This document shows positions 1-64,000 of a stretch of DNA of 64,000 nucleotides, in pieces (the stretch's first letter is position 1; each line of letters opens with the position of its first letter). The notes under the pieces were generated by a model that ran no database searches, was not told where the DNA came from, and saw nothing but the letters and a program-made list of their open reading frames with translations. The stretch spans positions 1 through 64,000 of the forward strand of contig JAUXYP010000013.1 in assembly GCA_030694265.1 (NCBI GenBank), in the 5' to 3' direction. Source of the DNA: Sulfuricurvum sp. (lineage in GTDB: Bacteria > Campylobacterota > Campylobacteria > Campylobacterales > Sulfurimonadaceae). The position numbers and the translations under genes are program-made.

Positions 1-1
1 G

Positions 2-142
2 GATATGCTCTATACCAATGCTATCCCAGGGGTAAAAGGGCTTAACGGTCTTATCAAAGCTGCTTTCTATGATGGTGGCGATGTAGCTGGCAATACCAAA
101 GACGTTAGTAAAATATGGGTTGAAGCAACGTATAAATTCTAG
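2..142 (+). CDS. Outer-membrane porin-like protein, 3' end only
   Basis: Only the last 46 codons are in the window; the frame is open from base 2 and stops with TAG at 140-142. The visible peptide ends WVEATYKF, with alternating residues and a terminal Phe as in the last strand of a beta-barrel inserted by the Bam machinery. The sequence before it (KAAFYDGGDVAG) resembles the C-terminus of OprD/MOMP-type porins of Campylobacterota. This is a family impression; substrate and full length cannot be judged. It runs in the same direction as nrdD and ends just before it. Confidence 0.5.
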   Translation, partial: DMLYTNAIPGVKGLNGLIKAAFYDGGDVAGNTKDVSKIWVEATYKF

Positions 143-158
143 TGCAAAAGGGGTTGCG

Positions 159-2261
159 ATGTGGTCGAACAAACGTGTGTGTAAGCGTGACGGCTCCACG
201 GAGCCTTTTTCTCCATATAAAATTAGTGATGCCATTGTAAAAGCCTTTTTAAGCGAATCGCGCGAGACTAATCCTCTTTGTTTTAGCAAAGTACTACACC
301 GATTAGAGGCTGAAAATCGTTACAGTGTCGAAGAGATTCAAGACATAATCGAAGAAGAGCTGCACAATGCAGGTGAATTCAAAGTAATGAAATCGTTTCT
401 GACTTACCGTTTCTTGCATAAAATGCAGCGTGAACACTTGCTGGGACTGGATCAGGATACCACCTACGTCAACTCTACACAAAGCGTCCAAGAGTATATT
501 CACAAGTCCGACTGGCGGATCAGTGCCAATGCTAACACCGGTTATTCAAACGCCGGATTGGTGAATAACCTCGCGGGCAAAGTGATCGCTAACTTTTGGC
601 TTGATACGGTGTATTCAAAAGAAGAAGGTGCCTCGCACCGAAACGGCGATATTCACATCCATGACCTTGATTGTCTCAGCGGCTACTGTGCCGGATGGAG
701 TTTACGCGCTTTGCTTAATGAAGGCTTTAACGGCGTACGTGGGCGTGTTGAGAGTTCTCCTCCCCGCCATCTTCGTGAGGCGTTGGGACAAATGGCCAAT
801 TTTTTGGGGATTTTGCAGTCCGAATGGGCTGGAGCACAGGCATTTAGCTCATTTGATACCTATTTGGCTCCGTATGTTTTTATTGATGCCCTGACGCATG
901 ACGATGTCAAAAAAGCGATTCGCAGTTTTGTCTACAATCTCAATGTCCCTGCTCGCTGGGGACAATCTCCATTTACCAATATCACGCTGGATTGGATGGT
1001 TCCCTCCGATTTGGCACCACAGTTTCCCACACTTAACGATCGCCATCTCTTTGAAGAGATCACGGCTACGGCACATCATAATCGCAAGTTGCACGAGAGG
1101 GGCAAGCGTATTTTGTCCCAACTGACGTACGAAGATTTTCAAAGTGAAATGAACATGATTAATCGTGCCTATTATGAGGTAATGACGCAGGGGGACAGCG
1201 GCGGTCAGCCTTTTACGTTCCCGATACCTACGGTCAATATTACCGAAGATTTTGACTGGTATGGTGAAAATACTGATATCTTGTTTGAAAATACGGCAAA
1301 AATCGGTTCGAGTTATTTTCAAAACTTTATCGGAAGCCAATACCTGCGCAACCCGGAGGGGGAGCGGGTCGAGAATCCCGAAGCCTATAAGCCCGGCGCG
1401 GTCCGTAGTATGTGCTGTCGCTTACAGCTGGATCTGCGAGAGCTTCTCAAGCGGGGAAATGGGCTCTTTGGCAGTGCGGAGATGACGGGAAGCATCGGTG
1501 TGGTGACGATCAATATGGCACGTCTTGGGTATCTTTACTCGGGAGATGAGACGAGCTTGTATGCTGCCCTTAATGATCTGATGAACATTGCGTATTCGAC
1601 CTTGGAGAAAAAAAGAGTGTTTGTGCAAGAGATGTTTGATCGTGGATTGTATCCCTATACTAAACGGTATCTCAGCGGATTTAAAAATCATTTTTCCACA
1701 ATCGGGGTCAACGGTATGAATGAGATGGTACGTAATTTTACGCGCGATGCACAAGACCTCTCTTCACCGCAAGGGATAACGTTTGCTCTTAAACTCCTTG
1801 ACCACATGCGTACGATGATGCGCAGTTTTCAAGAACAAAGCGGCAATCTCTATAATCTTGAAGCAACACCTGCAGAGGGGACAACGTACCGTTTTGCCAA
1901 AGAGGATAAAAAGCGTTATTCGGCAATCCTACAAGCAGGTGAGGGGGAGAACATTTATTACACTAACAGTTCTCAGTTACCCGTTAGCTATACGAACGAC
2001 CCTTTTGAGGCGCTGGATTTACAAGATGAGCTTCAGTGCAAGTATACGGGGGGAACGGTTTTGCATCTCTATATGAGTGAGCGGATTAGCTCGAGTGAGG
2101 CGTGTCGGCGGATGGTGAAAAACGTTATTACCAATCACCGTCTTCCCTATATCACCATCACACCGCTTTTTTCCGTATGTCCGGTACACGGTTATTTGCA
2201 GGGTGAACACGAATACTGTCCGAAATGTGATGACGTTATTTTATCTAAGGAGGCCTCATGA
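159..2261 (+). CDS. nrdD: Anaerobic (class III) ribonucleotide reductase, catalytic part lacking the glycyl-radical tail
   Basis: Class III reductases make deoxyribonucleotides from ribonucleoside triphosphates without oxygen. Visible parts: an N-terminal ATP-cone (about residues 3-90, starting WSNKRVCKRDG), the barrel motif GDIHIHDLDCLSGYCAGW (Cys near 176), the MCCRL motif near 417, and a C-terminal Zn ribbon CPVHG...CPKC. The family normally continues after the ribbon into an RVxGY glycyl-radical loop; here the frame stops at SKEAS and the loop is encoded by the next gene. I chose the ATG at 159 (AAAAGGGG just upstream, and it begins right at the ATP-cone) over the TTG at 120, which would overlap the upstream porin gene. 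About 700 residues. Confidence 0.93.
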   Translation: MWSNKRVCKRDGSTEPFSPYKISDAIVKAFLSESRETNPLCFSKVLHRLEAENRYSVEEIQDIIEEELHNAGEFKVMKSFLTYRFLHKMQREHLLGLDQDTTYVNSTQSVQEYIHKSDWRISANANTGYSNAGLVNNLAGKVIANFWLDTVYSKEEGASHRNGDIHIHDLDCLSGYCAGWSLRALLNEGFNGVRGRVESSPPRHLREALGQMANFLGILQSEWAGAQAFSSFDTYLAPYVFIDALTHDDVKKAIRSFVYNLNVPARWGQSPFTNITLDWMVPSDLAPQFPTLNDRHLFEEITATAHHNRKLHERGKRILSQLTYEDFQSEMNMINRAYYEVMTQGDSGGQPFTFPIPTVNITEDFDWYGENTDILFENTAKIGSSYFQNFIGSQYLRNPEGERVENPEAYKPGAVRSMCCRLQLDLRELLKRGNGLFGSAEMTGSIGVVTINMARLGYLYSGDETSLYAALNDLMNIAYSTLEKKRVFVQEMFDRGLYPYTKRYLSGFKNHFSTIGVNGMNEMVRNFTRDAQDLSSPQGITFALKLLDHMRTMMRSFQEQSGNLYNLEATPAEGTTYRFAKEDKKRYSAILQAGEGENIYYTNSSQLPVSYTNDPFEALDLQDELQCKYTGGTVLHLYMSERISSSEACRRMVKNVITNHRLPYITITPLFSVCPVHGYLQGEHEYCPKCDDVILSKEAS
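2246..2253 (+). promoter_or_regulatory. Very strong Shine-Dalgarno inside the nrdD 3' end
   Basis: TAAGGAGG lies 4 nt before the ATG at 2258 and within the last codons of nrdD. It is a near-perfect anti-16S match. It shows that the following 60-codon gene is meant to be translated as its own protein, coupled through the ATGA stop/start overlap, rather than being read-through debris. Confidence 0.85.
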
Positions 2262-2440
2262 ACACAGAATTGGTGCTAAAAATGCACGAAGCAAAGCGAA
2301 CAAAATGTATGGTTTACACTCGGGTTATGGGATACCATCGTCCTGTTGAGAGTTTTAATATCGGAAAAAAACAAGAGCATAAAGAGCGGGCACACTTTTA
2401 TGAGTGCCCAACGCGCCACGAGTATGAAAGCACTTTATGA
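2258..2440 (+). CDS. Stand-alone glycyl-radical domain of the anaerobic ribonucleotide reductase (small subunit)
   Basis: A 60-residue protein with the sequence YTRVMGYHRPVESFNIGKK, the RVxGY glycyl-radical loop that normally closes NrdD; Gly25 would be the radical site. The following GKK..H.ER..F pattern also matches the NrdD tail. The start ATG overlaps the nrdD stop (ATGA) and has the strong ribosome site at 2246-2253. It overlaps nrdG by 17 nt, so three genes are coupled. Inference: the reductase is a two-chain enzyme whose radical subunit is activated by NrdG and docks on the large chain, loosely like the YfiD spare part of pyruvate formate-lyase. A one-base sequencing error would also produce this layout, but the ribosome site argues against that. 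Confidence 0.85.
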   Translation: MNTELVLKMHEAKRTKCMVYTRVMGYHRPVESFNIGKKQEHKERAHFYECPTRHEYESTL

Positions 2441-3089
2441 TCTAACGCCTTTTACTCTGCTGGATTTTCCTGATATCCCTGCGGCTATTTTTTGGTTTGC
2501 CGGGTGTAACTTGCGGTGCGTGTACTGTTATAATCCTGAACTTGTTTTTGGCGAGGCCCATATTGATGAAGCGCAGGCACTTGTTTTTTTAGAAAAACGG
2601 CGTGGATTGCTGGAAGGTGTTGTGCTAAGCGGGGGTGAATGTACCCTTTATCCCAATCTAATTCCCTTTTGTATCACTATCAAAGCGTTTGGTTATAAAA
2701 TCAAACTGGATACTAACGGTATGCGTCCGGATGTTATTGCATCGTTAATTGCGTTAGAGCTTGTCGATTATGTGGCGTTAGACTACAAAGCTCCCGATGC
2801 CAAAATGGCTCAAATATGCGGAGGGGGAAGTGAAAAGCGTTTTTGGGAGAGTTTTGAGCTTCTTCACACCGGTACCATAGCGTACGAAGTACGAACCACG
2901 CTTCATCCTGATTTCCTTAGCGATGAGGAGATCGTTGCGATGGCAAAGGCGCTAAAAGACAAAGGATATGGGAGAGAATTTTATGTACAGCTTTTTCAAG
3001 AAGGCCGTGGTACGCTGGGCCATCTCTCCTCTTCCTCTCGTCGTATTGATGCTGAGTCTCTGGCAGCGTATGTTACACTTCGTAGATAA
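2424..3089 (+). CDS. nrdG: Anaerobic ribonucleotide reductase activating protein, radical SAM (NrdG2-like)
   Basis: Radical SAM enzyme that uses S-adenosylmethionine and a 4Fe-4S cluster to put the radical on the glycine of the reductase. The cluster motif is C28-x3-C32-x2-C35 (AGCNLRCVYC), followed by the SAM-binding GGE (LSGGECTLYP). At 221 residues it fits the NrdG2/pyruvate-formate-lyase-activase-like group better than the short enterobacterial NrdG. The ATG at 2424 gives the typical start (MKALYDLTPFTLLDFP); an upstream in-frame ATG near 2400 would add eight residues and cannot be excluded. Overlaps the radical-subunit gene. Confidence 0.9.
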   Translation: MKALYDLTPFTLLDFPDIPAAIFWFAGCNLRCVYCYNPELVFGEAHIDEAQALVFLEKRRGLLEGVVLSGGECTLYPNLIPFCITIKAFGYKIKLDTNGMRPDVIASLIALELVDYVALDYKAPDAKMAQICGGGSEKRFWESFELLHTGTIAYEVRTTLHPDFLSDEEIVAMAKALKDKGYGREFYVQLFQEGRGTLGHLSSSSRRIDAESLAAYVTLRR

Positions 3090-3095
3090 TTCCTC

Positions 3096-3109
3096 TTGAC
3101 CTGGATCAA
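3096..3109. promoter_or_regulatory. FNR/NNR-type box upstream of cytochrome c
   Basis: TTGACCTGGATCAA matches the TTGAT-N4-ATCAA consensus of Crp/Fnr-family regulators at nine of ten defined positions. It sits 57 nt before the ATG of the small cytochrome c gene, a usual position for activation. A second such box (perfect) is at 24520 and a third at 14810. Confidence 0.55.
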
Positions 3110-3165
3110 AGCATTTTTTTTTAAAATTCCCTACAATTATCTATTATTTATTCAGGAGTATTGTT

Positions 3166-3462
3166 ATGAAAAAGTTTGTAATTGCAGTCAGTGTTATCTT
3201 AAGTTTATGTGGTGCCGGGATGGCGGATGAGGGTACTGATTTGTACAAAAAATGTGCTACGTGTCATGGGGTTCATGGTGAAAAATCGGCGTTGGGCAAA
3301 AGCAAAATCATCAAAGATATGGGAGTTGCAGGTATCATGAATGCGCTCAAAGGGTATAAAGACGGTACGTATGGCGGAGCAATGAAAGGGATGATGAAGG
3401 CACAAGCTGCCCCTTTGAGTGATGCACAGATAACTGCCATCGCAGCACATATTGCTAAATAG
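3166..3462 (+). CDS. Small periplasmic class I cytochrome c
   Basis: 98 residues: signal peptide (about 1-20, cut after GMA), then one haem c site C30-A-T-C33-H34 and a Met-rich C-terminal half (MKGMMKAQ) that would give the axial Met. Such small monohaem cytochromes carry electrons in the periplasm, for example from the bc1 complex to oxidases or nitrogen-oxide reductases. The ribosome site is CAGGAG. The FNR-type box upstream suggests low-oxygen or NO control; cNOR in this window needs a donor of this kind, but a direct link is only inferred. Confidence 0.85.
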   Translation: MKKFVIAVSVILSLCGAGMADEGTDLYKKCATCHGVHGEKSALGKSKIIKDMGVAGIMNALKGYKDGTYGGAMKGMMKAQAAPLSDAQITAIAAHIAK

Positions 3463-3463
3463 C

Positions 3464-3503
3464 TTGTAACGCTTCCCCACCCTGAGGGGTAGTAACGTTA
3501 CAA
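3464..3503. terminator. Inverted repeat between convergent genes, possible terminator
   Basis: TTGTAACG (3464-3471) pairs exactly with CGTTACAA (3496-3503), with an inner CCCC/GGGG pair. It lies directly after the cytochrome stop and before the end of the oppositely oriented chemoreceptor gene. There is no T-run, so termination is only a guess from position. Confidence 0.4.
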
Positions 3504-3520
3504 TAGTCTTCCTAAAGTGG

Positions 3521-4642
3521 TTATTTGGCTGCTCGCTTTTGACGTTCTTCGCGCAACATAGAAGTTAAGAGGTTAAACACCTCTCTGCTTGCTGACTCTG
3601 CATCTTTGAAATACGTCATAACGTTCGTTGCCTTTTCACCGCAGGTTCCTGATTTGACACAGTGGATAGCATCGTGAATACGATCATGTACGATTTTATG
3701 AGGTGCTTCTAATCTAGGATAGCTCGCTACCGAACCGAATACTTCTTTTCCTAAGCCGGTATCGTACCATTGACCCAAACGGCATCCGTGGTGATCCGCG
3801 AACTCATCATCGACGCGGTTTAAAAAGACGGTTTTGTACCCTCTGGATTTAAACAGTAGGTGATCGAGTTTTGTTAGAACCACAAAAACTGAATACAAAA
3901 CATCGGTTGAATCGTTATCAATCTCTATGGTGCGCTCCTGCAATCCAGACAGTGAGGCCTGAAAACGACTGAGCTTTTCACTCGATGAGGATGAAATGGT
4001 TTCCATAGAGCTGGAGCGTTCATCAATTTCGGTCGCATTTTGTTTGAGGCTTTGGATACTCATGGCTACTTCTTGAGTTGCTTTTTGGGTACGTTCCGCG
4101 AGTTTGCGTACTTCATCGGCAACAACCGCGAACCCTCTGCCATGCTCGCCTGCCCGCGCTGCTTCAATCGCGGCATTCAGCGCCAAAAGATTGGTTTGAT
4201 CGGAAATATCTTTGATCAGATCAATAACCGAACCGATAGCTTCTACACTTCCGCTAAGTTGAGAGACAGAGGTGTAATTATTGGTAATATTTTCGGCAAG
4301 CTCTTGCTGGGTGTTAAGCAGGTCATTAATCTCATCATTAATCTCAATAGAGGATTCCCGATTGAGACGGTTAAGTTCGGCAACTTCTTTAAGCTCATCG
4401 ACATTGTCAGAAAGATCCTTTTGAAGCATGGATAAATCGTGCTCAGATCCGGCAACCAAACCTTCTGTGAGCTCATGAATGAGCTTAAACATTACCTTTT
4501 GCTGTTTTGCTTCAGTACTTTGCGACGTAAAGTGGTCATTCTCTTCAGATAACCGTCTATTAGAGTGCTCAAGCTCTTGAACCCTAGATTTTAATAGCAT
4601 ATTTTCATTTGTTTCTTTTTCGTATCTTTTCTTATAAAACAT
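3521..4642 (-). CDS. Soluble chemoreceptor with C-terminal CZB zinc-binding domain (TlpD-like)
   Basis: 373 residues, no membrane segment and no signal peptide. Order: N-terminal coiled coil (1-60), methyl-accepting signalling hairpin (about 80-250, tip [20 protein letters not shown]), then a CZB domain with putative Zn ligands H261, C287, H315 and H319 ([20 protein letters not shown]). This is the layout of Helicobacter pylori TlpD, a cytoplasmic receptor for oxidative and energy stress. It would signal to CheA/CheW from the cytoplasm or pole. Single gene; start ATG at 4642 precedes the coiled coil directly. Confidence 0.88.
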
Positions 4643-4725
4643 TGAATACCTTGGCTTGAAATTATGTTTTATGATAACACGATTTTGTTATAAAAGTATC
4701 ATTGATACGCTAAAAATTAAAATCC

Positions 4726-5415
4726 TTAAATAGACTCTTTGACTACGCCGTCTTCAACCCGTAATATCCGATCAAATAACGGCAACATACGCTCATCGTG
4801 GGTTACGACTACTATGGCAACTTCTTGTTCATGGGCAAGTTTTCGTAGGAGCTGCATGACGGATAGCGCTCGCTCGCCGTCCAATGCGGCGGTGGGTTCG
4901 TCGGCTAGGATAATCTTGGGATTGTTAGCAAGAGATCGGGCAATCGCTACTCGTTGGCTTTGCCCTCCTGAGAGCTGAGAGGGCATTTTCGTCAGCTTGT
5001 CTTCCACTCCCAAATAGTCCAAGAGCTCTTGGGCTTTTTTGTCCGCTTCTGATTTTTTCACCCCATTCATTTGTGAAACGATGGTGACGTTTTCTAAAAC
5101 ATTGAGAAAGGGGATCAGGTTATGTGCTTGAAAAATAAATCCGATTTTTTCGCGCCGTATGCGCCGTGTGTCACTGATTTTCCATTGTTGATCGTACATC
5201 AACTCGCCGTCTAAGATCAGCTTGCCACTGCTAGGTTCTGTAATACAGCCGATCATCGTAATCAACGTCGTTTTCCCTGATCCGCTGGGACCTAGCAGCG
5301 CGACTGTTTCCCCTGCATAAATTTCAAAGGTTGCTTCTTTGATGGCGGTTACGGCACTCTCGCCTTCTCCATAGGTTTTGGAAAGATTTTCTACGGAAAT
5401 AATCCTCTTTTTCAT
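4726..5415 (-). CDS. ABC exporter ATPase (MacB/LolD/DevA family)
   Basis: 229 residues with Walker A GPSGSGKTT (near 43), signature LSGGQSQRVAIARS, and Walker B IILADEPTAALD. It has the length and sequence type of ATPases that partner with FtsX-like permeases. It is the last gene of a four-gene minus-strand operon (outer-membrane channel, membrane-fusion protein, permease, ATPase) and abuts the permease stop without a gap. Likely energises export of a lipid, peptide or small molecule; the substrate is not visible. Confidence 0.9.
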   Translation of the reverse strand: MKKRIISVENLSKTYGEGESAVTAIKEATFEIYAGETVALLGPSGSGKTTLITMIGCITEPSSGKLILDGELMYDQQWKISDTRRIRREKIGFIFQAHNLIPFLNVLENVTIVSQMNGVKKSEADKKAQELLDYLGVEDKLTKMPSQLSGGQSQRVAIARSLANNPKIILADEPTAALDGERALSVMQLLRKLAHEQEVAIVVVTHDERMLPLFDRILRVEDGVVKESI

Positions 5416-6552
5416 TTATCCTCCGATCGCACTGGCGGGATCGATTTTAAGAGCGGAGCGAATACCGCTCAGCGATGCGAGAATGCTCACGATGATTACA
5501 ACGATAAAAAGTTTCAGAGCATCGGTTGGGATGAGAATGACGGTTTTAGGAAAAAAATTGGCGCTGGCATTGGCAAAAATATTCCCGCCGATAAACGCAA
5601 GAACTCCCAAAAGAAGTGATTGCTGGGCGATCATTTTGGTGATAACCGTGTTGGATGCCCCGATCAGTTTCAAAATAGCGATCTCCTTCATCTTCCCCAT
5701 AGTCATAGTATAGATGATCAGCGAGATGATGACGGATGAGACGATCAATAAAATCATGGTAAACATTCCGATCTGCTTTGCTGATCGTTCGATGAGATTT
5801 TTGGTGAGTATGTCCGATTGTTCCTGTGCCGTATAAACCTCTTGGTGTTTCCAGCGGTGTATCTCCTGACCAACCGTTTGCGGATCATATCCGGGAGCGA
5901 GGGTAAGGGCAAATGCGTTGACGGTAGCGGTTGCAATGGTTTGTGCTTTACGTTCTCTGTCATTGCGTATTTGTTCATTGCTAAATAAAAACTGCAGCTC
6001 CTGCGCTTCGTGCAAATCAAGATAGATCATTGGATCGCCCCCAGAAGAGACCGCTTTATGTGTCAGTCCGACTACGGTGTAGGTGTTTCGCCCTAGAGGG
6101 ATCTGATCGCCCAGTTTAAAACCCGTTTTCGTATCGACAATAATCTCTTTGCTTCTGATTTCGATTGGACGACCTTCCACGAGAGTAAACGGTTTAAAGG
6201 AGCTGAGAGCTTCATATCCAAGAGCATAAACACGAATCGGCTTTTTGGCTTGATAAATTTGTAACCCCTGAAACGTGAGAGGATGGACCTCTTTGACCCC
6301 TAAAAATCCTTTGAGGGAGTATTTGAGATCTTCGTGCAATCGGGAGTTTTCAGCGAAGGGTCCAAGGGTCTCTTTTTGAACGATCCACAAATCGGGAGCA
6401 ATGCTGTTGGGGACGATCATGGCATCATGTACCATCCCTCGATAGACGCCGATCATGATGAGGACGACGCCGATAAGCATCCCGACACCCAAAGCGGTGG
6501 TGACAAATTTTCCTAACGAATGGGAGATGTCACGCCATGCGAGATTAATCAT
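5416..6552 (-). CDS. ABC exporter permease, FtsX-like (DevC type)
   Basis: 378 residues when started at the ATG at 6552 (MINLAWRDISHSLGKF), which overlaps the last bases of the membrane-fusion gene; the longer upstream frame has no membrane-protein character. One N-terminal membrane segment, a large periplasmic domain (about 45-255), then three C-terminal membrane segments, the DevC/MacB pattern. The end of the protein (GIRSALKIDPASAIGG) matches the common permease C-terminus. Confidence 0.85.
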   Translation of the reverse strand: MINLAWRDISHSLGKFVTTALGVGMLIGVVLIMIGVYRGMVHDAMIVPNSIAPDLWIVQKETLGPFAENSRLHEDLKYSLKGFLGVKEVHPLTFQGLQIYQAKKPIRVYALGYEALSSFKPFTLVEGRPIEIRSKEIIVDTKTGFKLGDQIPLGRNTYTVVGLTHKAVSSGGDPMIYLDLHEAQELQFLFSNEQIRNDRERKAQTIATATVNAFALTLAPGYDPQTVGQEIHRWKHQEVYTAQEQSDILTKNLIERSAKQIGMFTMILLIVSSVIISLIIYTMTMGKMKEIAILKLIGASNTVITKMIAQQSLLLGVLAFIGGNIFANASANFFPKTVILIPTDALKLFIVVIIVSILASLSGIRSALKIDPASAIGG

Positions 6553-7483
6553 GATGAAGGTTAATCTGAACTTCGGCTTGTTCGCCCAAATACAAAGGCG
6601 CAGGAAGGGTATCCAATGTGACGTAAACAACCCTCTCTTCGGTAATGCGGTCACTTACCATACCGATACGGCGTACGACACCTGCATATTTATGCTCACC
6701 CGTAGAGCGCAAAGTAACAACAGCTGGCTGCCCCACTTGCAGTCCTGCGCTTTGGCGTTCGTCTATGTAGGCTCTGACCCACACGCTTTTGGGATTGGCG
6801 ATTTTAAAGACGGGGGTTCCTGCGGCTATAGTACTTCCCGCTTCCGCATCACGGGAAAGAACGATTCCATCGATAGGAGAGCGCAAAGAATAATCGCGGA
6901 TCGTAGCGTTCACGGAGTCCAATGATCCCACTGCCCGCTGGATCTCGTGTTGTGATTGTTTTAGAGCTTCTTGCGCGCTGACAAGAGCAGCATTGGCGCT
7001 TTGGGCTGAGGTTAGAGCGGTGTCAAGCTCTGCTTGCGTTACAAATCCTCCTTTGCTGAGGTTTTTGTAGCGCGCGAGGGTGGCATCGGCCAATGCTTTT
7101 TTGGCTTTCATATCTTCTATCATGGCTTTTTGTGAGGCCAGTTGGGAGCGGCTTTTCTCGACGATGGCACTGTTTTGCAGTTGGGCACCGGAAAGTTCTG
7201 AGAGTTCCATTTGCGCTAAACGCGCCCCTTTGGCAACATGATCTCCCTCATCTGCATACACAGTACCGACAGTAGAAGCATTTTTAGGTGAAATAGTGAT
7301 GACCTCTTTGGCTTCGAGGGTTCCCACTCCATTTACTTCGTTTGAAGATGCCTGCATTTGTGCGTCATTAGATACTTCTGGTGTTTTAGGTGCAGGTGTT
7401 TTGATCAATGAGGCGATAATTGCAATCGCAATAAGGATAAGCGCTCCGACCATAACCGGTCTTTTTTTATCACAACATGCCAT
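6545..7483 (-). CDS. Periplasmic membrane-fusion protein of ABC exporter (HlyD/DevB type)
   Basis: 312 residues: N-terminal anchor (about 11-27), lipoyl-like half motifs (GTVYADEGDHVAKGARLAQM and RSPIDGIVLSRDAEAGS), a long coiled-coil hairpin between them, and a beta-barrel domain near the end. It links the inner-membrane permease to the TolC-like channel encoded just upstream. Its stop overlaps the permease start by 8 nt and its start overlaps the end of the channel gene, so the operon is tightly coupled. Confidence 0.87.
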   Translation of the reverse strand: MACCDKKRPVMVGALILIAIAIIASLIKTPAPKTPEVSNDAQMQASSNEVNGVGTLEAKEVITISPKNASTVGTVYADEGDHVAKGARLAQMELSELSGAQLQNSAIVEKSRSQLASQKAMIEDMKAKKALADATLARYKNLSKGGFVTQAELDTALTSAQSANAALVSAQEALKQSQHEIQRAVGSLDSVNATIRDYSLRSPIDGIVLSRDAEAGSTIAAGTPVFKIANPKSVWVRAYIDERQSAGLQVGQPAVVTLRSTGEHKYAGVVRRIGMVSDRITEERVVYVTLDTLPAPLYLGEQAEVQINLHHD

Positions 7484-8747
7484 TCTTATTTCCTTTGTTT
7501 AGTAAACGTTGTATTTTGACCCATGAACGTATTTTTTGAAGTTTTGCATCGGCATGAACAATGCGTGCATTTTCCAAAACGCTTTGAGATTCTAAAATAT
7601 CAATGTAGGTTGCTAACCCTTGGGCATAGCGTCCCTGCATCAGGGAAAGCGCTTTTTGTGTGGCACTCATTACTCCCTCTTTTGCTGCAATCGTTTCATC
7701 AAAGCGGTTGAGATCGATTATGGTATCGTAAAGTTCTTGCCATAACTCCCTCTCTGTGATTTCATACTCTTTTTGCGCGAGAGTGAGGGTAATACGGCTT
7801 TTTTGTGCATCCGCATCTAGTTTTCCTCCATCATACAGGGGAATCGATGCCCGTACACCGATTTGGGAGGTGTCGTAGGAGGAGAGAGAATTGTCATAAC
7901 CATAGGCGCCAACGAGAGTAACTGATCCGTAGGGTTGTTTGGATATTGCGCTAGATACTGCCTGATCACGACTGATGAGCATCCGAAGTTTTTGGAGTTG
8001 CGGATTGGATTGTGAAAGCTCTTGGCGTAATGCAGGGACATTTTCAAGTACCATCGAAAGGGCACTCACCCGGCGATCAAAATCGGCTTGGTCTATCGTT
8101 ACGGGGGTATCGCTTCCTATTAGAAGTCCAAGAGCCATCAACGCTTTGGCTTTTTGGGCCTGCGCTGCGCTGTGATGATCGTTGGCTTCGAGCCATGAGG
8201 CTTTAAACCTCGATTCATCGGCTTGTGTTTTCAACCCCACTTCGCGCATGCGAACGGCTTGGTTGTATTGTGACTGACAAAACTCGGCTGATTTTTGGGC
8301 GGTATCAATGAGCTGCTCCACGTAGGCAATGGCCGTGTATTGCAGCCATACTTGCTCGATAAGACTGTTTTCAACAAATTTTTTGTCGGCAACACTTCCT
8401 TCTTGGGAATGTTGAGATGCTTGTATCATTGTGTCATTTCGTCCAAAATCCCACAGCGAGTAGCTACCGCTGACATCTGCATGAAACGCATCGGTTTGAC
8501 GTGTTGAGAAGGTTCCGTTGGAAGGCATCACGACGGTTTTGGTCGGATAATACTCGCCATTGAGATCAATATGCGCATAGAGGGCTGCCTTGGCTGCTTT
8601 GGTATCGGCTTGGGAACTTTGGATGCGTAAAAGGGCTGCTTGTGTTTGAGGATTGGATTTTAGTGTCATAGCAATGGCATCATTGAGAGTCAACGGTGCC
8701 GCATAGAGATTAGAAAAAAGAAGTAAAAATGCGATTGTTGTTTTCAT
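7470..8747 (-). CDS. TolC-family outer-membrane efflux channel
   Basis: About 425 residues with a signal peptide (MKTTIAFLLLFSNLYAA) and two Ala/Gln-rich helical repeats typical of TolC-family factors (start PLTLNDAIAMTLKSNPQTQ). The ATG at 8747 begins the signal peptide; the longer frame starts with TTG and adds five residues. First gene of the exporter operon. It would form the exit duct for the DevBCA-type pump. Confidence 0.87.
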   Translation of the reverse strand: MKTTIAFLLLFSNLYAAPLTLNDAIAMTLKSNPQTQAALLRIQSSQADTKAAKAALYAHIDLNGEYYPTKTVVMPSNGTFSTRQTDAFHADVSGSYSLWDFGRNDTMIQASQHSQEGSVADKKFVENSLIEQVWLQYTAIAYVEQLIDTAQKSAEFCQSQYNQAVRMREVGLKTQADESRFKASWLEANDHHSAAQAQKAKALMALGLLIGSDTPVTIDQADFDRRVSALSMVLENVPALRQELSQSNPQLQKLRMLISRDQAVSSAISKQPYGSVTLVGAYGYDNSLSSYDTSQIGVRASIPLYDGGKLDADAQKSRITLTLAQKEYEITERELWQELYDTIIDLNRFDETIAAKEGVMSATQKALSLMQGRYAQGLATYIDILESQSVLENARIVHADAKLQKIRSWVKIQRLLNKGNKNGML

Positions 8748-8806
8748 AAATAATCCACCCAATAGTTACAAAAAGTGTAGCATAAAAACAGCAGCTAATT
8801 ATTGAG

Positions 8807-9280
8807 CTATGTCAAGAATTTTTGCTTGATTCGTTGAACGCTCATTGCGACGATGACTAAGGTGATGAGTCCAATGATCAGCGGTTCCATTAAATACAGG
8901 GAAAGATGCCCCTGTGTCACAATCAAGAAATTGGCTCCTGCAGGAGGATGAATCACTTTGAACCCATGCATGAGCATAATGACCAAACCTAAACCGATTC
9001 CGATCGGTAGCCATCCCACGGAGGTATAGGTTAATACGATTGAACCTATCACGGTTGAGATGAAGTAACCGCCAAAAACATTCCAGGGATGTGAAAAAGG
9101 GCTGTTCGGTGCGCTGAATAACAATACAGCAGTTGCCCCAAAAGGAGCAATCAGCATCATGGTATTCGCACTTTGGGCGATCACTCCGATAAAAGAGAGC
9201 CCAATTAACGCACCAACGCCTGCAATGATACTTTCAAGTACGTGCAGGAGTCTTTTGTGTGTGTGATTAGTGTTGTGCAT
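8807..9280 (-). CDS. HPP-family membrane protein
   Basis: About 157 residues, four membrane segments and the family motif KVIHPPAGAN near position 113. A plant HPP protein has been linked to nitrite transport; the bacterial role is not settled. The gene starts inside the end of the globin gene (ATG 9280; a GTG at 9295 would add five residues), so it is co-translated with an NO-detoxifying globin. That context suggests a role in nitrite or NO handling, which is inference. Confidence 0.8.
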   Translation of the reverse strand: MHNTNHTHKRLLHVLESIIAGVGALIGLSFIGVIAQSANTMMLIAPFGATAVLLFSAPNSPFSHPWNVFGGYFISTVIGSIVLTYTSVGWLPIGIGLGLVIMLMHGFKVIHPPAGANFLIVTQGHLSLYLMEPLIIGLITLVIVAMSVQRIKQKFLT

Positions 9281-9695
9281 AGAGCTCTTGCTCACGCTGC
9301 ATTAAGATGTTGGCTAAAAAGGTATACGCTTCTACCCACGCATTTTTACGCTCATCCGTAAACGCTTCACCTAATACATCACCCATTGCTGTGATAAGTG
9401 CATCGGCAACCATTGGGTAGTGGATTGGTTTAACTTGCGTCATTACGTGTGACTGTGCCATTTTTTCAACGGCAGCGCCCAATACGCCAAGATTATCAAT
9501 GTTTCCGGCAAAGGCTGCAATCGCGCCCGCGAGTTTTTTGTGTTGATCTTTAGCCGCATTGTCGAACATAGGTTTAGTCTCCGGATATTTTGAAAACAAA
9601 ATTTCATACATGCGTGTCGTGACGTTTTCAGACTCTTTATTGATCAAAGGGATAGTTTCTTTGATGGCTGCGATTGTTTCTAGGGATAAGCTCAT
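9267..9695 (-). CDS. Single-domain globin (Vitreoscilla/Campylobacter Cgb type)
   Basis: 142 residues, no reductase domain. Probable haem ligands and pocket residues: Tyr30 (B10), Gln51 (E7) and proximal His83 in AQSHVMTQVKPIHYPMV. The end QELYAQH matches the Vgb/Cgb C-terminus. In Campylobacter jejuni Cgb converts NO to nitrate with oxygen. It is first in a two-gene unit with the HPP protein, opposite an Rrf2 regulator, and its upstream region carries the operator also found before norC. NO detoxification is therefore the likely job. Confidence 0.9.
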   Translation of the reverse strand: MSLSLETIAAIKETIPLINKESENVTTRMYEILFSKYPETKPMFDNAAKDQHKKLAGAIAAFAGNIDNLGVLGAAVEKMAQSHVMTQVKPIHYPMVADALITAMGDVLGEAFTDERKNAWVEAYTFLANILMQREQELYAQH

Positions 9696-9732
9696 AAGGG
9701 GTCCTATTTTAAAAATTTGATGAATTATATTA

Positions 9733-9752
9733 TTACTACCTTTAGATAGTAT
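9733..9752. promoter_or_regulatory. Palindromic operator, probable Rrf2 (NsrR-like) site, globin/Rrf2 intergenic region
   Basis: The core CTACCTTTAGATAGTA (9736-9751) is a degenerate inverted repeat (TACTA-N8-TAGTA). The same core occurs twice before norC/nnrS (CTACCTATATGTAGTA and CTACCTTTAAGTAGTA). Sharing of an uncommon palindrome by three NO-related promoters, one of them that of the regulator itself, points to an autoregulated Rrf2 regulon. Confidence 0.6.
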
Positions 9753-9893
9753 ATTATTTAAAGGTTATATTTTTCACCTTATGCTGAAACAAGGCCATGG
9801 CTATATACTCTTGCTCTGTAAAAAATAGATACAGTAATGCACCGACATAAGTGACATTACAATACAATACTTTTTTAAGCCAGAGGAGACTTT

Positions 9894-10307
9894 ATGCATT
9901 TTTCCAAAACTGCCGAATACGCCATTCGTGTTTTATCCTATTTGCATCGTCATCATGAGACCTCTCATTCGGTTAATGTGTTGCATCAAGAACTTGATCT
10001 CCCTTATAAATATCTCACCAAGCTCATGACAGAGTTGGCTAAAAAGGGGTTGGTAAATGCTTCTAGAGGACGCGAGGGGGGATTGAGTCTGGCGAGGAGT
10101 GCTGATACCATTTATTTGTGCGATATACTCGAAGCAATTGGGGAATCGCTTGAACACGAGCGATGTATTTTGGGGTTTGACAAATGCGATGCCCTCAATC
10201 CATGTGCGTTACACGATCAGTGGGTAAAGCCCAAGGAGATGATTGAAACAATGTTGACAACGACAACCTTGGCCTCGCTCATTCAAAATAAAGAGACAAA
10301 ATTATAA
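9894..10307 (+). CDS. Rrf2-family Fe-S transcriptional regulator (NsrR-like)
   Basis: 137 residues: winged helix in the first 65 residues (SKTAEYAIRVLSYL...GREGGLSLAR) and a cluster-binding loop with C91, C98 and C104 (CILGFDKCDALNPCALHDQW). NsrR and IscR use a CX5CX5C-type loop; here it is CX6CX5C, as in many Rrf2 proteins near NO genes. It lies opposite the globin gene and next to norQ, and the shared palindromes at 9733, 14726 and 14777 are its probable sites. NO sensing is inferred from context. Ribosome site AGAGGAG. Confidence 0.88.
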   Translation: MHFSKTAEYAIRVLSYLHRHHETSHSVNVLHQELDLPYKYLTKLMTELAKKGLVNASRGREGGLSLARSADTIYLCDILEAIGESLEHERCILGFDKCDALNPCALHDQWVKPKEMIETMLTTTTLASLIQNKETKL

Positions 10308-10309
10308 TA

Positions 10310-11101
10310 CTAGAGATGCACACTTTTTGTAAAATGCAAAGAGATGAGTTTTTCAAGCACCTCTAAAACATCTTCTTCATCGCTGAGCGATTCAACAATC
10401 GAGTGGATGCACGCTTGGTAGGGGTCAAACCCTTTGGTAATCAATTTAGCTGCATAAATGAGGAGTCGTGTCGATACGGCCTCTTGAATATCATTGTCGC
10501 TTAGTTGGCGTATCTCTCCTGCAATGTCAACCAGTTTTTGCGCTATTTTTTCATCGACACCGCTCTCTTTGAGGATAATTGCTTTTTCAATATCGGCTTT
10601 TGGGTAGTCAAAGCTCAGTGCGATAAAGCGCTGTTTGGTACTGGGCTTCATCCCTTTGAGAACGTTTTGATACCCTGGGTTATACGAAACGACGAGCATG
10701 AAATCGGGATGGGCAGTAATCACTTCACCTGTTCGGTCAATCGGTAAAACTCTGCGGTAATCGGCCAATGAATGCAAGATAACGGTGGTGTCTTTGCGTG
10801 CTTCTATGATCTCATCGAGATAGCAGATCCCGCCATTCCGCACCGCCTTTGTCAGCGGTCCGTCTTGCCAGTACGTGCCGTTCTCATCAATGAGGTGACG
10901 GCCTATTAAATCGGCAGCACTTAAATCATCATGGCACACAACCGTATAAACATCACGCCCCAGTTCTTCGCCCATCGCTTCAATAAATCGTGTTTTCCCG
11001 CACCCTGTCGGCCCTTTTATCAAAATTGGGAGGTTCATCCCTGCGGCAGCCTTGAAAAGCTCTACTTCATTTGATTGGGGTAAATAGTATGTTTTTGACA
11101 T
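10310..11101 (-). CDS. norQ: NorQ/CbbQ-type AAA+ ATPase for NO reductase maturation
   Basis: 263 residues with Walker A GPTGCGKT (30-37) and Walker B CYLDEI (near 95). MoxR/NorQ ATPases act with VWA partners to insert metal into target enzymes; NorQ and NorD are needed for active cNOR (the non-haem iron). Last gene of norCBDQ, 9 nt after norD, and nearly abutting the convergent Rrf2 gene. Confidence 0.9.
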   Translation of the reverse strand: MSKTYYLPQSNEVELFKAAAGMNLPILIKGPTGCGKTRFIEAMGEELGRDVYTVVCHDDLSAADLIGRHLIDENGTYWQDGPLTKAVRNGGICYLDEIIEARKDTTVILHSLADYRRVLPIDRTGEVITAHPDFMLVVSYNPGYQNVLKGMKPSTKQRFIALSFDYPKADIEKAIILKESGVDEKIAQKLVDIAGEIRQLSDNDIQEAVSTRLLIYAAKLITKGFDPYQACIHSIVESLSDEEDVLEVLEKLISLHFTKSVHL

Positions 11102-11110
11102 AGTGTTCCT

Positions 11111-12877
11111 TTATTTGGTCAGATTCATATAAATTTCGGGTAGAAGTTTCGGCAGTTTTTGCGCATCACGGATAACGGCATAGGAGTTTCTTCCAAACAG
11201 ATAGGGAAGGTACTCTTTGGCATCAAGATCAATGGTAATGCAAAAAGGGGTGATTCCCTTTTGTTTGGCTTCTTCGATCGCTTTTTTGGTATCTTCGATA
11301 CCGTATCGTCCATCGTATCGATCGACATCATTGGGTTTACCATCGCTGAGTATCAGGAGGAGCTTGTTACCGCTTTGCTGTTTTTCCAGGATCTTGGCAC
11401 TTTCTCGTATTGCGGCACCCATACGGGTGTAGTACCCGGGCTTAATCGCATGAATACGGCCGCGTACCAAATCGCTGTATTTTTCTTTGAAGTTTTTGAT
11501 AATATGGAAGTTGACCTTGGTGTTTTTAATCGAGGAGAAGGTGTAGATTGCGAATCTGTCCTCCAGCCGGTGCAAAGACTCTGCAAATACCATCAAAGAA
11601 TCTTGTATCGTATCGATCACACGGATCTCTTGGGTTATTCCAGCTTCGGTAGAGAGGGAAACGTCGGCCAAGATCAATGTCGCCATATCTCTCATTTTTC
11701 GCTCATAGGTTTGAAAAAAGCGTTGGGGGTGATTGGAACGATTTTGATGCCCTTTATAATCGATCCACGTATCCATATTGATATCATCGCCATAAGGGAG
11801 GTTGTCTCGTTTGATACGGTCAAGCTCCATCAGATCAAGTTCACTTTGTATCTTTTTCATCATTTTTTGGAGCCGTTTTGGCAACATGATGGGTTCGATG
11901 TTAAGGGAGATAAAGGGTTTTATGCATACATATTTTTTGAGATAGACCTCTTTATTGTAATCCCATTCATCGATGAAATGCCCACGTCCGAGCGGATATT
12001 GCTCAACACTATTGGCAGATATGTCCAAGTCCATTTTGATTCTCGATGAGAGATTGGCGTCTTTTTGTCCCAGTGTTATCTCGTCTAAATCTTCGGCATT
12101 ATAGAGGGCGTCTTCATCATAGCTGTCGTTTTCTTGCCGATCTACTCGTACTTGCTCCATAAAGCTCATAATGGATTCGGGTAGAAAGAGTAAAAGTCCG
12201 TCTGTCTCTTTTTTGTCATCGATCTGTTCGGATTTTTTTTTAATTACCAAAGTTTCGGTTTTCTTTGGTTCGTCCGGTTGTCTTAGGGTTTCCTCTTCGT
12301 CATCGACATCAAGGAGCTTGTTATTGCTTGAGAGTGAGGGATAAATCCATAAAGGATTGGGATAATTATCCACTAGTGAGTCTTCGATTGAAGGGTCAAT
12401 AGTGGACAATTCGGGGTAATTACTTATTAAAAAAGAGTGTGCGTAAGTATAAAATTCGCTAAAACCGGCGTATTTTTTTATCAAAAACTGTGCCACTTTC
12501 TCGTTTTCTGCACGCATGTTTTTGCTCTTGATATTCACTTTTGTTAACATCGCGATGAGCCAAAAAAAATGCATCTCATTATGCTGTTTAAGGGGGAAAT
12601 AGCTTAAAGTTGCCGGAAGGTAGATCCCTTTTTCCTCTTGCCAAGGAAGAAAAAAAGTTTTACCGGTTCCAGAGAATTTTTCCAAAAATGTTCTGGATGT
12701 TTTTATGGATCTTTTGTCGGTAATATGGAGCTCTTTGCCTTTTTCGCCTCCTAAGAGGTGATAAAAGAGTTTCAGAGACTTGCTTTTATCGGTAAAAAGC
12801 ACTTCTTCTTTTTTATAGAGTCTGGATGCCTTTTTGGTTAAATATTTATCCCAGAATTTACCGACTTGTTCATCCAT
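11111..12877 (-). CDS. norD: NorD-type VWA protein for NO reductase maturation
   Basis: 588 residues. The C-terminal third is a von Willebrand A domain with MIDAS motif LADVSLS (near 396-402) and ILSDGKPND. The N-terminal two thirds are charged and carry the usual low-similarity NorD region. Cytoplasmic partner of NorQ. Eight nt after norB. A 296-codon open frame on the other strand here is a shadow. Confidence 0.88.
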   Translation of the reverse strand: MDEQVGKFWDKYLTKKASRLYKKEEVLFTDKSKSLKLFYHLLGGEKGKELHITDKRSIKTSRTFLEKFSGTGKTFFLPWQEEKGIYLPATLSYFPLKQHNEMHFFWLIAMLTKVNIKSKNMRAENEKVAQFLIKKYAGFSEFYTYAHSFLISNYPELSTIDPSIEDSLVDNYPNPLWIYPSLSSNNKLLDVDDEEETLRQPDEPKKTETLVIKKKSEQIDDKKETDGLLLFLPESIMSFMEQVRVDRQENDSYDEDALYNAEDLDEITLGQKDANLSSRIKMDLDISANSVEQYPLGRGHFIDEWDYNKEVYLKKYVCIKPFISLNIEPIMLPKRLQKMMKKIQSELDLMELDRIKRDNLPYGDDINMDTWIDYKGHQNRSNHPQRFFQTYERKMRDMATLILADVSLSTEAGITQEIRVIDTIQDSLMVFAESLHRLEDRFAIYTFSSIKNTKVNFHIIKNFKEKYSDLVRGRIHAIKPGYYTRMGAAIRESAKILEKQQSGNKLLLILSDGKPNDVDRYDGRYGIEDTKKAIEEAKQKGITPFCITIDLDAKEYLPYLFGRNSYAVIRDAQKLPKLLPEIYMNLTK

Positions 12878-12885
12878 AGCAATAC

Positions 12886-14268
<1,383 letters not shown>

Positions 14269-14715
14269 TTATCCTTTAATATTTGGTGGCCACTCTTGAT
14301 TGTTAACACGAGATGTCCAAATCAAAAAGTCTGCAAGATTGTTAACTTGCTCAGGTGTTAGATTAAACTGCGGCATTTTTCGTCGATTAGGGGTTTGCAA
14401 TGGCTGTGCTGCCATCCATCCAGCCAAGTAGGTTTTAAAGGCCTGCTCATCGCCTGCGGCTAAACGCGGGAATGCGTTTCCAAGCTCCGGAGCATAATAG
14501 GCGCCTTCCCCCATGATGGTATGGCAACCGACACAATTGTTATTTTCCCATACCTTTTTTCCAAGAGCAACCGACTCGGTTATCTTGTCATCATGGCTTA
14601 ATTTTGGAATTTTTTGAACGGTATCAACGGTCAGTCCAGTAAATAGCAAAATCGCAAAAAGACCCCCGCCAAAGTAAATATTTCTGGCCATATTTTTAGT
14701 AATACGTTCAGTCAT
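14269..14715 (-). CDS. norC: Nitric oxide reductase cytochrome c subunit
   Basis: 148 residues: one N-terminal membrane anchor (about 12-30) and a periplasmic haem c domain with C61-V-G-C64-H65 and probable axial M114 (RRKMPQF). First gene of norCBDQ; two copies of the Rrf2-type palindrome and an FNR-type box lie in the 160 bp shared with nnrS. Confidence 0.95.
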   Translation of the reverse strand: MTERITKNMARNIYFGGGLFAILLFTGLTVDTVQKIPKLSHDDKITESVALGKKVWENNNCVGCHTIMGEGAYYAPELGNAFPRLAAGDEQAFKTYLAGWMAAQPLQTPNRRKMPQFNLTPEQVNNLADFLIWTSRVNNQEWPPNIKG

Positions 14716-14725
14716 TTTAGCTCCT

Positions 14726-14759
14726 ATTTCAATTTCTACCTATATGTAGTAATTGAAAT
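14726..14759. promoter_or_regulatory. 34-bp near-perfect palindrome, norC operator
   Basis: Arms ATTTCAATT (14726-14734) and AATTGAAAT (14751-14759) flank CTAC-C-TATA-T-GTAG. Only two of the 17 base pairs mismatch. The core is the one repeated at 14781 and 9736. Placed 10-44 nt upstream of the norC ATG, it would block or reposition polymerase when bound. Confidence 0.65.
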
Positions 14760-14776
14760 GGTATCAAACTAACTTT

Positions 14777-14799
14777 AATTCTACCTTTAAGTAGTAATT
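14777..14799. promoter_or_regulatory. Second Rrf2-type palindrome in the norC/nnrS promoter region
   Basis: AATT-CTAC-CTTTAA-GTAG-TAATT. The CTAC-N6-GTAG core is identical in spacing to the site centred 45 bp away at 14742.5, so the two lie on about the same face of the helix (roughly four turns). Confidence 0.6.
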
Positions 14800-14809
14800 T
14801 CTCTCAATA

Positions 14810-14823
14810 TTGATTGAAGTCAA
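14810..14823. promoter_or_regulatory. FNR/NNR-type box upstream of nnrS
   Basis: TTGATTGAAGTCAA matches TTGAT-N4-ATCAA at nine of ten positions. It is centred 60 nt before the nnrS ATG at 14877, and could also serve norC from a distance. Confidence 0.55.
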
Positions 14824-14876
14824 TAAATCTCCATTTTTATCACGTTATACTCCCATACTTTGACCGAAGGACCGTC

Positions 14877-16100
14877 ATGAAATTTGCAACAACCAATAAT
14901 CCCGCTGCTTTTACACCGCCACCGTCTAAACCCAAAAATTATTTTTTCTGGCAAACGCATCAGCCTTTTTTTCTCTTTGGGGTTATTTGGGCAATTGTGT
15001 CAATGGTGATTTTTATCCTTTCGCATAAAGGGGTTGTGTCTTTGACTCTGGGTGAAAATGTATTTCATCTTTATTCACTGACGTTTATTGTGCTGATTCA
15101 GTTTTTTCACGGGTTTTTGTTTACCACGTATCCTCGTTTTTGCATGAGTGACTCAATTTCACAAGAGCGTTATACGCCGATTATTTGGTTGTATCAGATC
15201 TTCGGGCTTCTCTTTTTTATCGGTACCGTTACGTCGTCATGGGTTGTCCTCATGGCGATGGTTGGAATTTTATTGGCACATTTTATGGCATTTTCTACGC
15301 TATTAGCGAGTTATCGTGCCGGTAAAACACCGCATAAAAGTGATCCGTTCTGGATTTTGATCGCGCATACTTTTGGGATTGGTTCAAATGCGGTTTTGGT
15401 TATTACGTATGCAGCGGAACTTACAGGTACATCCGTTAGCATCATTTCGTTTGTTAGCCCTGTTATGGTAAATCTCTTTTTGATTTTTATGACCTTTATC
15501 GCGGCACAGCGGATGATCCCTTTTTTCAGCCATTCGATGGAAGTACGCGCTCCTTATTTTGTGGCACGGATATTTATGTTGTTGATGGTTAAAACACTAT
15601 TGAATCTTTTGCAGTTACCGTTAGTGGAAGCTGCGGTTAGTATGGTGCTCGCAGGGTATTTACTCAAAGAATTTTTACGCTGGAAATTGCCTGTATTTCG
15701 TTCGAGTGCGATTTTGTGGATTTTATATTTGGCGCTGTTTTGGTTACCTTTGGGATTATTTATCGGTGCAACGGCACAAGTGGTTGAAGCAGTTACTCAT
15801 ACATCATTCTTGTTTGCAGGAGTTCATTTGCTGGTGTTAGGGTTTATAACAACGGTTTTAATCGGTTTTGGCACACGGGTGACCTTGGGCCACTCTGGGC
15901 AGGCCCCTCACGCGGATAAACTCACCATCGCACTGTTTATTTGGACACAAGTGGTGGTTTTGCTGCGTTTTGCATTATCGGTCGATAGCGCTTTTGGCGG
16001 TATGCATACGTGGCTGTTTGATGCGGCTGGGAGTGGATGGATTGTGCTGTTTAGCGTGTGGACGTTGCGGTATGGAAGAATACTGGCTTTTGGGCGTTAA
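14877..16100 (+). CDS. nnrS: NnrS-family membrane protein
   Basis: About 407 residues and 12 membrane segments. The motif GFGTRVTLGHSGQ near residue 365 is diagnostic of NnrS, a haem- and copper-containing protein that protects against NO-derived damage to iron pools. I chose the ATG at 14877 (GAAGGA upstream, and the FNR-type box would otherwise be coding); an upstream ATG at 14814 is in frame. Divergent from norCBDQ with shared regulatory sites. Confidence 0.88.
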   Translation: MKFATTNNPAAFTPPPSKPKNYFFWQTHQPFFLFGVIWAIVSMVIFILSHKGVVSLTLGENVFHLYSLTFIVLIQFFHGFLFTTYPRFCMSDSISQERYTPIIWLYQIFGLLFFIGTVTSSWVVLMAMVGILLAHFMAFSTLLASYRAGKTPHKSDPFWILIAHTFGIGSNAVLVITYAAELTGTSVSIISFVSPVMVNLFLIFMTFIAAQRMIPFFSHSMEVRAPYFVARIFMLLMVKTLLNLLQLPLVEAAVSMVLAGYLLKEFLRWKLPVFRSSAILWILYLALFWLPLGLFIGATAQVVEAVTHTSFLFAGVHLLVLGFITTVLIGFGTRVTLGHSGQAPHADKLTIALFIWTQVVVLLRFALSVDSAFGGMHTWLFDAAGSGWIVLFSVWTLRYGRILAFGR

Positions 16101-17131
16101 TTTACAATAATATCAGCATCTGACTTGGCAGTCACGTGCGCGACGATAACCGCAGGTATTCCCTCATTATTACAGCGCTCGATCATTTTTTGTGCATGAT
16201 CGGCACTGACGGATATGAGAAGACCGCCTGAAGTCTGGGCGTCAAAGAGGATCATTTCCAAATCAGCATTGATGCTGTTTTTAAAATGGACGTGCGGTTG
16301 TAGATACTCTTTGTTGGCATAGCTTCCCGCAGGGATAATTCCCATAGCGGCCATCCCAAGCGCCTCGGTGAAAAATGGTACCGAGGCACTGTCTACTTCT
16401 ATCGTTTTTGCTCCACCGCTCATCTCGCGTAAATGTCCTAAAAAGCCAAAGCCCGTGACGTCGGTACACGCATGGGCATTAAACTCTCGGGCGATCAATG
16501 AGGCTTTATAGTTGAGGGTTTTCATGGTATCGGCGACTTTGAGTACGGTAGCGTTATCCAAAAGATCAGCTTTGATTGCGGTGATTAAAATTCCAAGTCC
16601 GAGAGGTTTGGTCAAAACAATCACGTCGCCTTCATGCACGGTGTTGTTGCGCAATATTTTGTCAGGGTGAACGAATCCGGTGCAGGAGAGCCCGTAAATC
16701 ATCTCAGGTGTCTCGATTGTGTGGCCACCGACGATAACGGCACCGCACTCTGCCACTTTGTTCATACCGCCACGTAAAATTTCAGTTAGGATTTCTGTAT
16801 GGTGATTTTTACCGTCAAATCCTACGAGATTGAGTGCTGTTTTGGCGTCGCCTCCCATCGCGAACACATCGCTGAGGGAATTGGCGGCCGCGATCTGACC
16901 GTAGACAAAGGGGTCATCCACAACCGGAGTGATGAAATCTACCGTCTGCACCATGGCCAGGTCGTCATTGATTCGGTAGACGCCTGCATCTTCATTTCCC
17001 TCGAATCCTACAAGCAAGTCTTTGTGAAAGGATTTGAGATGGCAGGTGACGTTTTCAAGCGAGCCTGGGGAGAGTTTCGCAGCGCATCCTGAGGCGCGGA
17101 CGAACTTAGTAAGCTTTGCCTCATTGTTCAT
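16097..17131 (-). CDS. selD: Selenide, water dikinase (selenophosphate synthase)
   Basis: 344 residues. Makes selenophosphate from selenide and ATP. The active-site segment GCAAKLSP has C16 and K19; the residue that is Sec in some SelD proteins is Cys here. The AIRS/PurM-like domains follow (GGDAKTALNLVGF, GGHTIETPEMIYGL, DVTGFGFLGHL). Its start overlaps the end of selU by 11 nt, so the pair is one unit. It overlaps the convergent nnrS stop by 4 nt. Confidence 0.95.
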   Translation of the reverse strand: MNNEAKLTKFVRASGCAAKLSPGSLENVTCHLKSFHKDLLVGFEGNEDAGVYRINDDLAMVQTVDFITPVVDDPFVYGQIAAANSLSDVFAMGGDAKTALNLVGFDGKNHHTEILTEILRGGMNKVAECGAVIVGGHTIETPEMIYGLSCTGFVHPDKILRNNTVHEGDVIVLTKPLGLGILITAIKADLLDNATVLKVADTMKTLNYKASLIAREFNAHACTDVTGFGFLGHLREMSGGAKTIEVDSASVPFFTEALGMAAMGIIPAGSYANKEYLQPHVHFKNSINADLEMILFDAQTSGGLLISVSADHAQKMIERCNNEGIPAVIVAHVTAKSDADIIVN

Positions 17132-18125
17132 CTTGGATTCCCTTGAGTATTTCTATCGTTTTGGTGTGGTTGTCATTGCAGATGGTGATATCAGGTGCTT
17201 TGGTCACTTTGTAAACTTTATCGTAATATTGTGTGAGCAGGATTTCAGAAACACGTGCGAGGTCACCGTTTTCAAATGCAAAGATAGCGGCATCTTTGTC
17301 GTCGCGGCTTATGTAGGGAGAGATACGCTCCATGCGGTGCATGAAAAAATCACCATCCATACTGTCGTACATGCGCATAATACGCTCAACTCTCTGTTCT
17401 AATGGCGCGGTAATCTCGATGCGCAGACCTTTTTCCATATGAGCGTAGAGCGAACCGCTGAGGGTAATTTTGCCAATACGTTTGCTCTCAGCCTCGACGA
17501 AGGCGCTTTTGGTGAGATCTAAGGCTAACACGGCGTGAGCAAGACGGTTTTGGAACTCTTTTTGGCTTGGCTGTGCGCCGTTGACGTCTCCAAATACCGA
17601 ACCGTAATGGTTCGCCATTTTTTCCAGATCGATAACGTTGGTCAAATCTTGTAAAAGATCGCTTTTTCCGCAGCCTGTATTGCCCGTAAGGGTTAAAAAG
17701 TTGATTTGTGGGAGATTTTCGAGATACTCGGTGACAAATGCCCGATACGATTTATAGCCGCCGATAACACGTTCTATCGGGTATCCGATACTCGAAAAAA
17801 TAGTTCCCAGCGAAGAGGAACGCATTCCTCCACGAGCGCAATAGATGGCGATTTTTGAACCCGGGTTGAAAGCAGGGTAGAGCGTTTCGATATGCTTTGC
17901 CGCATTGAGACAGACAAAAGAAGCTCCTTTTAGCCGTGCTTCAAAGGGGGATATTTGTTTGTAGATGGTACCCACCTGCGCGTGCTCTTCATCGCTGAGT
18001 GCATACAGATTGGTGGCATTGGCGACATGGGATTCGCCGTATTCCGCAGGGCTTCTGGCATCAATTATAAGATCGTACTCACTCATATTTGTCAGAAAAG
18101 TTTCGATAGGTATTGTTTGCATCAT
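17121..18125 (-). CDS. mnmH: tRNA 2-selenouridine synthase
   Basis: 334 residues. Replaces sulfur by selenium at the wobble uridine of tRNAs for Lys, Glu and Gln, using selenophosphate from SelD. N-terminal rhodanese domain with catalytic C96 (YCARGGMRS) and a P-loop domain with GNTGCGKS at 148-155. Also known as SelU/YbbB. Coupled to selD. Confidence 0.94.
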   Translation of the reverse strand: MMQTIPIETFLTNMSEYDLIIDARSPAEYGESHVANATNLYALSDEEHAQVGTIYKQISPFEARLKGASFVCLNAAKHIETLYPAFNPGSKIAIYCARGGMRSSSLGTIFSSIGYPIERVIGGYKSYRAFVTEYLENLPQINFLTLTGNTGCGKSDLLQDLTNVIDLEKMANHYGSVFGDVNGAQPSQKEFQNRLAHAVLALDLTKSAFVEAESKRIGKITLSGSLYAHMEKGLRIEITAPLEQRVERIMRMYDSMDGDFFMHRMERISPYISRDDKDAAIFAFENGDLARVSEILLTQYYDKVYKVTKAPDITICNDNHTKTIEILKGIQDEQ

Positions 18126-18243
18126 TAACGTAATTTTAGCATGGGTGTACTAAGGGGGGGATTAGATACTTATACGCGTAAAACATTTTGATTTGAGATA
18201 TAATATTTTCAAATTAGCATAAAGCTATGAGAGGGGGGATTAC

Positions 18244-19146
18244 GTGCAAAAAATCAGCTTATTTTTTATGAGTGTTTTCGTGATCTTACTCAATTTGGGA
18301 TGCGATGGGATGAATGAAGCCCAAACGTCTTACAAACCTACCGGCACGTATCAAGGAAATACGCGATATGTCATCGGGGTCAATGCCTATTTGAGCAGCA
18401 AAGAGATGTTTATCGCCTATCGCCCGATTGTTGATTATTTGGAACGCCATATGAATGGGGTTAAATTTGAACTGGCAACGTCTAAAAATTTTATCGAATA
18501 CGAAAAACGGTTAAACAAGAGTGAATTTCATTTTGCACTTTCAAATCCTTATCAAAGTCTTATCAGCTTTGATCACCACTACTATCCGATTGCTAAGATG
18601 AAAAATGATGAGGAATTTCGAGGTTTTTTCATTGCCAGAAAAGATTCTCATTTGCGGCACTACAGCCAGCTCAATGGAAAAGTAATCAGTTTTGCCGCTC
18701 CAACCGCATTTGCAGGGACGATTATGCCAAAATATTATCTTTGGGAACACGGAATCGATGTTCGGCATGATATGGTGGTTCGCTATGTCGGATCCCATTT
18801 TTCGGCAATCATGAATGTTTATGCGGGTGATGCGCTTGTCGCAGGGACATGGCCTCTTGCGTGGGAACAATGGGCAAAAGACAATCCTCAAAAAGCCTCC
18901 GAGCTGGAAGTGGTCTGGAATACCAAATCGTTAACGAACAATGCTCTCGTGGCGCGGTCCGATGTCCCTGTGGCCATAGTGCAAAAAGTCACACAGCTTC
19001 TTATAGGCTTAGATTCAACTCAAGAGGGACGAGAATTACTTCAACGAGCCGGATTTGAAGGGTTTGATGTGGCTAATCGTCAAACTTTTGTCCCTGTAGA
19101 AGAATTTTTGAATCGTTACAGCAATACTATAGGAAAAATACAATGA
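18244..19146 (+). CDS. PhnD-like periplasmic binding lipoprotein
   Basis: 300 residues, signal peptide with lipobox LNLGC (Cys20), then a PhnD-type (phosphate/phosphite/phosphonate) binding fold, for example FAAPTAFAGTIMPKYYL and YVGSHFSAIMNVYAGDALV. GTG start with an AGAGGGGGG ribosome site. No transporter genes are nearby; its stop overlaps the start of a GGDEF-EAL protein (ATGA). It probably acts as the ligand sensor for that protein rather than in transport. Ligand unknown. Confidence 0.85.
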   Translation: MQKISLFFMSVFVILLNLGCDGMNEAQTSYKPTGTYQGNTRYVIGVNAYLSSKEMFIAYRPIVDYLERHMNGVKFELATSKNFIEYEKRLNKSEFHFALSNPYQSLISFDHHYYPIAKMKNDEEFRGFFIARKDSHLRHYSQLNGKVISFAAPTAFAGTIMPKYYLWEHGIDVRHDMVVRYVGSHFSAIMNVYAGDALVAGTWPLAWEQWAKDNPQKASELEVVWNTKSLTNNALVARSDVPVAIVQKVTQLLIGLDSTQEGRELLQRAGFEGFDVANRQTFVPVEEFLNRYSNTIGKIQ

Positions 19147-21191
19147 AGCTTTTTAGAACGATTAAAGGGCGGTTGCTTTTGAGTATTTTGGTGATCCATT
19201 CGTTGCTTATGGGATTGGTCATACATGATTTGATTGATCGCCAACACCATTTTATGACTCAACAGCTCTTACGCAAAGCAACCTCCTTCGTTTCGCTGCT
19301 TAGCTCAAATGCCGCTATGCCGATGCAGAATAATGACTTAACCGCATTGGGCGATCTTTTGAAAGATGTAGGTGCTCTTCCGGACGTATCCATGATTTTT
19401 GTCATGGATACGGATGGCCGAATACGGGCTTCTTATCCTGAGGGTTACTTCAATCAAACGTTAACGGACACGGTAAGTGTTAAGATGCTTAAAGGGCTTG
19501 AGTCAACTGGCAAAGATTACTATGAGAGTAATCATGATGGTCTTACAGATGTTATTCGTTCCATTAAAATCGGGGGGCAGGCTATCGGCTATTGTCGTAT
19601 TATTATGAACAACGCTACAATGGCTGGCGAGTTGACTCTTTTGACGCGTCAAGGGGTACTTTATATCATCGCTGCAATTGTGCTAGGAGTTTTTCTGGCA
19701 TGGCTGGTAGTTCGACAGATGACGTCTCGCATCACGATGCTTTCAGAAGCTACGGCACAATTAACGGAGAAAAATTTTGATGTGAAAATCCCTGAATTTA
19801 AAGGAGAGGATGAAATCTCAAAGATGGGACGAGCGTTTCAGTTGATGGTTGAATCACTGAAACTGTATGTCAACAAATTAGCCTATAGGGCTGATCATGA
19901 TGAACTGACAGAACTGCCTAACCGCAGGCTTTTTTTAGATCGTTTGGATCAGGCGATTAAGCATGCAGAACGTTCGGGGCGTCATGTAGCCGTTTTATTT
20001 ATCGATCTTGACCACTTTAAAGAGATCAATGACTCTTTGGGGCATCTTATCGGGGATCAGGTATTAATCCACGTTGCCCGTATGATACAAACACATTTTC
20101 GCGATATCGATACGATTGCCCGTTTAGGGGGAGATGAGTTTAGTCTGATTATAGACTCTTTGGAAGGCATTGAGAGCGTCAGCACTGTCGCTGAAAAGCT
20201 AGTAACGCTGCTGCAGCATCCTATTTGTATCGATAAACGGGAATTGTATGTGACCTGCAGTATTGGAATCAGTATCTATCCAAACGACGGGGAACTTCCC
20301 GAAAACTTGCTTCGCAATGCAGATTCTGCAATGTACAAAGCTAAAAGTGAAGGGCGCAACAGCTATCAGTTTTATACGGAAGATATGACACAAAAAGCGC
20401 TTGAGCGTGTAGCGCTGGAGGCCGACTTGCGCAGGGCATTGGAGCGAGAAGAATTTCGTGTTTATTATCAGCCGCAGGTCAACGGGATCAGTGGTCAACT
20501 CATAGGGATGGAAGCGTTGGTGCGGTGGCAACATCCTGAGCTTGGACTCGTATCGCCAGTGAAGTTTATTCCACTCGCCGTGGAGACAGGATTGATTATT
20601 CTTATTGATCGTTTTGTGATGCGTACGGGAATGATGCAACTGAAACAATGGCACGATGAGGGTTTGAATCCTGGAATTTTAGCATTGAATCTCACCATAA
20701 AACAGTTGAAACAAGATGATTTCATCTCCATGCTCCAAGAGATGATGGAGGATACGGGCTGTTTACCAAAATGGCTGGAACTCGAAGTGACAGAGGGTGA
20801 AGTGATGCAAAATCCTGAACAGGCAGTTAGAGTTCTAAAGCAGGTGAGTGTGTTGGGGATTAAGCTTGCGATTGACGATTTTGGAACGGGATATTCGTCA
20901 TTGGCCTACCTCAAAAGGCTTCCCGTGGATAAACTCAAGATTGATCAGTCCTTTGTTCGTGAGATTCCAGGTGACGAAGAGGATGTTGCGATTGTAGGGG
21001 CGATTATAGCCTTATCGAAAAGCCTTCATTTGGATATTATTGCCGAAGGGGTTGAAACCCAAGAGCAAAAAGAGTTTTTAACGGCAAACGGATGTGAACA
21101 AATCCAAGGCTATTTATATGGGCGACCGATGAGGGCCGAAGATATGGATCAGATGTTGAGGGAAAAAACAGTTTGGTTTACGGAAACATGA
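19143..21191 (+). CDS. Membrane GGDEF-EAL cyclic-di-GMP enzyme with HAMP domain
   Basis: 682 residues: membrane segment (about 8-25), periplasmic sensor (30-170), second membrane segment (about 173-195), HAMP (195-245), GGDEF domain (255-415, intact LGGDEFSLI near 327), EAL domain (430-675, intact GMEALVRW near 455 and DDFGTGYSSL). Both catalytic motifs are complete, so it may both make and break cyclic di-GMP. Coupled to the upstream PhnD-like lipoprotein, which suggests a ligand input across the membrane. Overlaps the end of the convergent MgtC-like gene by 14 nt. Confidence 0.93.
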   Translation: MKLFRTIKGRLLLSILVIHSLLMGLVIHDLIDRQHHFMTQQLLRKATSFVSLLSSNAAMPMQNNDLTALGDLLKDVGALPDVSMIFVMDTDGRIRASYPEGYFNQTLTDTVSVKMLKGLESTGKDYYESNHDGLTDVIRSIKIGGQAIGYCRIIMNNATMAGELTLLTRQGVLYIIAAIVLGVFLAWLVVRQMTSRITMLSEATAQLTEKNFDVKIPEFKGEDEISKMGRAFQLMVESLKLYVNKLAYRADHDELTELPNRRLFLDRLDQAIKHAERSGRHVAVLFIDLDHFKEINDSLGHLIGDQVLIHVARMIQTHFRDIDTIARLGGDEFSLIIDSLEGIESVSTVAEKLVTLLQHPICIDKRELYVTCSIGISIYPNDGELPENLLRNADSAMYKAKSEGRNSYQFYTEDMTQKALERVALEADLRRALEREEFRVYYQPQVNGISGQLIGMEALVRWQHPELGLVSPVKFIPLAVETGLIILIDRFVMRTGMMQLKQWHDEGLNPGILALNLTIKQLKQDDFISMLQEMMEDTGCLPKWLELEVTEGEVMQNPEQAVRVLKQVSVLGIKLAIDDFGTGYSSLAYLKRLPVDKLKIDQSFVREIPGDEEDVAIVGAIIALSKSLHLDIIAEGVETQEQKEFLTANGCEQIQGYLYGRPMRAEDMDQMLREKTVWFTET

Positions 21192-22434
21192 TCAGCACTG
21201 TTGCCGTAAACACCCCTACCGAAATAAGATAGTACATAAAAACGAAACGAAACAACTCCATTTTTCCAAGAAAAAATACCAAGGCCGCTTTTGCAACGGT
21301 ATTTGCAAGGATTGCTATGAGGATGGCATAGTGTGCAGTGGCAGAGGACAAACCGTTTTTGGCTAACGATGAAAGTGAGAGGACAATGGCGTCCACATCG
21401 GCAATGCCCGAAACAGCGGCTACGGCATAAACTCCTGAGTCTCCGACGTAGCGATTGGCCAGAGCGATCAGGGCGAGAGTAGCACCAAACAGTAGACCCA
21501 TGATAAGCGCTTCTTTGAGATCAAATGGGTTTTTGAACTCTATATTTTGCGGGATGTCTTCACGTTTTGAGGTGAGATAAAGCATTCCAATGTATCCGTA
21601 TCCGCAAAGCGATCCGAGGGCAATAGGGAGAATAAACGGATGGAGTAGCTCGGGATTGATGACCCATATCTCTACTCCTGCGCGAATGAGCATCATAGAG
21701 GAGGCGAGGGATATACCTATGGCCAAATTTTTGGTCAAAAACCCATTTTCATGCACCCGTCGCGCCATGCTCATCGCAACAGCAGTTGAGGAGACGAGGC
21801 CGCCAAAAAGTCCTGCGAGGCCGATTCCATGTGTTGATCCCAGCAAACGGATGGCAATGTAGCCAAAAAATGAGATCCCTGCCACAAGCACCACCATAAT
21901 CCAAATGCGATGTAGATTGACCAATCCCATAGGATCAATGGCTCTATCGGGGAGGATGGGGAGAATGACAAAGGTCATGACCAAAAATAAGATAGCTGCC
22001 CCCAAATCTTGTTTGGTAATCGTTTGTTGGTACTCTTGAACTTTGTCTTTGATATTGAGAAGAAACAGAACCATAATAGCGATAAAAACTGGGAAAACGG
22101 GAAGTGTAAAATTGAGCATCGCTCCGATAACAAAGGTGACAAGCGCAGCTGTTTCGGTCGTCGATCCTTTTTCAGGGCTGGAAATACTGTTAACGATGTA
22201 TGCGGCGATCAATAATAGTGCGGTAGCACCTGCGGCGATTAGGAAAAAATAGGGGATGTAAGAGGTTAGCCATGATGATAAATAGCCAAAAAGTGCAATC
22301 ATGGAGAAGGTTCGAGCACCCCCGAAGTCTTGGGTTTTGTGAGAATAAATCGTATGCATCTCACGTTGCAAGCCGACCAAAAATCCCAAAACAAGCGAAA
22401 GAACACTGTTCTGTATAAATAACGGATCCATCAA
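21178..22434 (-). CDS. MgtC/SapB-DUF4010 family membrane protein
   Basis: 418 residues, about 11-12 membrane segments. The first part has MgtC/SapB features (LGFLVGLQREMHTI, GGARTFSMIALFGYL); the rest is the DUF4010 domain (AVSGIADVDAIVLSLSSLA). Family members are poorly characterised; some are tied to magnesium or metal homeostasis. Single gene with its own upstream region. Confidence 0.83.
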   Translation of the reverse strand: MMDPLFIQNSVLSLVLGFLVGLQREMHTIYSHKTQDFGGARTFSMIALFGYLSSWLTSYIPYFFLIAAGATALLLIAAYIVNSISSPEKGSTTETAALVTFVIGAMLNFTLPVFPVFIAIMVLFLLNIKDKVQEYQQTITKQDLGAAILFLVMTFVILPILPDRAIDPMGLVNLHRIWIMVVLVAGISFFGYIAIRLLGSTHGIGLAGLFGGLVSSTAVAMSMARRVHENGFLTKNLAIGISLASSMMLIRAGVEIWVINPELLHPFILPIALGSLCGYGYIGMLYLTSKREDIPQNIEFKNPFDLKEALIMGLLFGATLALIALANRYVGDSGVYAVAAVSGIADVDAIVLSLSSLAKNGLSSATAHYAILIAILANTVAKAALVFFLGKMELFRFVFMYYLISVGVFTATVLIMFP

Positions 22435-22518
22435 TTCTCCTCACCTTCTCAAATAGCGTGTGGAATTATTATAACGCTTGAACGGTATATTCGCGTTAAA
22501 ATATAATTTGTTCGCTTA

Positions 22519-23829
22519 TCAAGCGATGCTATTCGCATTCATTACAAAACGCGTACCGGTTTTTTGAATATGGGTATAAAGACGTACCGCACGGATGAGG
22601 TTGTATCCCAGTAGGGCAAATAAGAGAAAGAATCCAACTCCTGCAACGGGAAGTAAAAGAAGCTTAAAAACGGATACTAACGCAAAAAGAGAGCTGATAG
22701 TAAAAAGGGCAAATAGGGTTTTATTACGTTTTGCCGGGATAATAGTGGACATAATAGGTGTTTCAAGGTATCCGCTGGAGCTGAGGTGGAACCATACCAA
22801 AAAGGGGACAATCTTAGTCATCATGCCCAAGATGATGGCAAGGGAAAAGAGGCCAAAAGAAATAATAGCCACTGTTTCCAATGAAGCACTCCAATTCCAT
22901 AAATAGGCACTATAGGAGATGAGGGATATCAGTAGCAAGCCCATTCCCATCGTCCAAAACCAAATACTCACATCGCCAACACGCCGTTTTCGTTCTCTAA
23001 GTCGAAGGATTGTGGTGATCACGAATCCGATAAGTAACACGGCTACAAAGAGATCAAACACCCAGAGATACGGCAGTGCTAAAAAGAGCCAACTTGTTTT
23101 TAGGATAAGAGAAAGTGCGAGGATTCGAAATGCATTGCGTTTGCACCATGCCCCATACGGGGTGGTAACGTAAAACATCTCGATGACTTGGAATGCCACA
23201 GCGATGATGAGCGCGGCTACCCATCCGATGAGCCCCCATGAATAATGCGCCGTACGTATCGCTGCATGCAAGTTTCCAAACGTTTCATTGGCAAACGAAA
23301 CGGCCATAACAACACCAAACAAAGCGGTTATCAGCAGCGATATGAGCGCCAACCGCATCCCTCGCAGCGTGTCATGCACAACACCGCCAAAAAGCAGAGG
23401 AAGGATGAGTTGAACTAAGAAAACGAGAGAACTCCCCAACAGCACTGCGGCAATCACAAACATTGCGGGGATATGAAAGAAAAAGGCGCTGACAAGAGAC
23501 GCAAGCCCCGCTGTGAAGAAGGTGTGAATCACCAAAGAGTTACCCAAGACAGAGGGGATGGGTCGTCCACCAAGGACACTTTGCATTTGAAAAAGAGACC
23601 CGATCATGCTCATAGAGATAACGCCTAAGAAAAAGAGATGAATGGCGCTCAAAGAGATAGGATGGTTGGGGGTAAGTATCTCTAAGGGATAAATGATCAG
23701 GAGTAAAGAGAAAAAAATTCCAAATACAGGGACACTCAGGAAAAAGCGTAATACCACCGAGATGGGAGGTGCTTGCTCTAGTGAAAGTCCTTGACTAAAC
23801 ACGACAACTTTCCAGATGGATGGATTCAT
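22519..23829 (-). CDS. 12-TM membrane protein with heme-copper-oxidase/NnrS-like histidine motifs
   Basis: About 436 residues, 12 predicted membrane segments. Segments such as AIHLFFLGVISMSMIGSLFQM and AHYSWGLIGWVAALIIAVAF look like the His-bearing helices of heme-copper oxidase subunit I relatives and NnrS. I do not recognise the exact family. Start: GTG at 23830 or ATG at 23827-23829; the ATG is given. The gene overlaps the DUF2249 gene by 35 nt and ends the FNR-box operon with hemerythrin. Confidence 0.7.
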   Translation of the reverse strand: MNPSIWKVVVFSQGLSLEQAPPISVVLRFFLSVPVFGIFFSLLLIIYPLEILTPNHPISLSAIHLFFLGVISMSMIGSLFQMQSVLGGRPIPSVLGNSLVIHTFFTAGLASLVSAFFFHIPAMFVIAAVLLGSSLVFLVQLILPLLFGGVVHDTLRGMRLALISLLITALFGVVMAVSFANETFGNLHAAIRTAHYSWGLIGWVAALIIAVAFQVIEMFYVTTPYGAWCKRNAFRILALSLILKTSWLFLALPYLWVFDLFVAVLLIGFVITTILRLRERKRRVGDVSIWFWTMGMGLLLISLISYSAYLWNWSASLETVAIISFGLFSLAIILGMMTKIVPFLVWFHLSSSGYLETPIMSTIIPAKRNKTLFALFTISSLFALVSVFKLLLLPVAGVGFFLLFALLGYNLIRAVRLYTHIQKTGTRFVMNANSIA

Positions 23830-24037
23830 CACGGGTCATTAAAATATGCCAAATTCCCTCATCATCTTGAGAGGAATAATACTTTCCCTCGTTTTTGGTA
23901 ACAAGCTCAAAAAGAGGCAAGGGTTCGCGTGTGTGAATCATGTGGAGGATTTGAGCCCCATGCAGTTTTGTAAATGCGCTAAAAGCCATTTCGAGCGGAA
24001 CGGGATGTTCAAGCCCTCTCGTGTCCAATAGGATCAT
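23795..24037 (-). CDS. DUF2249 protein
   Basis: 80 residues with the DUF2249 pattern: LDTRGLEHPVPLEMAF at the start, MIHTREPLPLF in the middle, and GIWHILMTRD near the end. The family is often beside hemerythrins, NO reductases or nitrite reductases, function unsettled. Cytoplasmic by sequence. Overlaps both neighbours. Confidence 0.82.
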   Translation of the reverse strand: MILLDTRGLEHPVPLEMAFSAFTKLHGAQILHMIHTREPLPLFELVTKNEGKYYSSQDDEGIWHILMTRDESIHLESCRV

Positions 24038-24468
24038 GATACCATCTCTTTGAGTGTCTGTACCATTAACTGGGCATCGCCATCCAAGGCACGATCAATC
24101 ATGGGATAGAGCATCTGTTCTTCTTTCATGTTGTGCTGTTGTAACATGATCATCATGGACTCTCCGATGCCAAAGAAATCATCAAATTTATTCTCGTTTA
24201 AGGCCTTTAGCATCGCTTCAAGCTGGGTACGCAGTTGCTGATGTTCAAAACGCATCATTTGCGTAGGCCCACCCACCATTCCTGTCCGTTTTTCAAACGT
24301 GATAAACAGTTCACGCTCTTCCATGTCAAAGTGATGGTTGGTCGCGCGGTAAAATTCACCAAAAAGACGCTTGGCTTCTTCTGTATTTTTGGCAGCTAAT
24401 GCATTCTCTGCATCGGTGTATAAATGATCACATGTGCGGTGATCGTCTCTCATAAATTCTAAAATCAT
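24034..24468 (-). CDS. Hemerythrin-like di-iron protein
   Basis: 144 residues, four-helix HHE domain with likely iron ligands H10, H46, E50, H76, H112 and E116 (DDHRTCDHL, HHFDMEERE, FEHQQL, QQHNMKEEQML). Cytoplasmic. Such proteins bind oxygen or NO or repair Fe-S clusters. First gene of a three-gene operon behind the FNR-type box at 24520. Confidence 0.88.
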   Translation of the reverse strand: MILEFMRDDHRTCDHLYTDAENALAAKNTEEAKRLFGEFYRATNHHFDMEERELFITFEKRTGMVGGPTQMMRFEHQQLRTQLEAMLKALNENKFDDFFGIGESMMIMLQQHNMKEEQMLYPMIDRALDGDAQLMVQTLKEMVS

Positions 24469-24519
24469 CAGATGCTCCCTCTTTTTTGGTAAGTATAGCG
24501 TTTGATGCGGTGAGCGTTA

Positions 24520-24533
24520 TTGATACAGATCAA
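24520..24533. promoter_or_regulatory. Perfect FNR/NNR-type box before the hemerythrin operon
   Basis: TTGATACAGATCAA matches TTGAT-N4-ATCAA exactly, centred about 58 nt upstream of the hemerythrin ATG (24468). It overlaps the last codons of tamB, so the operon promoter lies in the tamB 3' end. Confidence 0.72.
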
Positions 24534-27382
24534 TGTTTCTCTTTTGGTGCGCTGTTATGCGGAAGAAAATCCCTAAAATCTTTGATATAAATGGCATTGA
24601 TCCCCTGCCCCAATTCATGGATATCAGCGTCTAGACGAAGCCAGCGGTTGAGCTGATATTGGACCAATACGCTGGATACAGTATCATTTTTGTACAGTAC
24701 TCGCAGGTCCTTGTTAAGATGGGTCCCTACCTCTATGCCCATTCCTCCCTCTTGAGTTGTGAGGATGTTCATTGTGTCGATTTGTATTTTGGTTGCCCCG
24801 TTTATGAGCCCTTTGACCCCCGCTCCCAGCATGAAATTTGTGGCATCGGTTTTAAGCGCCGTTTTGCTTCCATCGGTGTTGAGCGATGTATCGGAGGGCG
24901 AGCCAAAGAGTAAATAGCTCATGATGTCGTTTTGACTCATAAATGGATCGGAGCTGAACAAAAAGATCGGGGAGTCCAGAGTGTGGGTAATGTAAATATT
25001 TATTTTTTTGTAATCCACCTCGTGCAAGATCGTAAAATCAAGATACGGATTGACCGAATCTCCGCCTGCAAAATAGAGGTGACTGTTTTTAATGTCAAAC
25101 GTTTTTCCCGATGTGTTTGCGGTTCCCTGAGGAATCGTCACCATTCCCAATAGCTGAATAGGACCTGTGGACTCTTTCCAAACAGTGAGCTCAGGCTGGA
25201 CCAATATATCGAGCTCTTTGGTAAGATAATGAAGCGGTTGTTGCGCCGTCACTTGAATATTTATGAACAAAGAGACATCGCTGGGCGGTCTAACATCCTG
25301 GACGATAATGACATCGTCATCCATGACTTTGAATTGTTGCAGCGGCAGATAGGTGATTTTTGCATTTAACAGCTGGAGATTTCCTGTGAGTGTTTGGATG
25401 GCATTCGTATCCCGTGTAAAGAGTAGATCCATCGCTGCATTGGCTTCGCCTTCGGGACCTTTGTAGGTGAAACGGTCGGAATGCAGTGCAAGTTGCGCCG
25501 CAAAAGTGTCGGTATTAATTTCTCCGTTCAGTCGCAATGCATCAAATATCCACAGTTCATCGATTATGAGATTTCCACTCTCATCTAGGTGCGCAGTGGA
25601 GAGTTTTTTGGAACCGATATCATGACCGGCAATGTCAAGTCGATAGTTGTCGATGAGGATGAGATCGCCATCGTAGTGTAGAGAGAAGGTATTATTAGTC
25701 CCTCCGTATTGGCGGTGTGAATCCAAAACAGCGGCATACCATGGGATGCTAATATCGGTAGTAACGTGCAATACGGTATCGTAAGTGATATGGGTGTTAG
25801 TACGTACTTCTGCATCGTAGTATTCACCGCGAGCAAGCTCCATCGAATCGATTTGTGTAAGAGTTTTCCACAGTGAGGGGGTAACGGAGGTGATGCTGAT
25901 ATCACTCGTTGTACCGCCAAAATCAAAATAGGTACCCAAATAATTACCTGAGCCTTTGAGCTTGCCATCGGTATTTTCAAGAGCGAGCGAGAGGGATGGG
26001 CCGTTTAGATTTAGGTGAATCGCCTCTTTGTTTTGTGTCAGTGATATTTCCATATTTTTCGGGGGCTTGAGCTTCGAGTGACTCCATGAGGGTGCATCGG
26101 GTGAGAGAGCTAGATCTCCATTGAGATGAAAAACTTCATTTTCATAGCGAAGCGATCCGTTAATATCACCGTGATTGTGATGCGTACGGAAGGTCCCTTG
26201 TAGCTGCTGCTTTTCCAGCGTATAGTTTCCTTTGGCGGTTAGGGAAAAGGGAGAATTTTGAAGAGCTTGGGGAAGAAAGGGAAGAAAATTGAGATTTTTT
26301 TGGGCTGTTTGCGCATTCCAGGCAAAGATTTCATAGTCACTGCTTTGAAACGCAAGAGCGGCATCCCCAAGGGTCAGTTTTCCGGCGATGCCTTGCGTGT
26401 CATCACGAAACATCCCCTCTAGAATTTTTGAGGGAAGAGGATGTACTGAGGTGACGAGCCCTTTGAACGTGCTGGTGGTTGTCCCTGAGAGCGCATAGCG
26501 CAGTTCTTGATGCGTTTGCATGTGATCGCTATTGCGTACGAGCAGATAGTTCGCTTTGAAATCGAGGTAATCGTTTTGATACAGGTAGTCCATACTTAGG
26601 TTAATGGTGTTTAGCGAAGTAAGTGGATCGTTGAGGGAAGTCAGCTGATCCAATGCCGTATGCAATCGAACGCGTGTATCAGAGAGCTCGTCTATAATGA
26701 TTTTTTGAGGATTAGGCAGTGTGGTAAAACGTCCAACAGTGCTTTGCAGTTCTTTGGCATTGGGATATACGAGGGCAGTGCCACGAATGGCATTGTTTTT
26801 GAGTTTGCCTTGGAGGGCACCACTGGCATAGCGACTTTTGACACTGCCTTGGATGGAAGCAAAATTGAGATTTTCCCCATCGTAGCTTCCTTCTTTGCCG
26901 TATAGATCCAATTCAATAGGGTAATCACTGATGAGCTGTATGTTCGTGAGGGTGACCTCTTTGAGTTTAAACAGCGGAAGAGGAAAAGAGGATCCGCCCT
27001 CGCTTATGAAATCATCCACATTTATCTGTAATCCATCGATGGTGATACGGTCGATGACGTGCTCGCCTTTGAGAATCGTGGTTAGATTGTAATCCAGTGT
27101 CAGAGTTTTGGCATCAATGGCTTTGGAGTGAAGGCCATGGAGCGAAAAACCTTCAGATAACGAGCCCTCAGAGCGGCTGATATGAATCCCCAGCGGTTCG
27201 AGGAAAAAAGTTTTGACGAGAGAGAGCCCATCGGGGCGAAAAGCGAGGTAAAGAGCTCCTGCGCCAAGTAAGACGGCTAAAACGACCAGCGTGTGAATAA
27301 CCAGATAAAGGCTTTTGACGAAACGTATATACAAGCTAGTTTTGCGTACTGGTATCAAGCCGTCTTTGGGAGGTGTTTGCAT
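24530..27382 (-). CDS. tamB: TamB-like translocation and assembly protein
   Basis: 950 residues: an N-terminal membrane anchor (about 28-50), a long beta-rich region with AsmA/TamB-type repeats, and the conserved C-terminal DUF490 domain (LLGMVTIPQGTANTSGKTFD; DPFMSQNDIMSYLLFG). TamB spans the periplasm and works with TamA in outer-membrane protein insertion or lipid transport. Shorter than the E. coli protein of about 1260 residues. Its partner tamA is 5 kb upstream on the same strand, separated by an unrelated cluster. Confidence 0.87.
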   Translation of the reverse strand: MQTPPKDGLIPVRKTSLYIRFVKSLYLVIHTLVVLAVLLGAGALYLAFRPDGLSLVKTFFLEPLGIHISRSEGSLSEGFSLHGLHSKAIDAKTLTLDYNLTTILKGEHVIDRITIDGLQINVDDFISEGGSSFPLPLFKLKEVTLTNIQLISDYPIELDLYGKEGSYDGENLNFASIQGSVKSRYASGALQGKLKNNAIRGTALVYPNAKELQSTVGRFTTLPNPQKIIIDELSDTRVRLHTALDQLTSLNDPLTSLNTINLSMDYLYQNDYLDFKANYLLVRNSDHMQTHQELRYALSGTTTSTFKGLVTSVHPLPSKILEGMFRDDTQGIAGKLTLGDAALAFQSSDYEIFAWNAQTAQKNLNFLPFLPQALQNSPFSLTAKGNYTLEKQQLQGTFRTHHNHGDINGSLRYENEVFHLNGDLALSPDAPSWSHSKLKPPKNMEISLTQNKEAIHLNLNGPSLSLALENTDGKLKGSGNYLGTYFDFGGTTSDISITSVTPSLWKTLTQIDSMELARGEYYDAEVRTNTHITYDTVLHVTTDISIPWYAAVLDSHRQYGGTNNTFSLHYDGDLILIDNYRLDIAGHDIGSKKLSTAHLDESGNLIIDELWIFDALRLNGEINTDTFAAQLALHSDRFTYKGPEGEANAAMDLLFTRDTNAIQTLTGNLQLLNAKITYLPLQQFKVMDDDVIIVQDVRPPSDVSLFINIQVTAQQPLHYLTKELDILVQPELTVWKESTGPIQLLGMVTIPQGTANTSGKTFDIKNSHLYFAGGDSVNPYLDFTILHEVDYKKINIYITHTLDSPIFLFSSDPFMSQNDIMSYLLFGSPSDTSLNTDGSKTALKTDATNFMLGAGVKGLINGATKIQIDTMNILTTQEGGMGIEVGTHLNKDLRVLYKNDTVSSVLVQYQLNRWLRLDADIHELGQGINAIYIKDFRDFLPHNSAPKEKH

Positions 27383-27415
27383 AGTGTTATTATGCCGAAA
27401 TTTGCCCTTAAATTA

Positions 27416-27454
27416 CCCTCTTGACGCGCACAGGAGAAGCGCCTGTCAAGAGGG
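27416..27454 (-). terminator. Probable terminator of the porin-fccB operon
   Basis: CCCTCTTGAC (27416-27425) pairs with GTCAAGAGGG (27445-27454), with further GC pairing inside. It follows the fccB stop closely; the minus-strand tail is TAATTT, only weakly U-rich. Confidence 0.55.
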
Positions 27455-27460
27455 AGAGAA

Positions 27461-28816
27461 TCAACTGCCGAAGATATCGCGCATCATCCCTTTGTACCAT
27501 TCATGCGTGGTTTTTCCCATCTCGGTTGAGCGAGTATTATTTTCGGTCATTTTCGGTTTGATCACTTTGATGTCATTACCGTTGAGGTCTTTATCATCCA
27601 TAAGCGAGAAGGTGACACCGATCGAAATCGCTTCTTCGCCGTTTACCATCGAATAACAGATGTTTTGCGGAAGCGTCACCTCTTTAAGCGTCGGACGTCC
27701 TTGGATAATCGAGGCTATTTGAGACGCGACAATATGCCCCTGACCATTCGCGATGGCACCGCTTTTTGGATATGGATAACCGCCTACAGCATCACCGATG
27801 ACAAACACGCGTTCGTCGGCTTTGGTTTGGAATGTTGGAGAGGTCATGACGCCCCATCCGGCTTTTCCACCAGAAACGCCCGCCATTGCGATAATATCGG
27901 AGGCCTTGTTCACAGGCATCAGATTCGCCGCAGCATACGGGATGCGCTGCTCTTCAGTACGCTCATCCGCCAATGTGACGGTAACCACAACCTCTTTTTT
28001 ATCCAAATCGACGGTTTTCACCAATGAGTTGGGGCGATAATCGACGATATCAGGATACAGCTCTTTGTACGCTGCTAAGAATCCTGGACCTTTGGGTGCC
28101 GGTTTGGCTTTAGGGTCCAGAATGATGATTTTGCCTTTGATCCCATTTTTCTTCATGTAATGCGCCATCATCGCAGCACGCTCATACGGCGCGGGAGGAC
28201 AACGGTATGCTCCATCAGGAACGGAAATGATAAAATTGCCGCCCTCAAAATCTTCGAGCATCTTTTTGAGCGCTACGTGTTCACTGCCATGTATCAATGC
28301 AGGAGGGCACTCTTGACGGCATCGTTCTGCTGCGAGAGCATCTTTACCAAACCACTTGGAGTAATCGTACGCAATTCCAGGAGAGAGAACGAGATAATCG
28401 TATCCGATGCTTCCTGTTGTGGTTGTGACGATACGCGTTTTACGATCGATTCCGGTTACGGTTGTTTGGAGCATTTTATAGCCGAACTCTTTTGCCGCCG
28501 TGAAATAATCACGGGTGAGAAAATCCATCGGGATTTCTCCGGCAAGCCATTCATTGCTCAGAGGGCAAGAGACAAACATATCGCGCTTTTCGAGAACAAC
28601 AACTTCGGTCTCAGGCGCCTCTTTTTTGATATAGCGAGCAGCCGTTAAACCGCCCCATCCACCGCCGATGATAAGAACACGCTTTCCTGTAGGAGCGCTC
28701 ATTAGCTCTTCGCTGGCCGCCGTTGTATCTGCGGCACTTGCAGTTGTGCCACCCAGTGCCAGTGCCGCGGCACCGATTCCAGAGGCTTTGAGTAGATCAC
28801 GTCGTGATAAATTCAT
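27461..28816 (-). CDS. fccB: Tat-exported FAD oxidoreductase, flavocytochrome c sulfide dehydrogenase flavoprotein type
   Basis: 451 residues. Tat signal SRRDLLKASG (RR at 5-6), FAD motif IIGGGWGGLTAAR (about 49-61), and the family segments AYRCPPAPYERA and NICYSMVNGEEAISIG that carry the redox Cys pair and the FCSD C-terminal domain. FccB oxidises sulfide in the periplasm and passes electrons to a cytochrome c subunit (FccA); no FccA gene is next to it. Nine nt after a porin gene. A related sulfide:quinone reductase-like role is possible. Confidence 0.78.
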   Translation of the reverse strand: MNLSRRDLLKASGIGAAALALGGTTASAADTTAASEELMSAPTGKRVLIIGGGWGGLTAARYIKKEAPETEVVVLEKRDMFVSCPLSNEWLAGEIPMDFLTRDYFTAAKEFGYKMLQTTVTGIDRKTRIVTTTTGSIGYDYLVLSPGIAYDYSKWFGKDALAAERCRQECPPALIHGSEHVALKKMLEDFEGGNFIISVPDGAYRCPPAPYERAAMMAHYMKKNGIKGKIIILDPKAKPAPKGPGFLAAYKELYPDIVDYRPNSLVKTVDLDKKEVVVTVTLADERTEEQRIPYAAANLMPVNKASDIIAMAGVSGGKAGWGVMTSPTFQTKADERVFVIGDAVGGYPYPKSGAIANGQGHIVASQIASIIQGRPTLKEVTLPQNICYSMVNGEEAISIGVTFSLMDDKDLNGNDIKVIKPKMTENNTRSTEMGKTTHEWYKGMMRDIFGS

Positions 28817-28825
28817 CAGGACTCC

Positions 28826-30295
28826 TTAAAAACTGAGATTCGCGATGAGACGCGTGTGGGACTGCTCGTAGTTGCGAGTGTCGTTGTCCCGCTCTTCGTG
28901 GAAAAGGCGGAACCAGAGTCCTTTGACGGAAGGGACAGTATAATGGAGGATGTAGTCTTGCGCATTGGTGTTTTCAGTGTATCCACCAAATCCATTGGCG
29001 TAACTGATACTTGTAACATTACTTGGATCGAGCTCGGTATTGTATGCTGCATGTTGTAGGGTGAATTTTAAGCCAGGAATTCCTAGGTTTTCGAAATTGT
29101 AATCCATTCCCACTTTATAAGCTGTGGTATTAGCACGGTATTCGTTACGGGCGAAGATCATACTGGTATAGAGAGGGTCACCACCCCACGCGTTGATAAT
29201 ATGACCATCTTTGTTTTGGTTGTAGGCTGCCATAAAAGAGAACGAACCAACATCGGCTTTTGCCTGAAGACCCCATGCCGTTGCATCAATCGATCCATCG
29301 GTACTAATTTTTGTTTTGTATAGAACCTGACCTTTCAAATTTTTAATAGTGGCAGCGGTTTTAAGTGCTGTGCCTCCTGCAGAGGTCGTAAAATCACCCA
29401 CGTCATCTTGTTTTAAAATTTGTGCTCCCAGTGTCACTTTTGCAGGGCCTGCATCCATTTTGTATTCTAAGTCTCCATAAACGGTGTTGTACATTTCGTG
29501 AGCATAGTAATCCCACACGCGTGCTTTGAAAGCTCCTTTGGCGTAGTCGATACCTAATGTTGTAACCCCTGCCGTGTCAATTTTATCTTTGCCGACTGTA
29601 GCGTCAGACATGTCCTGAAAATCTTCTTTGCCGTAAACCAATGTTGGATTGTTTGTCAATCCCGTGGTTGTATTGACATCAGCTGTCACAAGTCCCAGTC
29701 CTGCACCAGCCGTGATACCATAAGCTCCATCCCCGATCAGATTCTTATCAGTAGCTGAACGGGTACCGTACTGCATTCTAACGATATGGGCTGCGGTGAT
29801 GGTAACATCAGGAATTTCTTTGATGGTAGCAACCGTCCCCTCAAATAGATTTGGGATAATAGTAACCGCATTTTCGGTCATCGGTGTTTTGAATTCTTGA
29901 CGCCCATAAGTGATATCAGTATTGGAGAGGTGATAGCTCGCATACGCTTCGCCTAAAGTGGTATAGTTATCGAAGTCATCTCCATGAAGCCCTTGAGCAA
30001 CTTGGCTATAGCCATCGCGGGTTTTATAATCCCATTTGGTCAGACCCGTATCATGCGTAGTATACGCTGCCGCACCAAAACGTAAACCATACAAGGCACC
30101 GGTTTGGTATTTGAGTTTACCTCCGATAACACTACCGGTTGCCGCTACGGTATCCGAAAATGCAGGTTCGATGTGGTGAATACGCACATATCCGCCTGCT
30201 TTCCCCTCTTTAATCATTTCACTTAGATCTTCTGCTCCCATCAGCTGTGAAGCCAATGCAGCTGAGAGCGTCAATATCGTTGTTTTTTTCATCAT
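28826..30295 (-). CDS. OprD/MOMP-like outer-membrane porin
   Basis: 489 residues with a signal peptide (cut near LMGA), a beta-rich barrel region and a C-terminal Phe (LIANLSF). The resemblance is to Campylobacterota OprD-like porins (SDTVAATGSVIGGKL; ATGxxxGG-type start and YGRQEFKTPM). First gene of a two-gene operon with fccB. Its promoter carries the direct repeats at 30341-30362. Substrate not known; sulfur-compound entry is a guess from context. Confidence 0.8.
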   Translation of the reverse strand: MMKKTTILTLSAALASQLMGAEDLSEMIKEGKAGGYVRIHHIEPAFSDTVAATGSVIGGKLKYQTGALYGLRFGAAAYTTHDTGLTKWDYKTRDGYSQVAQGLHGDDFDNYTTLGEAYASYHLSNTDITYGRQEFKTPMTENAVTIIPNLFEGTVATIKEIPDVTITAAHIVRMQYGTRSATDKNLIGDGAYGITAGAGLGLVTADVNTTTGLTNNPTLVYGKEDFQDMSDATVGKDKIDTAGVTTLGIDYAKGAFKARVWDYYAHEMYNTVYGDLEYKMDAGPAKVTLGAQILKQDDVGDFTTSAGGTALKTAATIKNLKGQVLYKTKISTDGSIDATAWGLQAKADVGSFSFMAAYNQNKDGHIINAWGGDPLYTSMIFARNEYRANTTAYKVGMDYNFENLGIPGLKFTLQHAAYNTELDPSNVTSISYANGFGGYTENTNAQDYILHYTVPSVKGLWFRLFHEERDNDTRNYEQSHTRLIANLSF

Positions 30296-30324
30296 AAGTT
30301 CTCCTTAAGTCGTTTATGAGGCCA

Positions 30325-30362
30325 ATCCTACTTGTCCTAGATGAAAAAATCATGAAAAAGTC
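30325..30362 (-). promoter_or_regulatory. Porin promoter with 11-bp direct repeats (probable OmpR-type site) and -10
   Basis: On the plus strand ATGAAAAAATC (30341-30351) is followed directly by ATGAAAAAGTC (30352-30362). Read toward the porin, a TAGGAT -10 lies at 30330-30325, 10 nt after the repeats. The same arrangement, with the same spacings, is at 35007-35044. It lies in the gap between the porin and its divergent response-regulator gene. Confidence 0.65.
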
Positions 30363-30414
30363 ATTTTTTGATGCTTTAAAGGAGAAAAAGATCAACATCC
30401 ATTACAATATGTGT

Positions 30415-31065
30415 ATGAGAATATTAATTATTGAAGATGATTTAAAATTACGGTCTATGTTAAAGGATGCGTTGGAAGTTTTTCATACTGTTGATACAGC
30501 GGGTTCGCTGGAAGAGAGTATTGAGTTGGTGGAGAGTTATTCCTATGATGCCTTGCTGCTCGATCGTAACCTCTCTGGGACGGATGAGGGGATGAAGATT
30601 ATCCCCAAGCTCAAAAAATTACAGCCCTCGTGTGCGGTGATTATTGCCAGTGCTTATGGAGGAGTTGAAGAACGTATCGCAGGACTAAGTGCAGGCGCCG
30701 ACGATTATATGGAAAAACCGTATGATCTGCGTGAGCTCAAAATGCGTCTCGATGCTCTCATCCGACGCTATGCCCGCGATATGATAACGATGGGTGAGAT
30801 GCAAATAGACCTCAAAAATGAGACGGTGAGTGCAGGCGGGGAAATCATATTGCTCTCCAAAAAAGAGCATGATCTATTCTTTTTTCTGGCATCAAGACCT
30901 GACAAAGTTTTTACGCGCGATGATATCGCCAATGCCATTTATGAGGATCCCAGCTCAATGACCTCTAATACTATTGATGTGGTTATCAGTAATATACGTA
31001 AAAAACTTCCCATGGATCCTATCGAGACGGTAAAAGGGAGGGGTTATGCTCTTAAAAACGTTTAA
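30415..31065 (+). CDS. OmpR-family response regulator
   Basis: 216 residues from the ATG at 30415 (MRILIIEDD); longer frames add a non-conserved leader, and an ATG at 30409 is also possible. Receiver domain with phospho-acceptor D50 (LLLDRNLSG) and conserved K near 101 (MEKPYD), then a winged helix (DVVISNIRKKL, GRGYAL). Divergent from the porin operon and overlapping the histidine kinase gene. Likely activates the porin and the DUF2202 gene through the shared direct repeats. Confidence 0.93.
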   Translation: MRILIIEDDLKLRSMLKDALEVFHTVDTAGSLEESIELVESYSYDALLLDRNLSGTDEGMKIIPKLKKLQPSCAVIIASAYGGVEERIAGLSAGADDYMEKPYDLRELKMRLDALIRRYARDMITMGEMQIDLKNETVSAGGEIILLSKKEHDLFFFLASRPDKVFTRDDIANAIYEDPSSMTSNTIDVVISNIRKKLPMDPIETVKGRGYALKNV

Positions 31066-32239
31066 AGGGAGAATTCTGGCGGTAACGTTGGGGATGACGA
31101 TTTTTTCCGTAGTGATGTTTGGATATGGATTGGCAAATATTTATTATCACCACATGGAAAAGTGTTTAACACGCAGTCTTTCGTTTTTGACGAACATTGT
31201 GACGCATGAATACGATCTGTCGCACTGGGATCCCAAAATGGTAGTAGAAATTCGCAAAAATGAGCAGATGCAAAACATCCTAAAGGGTGGATTACTGCAT
31301 GAGTTGCAGATTGAAGTCCTAGCTAGCCAGCCAGCTTCACATGAGGATCGATTGTTTCGTTCTGCCCGTTTAGCGGATGGGCGTTATTTGGTGATTAGCT
31401 CGTCTACGGCCAAAATAAATGGTGAACTTATTAAAATGATGATCGATCGATGGTTTTTCTTTTTACTGGGCTTCCTTTTTACGAGCGGGATGATTTATTT
31501 TCTTATCCGTCACCTTTTTGCACCGTTTAATGAACTGGTAAATCATTGTCTGACGTGTCGTGATCCTGAAAAAAAACCCAATGTCATCAGTGGAGGGACT
31601 GAAATTATCGCTTTGCGTGACGCCATTGTTACCCTGCAAGAACGCATTAGCGGATTACAAAGCACACAGCGCGATTCGATGAAAGCACTGACACACGAGC
31701 TAAAAACTCCTTTGGCACAACTACGGCTTCGGATCGATCTTGCCGATTTAAAAGGGGAGTGGAACAGTGATGCTATTGGTGCCGCGCGTGAAGAGATTGA
31801 CACCATTTCAGAAAAAATAACCAATATTTTACATGCGACGCAAGCCCGTGAAGTCGTGGAAACCATTTATTTAAAAAAATCGGTTCAAGAATGGATCGAG
31901 GAACTCAAACCGCTATGGAAGCATCGCGAACTGCATTTTGAACTCAGCATTCCGGAAACTTCATCAGCCCATCTTCCAAAGGCACCTTTCGAGCGAGTTA
32001 CGCGTATCTTGATTGAAAATGCGTTGAATCATGCGTGTTTTGGGAGCACTATTTACTTACGATGCGATCACGGAGTTTTTGAGATTGAAAATCCTGTATG
32101 CGAGAAGGGAACACCGATTATACACTCAACAGGCGTTGGACTGGAAATAGCCCAAACATTGTGTGAGTATTATGGATGGCAGTTGAGCGATGTACAGGAT
32201 GATAAGCATTATATGGCAACTCTTTCATTGGCAAAATAA
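31046..32239 (+). CDS. Sensor histidine kinase
   Basis: 397 residues: membrane segment (about 8-28), periplasmic region to about 130, second segment (about 133-155), HAMP-like linker, H-box ALTHELKTPLAQLRLRID with H217, N-box LIENALNHAC, and a compact ATP domain ending GVGLEIAQTLCEYYGW. Overlaps the regulator gene by 20 nt. The signal is not visible. The neighbourhood (porin, sulfide-type flavoprotein) would fit sensing of sulfur or envelope state. Confidence 0.92.
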   Translation: MLLKTFKGRILAVTLGMTIFSVVMFGYGLANIYYHHMEKCLTRSLSFLTNIVTHEYDLSHWDPKMVVEIRKNEQMQNILKGGLLHELQIEVLASQPASHEDRLFRSARLADGRYLVISSSTAKINGELIKMMIDRWFFFLLGFLFTSGMIYFLIRHLFAPFNELVNHCLTCRDPEKKPNVISGGTEIIALRDAIVTLQERISGLQSTQRDSMKALTHELKTPLAQLRLRIDLADLKGEWNSDAIGAAREEIDTISEKITNILHATQAREVVETIYLKKSVQEWIEELKPLWKHRELHFELSIPETSSAHLPKAPFERVTRILIENALNHACFGSTIYLRCDHGVFEIENPVCEKGTPIIHSTGVGLEIAQTLCEYYGWQLSDVQDDKHYMATLSLAK

Positions 32240-32242
32240 CCG

Positions 32243-33931
32243 TTAAAACAACTCCCCAACACGAAAGTGGATTGCATACTGTGCAGGATCTTCAGGGTCT
32301 ACTCCGATATCCAGCGCGATAGGTCCGATAGGGGTAACGTAGCGCAGACCAACGCCTGCAGCCCAATAGGGGAGTGAATAATCGGGGACATAATCATTAG
32401 AACCAAATGTCAAATCGCTAAAAAGGACACCGCGAAAAGAAGCGTAAATAGGGAAGCGATATTCGACACTCCCCTCTAAAAGGCTATTGAATCCCAATGG
32501 ATTCCCATAGAGATCTTTTGGCCCAAGATCACGGTAGGTATAGGCACGATTGGAGTTCATACCCCCTGCATAGAATCGGTAGGAGGGGGGAGTTTGTCCA
32601 TCATAAGTACGTAATGTTCCCCATTTAACACGTGTCCCAACGACATGTTCTCCAATACTCTCTAAATAAGCGCCGGAAAGAAGCGTCTTAAAATACGTAG
32701 CGTCTGAATAGGCAGAGAGTAGAGATCCTTGCGCTTTTGCGTTAATCCAATACCCTTTTTTAGGGTCAAGTGGCTTGTCTCTGGTATCGATATTGATCTC
32801 TCCCAGTGGTGAAAGAATAAATAAATTGTTGTTTGGAAAATCCTCAGTATTGACACTTTCATACGTGGTTTCTTCATTAAACAATAAACCCACTAGAGCG
32901 GATGAGGGGATGTCTTGGTATTTGAGGGTGAGTTTTTCAAAAACACTTTTACTGCGATACCCGTCAAAAAGTTCATCTACGTAACCGACTTCTCCATGAA
33001 TCGACGCTCGATTGTGCAGAGGAATGGAGAGTGTTCCGGATGCTTCTTGTTTCATCTGAGAGTAGCGGGTATCTAAAGAGAGTGTCTTGAGATTTCCGAA
33101 AAAATTACGATGTTTGATCCCTGCCAGAGCGCCGAGCCCTTGGTCACTGCTGTAACCAACTCCGGCGTTAAAGCGAATAGGCTGCTGGGCTTCCTCAATT
33201 CCCAGGAGAACAGGGACGATACTCCCATTTCGATCATTATCATTGATGGTAACACGGGCAACAGCTTCCTGGGCATACAGCGCTTCATAGCTTTGTTGGA
33301 TAGATGAAAGATTATACGGATCTCCTTCGCGAAACCGTAGCATTGAAGCGGTGAGTTTTCCATCAATATTGGGAGTTGATTCAACATTGATGGTTCCAAA
33401 AGTACACGGCTCATTGGGTGTTGCTTCAAACAGTAGATACGCTTTATGGGTTTGGGTATCTACCCATGCTTTGGAATTAAATTCGGCATTGCAATATCCG
33501 TGATCTCCGTACCGTTTTTTTATTTTTTGCTTTGACTCGGTGAAGGTTTCTTGATTAAAAAGATCATTCAGTTTTAGTGTCACGGCAGAATCGACATCTA
33601 AAATGCTGTTGATTTGAATATCAGCGACCGTTATAGGTTCATTTTCTTGGATAACAAGGGTAATGGAGGTATTGTCTTCTTGGGTACTTATTTTGGCTTC
33701 GAAATAGCCTTGTGAACGGTAATAGCTAACCAGTGCGATAACACTTTGGGAAACAGCCGTGGACTCGAGGAGGGGATGATCCTCCCAGACTTCTACTGCA
33801 TACGGCATCCGTAGCCCTAGGATGTCATACAAATCACGCGAAGGGACGTGCTCGTTGCCTTTAAAATACAGAGGAAGGGGGGAAGAAAAGAGCAAAGAGG
33901 AAAATGAAGCGATCAGAAATAATTGACGCAT
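32243..33931 (-). CDS. tamA: TamA-like Omp85-family outer-membrane protein
   Basis: 562 residues: signal peptide, about three POTRA domains (20-255), and a 16-strand barrel with the Omp85 motif YRFYAGGMNSNRAY and a late GPIALDIG segment. Terminal Phe. Partner of TamB in outer-membrane assembly. It is shorter than BamA and lacks its five POTRA domains. Convergent with the kinase gene, 3 nt apart. Confidence 0.87.
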   Translation of the reverse strand: MRQLFLIASFSSLLFSSPLPLYFKGNEHVPSRDLYDILGLRMPYAVEVWEDHPLLESTAVSQSVIALVSYYRSQGYFEAKISTQEDNTSITLVIQENEPITVADIQINSILDVDSAVTLKLNDLFNQETFTESKQKIKKRYGDHGYCNAEFNSKAWVDTQTHKAYLLFEATPNEPCTFGTINVESTPNIDGKLTASMLRFREGDPYNLSSIQQSYEALYAQEAVARVTINDNDRNGSIVPVLLGIEEAQQPIRFNAGVGYSSDQGLGALAGIKHRNFFGNLKTLSLDTRYSQMKQEASGTLSIPLHNRASIHGEVGYVDELFDGYRSKSVFEKLTLKYQDIPSSALVGLLFNEETTYESVNTEDFPNNNLFILSPLGEINIDTRDKPLDPKKGYWINAKAQGSLLSAYSDATYFKTLLSGAYLESIGEHVVGTRVKWGTLRTYDGQTPPSYRFYAGGMNSNRAYTYRDLGPKDLYGNPLGFNSLLEGSVEYRFPIYASFRGVLFSDLTFGSNDYVPDYSLPYWAAGVGLRYVTPIGPIALDIGVDPEDPAQYAIHFRVGELF

Positions 33932-33990
33932 ATTCCCCTCTTTTTATTGGTATTTTACCCAATTAAGAGACAAAAATACCGGTGCTTGAA

Positions 33991-34377
33991 TTAGTTCTTT
34001 GCTTTTGCCAGCTTCATTAATGCATCTACTGTGTGGAGGTAAACAGCTTTTTGATATGCCATATAAAATACAAAGGTATCTTTTGGAGAAGTTTTCTCAA
34101 GCTTTAATGCATCGGCACAGGCACTCTTTATCACATCATCTTCGATTAAAATCAATCCTGGAAATTCGTATTTATCTTCTCTCTCCCAGACGACAACCTT
34201 GGAGGTAACATATGCACGATTCACTATTTCAGCGCGTATTTGTGCTGCTTTTAACCCTTTTGGCTGTAAATCTACGCGATTGTTCACAATGGTATAACAA
34301 ACATCTGAATAGAGTTTATTGTTAAAATCTGCATACAGTGATAGAGTCAATAGGAATAGCAATAATGTCTTTCGCAT
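33991..34377 (-). CDS. Small periplasmic protein, not recognised
   Basis: 128 residues from the ATG at 34377 (AAAGGAAA ribosome site; the longer frame lacks one). Signal peptide MRKTLLLFLLTLSLYA, then a mixed soluble region with two Cys (DVCYTIVNN, SACADALKL) that could pair. No motif that I recognise. 80 nt after the DUF2202 gene in the same direction, so they may be co-transcribed. Confidence 0.65.
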   Translation of the reverse strand: MRKTLLLFLLTLSLYADFNNKLYSDVCYTIVNNRVDLQPKGLKAAQIRAEIVNRAYVTSKVVVWEREDKYEFPGLILIEDDVIKSACADALKLEKTSPKDTFVFYMAYQKAVYLHTVDALMKLAKAKN

Positions 34378-34457
34378 GGGTTTCCTTTTAAAGTAAGAGC
34401 AGAAGATTGAGCGGGCGATGCACAAAGATACATGCAGCACCAAGCTGCATATTAGAC

Positions 34458-34976
34458 TTATTGTAGAGCGGCAACGGCTTTGTTGAATGCATCCAAATGG
34501 TTATAAGAACCCGCTCGTAAGTTTTCAAACTTTTTAACAACATCGCTTGGCATGCCAACTTCAGCTGCCAAAATATCAATAATATCTTTTTTCTCGATTG
34601 CAACACCTACTTTTTGTGCTTCAAGCAGGGACACGGCTCCTTGAATCACTAAAGTGTTGTATAGAGCTTGTAGTTCTGGTAAAACAAATACGCCAACCTT
34701 GGTTTCATCAATATTAGAGATATTAACACCATATTTAATGCATAAACTCTCTACTGTGTCCATATGGGTTTGTTCAGATGATTGGATGCTTGAGAAGGTT
34801 GTAGCAGTTGGGTATTTTTTACCTAGAGTAATATACACATCACGCGCTACTTTTTCTTCCTGATACATAAACAACAACGATGCTTTTTTCGTTGCATCCA
34901 ACGTTACGGTTGCCGCACAAACAACACCGCTCATCATCATCGAAGCCAAAACAGCCATTACTATTTTTTTACTCAT
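34458..34976 (-). CDS. DUF2202 ferritin-like periplasmic protein
   Basis: 172 residues: signal peptide (about 1-22), then the DUF2202 four-helix pattern (MYQEEKVARDVYITL, SSEQTHMDTVE, IEKKDIIDILA, RAGSYNHLDAF). Conserved Glu and His positions would form a metal site like that of ferritins; function is unproven. Its promoter carries the same direct repeats as the porin promoter at 30341. Confidence 0.85.
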   Translation of the reverse strand: MSKKIVMAVLASMMMSGVVCAATVTLDATKKASLLFMYQEEKVARDVYITLGKKYPTATTFSSIQSSEQTHMDTVESLCIKYGVNISNIDETKVGVFVLPELQALYNTLVIQGAVSLLEAQKVGVAIEKKDIIDILAAEVGMPSDVVKKFENLRAGSYNHLDAFNKAVAALQ

Positions 34977-35006
34977 TTAATACCCCTTGTTTTTCTTAAT
35001 TAACAA

Positions 35007-35044
35007 ATCATAGCAACTCTAGATGAAAAAATCATTAAAAAATA
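35007..35044 (-). promoter_or_regulatory. DUF2202 gene promoter with 11-bp direct repeats and -10 TATGAT
   Basis: Plus-strand ATGAAAAAATC (35023-35033) and ATTAAAAAATA (35034-35044), a -10 TATGAT at 35012-35007, and 47 nt from repeat edge to ATG. At the porin promoter the corresponding distances are 10 nt to the -10 and 46 nt to the ATG. The match of sequence, direction and spacing implies one activator. Confidence 0.68.
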
Positions 35045-35090
35045 CATATTTTAAAAATAGTAATCGACGCACACTTTCCTCTTTATTTTT

Positions 35091-35612
35091 TTACCCTAAA
35101 GATATAGTGATAGTATCAAGGTATTCTAAGTGCCGATCCGGAAGAGTAGAGTCTATCAGAGATAAAAGCATCCTCATTGTACCGCCATGAGCACAAATCA
35201 AAACGTTACCCTCTTTAGGGAGTTCATTTAAAAAACTCTCAATTCGTGATTGAAACATAAGCGACGATTCGTCACAGACAAACCGATGCCACTCCTCTTT
35301 GGAATCCAACGCATCGGGATTAAAGCTATCCATGGCTTCGATTTCAGAAAAGGTTTTCCCCTCAATGGAGGGTTTAAAACGCACTTCTCTGAGGCGTGGA
35401 TCAATGGTGCAGGAGTGTATTCCTATGGTCTCCAATGTTTGGATACACCGTTTTAAATCCGATGAGTAGATACGGGCAAACTTTTGATGCAATAGATGTT
35501 CTATTTTGTTATGCTCAAAAAGGGTGTTGTCGATGGAGATGTCAGTGTGCCCGATGTATCTTTGTTGATAAGTTATATTAGGTGCCGCATGGCGTAGAAG
35601 TGTTAGTTCCAT
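35091..35612 (-). CDS. cobC: Histidine phosphatase, alpha-ribazole phosphatase type
   Basis: 173 residues with the phosphatase motif LLRHAAP, a second core VLICAHGGTMR, and Glu between them. Removes the 5'-phosphate from alpha-ribazole or cobalamin phosphate. Last gene of the cobalamin operon, overlapping cobS by 10 nt, which decides this call over a general phosphoglycerate mutase-like enzyme. Confidence 0.83.
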   Translation of the reverse strand: MELTLLRHAAPNITYQQRYIGHTDISIDNTLFEHNKIEHLLHQKFARIYSSDLKRCIQTLETIGIHSCTIDPRLREVRFKPSIEGKTFSEIEAMDSFNPDALDSKEEWHRFVCDESSLMFQSRIESFLNELPKEGNVLICAHGGTMRMLLSLIDSTLPDRHLEYLDTITISLG

Positions 35613-36349
35613 GTTAGTAATACGGCTAAAATCAAAATGAGTTCAACCCCCTCCAGCGACATTCCCAAAACATCACCATTGATAAATCCGAGTGATTTTT
35701 TAGTGAGGATGGAAAGGAAGAGAGCCATGCTGATTCCAATAAAGAAAAAGGAAAAAAAAGGCCAAGAGAGAAAGAAAAATCCAATAGCGCCATAAATTGC
35801 AATAGCGATCAGAAGCGGAAACAGGGTAAGGCTTTCCTGCAGTTTCACCACAAATGAGGAGCGAAAATCATGGTAGTTGATGAGAACAAGGAGCGCAATA
35901 CGGCTGATTATGCTAATGGCGATAAAGGGTAAAAAGAGGTGGTGCATCAACAGCGTCGAGAGGGCGGTGATTTTGAGGATCAGGAAACTGACCCCGTAAA
36001 GAACCCCCATTGCTCCCACCGAGGGTTCTTTGATGATCACGTAGGGGTCTTTGCCGCTGTGCTTGGCATAAACGGCATCGGCAACATCGATGATCGCTTC
36101 GGTATGGATAAATCCGTACAGGGCCATGTACATCACGCTGGATATGATCGCCGCAAGCCATCCCAACGGTTGGAGAGCCACGAATACGCCGATTGTGATA
36201 GTTGAGAGTAACAGCCCCACAAACGGGAGGGTAAGAAGCATACTCGCAAGAACCTGCGGGCGGGAGAGATCGTCGTTTGTCCCAAAGCGGATCGGGAGAG
36301 CCGTGAAGTAGCTCAGCGCGAACTTAATCCCCAGATAAATTTGTTTCAC
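35603..36349 (-). CDS. cobS: Cobalamin (5'-phosphate) synthase
   Basis: 248 residues, six to seven membrane segments with the family features SYFTALPIRFG at the start and GFIHTEAIIDVADAVYA. Joins adenosyl-GDP-cobinamide to alpha-ribazole (phosphate) in the membrane. Overlaps the upstream Cys-rich gene and the downstream cobC. Confidence 0.93.
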   Translation of the reverse strand: MKQIYLGIKFALSYFTALPIRFGTNDDLSRPQVLASMLLTLPFVGLLLSTITIGVFVALQPLGWLAAIISSVMYMALYGFIHTEAIIDVADAVYAKHSGKDPYVIIKEPSVGAMGVLYGVSFLILKITALSTLLMHHLFLPFIAISIISRIALLVLINYHDFRSSFVVKLQESLTLFPLLIAIAIYGAIGFFFLSWPFFSFFFIGISMALFLSILTKKSLGFINGDVLGMSLEGVELILILAVLLTWN

Positions 36350-36764
36350 ACGGCACCTCGCTCATGATTTTCAGCCAATCACGGTCGAACACTTTTTTAA
36401 TGTAGCTCTCCCTATGAGGAACCAAACACCCCGCACAATTTTGGTGGATAGCGGTCTCGCTGATGTACTGGTCTCCGTCGGGACTCTCGATAGAGCAAGT
36501 GCTGAAAAGGGTTTTGTCCTCTTCCTGTTTAAATCCCTTGTCGTTGAATCGGAAGTTGGGGCAGGCACACAAGTAGCAGTTGAGCTCAGGGGTGTCGTGG
36601 CATTTTTTATTCTCCGCATAAAGGGGGCAGAACTCGGATTCTTGTATCACCATATTTTCAAATCGGAAATATTCGATGACCTCTTGCTCATTTAGATGAG
36701 TCAGTTTGTTCATGATGGCGCGGTGTTTGGCCGCATGTTCTTGGAACCATTGGTTATAAGACAT
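36324..36764 (-). CDS. Nine-cysteine protein of the cobalamin operon, not recognised
   Basis: 146 residues, no signal peptide or membrane segment. Cys at 46, 55, 63, 66, 68, 90, 110, 113 and 139, including CYLCAC and CAGC. The pattern fits an Fe-S or zinc site. It overlaps cobQ upstream and cobS downstream, so co-expression is certain and a cobalamin task is likely. Cobalt handling, corrinoid reduction or an electron-transfer role are all possible; none is shown. Confidence 0.8.
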   Translation of the reverse strand: MSYNQWFQEHAAKHRAIMNKLTHLNEQEVIEYFRFENMVIQESEFCPLYAENKKCHDTPELNCYLCACPNFRFNDKGFKQEEDKTLFSTCSIESPDGDQYISETAIHQNCAGCLVPHRESYIKKVFDRDWLKIMSEVPCETNLSGD

Positions 36765-38094
36765 GGTTCAGGATCCTTTCTATATCAATTTCTTTTCTCA
36801 TCGTGGCGATAAAGCTGTCGATGGTCGTTTTTTTATAAGTCTCAAATGCCTCATCCTCAAAAAGTCCGTGAACAAACGTCCCTTTAATAGGACCTTTCTC
36901 ATAGACAAGCGGATATTTAGCACTTACACCGTGATGGATCTCAAATCCCTGTATAATCTTACCGAAGAGGGGATATTCTCCTTTTTTGAGCACTTTTTCT
37001 TTTTGAAAAATGATAGTGTCATCGATAAATCCAAGTGCTTCTTCGCGACTCGGCTCTGCCGTCTCGACACACTCTTCATCGATAATGGCGTCAAACATCA
37101 TCTGATACCCGCCGCAAATCCCTAGTATTTCTTTTTGCCGTTCTTTGAGTGCTTCGAACAGCCCCTTTTTTTTAAGCCACTGCAAATCTTTGATCACCAG
37201 TTTGCTTCCGGGGAGGATAATGAGATCAAAACTCTCCAGCGAAATATTGGAGGTGATGAATTCGACGAAAATTGTCTCATCGGCGATAAGCGGTTCAAAA
37301 TCGTTGTAGTTGCTCATCGTTGGGTAGTTGATAATCCCGATTTTTTTCGCGGGGTTAGGTTTGTTCTGGACGAAATTTTTGAGACTTTGGGAATCTTCAA
37401 ATCCGAGGTTGAGGGGGAGATAGGGGAGGACCCCAAGCACCGGGATGCCAAAACGCTCTTCGATGATATTCACCCCTTCGTCAAAGAGGCTGCGATCACC
37501 CCGAAATTTGTTGACAATCACCCCGATGACATTGGCTCGTAATGCTTCGGGGAGGAGATTATAAACTCCCCAAATCGAAGCGAACACGCCCCCCCTCTCG
37601 ATATCGGCGACGAGGATGATCTTGGTGTTGTATTTTTGCGCGATGTAAATATTGGAGAGGTCTTTGTCCATCAGGTTCAGCTCCACGGGACTCCCTGCCC
37701 CCTCACATACGATACACTCATACTGATGGCGTAAATACTCAAAACACTCATTGACAGCAGGTTTGAGGGTATCGAGATCACGGTAGTATTCGCGAACGTC
37801 TTTGTCTTCGACTACTTGCCCTTTGACGATCAGCGAGGCGCTGTTTCCGTGTCCCGATTTTAGCAACACAGGATTGAGGTGGTAGCTCGTCGGTATCCCC
37901 AGCACTTCGGCCTGAAAATACTGGGCGATAGCGATTTCGCTCCCATCATCGCAGACGCGGGAGTTATTGGAGACATTTTGGGCTTTGAACACCCCGACAT
38001 TGATTCCATGCTCTTGCAAAAGTCGCCCGATAACAAACGTCAGGGTCGATTTCCCCGCATCGGACGAGGTGCCGAAAATAGAGATCGATTTCAT
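36754..38094 (-). CDS. cobQ: Cobyric acid synthase
   Basis: 446 residues: N-terminal dethiobiotin synthetase-like P-loop (FGTSSDAGKST) and C-terminal class I amidotransferase (nucleophile in GICGGYQMM, His in FEIHHG and FVHGLFED). Amidates four side chains of adenosyl-cobyrinic a,c-diamide. Somewhat shorter than the usual 480-500. Overlaps cbiB by 4 nt. Confidence 0.94.
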   Translation of the reverse strand: MKSISIFGTSSDAGKSTLTFVIGRLLQEHGINVGVFKAQNVSNNSRVCDDGSEIAIAQYFQAEVLGIPTSYHLNPVLLKSGHGNSASLIVKGQVVEDKDVREYYRDLDTLKPAVNECFEYLRHQYECIVCEGAGSPVELNLMDKDLSNIYIAQKYNTKIILVADIERGGVFASIWGVYNLLPEALRANVIGVIVNKFRGDRSLFDEGVNIIEERFGIPVLGVLPYLPLNLGFEDSQSLKNFVQNKPNPAKKIGIINYPTMSNYNDFEPLIADETIFVEFITSNISLESFDLIILPGSKLVIKDLQWLKKKGLFEALKERQKEILGICGGYQMMFDAIIDEECVETAEPSREEALGFIDDTIIFQKEKVLKKGEYPLFGKIIQGFEIHHGVSAKYPLVYEKGPIKGTFVHGLFEDEAFETYKKTTIDSFIATMRKEIDIERILNHVL

Positions 38095-38954
38095 AACAGG
38101 ACTCCTAGGGTTAAAAGAGTGATGAGAAACATATCGAGCCGCTGCCGAAGCGATAATGCGGCATGTACATCCTCGGCAGTAATCTCTTTGCGCCCTTCTG
38201 CGAAATAGGGCTTTGCTTTGAGTGTTCCAAAATAGGAGGTCGGCCCACCAAGTGAGAGATTCAGTGACACTGCCATCGCCGCAATCGGGTATCCCGCATT
38301 AGGGCTCTCGTGCAACGCGCCGTAACGCCATGTTTGTTTGAGTTTTCCGAGTCTGCCAAAAAGAACAACTATTATCACCGCCGTAATACGGGAAGGGATG
38401 TAATTTAAAATATCGTCCAACCGTGCGCTTACCTTGCCAAATTTTTCGTAACGATCATTACGGTAACCTACCATCGAGTCGAGGGTATTGACCGCTTTGT
38501 ACACAAACAATCCGACTAACCCAAATAACAAAAGATAAAACAGCGGTGCGATCACCCCATCACTCAGATTTTCGGCATAGGTCTCGATGGCGGCTTTGTT
38601 GATGTCGCTTTCGCTGAGGTTTTCCGTGTCACGGCTGACGAGGTAGCGGATCGATTCGGGATGTGACAAGACGTTATGGACGCTATCGTAGAGCATTTTA
38701 CCTGCGATTCCTGTGGAGGCGATAACTCCTAAAATCCACGGATTGTGGATCAGGGTGATCGGATAGACGAGGGTTAACACACACGCTAACAACCAAAACA
38801 CGAGCCAAACCCCGCGTTTTATTGTTGGGGTATAAAACCTCTTTTGAAAAGCGGTGATGAAATCCCCCATGAGTACGACTGGGTGACGGATGAATTTAAA
38901 TTCTCCGAAGATGCGGTCGATGACGTAGGCTATCAGGGCTATGTCAAAAAACAC
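38091..38954 (-). CDS. cbiB: Adenosylcobinamide-phosphate synthase
   Basis: 287 residues, about five membrane segments. Conserved parts: RHPVVLMGDFI, AIETYAENLSDGVIAPLFY, and NLSLGGPTSYFG. Attaches the aminopropanol (phosphate) linker to cobyric acid. Downstream of the phosphate decarboxylase that makes that linker. Confidence 0.94.
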   Translation of the reverse strand: MFFDIALIAYVIDRIFGEFKFIRHPVVLMGDFITAFQKRFYTPTIKRGVWLVFWLLACVLTLVYPITLIHNPWILGVIASTGIAGKMLYDSVHNVLSHPESIRYLVSRDTENLSESDINKAAIETYAENLSDGVIAPLFYLLLFGLVGLFVYKAVNTLDSMVGYRNDRYEKFGKVSARLDDILNYIPSRITAVIIVVLFGRLGKLKQTWRYGALHESPNAGYPIAAMAVSLNLSLGGPTSYFGTLKAKPYFAEGRKEITAEDVHAALSLRQRLDMFLITLLTLGVLL

Positions 38955-39946
38955 AGCGCCTCCTCGAATCGTTTCAGATCAGGGGTACTTTTTACCGCGA
39001 TCCGAACATATCGCTCATCCAAAAAATCAAAATTAGAACAATCCCTCACCATAATCTTATAAGGAATGAGCTTTTCCTGAAATTCTTTGGCAGACATCGA
39101 AACAAGCCGTACGAAGAAAAAGTTCACATCGCTCTCATATATCTTCTCAAAAAGCGGAGAGTTTTCGAGGAGGTTTTTCAGATATGTTTTTGCCTCCGCA
39201 TTCAGCGTATACGATTGCGTACGAAACGGCTCATCGTTAAGAGCCGTGATGAGAAAATGGCTGTCGAGTGCCGAGATTTTCCACAGAGGCTCTTTTTCTT
39301 TAAGGGCGCGGATATTCTCACGCGAGGAGAGGACGACTCCGATCCTCACCCCTGCGCATCCGTAAAATTTGGTCTGTGATTTTAAAACATAAAGTTTGTC
39401 GTAGGTTTGCAGGTATCGGCTGACCGATTCTCCACCGCAAAATTCCAAAAATGATTCATCAATGAGAACCGTGCACCTTTTTGCAATCCACTGTTTCATC
39501 AGGGTATCTACATCATAGTAGTGTCCGTCGGGAGTAGAGGGGTTGACGAAAATGACCAGAGAACCTTCGGCAATCTCCGTATTTATACACTCAAAACGGT
39601 TGATGAGATTCACCTTTTTGCCGTGGAGAATGGCCGCTTTTTTGTATTCCAGATAGGCGGGGGAGTAGATGGTGCAGGTGGGCTGATCGAAAAAGCACAT
39701 GAGGGAGAAAATCGCTGAAGATCCTCCGTTAAAAATTTCTATCTCATTTGTATTAACCTTATAATAGTCGGCTAACGTGTGTGTTAGTTTTGTGTAATCG
39801 GGATAGGCATTGAGCGATACGCAACTAAAATCGACCGACGGAGTGATGAAGTTGATATTGCTAGAGAGATCGACAATCTCCTTGGGCGTGCAATCGCAGT
39901 GTTTCGCAAAGCCGTTCACATCTCCTCCGTGAGTGTAGGTCGTCAT
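38939..39946 (-). CDS. cobD: L-threonine-O-3-phosphate decarboxylase (PLP, CobD type)
   Basis: 335 residues, aminotransferase fold. PLP lysine in LKSQTKFYGCAGVRIG; start HGGDVNGFAKHCDC resembles CobD/CobC. Makes aminopropanol phosphate from threonine phosphate (or ethanolamine phosphate from serine phosphate in norcobamide makers). Which one is used cannot be read here. Needs a kinase supplying the phosphoamino acid; see the gene at 42120. Confidence 0.9.
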   Translation of the reverse strand: MTTYTHGGDVNGFAKHCDCTPKEIVDLSSNINFITPSVDFSCVSLNAYPDYTKLTHTLADYYKVNTNEIEIFNGGSSAIFSLMCFFDQPTCTIYSPAYLEYKKAAILHGKKVNLINRFECINTEIAEGSLVIFVNPSTPDGHYYDVDTLMKQWIAKRCTVLIDESFLEFCGGESVSRYLQTYDKLYVLKSQTKFYGCAGVRIGVVLSSRENIRALKEKEPLWKISALDSHFLITALNDEPFRTQSYTLNAEAKTYLKNLLENSPLFEKIYESDVNFFFVRLVSMSAKEFQEKLIPYKIMVRDCSNFDFLDERYVRIAVKSTPDLKRFEEALCFLT

Positions 39947-40434
39947 TTTAACCGTATCTCCAAGCCCAATTTCACTTCATACACTTCATCGCAGATACGG
40001 GCAAGAGTCTGACCGATGATGCCGCTGAGATCGACAAAGCGGCGGCTAAGGGGATCGTTTGGGATTACCCCCGTGCCAACATCGTTGAGGACAAACACGA
40101 TGTTAGCATCGATGTTTTCGAGTTCTTCGATGGCACTGATGAGAATTGCTTCCTCTTCCTCGATCCGATTGAGCAGCCACATGGAGATGCAGTCGATTAA
40201 ATAGGTGTGATTGGGCTGAATAGCAGCGGCGAGGTTACGGGTTTCTTCGATCGTTATAAAATCATTTTTTCGGGTGTTTCGGTGTTTTGCAATACGGGTT
40301 TCCATTTCGCTGTCGCCGAAACGGTTGTCGTACGTTGCGAGATAGTAGGGCTGATGGGTAGAGAGCTCTTTGGCATGATGTTCGGCCAGTGAGCTTTTGC
40401 CCGATTTTTGCCCTCCGAAGTAGAGTATTTTCAT
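39943..40434 (-). CDS. cobU: Adenosylcobinamide kinase / adenosylcobinamide-phosphate guanylyltransferase
   Basis: 163 residues with P-loop YFGGQKSGKSS at the very N-terminus and the active-site region RIAKHRNTRKNDF. Salvages cobinamide and makes adenosyl-GDP-cobinamide. Overlaps both neighbours by 4 nt. Confidence 0.92.
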   Translation of the reverse strand: MKILYFGGQKSGKSSLAEHHAKELSTHQPYYLATYDNRFGDSEMETRIAKHRNTRKNDFITIEETRNLAAAIQPNHTYLIDCISMWLLNRIEEEEAILISAIEELENIDANIVFVLNDVGTGVIPNDPLSRRFVDLSGIIGQTLARICDEVYEVKLGLEIRLK

Positions 40435-41498
40435 TGTAAAAAGCTCTCTACTTTACGGGTGATTTGCTCTTTGGTAATACCGTTGAGGCAGGCGTACATG
40501 AGTGCGCCTCCCGCACCGACACCCTCTTTGGCTTCCCCTTCATCATAGAGTTTGAGGGCAGGATGCTGTGTGAGTGAAAAGTCAAAATCGACATAATACG
40601 CATTGATTTTAAAATCGAGCATTTCGAGCAGCCCTTTAATATCCGAATTAGGGTCTTCATAGACCCATTTGGTGGTACACAGTGCGAGTTTATGGCTATT
40701 GATAGTCTGGTTCGTGTGCTTGAGGATTGAATTGATCACCAAAAGCAGTGCGGCCATCTGTGTACCGCCGGCCAGTACCGTGGTAATCTTGCGGTTTCGA
40801 AGCCCCAGCACAAATCCCGCATTGAACATGAGCATGTTATCGCTCACGCGAGAGAGCTTTTCAAACAAATCTTCATTCTCGCCACAGCTGGAAAGAGCTG
40901 TATCAACAACGTGCTCTTTTATGCTGCTTGGGGCATTTTTAAAACTGCTGCTAAATTTTTCACGGGCATCGTACCCTAAAGCCAAAGCGGTTGCGAGGGC
41001 GGTAGTCGTACCGGAGGGAACCGATTCTCCTAAAATAATATAGTCGCTGTAGAAGCTATATTCTTGCGCAAATTCTAACCCTTTTTCAAACAGCTCCATC
41101 GCATTGATATTGGCCCCTGTGTTGATTGAACCGCTTGGGACAATCCCAAAGTCATAGAGCGGAAAGTAGTCTATTATTGGTTTTACTTCGAGTCCAAGGT
41201 CAAGCAAAGCGAGTGTATTAAAGGGGCGAAGGAGATGAACTGCTCGTGTGATAAGGCCTGGTGTTGGGACTCCTTTTTGGGTTGTGGCGATATTTTTGAG
41301 ACTTTTCACCTCTCCGGTGCAGAGGAACTCAGCATCGAGCGTCGGAGTCAGATGAATCATTCCGGGAATCCCAGCTTGGGTAATTCCCTCTATTTTAGCT
41401 GTATCGGTATTGCTGAGACTTAGAAAAAATGTCCCCTTTTTACCGCGTAAATATTCAGCAAAATCGCTGCTTCCCACAATCGTTTTAACAGTCATCAT
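40431..41498 (-). CDS. cobT: Nicotinate-nucleotide:dimethylbenzimidazole phosphoribosyltransferase (CobT family)
   Basis: 355 residues. Family features: GVPTPGLITRAV, GIVPSGSINTGANINAM, and ILGESVPSGTTTALATALALG. Makes alpha-ribazole phosphate from the lower-ligand base. The sequence belongs to the divergent CobT group seen in Campylobacterota and archaea rather than the enterobacterial type. Next to bluB, which supplies the base. Confidence 0.87.
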   Translation of the reverse strand: MMTVKTIVGSSDFAEYLRGKKGTFFLSLSNTDTAKIEGITQAGIPGMIHLTPTLDAEFLCTGEVKSLKNIATTQKGVPTPGLITRAVHLLRPFNTLALLDLGLEVKPIIDYFPLYDFGIVPSGSINTGANINAMELFEKGLEFAQEYSFYSDYIILGESVPSGTTTALATALALGYDAREKFSSSFKNAPSSIKEHVVDTALSSCGENEDLFEKLSRVSDNMLMFNAGFVLGLRNRKITTVLAGGTQMAALLLVINSILKHTNQTINSHKLALCTTKWVYEDPNSDIKGLLEMLDFKINAYYVDFDFSLTQHPALKLYDEGEAKEGVGAGGALMYACLNGITKEQITRKVESFLQ

Positions 41499-42123
41499 TT
41501 GTCCTTTTTGAAATTACTTCACAGAGCTCTTTTTTCGTTTCCCAGTTGAGTGTCTGTAGTTCGGGTACCTCTAAAAACTCAGAGACATAGCCTATCGTCA
41601 GATAGGCGATCAGTTTGTAGTCTGAAGAGATCTCTAATATCTTTTTGATTTTTTTAGGCTTGAGAATACTCACCCACCCAACGCCTATGTTATAGGCACG
41701 TGCCATCAGCCACAAGTTTTGGATGGCGCACACGACACTGTACTCACCGACTTTCTTTTGGGTAGTTTGCCCTAAAATCGCTTTAGTAGGCTTTTTGTAG
41801 AGGACGGCGATATTGTAGGCGGCTTCTTTGATCCCCTCGAGCTTCAGGGAAGGATAGAGGGTGTCGTTTCGAAAGATTTTTTTTGCTTTTTGATTCTCTT
41901 TTTTAAACTCTGAGTATACCTTTTCACGTAGGTCTGAATCGTCAATAACCATAAATTCCCATGGTTGCGAAAATCCCACGGAGGGGGCGCAATTGGCGGC
42001 ATAAAAAATCGCTTCCAAAATTTCGGGTTCGATGGCTTTATCAATGTAGCGATTGCCTCTGACATCGCGGCGTGCCGAGAGAATTATTTGAAGCGCCTTC
42101 GCGTCTTGGAGAGTGAAATTCAC
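41485..42123 (-). CDS. bluB: 5,6-dimethylbenzimidazole synthase (BluB)
   Basis: 212 residues, nitroreductase fold. The BluB-type start SARRDVRGNRYID and CAPSVGFSQPWEFM and a later GVGWVSIL are present. BluB breaks reduced FMN with oxygen to give dimethylbenzimidazole. Its presence means true cobalamin can be made when some oxygen is available. Overlaps cobT by 14 nt and the kinase gene by 4 nt. Confidence 0.9.
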   Translation of the reverse strand: MNFTLQDAKALQIILSARRDVRGNRYIDKAIEPEILEAIFYAANCAPSVGFSQPWEFMVIDDSDLREKVYSEFKKENQKAKKIFRNDTLYPSLKLEGIKEAAYNIAVLYKKPTKAILGQTTQKKVGEYSVVCAIQNLWLMARAYNIGVGWVSILKPKKIKKILEISSDYKLIAYLTIGYVSEFLEVPELQTLNWETKKELCEVISKRTNDDC

Positions 42124-42926
42124 ATAGAACCTTTTGGATGGGTGTCCAAGAGTGTGATCTTGGCAAGGAGGCTTTGATAGTCCCGATGATTAATATAGCG
42201 GCTAGTTGCGTAATACAAAAGCGCGTATCTCATATAGGGGACAAACTCTCTAAATTTTATATTGCTGTTATAGTGTGTTAGCAAGAGATTGATTTTGGCA
42301 TAATAGTTTTTCTCCTCTAAACACCATGAGATCGCAACGACAGCTAGATCAAACAAAAAATCCCCCTCGCATGCCTCGATAAAATCAAAAACACCGCTAA
42401 GCTCATCGTTTTCAAAAAGGACATTGTCCAAAAACAGATCTCCGTGTATCACCCCATCCCGCGAAAATTGAAGATCGAAGGAATCAAAAATTTCCTGAAA
42501 TGGCAAATAGTTTGTTTGATGAATAAGGGATTGGAGGCGTGAAGATTCAAACAAAGGGGTATTTATGGACGTGAGTCCGGCAGTTTGTGCATGAAAACGG
42601 CGCATAAACCCAGCCATTTGGATGATGTGATTTTCATTGGCGTTTTCGAGACTTTGTCCGTTGAGTTTTTCATACAGTACGCACGGTTTTTTCTGGAGAA
42701 AAAAAACATTACTGCTGTGTTTGGTAACGGGAAGAGCAGAGAGGTTTAGCAGCAAATTTCTCTCTTCTAAAATAGCATCCGTAGAAGCTGATTCAAACAG
42801 TTTAAGTACGCCGCGATCGGTCAGATAAACACTGTCGCTGACCCCATGTTCGGTGGGGGTCAATATCGTACAAGAGAGGATACTGGAGACTTCTTTTAGA
42901 GTGATAGCTGTTTTGACCCCCATCAT
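42120..42926 (-). CDS. APH/ThrB2-fold kinase in the cobalamin operon, candidate threonine kinase
   Basis: 268 residues, aminoglycoside-phosphotransferase/homoserine-kinase-II fold: catalytic H161-G-D163 and N168 (HGDLFLDN), metal-binding D181 (VFDFIEAC). Cytoplasmic. It sits between btuC and bluB with 4-nt overlaps. The pathway needs phosphothreonine for CobD, usually from PduX (GHMP kinase), which is not in this operon. Homoserine kinases of this fold act on a close analogue of threonine, so this may be the missing kinase. That is inference; a homoserine or choline kinase is the alternative. Confidence 0.75.
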   Translation of the reverse strand: MMGVKTAITLKEVSSILSCTILTPTEHGVSDSVYLTDRGVLKLFESASTDAILEERNLLLNLSALPVTKHSSNVFFLQKKPCVLYEKLNGQSLENANENHIIQMAGFMRRFHAQTAGLTSINTPLFESSRLQSLIHQTNYLPFQEIFDSFDLQFSRDGVIHGDLFLDNVLFENDELSGVFDFIEACEGDFLFDLAVVAISWCLEEKNYYAKINLLLTHYNSNIKFREFVPYMRYALLYYATSRYINHRDYQSLLAKITLLDTHPKGSM

Positions 42927-43876
42927 CGCCCTCTATTTCGATGTAAGATTAGATAGATAAAAAATGGTCCGCCCAGCAGCGAGGTGATCACACCGATGGG
43001 AATATCGGAAGAGGCTCCCAGATTTCGGGCGATCAGATCACATAAAACCAAAAAGACTCCGCCGTAAAAAAAGGTAGGAAAGATCAGCTGATCACTGCTT
43101 TTTTGATACAGCGTTTTGATGATGTGGGGAACAATCAGCCCTACAAATCCGATCGGCCCTACGACGCTGACGCATACGGCAATGGCAAGTGAGGTGAGCA
43201 ACAGGAGCAGCATGGTGATTTTTCCTACTTCGATCCCTTTGAGAAAAGCAAAATCGAGTGATGCCAGCAGCAATTTTACCTCCTTGCGATATCCATGGAT
43301 CGTTGCCAATAGTAAAAGAGAAACACCGGCGACCGGATAGACTAAACCAAAGCCGATGATATTCAAACTTCCCATCGTGAAGCGGACGATGGAGTAGCTT
43401 TGTGAAAAATCGCTAAGAAAAAACAGGACCATAAGGGCCGCTGAATAGAAAAATGAAAGGGCTACTCCCACAAGCAATAATGAGTTCGTTTGCGTTGTTT
43501 TAAGCGATCGGGAGATTAAGAACAAAACAAAAACGGTGAGCAACGCTCCACCAAAACTAAACAGGTACTGCCAAAAGACGGTTCCCGCAAAAAAGACGAT
43601 GGCGATAGCAGTTCCCAACGTCGCACCGCTCGCAACACCCAGAGTAAAAGGGGTAGTGAGCGGATTGCGAAACAGACTTTGAAATACCAGTCCCGCAAGG
43701 CTCAAGATTGCACCGCTAAAAAAAGCGATCGCAACCCTAGGGACGCGCAGTTGCCAAAATAACATGTGCGAAGAGGATGCGTTGTTGAGCATATCCTCAA
43801 AATGCAGATCAATTTGTCCAAAGAATGGAGCAATGACGATTAGGACAATTGCGAGGAGGATGCTAAAGAGTTTCAT
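42923..43876 (-). CDS. btuC: Cobalamin ABC transporter permease (BtuC/FecCD family)
   Basis: 317 residues, about 10 membrane segments, with the FecCD-type segments RVAIAFFSGAILSLAGLVFQ, PLTTPFTLGVASGATLG and GFVGLIVPHI. Context (btuB, btuF, btuD) makes cobalamin the likely cargo. Overlaps btuD by 14 nt. Confidence 0.9.
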   Translation of the reverse strand: MKLFSILLAIVLIVIAPFFGQIDLHFEDMLNNASSSHMLFWQLRVPRVAIAFFSGAILSLAGLVFQSLFRNPLTTPFTLGVASGATLGTAIAIVFFAGTVFWQYLFSFGGALLTVFVLFLISRSLKTTQTNSLLLVGVALSFFYSAALMVLFFLSDFSQSYSIVRFTMGSLNIIGFGLVYPVAGVSLLLLATIHGYRKEVKLLLASLDFAFLKGIEVGKITMLLLLLTSLAIAVCVSVVGPIGFVGLIVPHIIKTLYQKSSDQLIFPTFFYGGVFLVLCDLIARNLGASSDIPIGVITSLLGGPFFIYLILHRNRGR

Positions 43877-44576
43877 CGTAATTCACCATAAAATTTCCGT
43901 CAATATTTTTGATTGCGTTTCCAAAACAGCTTTTGAGATGCTTTTGCTCAAAAAACGGTTCACATGGACCATGGTATTGAACTTTCCCTTCTTCTAAAAA
44001 CAAGATGTTATACCTCAGTTTATACGCTAGATTGAGGTCATGGGTGATGATGATCTTATTGTGAAAATAGGGGCTGTTTTTGAGGAGTTGATAAACGGTT
44101 ACTTTTTTTGCCTGATCGAGATTTGCGGTGGGTTCATCGAGAATAGTATACAGTGCTTGATGGACCATTGCTCCCCCTATGAGCAGTAAGGCTGATTCTC
44201 CACTGCTGAGTTTATGGCATTGCTTGTTCTTGAGATGTGTTATCCCAAGTAGTTCCAAAACGTTATGTAAATGATCGGATTGTTTTTCTTGGATGATATT
44301 GAGATTCAGGTAGTCCCATACGGTGAGATATTCGTCGTAAATACCCAGTTTGGCAGGGATAAAATTGATGTATTGTGCGCGTTGCTTCGCAGAGAGGAGT
44401 GCAATTTTTTGACCCTCTATCGTAACGCTATCGTTATGAATAAGATGACAAATTGCTTTTGCCAGTGTCGTCTTTCCACTTCCATTACTTCCGAGAATAG
44501 TTACGTTTTGATTGTGTTCAAGCTTAAAGCTAATGTGCTTTAATATCTGATGAGAGAGATTATCGACGTGCAGCAT
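43863..44576 (-). CDS. btuD: Cobalamin ABC transporter ATPase
   Basis: 237 residues: Walker A GSNGSGKTT (29-37), signature KLSSGESALLLI, Walker B YTILDEPTANLD, and H-switch IITHDL. Same unit as btuC and btuF. The signature LSSGE is a mild variant of LSGGE. Confidence 0.9.
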   Translation of the reverse strand: MLHVDNLSHQILKHISFKLEHNQNVTILGSNGSGKTTLAKAICHLIHNDSVTIEGQKIALLSAKQRAQYINFIPAKLGIYDEYLTVWDYLNLNIIQEKQSDHLHNVLELLGITHLKNKQCHKLSSGESALLLIGGAMVHQALYTILDEPTANLDQAKKVTVYQLLKNSPYFHNKIIITHDLNLAYKLRYNILFLEEGKVQYHGPCEPFFEQKHLKSCFGNAIKNIDGNFMVNYDETL

Positions 44577-45387
44577 CGGTTAAAAATCCTCTCATATCGG
44601 TTATAAACAAGCCTAATCGCTGGCTCGGATTACTAGAGTACTCTTTGTCCTCGACGTAAATCTTTTTGTTTTTGACGGCATTGATCGGAACGCCCAGCCA
44701 CGGTTTGATCAGCGCCTCTTTGGTCAGCCCAAGCTCGTGGGTATTGGGGGCGAGTAAAATCACGATATCAGGATTGATTGCTATGATGTTCTCGAGATTT
44801 AAAACTGGCTGCCCCTTTCGTTTGCTTTGCAGAGCATTGCGATTTCCGCTGGCACGGATAATGTCTTCAAAATAGAGATTTTGCCCTGAAACATAGAGGG
44901 GTTTTGAGAGATCCGTATTGTGGCCGAACACCATCAAGATCTTCTGATTTTTGACAATCCCTTTGAGGGAATGAAGCTTTTGATCGAGTTCGCTTACGAT
45001 GTGTTTTCCCTCATTCTCTTTATTCACATAGTGGGCAATAGAGTAGATGGATTGACGGATAGAGGGATACGTGTCTATTTTGATGACCATCGTTTTGATC
45101 CCAAGCTGTTCGAGCTTCTGAGCAAAATGAGCGTTGTTTTCCTGCATGATCACCATTGAGGGATTGAGAGAAAGTATTTTCTCCAAAGAGGGGGCAAAAT
45201 ATCCCCCGACTTTGGGTTTTGATTTGGCTGCGGGAGGATAATTGCAATACTCGGTATTAGCAATGATACTATCCTGCGCACCAAGGGCAAAGATGGTCTC
45301 GTTGATAGCAGGACTTAGTGCAATAATGCGCTCTTGAGCAAATAGAACACCGTGTAATAAAACGAGCAGGCATACTCTCAATAACAT
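44560..45387 (-). CDS. btuF: Periplasmic cobalamin-binding protein
   Basis: 275 residues with a signal peptide (about 1-17) and the FecB/BtuF fold (RIIALSPAINETIFALGA, NPDIVILLAPNTHE). Delivers the corrinoid to BtuCD. Overlaps both btuD and the upstream DUF4430 gene. Confidence 0.88.
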   Translation of the reverse strand: MLLRVCLLVLLHGVLFAQERIIALSPAINETIFALGAQDSIIANTEYCNYPPAAKSKPKVGGYFAPSLEKILSLNPSMVIMQENNAHFAQKLEQLGIKTMVIKIDTYPSIRQSIYSIAHYVNKENEGKHIVSELDQKLHSLKGIVKNQKILMVFGHNTDLSKPLYVSGQNLYFEDIIRASGNRNALQSKRKGQPVLNLENIIAINPDIVILLAPNTHELGLTKEALIKPWLGVPINAVKNKKIYVEDKEYSSNPSQRLGLFITDMRGFLTDAARR

Positions 45388-45722
45388 GCTTCAACCTTAT
45401 AAATCCACAGCATACTTTTTGCATCTTGTAACGGATAATTTTCTGCTGTAGTATGGACTGATCGACCATCGATGAGGTAAAACCACCCAAATTTTCCAAC
45501 TTGAGAGGTTATCCCGTCAATCGAGCGGACAAAAAGAAATCTTCCCGTCTTGCTTGTTTGAACCATACTGACTTTTTGAAGTACTTCAAGAGCACTCACG
45601 CCAGGAGTATAATGCGTTTGGACAATTTTATCAGGAGTACCATTGCCATACACAATGGTGACTTCGATATCGTTTGCAAAGATACTTGTCCATAAAAGGA
45701 AGAGTACAATAAGCACTTTCAT
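45378..45722 (-). CDS. Small periplasmic DUF4430 (transcobalamin C-terminal-like) protein
   Basis: 114 residues from the ATG at 45722: signal peptide MKVLIVLFLLWTSIFA, then one DUF4430 domain with GVSALEVLQKV and KFGWFYLIDG, the hallmark Trp-aromatic-turn seen in the C-terminal domain of transcobalamin and intrinsic factor. The ATG shares a base with the btuB stop (TAATG), and the end overlaps btuF. Position between outer-membrane receptor and periplasmic binder suggests a corrinoid-handling role; not shown. Confidence 0.8.
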   Translation of the reverse strand: MKVLIVLFLLWTSIFANDIEVTIVYGNGTPDKIVQTHYTPGVSALEVLQKVSMVQTSKTGRFLFVRSIDGITSQVGKFGWFYLIDGRSVHTTAENYPLQDAKSMLWIYKVEACY

Positions 45723-47533
45723 TAAAATGACGCTTTCAATCCTAGATAACATGCACGTGGAGACGTTGCATATCCATTTACAGTTTGATAGTATCTATCG
45801 GTTATGTTATCAATTTTACCATAAAGCTGGACCGAGTTGGTAAGATCGTAATTTACGACAGCATTGGCAATGGTATAACCTCCTGTTTGTGCAGAAACAG
45901 TATGTGTTCCATACGTATACTGAACTCTTGTGCCAACATACTCTCCAAATGCTCCGAAATGAAACTTCTCAATACCGTAATAATCGATTCCAATTTTGAG
46001 GTTCTCTTTTGCGCGACGCTCCAAGTCAAACCCATCTTTGTCTTTCGCACTGAGTTGTGTGTAGTTGACAGATAGTAGAGTATCGGCAAGAATTTGATTT
46101 TTATATTCTGCTTCTATCCCTTTAAAGGTTGATGTCCCGATGAGATTGTTGTACTTTACATTTGCACTGTCCCAAGCAATCATATTATCCGTAGTATTGT
46201 AAAAATAAGTGAGTGTTACAGATTTGTATCCCAAAGAGATATCATAGCTTCTGGTGGATTCAGGCGTTAAAGTACTGTTCCCATAGGTTGGTGTGAAGAG
46301 TTGAAATGCAGAAGGGACATTATAGCCAGTACCATAGTTACTAGAGAGATAGAACTCTTTATTAAAATTATGTTTGATCCCTATTTTTCCGGTTGTTTTA
46401 TCATTAAACGCATCATAGTCATCACTCCTAAGAGATTCTGTAATGATTGTTTTATCGTTGATGATATTATTGTTGGTAATCGACAATCCCTTGTCGGTAT
46501 ATTTTTTATTCAAAGCATTGAGGTGTTCAAAACTTTTATAATCAGCCCCTATTATGATAAAGTCTTTTTGATTATTGTATGGAATGCGGGAAGTAAGTCC
46601 ATATTCTTTGGTAATACCGTCATATTCTTTTGTCGATGTATCTTGCGGATAGTCCCTTTCAAAGGTAGATGATTTGGCATAGATATTGACTTCGTTGAAG
46701 CTATCGATATGATTGAAGTTAATTGAAGAAAGTTTATCGTGCACGGTACTGTTATAAATACCATTGGGTGCGCTGCTTGGATCTCCTTCATTTTGAGCAT
46801 TAATAATAGTATGTAAAAGGTTGATTTTATTGGTTTCATTGATCTTAAAGCCGAGCTTTAAAGAGGTGGTCGCATTTTTATATCCATCATCTTCCAGCGT
46901 ATTGATATCTACACCTTTGGGTGCAACAGCTGTAAAACCATCGGTCTCGATAATATTGGAATTAACTTTAAAATAATAAGCATCGGTTGCATAGGAGGCA
47001 GCAGCGCCATATTTTTTGGTATTAAAACTTCCATATTCACCAGTAACTGAACCATGAAGTCCTTTTTGAGCAGTTTTCGTAATGATATTGATGACCCCTG
47101 CACTTGCATCATTTCCCCAGATCCCACTTTGGGCTCCTTTGATAAGTTCGATTTGCTCGATATCGGTGACCATTAAATGTTCAAAAGCAGATCCCACGAT
47201 ACTATTTGATGGATCGTTATATCGGATTCCATCGATGAGGACAAGCACTCTGCTTGTATCAAATCCTCGCATAAATACAGAGGTTGACTTTCCAAGTCCA
47301 CCATTACTGACAGTACTAATCCCTGAAACTAAATTTAGCGCATCAGCGACAGTGGTAATATGTTTTTCTTCTATTTCTGCAGCGGTGATGATGTTGGCAT
47401 TGGAAGTGATGGTACTTAGAGATTGTTGTGTTTTAGTAGCACTGACGACGATTGGATCGACAGTGAGTGTATCAGCCCCTAGTGAGGCAACAAGTATCAC
47501 GGATAGCGACAGTGAGAAGGTGTGTTTAAACAT
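45722..47533 (-). CDS. btuB: TonB-dependent cobalamin receptor (BtuB-like)
   Basis: 603 residues: signal peptide (about 1-20), TonB box DPIVVSAT, plug domain (ALNLVSGISTVSNGGLGKST, FMRGFDTSRVLVLIDGI), 22-strand barrel and terminal Phe (LGLKASF). First gene of the operon. Its ribosome site AAGGAC lies in a hairpin arm (see 47534). Confidence 0.9.
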   Translation of the reverse strand: MFKHTFSLSLSVILVASLGADTLTVDPIVVSATKTQQSLSTITSNANIITAAEIEEKHITTVADALNLVSGISTVSNGGLGKSTSVFMRGFDTSRVLVLIDGIRYNDPSNSIVGSAFEHLMVTDIEQIELIKGAQSGIWGNDASAGVINIITKTAQKGLHGSVTGEYGSFNTKKYGAAASYATDAYYFKVNSNIIETDGFTAVAPKGVDINTLEDDGYKNATTSLKLGFKINETNKINLLHTIINAQNEGDPSSAPNGIYNSTVHDKLSSINFNHIDSFNEVNIYAKSSTFERDYPQDTSTKEYDGITKEYGLTSRIPYNNQKDFIIIGADYKSFEHLNALNKKYTDKGLSITNNNIINDKTIITESLRSDDYDAFNDKTTGKIGIKHNFNKEFYLSSNYGTGYNVPSAFQLFTPTYGNSTLTPESTRSYDISLGYKSVTLTYFYNTTDNMIAWDSANVKYNNLIGTSTFKGIEAEYKNQILADTLLSVNYTQLSAKDKDGFDLERRAKENLKIGIDYYGIEKFHFGAFGEYVGTRVQYTYGTHTVSAQTGGYTIANAVVNYDLTNSVQLYGKIDNITDRYYQTVNGYATSPRACYLGLKASF

Positions 47534-47578
47534 GAGTGTCCTTGAATAATGGTAATAATAGATGTGTTAAGGACACTC
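47534..47578 (-). promoter_or_regulatory. Hairpin that could hide the btuB ribosome-binding site
   Basis: On the minus strand GAGTGTCCTT (47578-47569) pairs perfectly with AAGGACACTC (47543-47534), a 10-bp stem with a 25-nt loop. The right arm contains the AAGGA ribosome site and ends directly at the btuB ATG (47533). This is how expression platforms of translational riboswitches look. I found no canonical B12 box upstream. Confidence 0.6.
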
Positions 47579-47847
47579 TTTGGTGGCGAGATAGTAGAGT
47601 AGGTGTGAATAGGATGGGTGGGACAAACCCACTGGATACGAGTGAAATTTTGAAGCATACGGACTGCCGAAGCATACGCCTGAATAGCGGCAAGAGAAAA
47701 GTATGTTTTACCAAATCCTTTAGGTGCTTGCATCTTTGTCCTTTTTTAACGATGAAGGGATAAAATCCCTTCATCTCCGCTAGCCGCTATGGCACTAAAA
47801 CTTGCCTCTTTGAGGCAGAACTATTTAGCGGATTATAACCAATATTT
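47579..47847 (-). repeat. Structured 269-nt spacer, repeat-like, between mcp and btuB
   Basis: This stretch and the hairpin make up a 314-nt gap without a convincing gene. It holds two hairpins: a perfect 11-bp stem at 47751-47775 (GATGAAGGGAT/ATCCCTTCATC) and TGCCTC/GAGGCA at 47803-47817, nested in CCGCTA (47784)/TAGCGG (47826). GAAGCATACG occurs twice at 47652 and 47669. A minus-strand frame starting at 47733 with a GGA ribosome site runs into btuB and has no recognised match. The second hairpin is followed on the minus strand by AGTTTT and may end the mcp transcript. I have an unverified impression that such stretches recur in relatives. Confidence 0.5.
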
Positions 47848-49419
47848 TTAGGATTTAAAATGCCCAAGCTGCGCGTTAAGATTCGTTGCAGCGTTGTACA
47901 GATCGTTAGCAATGCCGGAAACTTGTTTAATCTCATTTTGATTATTCTCCGAGAGATTGGACATCTCAGAGACTTTAGCAATAATTTCATTGATTTTGAC
48001 GGCCATTGCTTCAGAGGTTTCAACACTTTTTTGGCTGGTTGCTACATTGGTATTGAGCGCATTGGTGGTTGAATCTATTTTGGTGTCAATTTCTTGAGAA
48101 CGCTCTCCCAGTCTTTCGATATTTTGACTATTGGCATTCATCATATCAGAGGAATCTGAGATTGATTGGATGACGACGGAGATGATAGAGTTGATTTCAG
48201 TCAAACTTTTTTGAGTCCGTTCTGCTAGCTTGCGTACTTCATCCGCAACAACTGCGAATCCGCGTCCATGCTCACCTGCGCGAGCAGCTTCAATTGCAGC
48301 ATTTAGAGCGAGGAGGTTGGTTTGATCCGCAATATCAGAAATAATACTAAGAACACCGCTAACACTTGAAGCCTCGCTTGAAAGTTGTGCAAAACGCTCA
48401 CCTAAATCGTTACTCATTTGTGTTGCAGTATAAATTTCATTCGTGATGATATGTGCGATACTGCGGACACTTTCGAGTTCTTTGGCGCTGTTGCGCGTAT
48501 TTTCCAGCGTGTCACGAGCCATGTCTACGCTTTGAGTGAGAGACCGGCCGATTTCGGAAGCAGTTTGGTTGGTATTGTGTGCAAGTGTATTTGCTTTTTC
48601 AGATTGTTGGGATAAATTAGACGCGGCGGTATTGAGTGAAGTTGTTGATCTTACCGCTGCATGAGTTATCTCTTTGGTATCGTTGATGGTGGATTGAATT
48701 TTTTCGATAAACGTATTAACATAACCGCTGGCAATACCGATTTCATCTTTGGTGTTCATGATAGGAAGACGCTTGGTCAAATCCCCATTTCCATGTGCGA
48801 GATCAGCAGAGACATGGTCGAGCTCTTCAATAGGGCCTAAGATACTTCTGCCTGAAACGTAATTGATTGAAATGAGCACAGCCGCTAAAAGACTTCCTAA
48901 AATAAGAAACCATTTGAAAAAGCTGGCTTTAAGGGCATCAAAATAATCCGCTTTATTAATTCCCGGGATAACCCACATATCCCAAGCAGGGATATAACGG
49001 TAGGCAGCAATTTTGTCTTGACCGGTTGTTGCCGAAACGTACTCATAAATCCCTCCGGCTTTATCGGCGCGGATATGATCAATATAATCGTGTCCAGCTT
49101 TATTTTCCCCTTCATCTTTTGGATGAATAGTCATCACACCATCAGCGTTGATAAAATAGACATAACCGCTTGACCCAATCTTTATGCTTTTGATCCCCTC
49201 TTTGAACTCAGCCTCTTCATACGCTTTGGGTTCAATTTTTGAGATGTAATTGACATTTTTTTCTAAGGCATCAGCGACGGTAATCAAGTCGTTGGTCATA
49301 ATGTCCTTTATCGAGCTTGTGGCAAGGAAGTATGCTACAATGACACTGACTAAAACAGCGCCCACAGCGGCTACCAGATTGAAAATAAATTTTGATTTGA
49401 TGGTATTGAATACAGCCAT
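47848..49419 (-). CDS. Methyl-accepting chemotaxis protein with single Cache domain
   Basis: 523 residues: membrane segment (about 12-32), periplasmic sCache domain (35-160, [19 protein letters not shown]), second segment (about 168-190), HAMP, and a long signalling hairpin with the tip [20 protein letters not shown]. Cache receptors bind small organic ligands; the ligand is unknown. Single gene upstream of the cobalamin operon. A possible sigma-28 promoter lies at 49449. Confidence 0.92.
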
Positions 49420-49448
49420 GAGGGATGAACCAGCCTTTTGGGTAAATT

Positions 49449-49490
49449 TATCGTTTAAACGATAGTTTTATTAGTTGCCCCATTGTAGTA
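49449..49490 (-). promoter_or_regulatory. Possible sigma-28 promoter and 16-bp perfect palindrome before mcp
   Basis: TATCGTTTAAACGATA (49449-49464) is a perfect palindrome. Read toward mcp, AACGATAA resembles the sigma-28 -10 element (GCCGATAA), with CTAA 15 nt before it as a partial -35 (TAAA). Chemoreceptor genes in this phylum are often FliA-dependent. Confidence 0.35.
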
Positions 49491-49534
49491 CCCCTTTGAT
49501 AAAGCGCTTCTGAAATAAGGATAAGTTTAATTTT

Positions 49535-50872
49535 ATGAGATTTTCACATTTAGAACAGATTGTTCATTATTTACAGCGTTTTAAGCAGATCAATAATGCG
49601 TATCGGCTTAGTGATACCCAGATCCGTTTGGTTTTTGACAATAACTGTGTAATGACTTTTGAGATGCGACGCGACAATCCGAGTATTTTTATGGCGCCAA
49701 CCGCCGAGCGGGGGAAAATGTACCAAGCCCCGTTTGATGTATTGCTCTCCAAAAGGTTTGCTCGTTCAACGATTCAATCGGTTACACTTCATAACAATGA
49801 TAAACTTATTCGTATCGTAGTGAGTCAAAGCGGCTCATATAAGAGCGAAATTACAATGCTTCAGCTGGAATTTACCGGTAAACATACCAATGCGATTCTT
49901 TTGGACAGGGATGAAAAAGTGCTCGAAGCACTGCGGCATGTGGATACAGAAGTATCGGTTCGTACCGTGCGTGTAGGCCAAACGCTCATCAATCCACCGC
50001 CACCGTCATTTACGCCAAAAGCGTATCCGATTGCCGATGTGGGGATGTTTTTACAAGATGCGTATACCGAATACAGCAGCGGAATTTTGGAGAGATTAAA
50101 GCGTGAAAAAACGGCTTTGATCGCCAAGCGTTTGGAGCAATTAAAAAGTCACTTGGCACAGCTTGAGGATGAAGAGCTCTTGGCAAAAGAGGCGCTTAAA
50201 TGCCAGAATCTCGGTCATCTTATCTTGGCAAACTTACAGTCGATTAAAGGCTACGAGACCCATTTGAAACTACATGATTTCGATGGTACTCCAGTTGAGT
50301 TTGAGGTTCCCCCTGGGTGTAGAGATGCGAGCACGATGGCACAGTGTTTTTTTAAACGTTCGAAAAAAGCAAAACAAAAAGGGCGAGGGTTGTATCAAGA
50401 ACGGGAAAACCTGGAAGAAAAGATTCGGCACATAGAGCTGTTTATGCAGACGATTAGCGAGGCAAAGAGTCCTGAAGAGATCGCATTGTTATTTCCGCCT
50501 AAAACTCTTGGAACGAAAGCCAAGCCCGCGGTAAAGCCTTCGGAGAGCATCGCAGAGTTCTGGATTGAGGGGCATAAGGTATCGTTGGGAAAAAGTGAAA
50601 AAGGGAATATTCAGCTACTACAAAAGTCACGTGCCCGCGACATATGGCTCCACCTGAAAGACCGTCCCTCTGCTCATGTAATCATTACGACGGATAAACA
50701 GCAGTTAAGTGAAAAGATACTGCAAGCAGCAGCGAAACTGTGTGTTGACTTCTCGGTATTTGAAAAAGGGCGCTATTTGGTCGATTATACTCCACGTCGT
50801 GACGTAAAAGTTCAAAGCGGAGCCAATGTCCTGTATACGGATGCCAAAACGATAATGGTGGACAAGGGTTAG
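49535..50872 (+). CDS. rqcH: RqcH/NFACT-family ribosome quality-control protein
   Basis: 445 residues: NFACT-N domain (1-170, LEFTGKHTNAILLD), coiled-coil middle (180-330, many Leu/Glu/Lys), and NFACT-R domain with RDIWLHLKDRPSAHVII near 370. RqcH binds stalled 50S subunits and adds alanine tails to nascent chains. Shorter than the 570-residue Bacillus protein, but RqcH is known in this phylum. Starts in an intergenic region 115 nt after mcp. Confidence 0.85.
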   Translation: MRFSHLEQIVHYLQRFKQINNAYRLSDTQIRLVFDNNCVMTFEMRRDNPSIFMAPTAERGKMYQAPFDVLLSKRFARSTIQSVTLHNNDKLIRIVVSQSGSYKSEITMLQLEFTGKHTNAILLDRDEKVLEALRHVDTEVSVRTVRVGQTLINPPPPSFTPKAYPIADVGMFLQDAYTEYSSGILERLKREKTALIAKRLEQLKSHLAQLEDEELLAKEALKCQNLGHLILANLQSIKGYETHLKLHDFDGTPVEFEVPPGCRDASTMAQCFFKRSKKAKQKGRGLYQERENLEEKIRHIELFMQTISEAKSPEEIALLFPPKTLGTKAKPAVKPSESIAEFWIEGHKVSLGKSEKGNIQLLQKSRARDIWLHLKDRPSAHVIITTDKQQLSEKILQAAAKLCVDFSVFEKGRYLVDYTPRRDVKVQSGANVLYTDAKTIMVDKG

Positions 50873-50897
50873 AGCGACAGTAGATGAGGTGAGTGCA

Positions 50898-51203
50898 ATG
50901 GCAATCGGTCCTGTTGGAAATGCGATCTATGTAAATCAGCAAATGGCGAGTGTGGCAAGTGATAAAAATGTTCAATTGAACCGTTTTGAGCTCCAAGCAT
51001 TGGCAGCACAAGTGATCATGCAAGATCAAGAAAAAGAGGTTCTGGAAGTCCGCCCCACCGAAGAAAATCAGCCAGTTGACCCTGATCGCGAACACACCAA
51101 AGAACAAGCCGAACAAGAAGAGCGACGCTCAGAACATCACGAGAATGAATCTTCCCAGGAAGAAGCGTCAAAACCCCTTCATATCTTAGATATTAAAGTG
51201 TGA
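50898..51203 (+). CDS. Small acidic/glutamate-rich protein, not recognised
   Basis: 101 residues from the ATG at 50898 (AGGTGA ribosome site; a GTG at 50889 is in frame). The N-terminal third is neutral (AIGPVGNAIYVNQQMASVAS), the middle and C-terminal parts are very rich in Glu, Gln and Asp and are likely disordered, ending LHILDIKV. No signal peptide. Between rqcH and cdsA in the same direction. Confidence 0.65.
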   Translation: MAIGPVGNAIYVNQQMASVASDKNVQLNRFELQALAAQVIMQDQEKEVLEVRPTEENQPVDPDREHTKEQAEQEERRSEHHENESSQEEASKPLHILDIKV

Positions 51204-51254
51204 TTACGCTATACTCGCGATTAATAGTTACGCTCATAAGATAGGATACGCACG

Positions 51255-52016
51255 ATGCAAGCGACGAACAGTGGATTACAAACTCGAATAATAACTGCAG
51301 TTTTTTTGGGGCTTGGAGTGCTCGCGATTGGATTGATCAATAATTTTTGGTTGATTTGGCTTGCCCTTGGGGTTGTGTATCTTTTAGCGTTTCACGAAGC
51401 CAATCGCCTTTTTGGTATCCATAATAATGCACTGTATGCGTATGCGGCGATTCTTTGGATTGCGGCGGCTTTGTACCCTTACGGCGAGGACCTTATTCTG
51501 ATTGCAGGAATTATTTTTGCCGGCGCTGTTGCCTATACGCAGAATATTCCGCATAAAAACTTTTTACCTTTTCTTTACCCAACCGCAGGGATGTTATTCA
51601 CTCTCAGTTTGTACGAAGAGTATGGGATTGGGGCGCTTTTATGGCTTCTTGTTGTGGTTGCTGCTGCGGATATCGGAGCTTATTTTGTTGGTAAAAGCAT
51701 CGGTAAAACTCCTTTTAGCGCGTCCTCTCCGAATAAAACACGTGAAGGGGTTTATGGAGGAGTTGTTACTGCAACGATTGCCGGATTTTTTGTCGGTATT
51801 ACTATCGTTGAAGACATCCCTCAGGCCATCATAATTTCGTTGATGGCGGCTATCGGATCGGTATTTGGAGATCTTTTTGAGAGTTATCTAAAACGTCAGG
51901 CAGGCGTCAAAGACAGTGGTTCGATCCTTCCGGGCCATGGTGGTGTGCTTGATCGAATTGATGGGTACTTATTTTCATCCATTATCATGTTGGTTCTTTT
52001 ACGGGGTCTTGCTTGA
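51255..52016 (+). CDS. cdsA: Phosphatidate cytidylyltransferase
   Basis: 253 residues, about eight membrane segments. C-terminal signature SVFGDLFESYLKRQAGVKDS and LPGHGGVLDRIDGY. Makes CDP-diacylglycerol for phospholipid synthesis. Its stop overlaps the dxr start. Confidence 0.95.
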   Translation: MQATNSGLQTRIITAVFLGLGVLAIGLINNFWLIWLALGVVYLLAFHEANRLFGIHNNALYAYAAILWIAAALYPYGEDLILIAGIIFAGAVAYTQNIPHKNFLPFLYPTAGMLFTLSLYEEYGIGALLWLLVVVAAADIGAYFVGKSIGKTPFSASSPNKTREGVYGGVVTATIAGFFVGITIVEDIPQAIIISLMAAIGSVFGDLFESYLKRQAGVKDSGSILPGHGGVLDRIDGYLFSSIIMLVLLRGLA

Positions 52017-53086
52017 TCCTTTTGGGATCAACGGGTTCCATAGGGGTCAACGCTCTAGCGATTGCCCAGCAGTTTGGACTGCACGTGGACGTATTGGTTG
52101 CAGGGCGTAATATTGCTCTTTTAAATCAACAGATACAGAAACATAAGCCTTCAGTGGTGATTGTGGCTGACGGAGTGGATCTTTCCAGCATAGATCACCC
52201 TCGTGTATTTCAAGGAGAAGAGGCCATACTAGAGGTCATTGCTTCATCAAGCTCTATGTTGGTTATTAATGCGCTTGTGGGTTTTGCAGGATTGCGGCCT
52301 ACGCTCAAAGCCATTGAATGCGGTAAACGTGTGGCATTGGCGAACAAAGAGTCCTTGGTAGCGGCGGGTGCGTTTATGGACATTTCCAAAATACAGCCCA
52401 TCGACAGTGAACATTTCGGTCTTTGGTATTTGAACAACAGCTCTCGTCCCATACAGCGAATGCTTATCACAGCAAGCGGCGGTGCGTTTAGAGACTGGCC
52501 TATTGAAAAAATTCAAGAAGCAACGCTCAAAGATGCGTTAAATCACCCAAACTGGTCCATGGGGCAGAAGATCACAATAGACAGTGCCTCAATGATGAAT
52601 AAAATGTTTGAACTTCTTGAAGCCCGATGGCTTTTTGGTGAGGGGGAATACGATGCGGTTATTGAAACGAAATCGATTATTCATGCCCTTATCGATTACT
52701 GTGACGGTTCAACCACAGCCCATATCGCACGTGCCAATATGCAGTTGCCTATCGCTTATGCATTGATGGGACAGACGGATCAAAAGATCCTGCCGTCGGT
52801 TAATTTACTGGAAGTAGGTTCATTGGAGTTTCGTGAAATTACCGTAGAGCGCTACCCGATATGGGAGATACGACAAGAGTTGTTGCACCGTCCAAAACGA
52901 GGGGTTGTCGTCAATGCTGCCAATGAAGCTGCCATTGAGCTTTTTGTAGAGGGTAAAATCAGTTTTTTAGATATTTCAAAACAGGTTATTCATGCGTTTG
53001 AACATTTCGATGAAGAACCAAAAAATATTGAGGATGTTTTTCACATCGATCGTGAAGTCCGTCACTATGTTAGGAGTCGCGCTTGA
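52013..53086 (+). CDS. dxr: 1-deoxy-D-xylulose 5-phosphate reductoisomerase
   Basis: 357 residues beginning ILLGSTGSIGVNALAI, the NADPH-binding start of the family. Also LANKESLVAAG and TIDSASMMNKMFE (metal and substrate loop). Second step of the MEP isoprenoid pathway. The only fitting start is TTG at 52013, overlapping the cdsA stop (TTGA). The start codon is unusual but conserved geometry supports it. Confidence 0.94.
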   Translation: MILLGSTGSIGVNALAIAQQFGLHVDVLVAGRNIALLNQQIQKHKPSVVIVADGVDLSSIDHPRVFQGEEAILEVIASSSSMLVINALVGFAGLRPTLKAIECGKRVALANKESLVAAGAFMDISKIQPIDSEHFGLWYLNNSSRPIQRMLITASGGAFRDWPIEKIQEATLKDALNHPNWSMGQKITIDSASMMNKMFELLEARWLFGEGEYDAVIETKSIIHALIDYCDGSTTAHIARANMQLPIAYALMGQTDQKILPSVNLLEVGSLEFREITVERYPIWEIRQELLHRPKRGVVVNAANEAAIELFVEGKISFLDISKQVIHAFEHFDEEPKNIEDVFHIDREVRHYVRSRA

Positions 53087-53616
53087 GAGCTAAAACCTTA
53101 TTGTTGCATGGATGGGGAGGCAGCGATAGCCCTCATTGGCAAGCATGGCTTGCAGGTGAAATCGCCAAAGATTATGGGATAGTTGCCTTCCCTCTTTTAG
53201 ACAATCCTCATTTTCCTACCAAGAACCGATGGATGCAGCAGGTAAAAATGCTTCTTGAGGAATTTAAACCCGATGTGGTTATCTGCCATTCTCTTGCGAA
53301 TATTCTATGGTTTCATCTCTGTGAAGAAGGGGAGATAGATCCCGTCAAACGGCTCCTTTTGGTGGCGCCACCCCGTCTTGACCTGGAATTGGACACGATA
53401 AAAAGTTTTTTTCCAGTATCTATTCCTGATTTTCTATACGCCGATGAAGCAATGCTGGTTACCTCTGACAATGATCCTTACATGACGTCGCTTGAGGCTG
53501 ATGCGCTGCACGAAGAACTGGATATACATAGGCTCGTCTTGGAAAATGCAGGACACATTAATGCCGATAGCGGTTTTGGTGAATGGCCATGGGTAAAAGA
53601 ATGGGTAAAGGGATGA
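53083..53616 (+). CDS. RBBP9/YdeN-family serine hydrolase
   Basis: 177 residues, alpha/beta hydrolase of the RBBP9 type: start [18 protein letters not shown], nucleophile Ser in [12 protein letters not shown] (CHSLA rather than the usual GHSLG), Asp in SDNDPYM, His in [13 protein letters not shown]. Substrate unknown. TTG start overlapping the dxr stop; its end overlaps tsaD by 4 nt. Confidence 0.85.
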
Positions 53617-54590
53617 TTTTAAGTATTGAGAGCAGTTGTGATGACAGCTCAATCTCTATTACCGACATAGCAACCAAAAAACTCCTCTACCACAAAAAAA
53701 TTTCTCAAGAACTGGAACATTCAAAATACGGCGGTGTCGTTCCAGAGCTTGCAAGCCGTTTGCATGCACTTGCTCTTCCGGCAATTTTAGAAGAGTGCAA
53801 GCCGTGGTTCGATCAGCTCAAAGCTATTGCAGTAACCAATGAGCCAGGGTTGGCGGTAACCCTCATTGAGGGTGTAGTGATGGCAAAGGCATTAAGCATT
53901 TCCCTTAATATCCCAATATTACCTATTAACCACCTCAAAGGACATATCTATTCCCTTTTTATTGGAAAAGAAGCGCAATTCCCCATGACGGTTCTTTTGG
54001 TCTCAGGCGGGCACACGCAAGTTATTGAAGTTACCTCCCATGATGTAATGAATACAGTCGCGACAACGATGGATGACAGCTATGGAGAAAGCTTTGATAA
54101 GGTTGCCAAGATGATGGGGCTTGGATACCCTGGCGGACCGTTAATAGAGAAGCTTGCCCTTCTCGGAGATGCTAGCCGTTTTCTTTTTACGGTGCCGTTA
54201 TGGCAATCGCCACTGATAGCGTTTAGCTATTCGGGACTAAAAAACCAAGTACGACTGAGCGTTGAATCAAGTTGCGTAGAAGATTATCCCCACATCGCGA
54301 GTGCCTTTCAGAAAACAGCTACGGATCATTTGATACAAAAACTCAAAAAATATTTTAAATCATATAAACCTGAACGCTTTGCAATTGTTGGGGGTGCCAG
54401 TGCTAATCTCTATCTACGGGCAGAGATTGACAACCTCCTTTCTCCTTACAAAGCTCCGTTGCTCCTGGCACCATTGGAGTTTTGCTCCGACAACGCTGCT
54501 ATGATTGGAAGATGTGCAGTAGAAGAGTATGTGCGAGGCAATTTCGTAAACTATGATGAGATTGTGGTTAATCCGCGGTGTAAACTGTAA
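53613..54590 (+). CDS. tsaD: tRNA threonylcarbamoyladenosine transferase subunit TsaD
   Basis: 325 residues from the ATG at 53613 ([13 protein letters not shown], the family start). Metal-binding HxxxH in [10 protein letters not shown] and the family segments VSGGHTQVI and FPGGP-like [13 protein letters not shown]. Makes t6A37 of ANN-reading tRNAs with TsaB/C/E. An AAAGGG ribosome site precedes the ATG. Confidence 0.95.
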
Positions 54591-54607
54591 GTATTCTTAA
54601 ATCCATA

Positions 54608-54631
54608 AATCTCTTTCATACTTCAGAGATT
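54608..54631 (+). terminator. Inverted repeat after tsaD, weak terminator or operator
   Basis: AATCTCT (54608-54614) pairs with AGAGATT (54625-54631), loop of 10. Followed by AATTATTCATTT. Lies between the tsaD stop and the tpx promoter; a role as tpx operator is also possible. Confidence 0.35.
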
Positions 54632-54684
54632 AATTATTCATTTCATGTACAATATCGCCATAAAATTAAACACAGGAGCCCAAG

Positions 54685-55188
54685 ATGGCAACGACTAAAT
54701 TCAAAGGTACAGACGTAGAACTTTTAGGAAATACAGTAAATGTTGGCGATAAAGCTCCAGCTATTACAGTAGTTAATTCTGCAGGTCTTGGTGACATTAC
54801 TGTAGGTGGCGCAACAGGTAAAAAACAACTAATCATCGTTGTTCCTTCATTGGATACTGGCGTTTGTGCTACTGAAACTCGTAACTTTAACGCAAAAGCT
54901 GCTGGTCTTAAAGACGTTACAGTAACTATCGTATCTCTTGACCTTCCATTTGCTGCTGGCCGTTTTTGCCAAGCTGAAGGTATTGATAACTTGACAGTAT
55001 GTTCTGACTTCCGTAACAAAGAATTTGCAAACGCTTATGGTGTATTGCTTGGTGGTTCTGTTCTTGCTGGTGTAACTTGCCGCGCAATCTTCGCTGTTAA
55101 TGCAGAAGGAATCGTAACTTACAAAGAAATCGTTCCTGAAATCACTGAAGAGCCAAACTACGATGCTGCATTGGCTTCTGTAGCGTAA
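54685..55188 (+). CDS. tpx: Thiol peroxidase
   Basis: 167 residues, atypical 2-Cys peroxiredoxin: peroxidatic C61 (PSLDTGVCATETRNF) and resolving C95 (GRFCQAEGI). Reduces peroxides with thioredoxin. Codon choice looks unlike its neighbours (many GCT, GTT, GGT, CGT, AAC), as expected for an abundant protein. Own promoter region (TACAAT near 54646) and a strong terminator after it. Confidence 0.96.
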   Translation: MATTKFKGTDVELLGNTVNVGDKAPAITVVNSAGLGDITVGGATGKKQLIIVVPSLDTGVCATETRNFNAKAAGLKDVTVTIVSLDLPFAAGRFCQAEGIDNLTVCSDFRNKEFANAYGVLLGGSVLAGVTCRAIFAVNAEGIVTYKEIVPEITEEPNYDAALASVA

Positions 55189-55202
55189 TCTTTTCTATCA
55201 AG

Positions 55203-55254
55203 AGCCAAGGGAATTTATTCCCATGGCTAAAAGCGCTTGCCTTTCGGGGCAAGC
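55203..55254. terminator. Double hairpin terminator after tpx
   Basis: First stem AGCCA(A)GGGAA/TTCCC(A)TGGCT at 55203-55228, second GCTTGCC/GGCAAGC at 55235-55254 followed by TTCTTCTTCTCTC. On the minus strand the second stem is followed by GCTTTT, so it may serve both convergent genes. Confidence 0.72.
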
Positions 55255-55283
55255 TTCTTCTTCTCTCTATGTATCTTCCTTAA

Positions 55284-55901
55284 TTATTTACAAATAACAC
55301 TTGCACCTCGATCTGTTTTTGAAACGGTACACGCGTAGCGTCCATCGAGTGTAATTATGGCACGGGCGAATTTTGCATGATAGGTTACTTTTATTTTTGC
55401 ATAAGGAGAGGCGGATAAATTCTTTTCATAAGGGCTAAAAGAGGCAGTATGTATAAAGTCGATAATAATACTACTAGGATCTCCAAGGCTAAAAGAGCGC
55501 AATATCGGGTCTTTAGTCAGTAGTGAAATTTGGTTTCCGGAATGGACAAATTGGATAAATCCATTATTGGCATTCGATGACTTGCTTACTGCGGTATCTG
55601 GTGCCGTTTTTTGGCTTCCGTATTGTGAGAGAACGAGAGGATGATGCCAATCGATACTTTGATCGATCTCAAGCTTGCGTGTTTCAAAGCTTCCATCAAC
55701 ATTTTGAAAAGTAAAAGTGGCTTCTTTGAGAACACGTGCTTGATCAGGGAAACTATAGGTCATGGACGTAAGGGGTGGCTTGTGAATAACCGTATTAGAG
55801 GAAATAGGCATGGTAGAACTCTCAGCGGTTGAGAAAAATGGGTTCTCTCTGGCAAAGGTTGCGCAAGCTACTATTAGTGAAATATAAAGTACTTTATTCA
55901 T
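55284..55901 (-). CDS. AMIN-domain periplasmic protein
   Basis: 205 residues: signal peptide (about 1-17), a variable region, and a C-terminal AMIN-like domain (ISLLTKDPILRSFSLGD, IIIDFIHTASFSPY, IKVTYHAKFARAIITLDG). AMIN domains attach envelope proteins to peptidoglycan or the septum. Overlaps the FtsB-like gene by 4 nt, which supports a cell-envelope role. The Cys pair at the C-terminus (YACTVSK, VICK) may form a disulfide. Confidence 0.75.
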   Translation of the reverse strand: MNKVLYISLIVACATFARENPFFSTAESSTMPISSNTVIHKPPLTSMTYSFPDQARVLKEATFTFQNVDGSFETRKLEIDQSIDWHHPLVLSQYGSQKTAPDTAVSKSSNANNGFIQFVHSGNQISLLTKDPILRSFSLGDPSSIIIDFIHTASFSPYEKNLSASPYAKIKVTYHAKFARAIITLDGRYACTVSKTDRGASVICK

Positions 55902-56214
55902 GGGGTAGCTCCATTTTCAATCGGGACGGTGTCAGAATCGAGCTCTTTAAGCTCAAAATATTGTTTTTGTAAAGCGGCATTTTGTGTTTTCAGGTTTTCA
56001 ATATCATCGGAGAGAAAGGATTGGTACTCTTCGAGTTGAAATAATACAGATAAAGAGTTATTCCCAAAAATCAAAACACCTAAATAAAACAAGATGGCAA
56101 GAACGAATCCGCAAGCGACTAAAAATTTTGGGGTTGAGAGGCCAAAACGGCGCTCACTAAAACTTTGATAGTGCTGCTCATCGTACAGTATCTGCTCATG
56201 TTCTTCCGGAGTCA

Positions 56215-56215
<1 letters not shown>
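55898..56215 (-). CDS. FtsB/DivIC-like septum protein
   Basis: 105 residues: short cytoplasmic tail, one membrane segment (about 29-50), and a coiled coil (about 55-95, EEYQSFLSDDIENLKTQNAAL). This is the shape of FtsB-type division proteins, which tie FtsQ and FtsL together. Identity rests on shape and on its place after eno, not on a diagnostic motif. ATG overlaps the eno stop. Confidence 0.65.
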
Positions 56216-58520
<2,305 letters not shown>

Positions 58521-58563
58521 GTCTATTCTCTCCTGAAAGGGTTTGATTCTAAATTTAAGTAAT

Positions 58564-58611
58564 AATATGACATATTGAAATATATTTTAAAAATATGACA
58601 AATTGCAATAT
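58564..58611. repeat. Two 20-bp direct repeats in the recA/mqnD intergenic region
   Basis: AATATGACATATTGAAATAT (58564-58583) and AATATGACAAATTGCAATAT (58592-58611), 18 of 20 identical, starts 28 bp apart. Position fits the recA promoter. No LexA-type box is visible. Possible binding site of a regulator; AT-richness makes chance matches easier. Confidence 0.5.
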
Positions 58612-58693
58612 TAAGAATACACATATAATAGAGATATTTTAGCGTTATTTGGTTAAAATCTAATTGATTTGATATGTTCAAGAGGAATTTTCA

Positions 58694-59557
58694 GTGAAAA
58701 AAATGGTGATTGCCCACTCTCCCGATGCGGATGACATTTTTATGTATTATGCCATTAAGTTTGGCTGGGTCGGGAAAAAAGATACCATTTTTGAAAATAT
58801 CCCATTAGACATTGAAACCCTTAATACGGAAGCGCTCAAAGGGACGTACGATATTAGTGCAATTAGTTTTGGGTTATACCCCCATATACGAAATGATTAT
58901 GCCTTATTGCGTACGGCTGTTAGTTTTGGCCAAGGGTATGGTCCTAAGCTCATTCGTAAAAAAGAGACGCTGCTTAAAAAGAAGTTTACCGTAGCATTAA
59001 GTGGAAAATATACAACGAATGCATTGTTATTTCGCGTGGCATATCCGAACGCTAAAGTTGTCTATATGAATTTTTTAGAGATAGAGCAGGCCGTTTTAGA
59101 CGGCGTTGTGGATGCCGGAGTGTTAATTCATGAAAGTATTTTAGGCTATGACGAATCATTGGTTGTAGAGCGTGAATTATGGGATATATGGTGCGAGCTA
59201 AGCGGTGGGGAACTTCCTCTTCCTCTTGGTGGAATGGCCATACGACGCTCAATGCCTTTGAACGCTACAATAGAGTATGAAAATGTACTGACAAAAGCGG
59301 TACATATTGCCAGAGAGCACAAAGATCGCCTTTCTAAAATGTTACTTGAACGTTCTTTGGTACGTATTGACGCCGATACCTTGGATAAATATCTCGAACT
59401 GTATGCTAATGATGAATCCATAACCTTGAGCGAAGTGCAGTTTGATGCGATAAACAAACTCTTTGAAATTGGATATGCGCACGGATTTTTTGATCAAAAA
59501 ATGGATGCGAGAGATTATTGTGTCCCTTTGGAATATCCATCATTGAGGAACTCATAA
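58694..59557 (+). CDS. mqnD: 1,4-dihydroxy-6-naphthoate synthase (futalosine pathway)
   Basis: 287 residues. Starts IAHSPDADDIFMYYAI and has the family segments DAGVLIHESILGY and GGELPLPLGGMAIRR. Cuts cyclic de-hypoxanthine futalosine on the way to menaquinone, the route used by Campylobacterota. Start is GTG at 58694 with an AGAGGAA ribosome site. Two nt before fliQ. Confidence 0.92.
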   Translation: MKKMVIAHSPDADDIFMYYAIKFGWVGKKDTIFENIPLDIETLNTEALKGTYDISAISFGLYPHIRNDYALLRTAVSFGQGYGPKLIRKKETLLKKKFTVALSGKYTTNALLFRVAYPNAKVVYMNFLEIEQAVLDGVVDAGVLIHESILGYDESLVVERELWDIWCELSGGELPLPLGGMAIRRSMPLNATIEYENVLTKAVHIAREHKDRLSKMLLERSLVRIDADTLDKYLELYANDESITLSEVQFDAINKLFEIGYAHGFFDQKMDARDYCVPLEYPSLRNS

Positions 59558-59558
59558 T

Positions 59559-59828
59559 ATGATGCAAGAAGAGCTGGTAGGGCTGGGAATCGAAACGTTT
59601 AAAATTGCCCTTGTGCTTTCATTGCCTGCGTTGTTAGTGGGGATGTTTCTGGGACTTGCTGTGAGTATTTTTCAAGCAACAACGCAAATCAATGAGATGA
59701 CACTGAGTTTTATCCCCAAGATTATAGGTATTGTCATTGTTATCATCTTGACAATGCCGTGGATGATGAACACGATGCAGGATTTCACGATTCGGATGTT
59801 CAATATGATTCCGACGTTTATGCAATGA
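59559..59828 (+). CDS. fliQ: Flagellar type III export protein FliQ
   Basis: 89 residues, two membrane segments with the family segment LAVSIFQATTQINEMTLSFIPK. Part of the FliPQR export gate. Coupled to mqnD and murB only by proximity, as is common in this phylum. Confidence 0.95.
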   Translation: MMQEELVGLGIETFKIALVLSLPALLVGMFLGLAVSIFQATTQINEMTLSFIPKIIGIVIVIILTMPWMMNTMQDFTIRMFNMIPTFMQ

Positions 59829-59831
59829 TGA

Positions 59832-59854
59832 TGAGATCACAAAATGTGATCTCA
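59832..59854. repeat. Perfect hairpin between fliQ and murB
   Basis: TGAGATCACA-AAA-TGTGATCTCA, a 10-bp perfect stem with a 3-nt loop. Directly followed by AGTTAGCGAGG, the murB ribosome-site region, with no T-run. Either a processing/attenuation hairpin or a partial terminator. Confidence 0.5.
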
Positions 59855-59873
59855 AGTTAGCGAGGAATAAAGT

Positions 59874-60671
59874 ATGAAAACAAAAATCGTCGATTTCTCT
59901 AAATTTAGTTCAATTCGAATAGGGCCTACGGTAGAAGTAGCGCTCATCGAAGACGATGTTGTTCCTGAGGGCTACACGATTGTAGGATCGGCCAATAATC
60001 TGCTTGTAGGCCCAAATCCTCCTCCTCTTATGATGCTTTCCAAGCAGTATGATTTTATTCGAATAGAGAATGGCCAATTGCATATTGGTGCAGCGACTCC
60101 GGGTGGACGGGTCGTTTCCTTTTGTAAAAAAAATGATATTGCTAATTTTGAGTATTTTTCAAAATTACCGGGAACCATTGGTGGAATGATTAAGATGAAT
60201 GCAGGACTCAAAGAGTTTGAGATTTTCAATCATCTGATTGCTGTGCGTACGTCAGCGGGATGGATTCCAAAAGAGCTAATTGAGTATGGATATCGTAAAA
60301 CATCCATTGATGAAGTGGTATTTGAAGCGTCCTTTGAACTGCACAGTGGATTTTCAACTGAACGATTAGAAATGTTTGCTCAGATGCGTTCGAATCAGCC
60401 CAATGACCCAAGTGCAGGAAGCTGTTTTAAAAACCCTCCTGGTGATTATGCCGGTAGATTGATCGAAGCGGTAGGGCTCAAAGGCGTGCGTCGTGGTAAT
60501 ATGGCCTTCAGTGAAGTGCATGCAAATTTTCTTGTGAACTATGGCGGGGGCATTTATGAAGATGCTATAAGTCTCATAAACGAAGCACAGCAGAAAATTT
60601 TCGAGACGTTTGGGATCTCCTTGCAATGTGAAGTTGTCATCTTAGGTGATACAATTGTGACGAAAAAATAG
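59874..60671 (+). CDS. murB: UDP-N-acetylenolpyruvoylglucosamine reductase
   Basis: 265 residues. FAD enzyme of peptidoglycan precursor synthesis. Features: KLPGTIGGMIKMNAG, catalytic Ser in SAGSCFKNPPGDYAG, SEVHANFLVNYGG. Short form as in other Campylobacterota. GAGGAATAAAGT precedes the ATG. Confidence 0.94.
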   Translation: MKTKIVDFSKFSSIRIGPTVEVALIEDDVVPEGYTIVGSANNLLVGPNPPPLMMLSKQYDFIRIENGQLHIGAATPGGRVVSFCKKNDIANFEYFSKLPGTIGGMIKMNAGLKEFEIFNHLIAVRTSAGWIPKELIEYGYRKTSIDEVVFEASFELHSGFSTERLEMFAQMRSNQPNDPSAGSCFKNPPGDYAGRLIEAVGLKGVRRGNMAFSEVHANFLVNYGGGIYEDAISLINEAQQKIFETFGISLQCEVVILGDTIVTKK

Positions 60672-60680
60672 AAATAATAA

Positions 60681-60710
60681 TTGACTTAAGTCGTCACATT
60701 GAGCTATCAT
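60681..60710 (+). promoter_or_regulatory. Sigma-70-type promoter with palindrome at -35
   Basis: -35 TTGACT (60681-60686), 18-nt spacer, -10 TATCAT (60705-60710). The -35 overlaps the palindrome GACTTAAGTC (60683-60692), which could be an operator for the downstream DNA-binding protein. Start of transcription near 60717 is compatible with the ATG at 60746. Confidence 0.45.
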
Positions 60711-60745
60711 GCTGAAATCCAATGAATAGAGGATGTAATGATAGT

Positions 60746-61408
60746 ATGGTAGTAAGTTATATTCGCCCTGATAAAGATTTTGAAAATGTAATAGAGCAGC
60801 TTAAAATCATAGGTGCTTACTGTGATCGTGAAAAGCTGATTATTGATAAAGAGATGATTGATCAAACGTTTCAAAATAAGCGCATAGCACAGCGTACCGA
60901 TGTAGTAACGTTATTTAGATCATTGCATAATGACACGCTGCTCGTGTACGATACGTGGGTGTTGAGTCTCAATATTGAAGACGTAGTACAAATGTTAAGC
61001 TGTTTACTAAGGAATGGAGTTGAAATCCATTTTGTAAAACAAGGTATTATTATTGATCGTCAAAGTGATACAATGGTAGTTCTTGGTTTGATAGACCAGC
61101 TTCGCCAAACCATCCAAAATGAAGATAAAAAAGAGATTGGACGCCCTAAGGGATCGAAATCTTCTTCAAAGTTCGATTTTTTTCTGGATCAAATTATCAC
61201 AGAATTAAAAGAAGGACGCAATGTTAGCGATATCGCACGTCTTTTGAATGTGAGTCGCAGTTCGTTAAAGGATTATGTAGAATCACGCGCGCTTAAAGAG
61301 TTGGTTCGCGGAATAACCCTAACACGTAATGATGAAGATGCCGAAGCGATGATTATCGGGACGATAAAATGTCCAGCGGTGGAAGCAATGATAGAGGAGA
61401 GTGTGTGA
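60746..61408 (+). CDS. Serine-recombinase-like DNA-binding protein lacking the catalytic serine
   Basis: 220 residues from ATG 60746 (60722 is also possible). Residues 1-130 have the resolvase N-domain pattern (YIRPDKDFENVIEQLKIIGA, then DTLLVYDTW and a GVEIHFV strand), followed by GRPKGSKSSS and a C-terminal helix-turn-helix (NVSDIARLLNVSRSSLKDYV). The catalytic Ser after YxR (as in YARVS) is replaced by Pro-Asp (R7-P8-D9). It therefore should not cut DNA and may have become a regulator. Directly upstream of ccoG and overlapping its start (TGATG). Confidence 0.8.
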   Translation: MVVSYIRPDKDFENVIEQLKIIGAYCDREKLIIDKEMIDQTFQNKRIAQRTDVVTLFRSLHNDTLLVYDTWVLSLNIEDVVQMLSCLLRNGVEIHFVKQGIIIDRQSDTMVVLGLIDQLRQTIQNEDKKEIGRPKGSKSSSKFDFFLDQIITELKEGRNVSDIARLLNVSRSSLKDYVESRALKELVRGITLTRNDEDAEAMIIGTIKCPAVEAMIEESV

Positions 61409-62853
61409 TGGAAGAAAGTGGTTTAAAAGGAAAAGCTTATTTGGCAGGATGGATTCCTTATCGTATTAGACGATATTGGTTTTTTATCCTTGTAACGGTT
61501 TTTACCTTGGTGGTTCCATGGGTACGTATTGAGGGGAATCATCTCTTTTTGCTGAGTTTTGATAAGTTAAAGTTGCACTTGATGTTTGTGCAGTTTGATA
61601 TGCAAGAGCTTTATTTAATGCCATTTGTATTGATGTTTCTTTTTATCGGTATCTTCGGTATTACGGTTCTTGGCGGCCGTTTCTTTTGCGGGTGGATGTG
61701 CCCTCAGACAATTTTTCGCGTAGCGTACCGTGATTTTCTCGAGACAAAAGTATTTAAGCTTCGAAAGCGGATTAAAAATAAGCAACAAGAGCCTGATTAT
61801 TCAACAACAACAAATAAGATTAAGCGTGTGGCCCTGCTTTTAATCTCGGTAGTATTGGCACTTCTGGCAGCAACGGATTTATTGTGGTTTTTTGTCCCTC
61901 CTGAGGACTTTTTACAATACATGCACAATCCTGCGGAACACCCTATATTGATTGGGACAATTATTGGTATTGCTACTTTTTTAGTGTACGACATTGTTTT
62001 CTTGAAAGAAGATTTTTGTGCCTATGTTTGCCCCTATTCACGTATCCAATCGGTTTTATACGATGATGATACGATTATGGCGATTTATAATCCAAACCGC
62101 GGCGGTGAGATTTACAGCGATCAGCATGTCAAAAATTTTACTACGCAAAAAAGTCTTTTGAGTGTTAATCCAACGGCAGAGTGCACCACGTGTGAAAGTT
62201 GTGTAACGGTTTGTCCGACGCATATTGATATACGAAAAGGACTTCAGCTCGAGTGTATCAACTGTCTCGAATGTGTGGATGCCTGTACCGAAGTCATGGG
62301 CAAGCTTGGTAAGCCAAGTCTGGTAGAGTGGTCTAGTGAAAAAGAGACTCTCTTCATGAAGGGGAAGACCCATTATTTACGTCCAAAAATCATTGGCTAT
62401 GCGGTCATTTTGCTCATTACAGCAGCAATCATGATTGTTATGGGAAGTGAAAAAGAGTATATGCTCCTCAATATCAACAAAGAAAATCGTCTTTTTGGTA
62501 TTAAGCATATGGATGAGGGAAAAATAAGGGTCGACAATGCCTATACGGTCTTATTACAAAATACACTCAATGAAGATCATGAATATTATTTTGATGTGAT
62601 AGCTCCAGCTGGAATGGAAGGTAAAATCAAAATTGGTGAACCTGCTAAACCGTTCAAGGTAAAACCAGGTATCGTCAAGAAAAAAGTGATTGTTCTGTAT
62701 ACCGATGAAATATTGGTGAATGATACGAGTAAAGATACTGTGATACCAATTACGATTCACGCATATGCGATGGATGATAAAGAGAAAATAGTCACTAATA
62801 AAGAATCAACGTTTACTTTCCCCCGTGCAGATCTACTAAAAGAGGAGAAGTAA
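61408..62853 (+). CDS. ccoG: Cytochrome cbb3 oxidase assembly protein CcoG (RdxA/FixG)
   Basis: 481 residues from ATG 61408 (GAGGAGA ribosome site). About five membrane segments, the segment GRFFCGWMCPQTIFR, two 4Fe-4S motifs (CTTCESCVTVCP near 260 and CINCLECVDAC near 285) and a C-terminal Ig-like domain. CcoG reduces copper for cbb3 oxidase assembly. Start overlaps the preceding stop. Confidence 0.95.
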   Translation: MEESGLKGKAYLAGWIPYRIRRYWFFILVTVFTLVVPWVRIEGNHLFLLSFDKLKLHLMFVQFDMQELYLMPFVLMFLFIGIFGITVLGGRFFCGWMCPQTIFRVAYRDFLETKVFKLRKRIKNKQQEPDYSTTTNKIKRVALLLISVVLALLAATDLLWFFVPPEDFLQYMHNPAEHPILIGTIIGIATFLVYDIVFLKEDFCAYVCPYSRIQSVLYDDDTIMAIYNPNRGGEIYSDQHVKNFTTQKSLLSVNPTAECTTCESCVTVCPTHIDIRKGLQLECINCLECVDACTEVMGKLGKPSLVEWSSEKETLFMKGKTHYLRPKIIGYAVILLITAAIMIVMGSEKEYMLLNINKENRLFGIKHMDEGKIRVDNAYTVLLQNTLNEDHEYYFDVIAPAGMEGKIKIGEPAKPFKVKPGIVKKKVIVLYTDEILVNDTSKDTVIPITIHAYAMDDKEKIVTNKESTFTFPRADLLKEEK

Positions 62854-62869
62854 TTACTTCTCCTCTTTT
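62838..62869. terminator. Perfect 32-bp palindromic bidirectional terminator
   Basis: 16-bp perfect inverted repeat (AAAAGAGGAGAAGTAA and its complement), so both strands end in a U-rich tail. The stop codons of ccoG (62851-62853) and of the convergent haem protein (62854-62856) form its exact centre. Confidence 0.8.
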
Positions 62870-63300
62870 TCAGCCTCTTCTTTTCCAAATGTTTTTTCCA
62901 TACCGGTTGCTAGCTCATTTTTTTCCGTATCACTGAGTTTGGCTTCTGGATGGGTAGGCAGATAGAACCATGGGGGCATCTCGCCCTCACGTACCTCTTT
63001 GGCAGCTTCTTTGCCTTCATTCTTTTTCTGAGCACCCCATGCAGATACATTGAAATGTTCACGACCCTCTTGAACATCACGTGCAAGCAGCCATGAAATA
63101 GGGGCGACATCACTGTACCATGGATATTTGGTCTGATGAGAATGGCAGTCAGCACACGCGTTGTTAAAAAGTTCTTTGGTCTGAGGTGAGTCCCATGTCG
63201 GCTCACTGATGATGGGTGGATTCGTGTGGTCTTTGCCATAGGGGATGAATTGAATAGCAACAGCTGCAATCGCAACAGCCGCGAGAATTTTTGTTTTCAT
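62854..63300 (-). CDS. Haem-binding-domain cytochrome-like periplasmic protein
   Basis: 148 residues: N-terminal signal/anchor (about 1-18) and a haem site C49-A-D-C52-H53 with CADCHSHQTKYPWYS, the pattern of haem_bd domain proteins. The C-terminus is charged and Lys/Glu-rich (KTFGKEEAEKEEK). Likely electron transfer or sensing in the periplasm; partner unknown. Confidence 0.83.
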   Translation of the reverse strand: MKTKILAAVAIAAVAIQFIPYGKDHTNPPIISEPTWDSPQTKELFNNACADCHSHQTKYPWYSDVAPISWLLARDVQEGREHFNVSAWGAQKKNEGKEAAKEVREGEMPPWFYLPTHPEAKLSDTEKNELATGMEKTFGKEEAEKEEK

Positions 63301-63365
63301 CGTAGTTCCTTTGAGGATTAATATACTAGATTATACAGTGAAAAAGGAAAGATAAGAAAAGGGGA

Positions 63366-63382
63366 GCCTTGCGTAGCAAGGC
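63366..63382 (-). terminator. Terminator after purM
   Basis: GCCTTGC-TAC-GCAAGGC (read on the minus strand), followed by TCCCCTTTTCTT. Located 11 nt after the purM stop. Confidence 0.7.
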
Positions 63383-63393
63383 AGAGAAGAGAT

Positions 63394-64000
63394 TTAAACG
63401 AGAATGGCTTCGCGTGTACCCTCTTCGAGGTGCCCGATAACATAGCCATCGGTATTGGATAAAATATGATCTACATTTTCAGGTCGGACAACGAGGATCA
63501 TCCCCACTCCCATATTGAAAGCACGGTACATTTCACTACGATCAACATGCTGGCCGATCAGTTCAAAAATAGGCAAGACGCGAATCGAAGATTCAGTAAT
63601 AACGGCACGAAGACCTTCAGGTAAAACACGGGGAAGATTTTCAACAATACCGCCGCCTGTGATGTGTCCTAATGCTTGAATTTTGTCTTTGAGCGCTTTA
63701 AACGTTTTGACATAAATACGAGTCGGAGTTAAAAGGGTTTCGATCAACGGCTTACCGTTAAAATCGTCTTCAAATTTCATCCCCATTTTTTCCAACAACA
63801 CTTTGCGCGCGAGGGAAAAGCCGTTTGAGTGCAGTCCCGAACTAGGGAGAGCGATCAGGATATCTCCCGCATGGACGTGGTGAGTGCGGTCAAGTTCGCT
63901 TTTTTCACCCACACCCACAGCAAAACCTGCGAGGTCATAATCATCACTGTGATACATTCCCGGCATTTCGGCTGTTTCGCCGCCGATAAGAGCACATTCA
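63394..64000 (-). CDS. purM: Phosphoribosylformylglycinamidine cyclo-ligase (AIR synthetase), 3' part
   Basis: About 202 C-terminal codons are in the window; the gene continues beyond base 64000. Motifs: [12 protein letters not shown] at the edge, [22 protein letters not shown], and [13 protein letters not shown]. Makes AIR in purine synthesis. The related SelD fold is at 16097. Confidence 0.95.

Follow-up and report, generated by a model that had tools for sequence, protein, structure and literature searches.

A candidate APH-fold L-threonine kinase in cobamide operons of Campylobacterota

Introduction

In Salmonella enterica, the phosphothreonine used by CobD is formed from L-threonine by PduX (EC 2.7.1.177) (PMC6249242). 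Two L-threonine kinases are established, PduX and BluE (PMC7242693, PMC8123684). EC 2.7.1.177 is listed as a pathway gap in Haloferax (PMC8305020), and a survey of 11,000 species dropped pduX and cobD as criteria, as most genomes of organisms verified to produce cobamides are without these annotations (PMC6461909).

The window considered here, that is, the whole analysed stretch of 64,000 nucleotides of a Sulfuricurvum sp. contig, contains a cobamide operon with cobD but without pduX. Which enzyme, then, could provide CobD with phosphothreonine? The initial annotation pointed to a kinase gene in the same operon, suggesting a non-orthologous L-threonine kinase.

Results and discussion

Structure of the operon

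The kinase gene lies within a 15-gene operon on a single strand, extending from btuB (47533) down to cobC (35091). Functions were assigned using Pfam and NCBIfam; for btuB, btuF, btuD, btuC, cobU, cobD, cobS and cobC the assignment combines the best match, which is below the curated cut-off, with gene order. The genes are given in the order of the operon.

45722..47533, minus strand: btuB, TonB-dependent B12 receptor (TIGR01779, 302 bits, below cut-off)
45378..45752, minus strand: DUF4430 protein (PF14478)
44560..45387, minus strand: btuF, corrinoid-binding protein (Peripla_BP_2; BtuF is the best NCBIfam model, below cut-off)
43863..44576, minus strand: btuD, ABC transporter ATPase (BtuD-like, below cut-off)
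42923..43876, minus strand: btuC, corrinoid ABC transporter permease (FecCD, 259 bits; BtuC is one of the top NCBIfam models, below cut-off)
42120..42926, minus strand: candidate L-threonine kinase, APH fold, homoserine-kinase-II-like, 268 aa, start perhaps at 42923
41485..42123, minus strand: bluB, 5,6-dimethylbenzimidazole synthase (TIGR02476, above cut-off)
40431..41498, minus strand: cobT, TIGR00303-type phosphoribosyltransferase (TIGR00303, above cut-off)
39943..40434, minus strand: cobU, adenosylcobinamide kinase/guanylyltransferase (PRK05800, 134 bits, cut-off 161)
38939..39946, minus strand: cobD, L-threonine-O-3-phosphate decarboxylase, proposed to use the product of the kinase (TIGR01140, 224 bits over the full length, cut-off 290.55 missed)
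38091..38954, minus strand: cbiB, adenosylcobinamide-phosphate synthase, attaching aminopropanol phosphate (PF03186, 284 bits; TIGR00380, above cut-off)
36754..38094, minus strand: cbiP, cobyric acid synthase (PRK00784 and TIGR00313, above cut-off)
36324..36764, minus strand: Cys-rich protein of 146 aa, conserved in cob clusters by family alignment (no Pfam or NCBIfam match)
35603..36349, minus strand: cobS, adenosylcobinamide-GDP ribazoletransferase (TIGR00317, 70 bits, below cut-off)
35091..35612, minus strand: cobC, alpha-ribazole phosphatase (His_Phos_1; TIGR03162 is the best model, below cut-off)

The kinase ORF is uninterrupted in translation over its 268 residues. Thus the interval 42120-42926 given in the initial annotation stands, with the correction that the gene is on the minus strand; the plus-strand reading was rejected, as it contains many stops in the same register. 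The overlaps with btuC and bluB noted there were found as well. Both are of 4 nt, which suggests translational coupling. Since most homologues begin at the second methionine, the true start may be at 42923, a position judged from sequence that would still overlap the btuC stop codon. Homologues with approximately 28-75% identity are kept across many genera, and the catalytic residues are invariant in the aligned set; therefore, this is no chance ORF.

No cobalamin riboswitch or any other Rfam family was observed at gathering score in the region 30000-52000, and the yield of promoter and terminator scans was no greater than in shuffled sequences.

The DUF4430 gene occurs between btuB and btuF in several relatives too, and its product is possibly a part of corrinoid uptake. 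About 26 cob loci encode a homologue of the Cys-rich protein (e.g. L021:15738-16160 and L183:8726-9169). These are nearly all examined cob clusters, including clusters without the kinase. The invariant motifs in the alignment of this family are FCPL, KCH, LNCYxCxCP-like and HQxCxxCxxPH-like.

Sequence and predicted structure of the kinase

The sole Pfam match of the kinase is APH (PF01636; 74.7 bits, cut-off 23.2), in agreement with the earlier placement of an APH-fold kinase in the cob operon. The Pfam search produced no match to the GHMP kinase domain (PF00288). The nearest curated family by sequence is homoserine kinase II; however, the NCBIfam cut-offs of this family are missed by approximately 185-195 bits (86.9 of 271 bits for PRK05231 and 60.1 of 255.9 bits for TIGR00938).

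The motif of the kinase reads VIHGDLFLDNVLF...GVFDF, with the catalytic part located as follows, by translation and with the ORF start taken as 42926.

42423..42449, minus strand: catalytic motif IHGDLFLDN, kinase residues 160-168

All 13 rows of the kinase alignment share Lys42, Glu55, His161, Asp163, Asn168 and Asp181. Among these are residues with established roles in the APH family, namely the ATP lysine, the catalytic base of the HxD motif, the asparagine and the metal(Mg)-binding aspartate. The motif HGDLFLDN had been described as intact, and indeed H161, D163 and N168 do not vary among the 13 relatives.

The AlphaFold2 model (pLDDT 91.4) has the predicted APH fold. Among solved structures, homoserine kinase (2ppq) is nearest, with Z 26.6 and an rmsd of 2.4 A across 255 residues; the next family is N-acetylhexosamine kinase (Z 23.1). 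Thus the likeness to homoserine kinase II proposed initially holds for both sequence and fold, although the protein is far below the family cut-offs. Besides the fold, the operon kinase and homoserine kinase II (TIGR00938/PRK05231; 2ppq) have the motif HxDLFxDN in common. Homoserine is an isomer of threonine, and this was counted, alongside the match to 2ppq, in favour of threonine as the substrate.

GHMP kinases of the genome

The genome containing the window (2.15 Mb, 23 contigs, listed as 100% complete) encodes only two GHMP kinases. One is the homoserine kinase ThrB (TIGR00191, 276 bits, cut-off 168), and the other is IspE (PRK04181, 334 bits, cut-off 191). PduX is a GHMP kinase. Hence this genome is without PduX, and its homoserine kinase step is already filled. 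The initial claim that the operon has no PduX is therefore correct and, with both GHMP kinases typed by score, extends to the entire genome. PduX was found in none of the checked CobD genomes either; its absence is firm for the window genome, and for the others it is based on a count of GHMP kinases, of which a sample was typed. A second APH match in the window genome (C9, 546 aa) was set aside, as its sequence resembles that of a phosphatase/protein-kinase fusion.

The same observations bear on the reading that the gene is in the operon by accident and encodes a homoserine kinase for threonine synthesis. Homoserine kinase II is the nearest family by sequence and fold, but both of its cut-offs are missed by the wide margin given above, a separate ThrB above the curated cut-off is present, and, as described below, linkage to cob genes is kept across families, unlike what characterizes homoserine kinase II. 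We consider this reading highly improbable.

CobD and probable corrinoid salvage

CobD of the operon and S. enterica CobD (1lc5) can be aligned over their full lengths (E 2.4e-24). The operon protein retains the N-terminal HGG, the context S-x-T-K of the PLP lysine and the C-terminal arginines of the S. enterica enzyme. Since these residues are kept, the premise of the initial annotation that CobD needs phosphothreonine is reasonable.

The proposed pathway is then as follows. Firstly, the APH-fold kinase, a relative of homoserine kinase II, would phosphorylate the side-chain hydroxyl of L-threonine with ATP. Secondly, CobD would decarboxylate L-threonine-O-3-phosphate to (R)-1-amino-2-propanol O-2-phosphate. 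Finally, CbiB would join the latter to adenosylcobyric acid. The kinase would thereby stand in for PduX in Campylobacterota.

CbiC, CbiD and CbiA were not found in the window genome by searches that do find members of the class with ring synthesis, and the genome keeps CbiP, CobD, CbiB, CobU, CobT, CobS, CobC and BtuBFCD. Hence the operon probably works on imported corrinoids, in salvage of late precursors or remodelling of cobamides, adding a new linker and nucleotide loop. In this organism, the kinase step would contribute to the salvage or remodelling of corrinoids taken up through BtuBFCD. Other genomes with the kinase contain CbiC and CbiD, and so the kinase appears to serve both lifestyles.

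Co-occurrence of the kinase and CobD

We analysed 298 genomes of the class that are at least 90% complete. The kinase and CobD are both present in 25 genomes, the kinase only in one, CobD only in four, and neither in 268. CobD was distinguished from HisC by score, with CobD at 199 bits or above and HisC-like proteins at 190 bits or below; CobD matches start from profile position 1. The Fisher test yields p = 4e-31 by genome and 2e-9 by genus, both ignoring tree structure, and the pattern is present in several families (f1, f4, f6, f9, f20). In the first survey of 60 relatives, the kinase was found in 14 genomes and CobD in 18; CobD is present in all kinase genomes except G001, whose contig ends soon after the kinase, in cobT. 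The trees of the kinase and CobD in 26 genomes are correlated (r 0.86, with none of 5000 permutations as high). Shared ancestry and species history inflate both the co-occurrence and the tree correlation. One scan of genome contigs with the kinase yielded only a homoserine-kinase-II-like protein from a Rhodospirillaceae MAG.

One possibility is that the kinase phosphorylates (R)-1-amino-2-propanol or ethanolamine directly, so that free linkers are salvaged and the substrate of CbiB is formed without CobD. Indeed, choline/ethanolamine kinases and the microcompartment aminopropanol kinase 6ef6 have the same fold; the latter aligns with the kinase model at Z 20.2 and 15% identity over the alignment, and a shared fold of this kind does not show function. 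However, such an activity would make CobD unnecessary, whereas only one of 26 kinase genomes is without CobD, and homoserine kinase is clearly nearer both in fold (Z 26.6) and in sequence. Direct phosphorylation of the linker is thus rather unlikely.

Linkage to cob genes

Neighbourhoods were inspected in 30 kinase genomes, including that of the window. The kinase is inside a cobamide cluster in 27 of them, the exceptions being G041, G047 and G277. In G041 and G047, it is outside the cob cluster, and CobD is encoded elsewhere in the genome. The arrangements vary, kinase-bluB-cobT and bluB-kinase-cobT both being found. The kinase and cobD are side by side in G164, G268, G231, G330, G176 and G063, and the order in G264 is cbiB-kinase-cobS. 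In G284, the kinase neighbours cbiA and genes resembling cbiL and cbiK, and more than 1 Mb separates it from cobD. Retention of the linkage despite such reshuffling argues for a role in the pathway and not for a frozen gene order. Co-occurrence with cobD, listed as a check in the initial annotation, is thus seen both in the genome counts and as physical linkage.

In-place replacement of the kinase between two groups of one genus (approximately 44-47% identity, against approximately 75% for CobD) was considered and dropped, since the kinase seems to evolve at about twice the rate of the neighbouring genes.

Membership in the operon does not in itself name the substrate of the kinase. The general linkage to cob genes, bluB and cobT among them, would also agree with action on another cobamide intermediate, such as cobinamide or alpha-ribazole, or with regulation of the pathway. 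However, cobinamide phosphorylation and base activation are already accounted for by the CobU and CobT homologues of the operon, and it is CobD that the kinase tracks, which makes a role of this kind very unlikely.

Genomes with only one of the two genes

The only genome of the 298 with the kinase and without CobD is G277. Its homologue (L186:7887-8807) has no recognised cob genes around it, and no CobD was found in the genome; it may represent contamination or a protein with another role.

CobD without the kinase was observed in G062, G040, G248 and G334. Together with G056 and G057, these are six CobD genomes with neither a member of the kinase family nor a PduX-like GHMP kinase. They may have another source of phosphothreonine or use serine phosphate, or the function may be lost. 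In G006 and G022, contigs break off within the kinase slot or next to it (L098 stops in bluB, and L097 begins at cobT), and the kinase is probably missing due to these breaks only.

In G062, nothing is encoded in the slot between cobD and the Cys-rich gene (L183:8533-8726), where related genomes have the kinase; cobD, cbiB, cbiP and cobT remain. An APH protein of this genome scores 16 bits against the kinase profile and was rejected as a family member; it is probably AmgK, since it is encoded beside an anmK-like gene and a nucleotidyltransferase. G040 encodes a 296-aa APH-type kinase (L206:1474-2364) with the motif HCDIFLDN, a possible divergent stand-in for the operon kinase family. An extra GHMP kinase in G040 was rejected as PduX, being heptose-kinase-like.

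Serine is a close substrate, and the operon enzyme could be an L-serine kinase or a dual serine/threonine kinase, with CobD making ethanolamine phosphate and norcobamide as the product. SMUL_1544 is a CobD homologue. Norcobamide synthesis is known within the class, in Sulfurospirillum multivorans, where it is governed by SMUL_1544 according to a title cited in PMC6461909. However, phosphoserine is already an intermediate of the established serine synthesis pathway, so a kinase would be less needed, and we regard serine phosphorylation as unlikely. It is likewise doubtful that the choice of the kinase between threonine and serine sets the linker (aminopropanol or ethanolamine) and thereby controls formation of cobamide versus norcobamide in Campylobacterota.

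Comparison with known systems

The proposed reaction and place in the pathway are those of PduX, but PduX is a GHMP kinase, whereas the operon kinase has a predicted APH fold and no GHMP match. BluE, reported in Rhodobacterales, is a precedent for a non-orthologous L-threonine kinase in cobamide synthesis, the role proposed for the candidate described here; the two are set side by side by description only. In Methanosarcina mazei, the missing threonine kinase is compensated in another way, by the bifunctional CobD-kinase MM2060. There both activities reside in one protein, whereas the operon of the window has separate genes.

A further analogue is CbiU (Dehre_1608) of Dehalobacter restrictus, a homoserine-kinase-like protein encoded in a corrinoid operon and proposed as an L-threonine kinase where pduX is missing (PMC4285132). 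The situation is similar in that a homoserine-kinase-like gene is found among corrinoid genes without pduX. However, CbiU is a TIGR02535 match whose first annotation was phosphoglycerate mutase, whereas TIGR02535 is absent from the NCBIfam matches of the operon kinase up to E 0.1. Aminopropanol kinase 6ef6 has the same fold as the kinase model and a related substrate, but belongs to a microcompartment, as stated in the title of the entry.

No paper on this APH kinase was found in the open literature; most subscription journals are outside it, and priority is uncertain. Non-orthologous threonine kinases are a known kind, and it is the APH family and the class-wide distribution that appear new.

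Proposed function

Co-occurrence with cobD, linkage to cob genes and the absence of PduX give good support, as a prediction, to the initial reading of the gene as a non-orthologous L-threonine kinase. From these sequence data we infer a kinase that quite probably makes phosphothreonine for CobD, replacing PduX in Campylobacterota. If so, an APH kinase that tracks CobD would close the EC 2.7.1.177 gap in one class and serve as a marker in annotation. A homoserine-kinase-like enzyme would then have been recruited into B12 assembly along another route than PduX.
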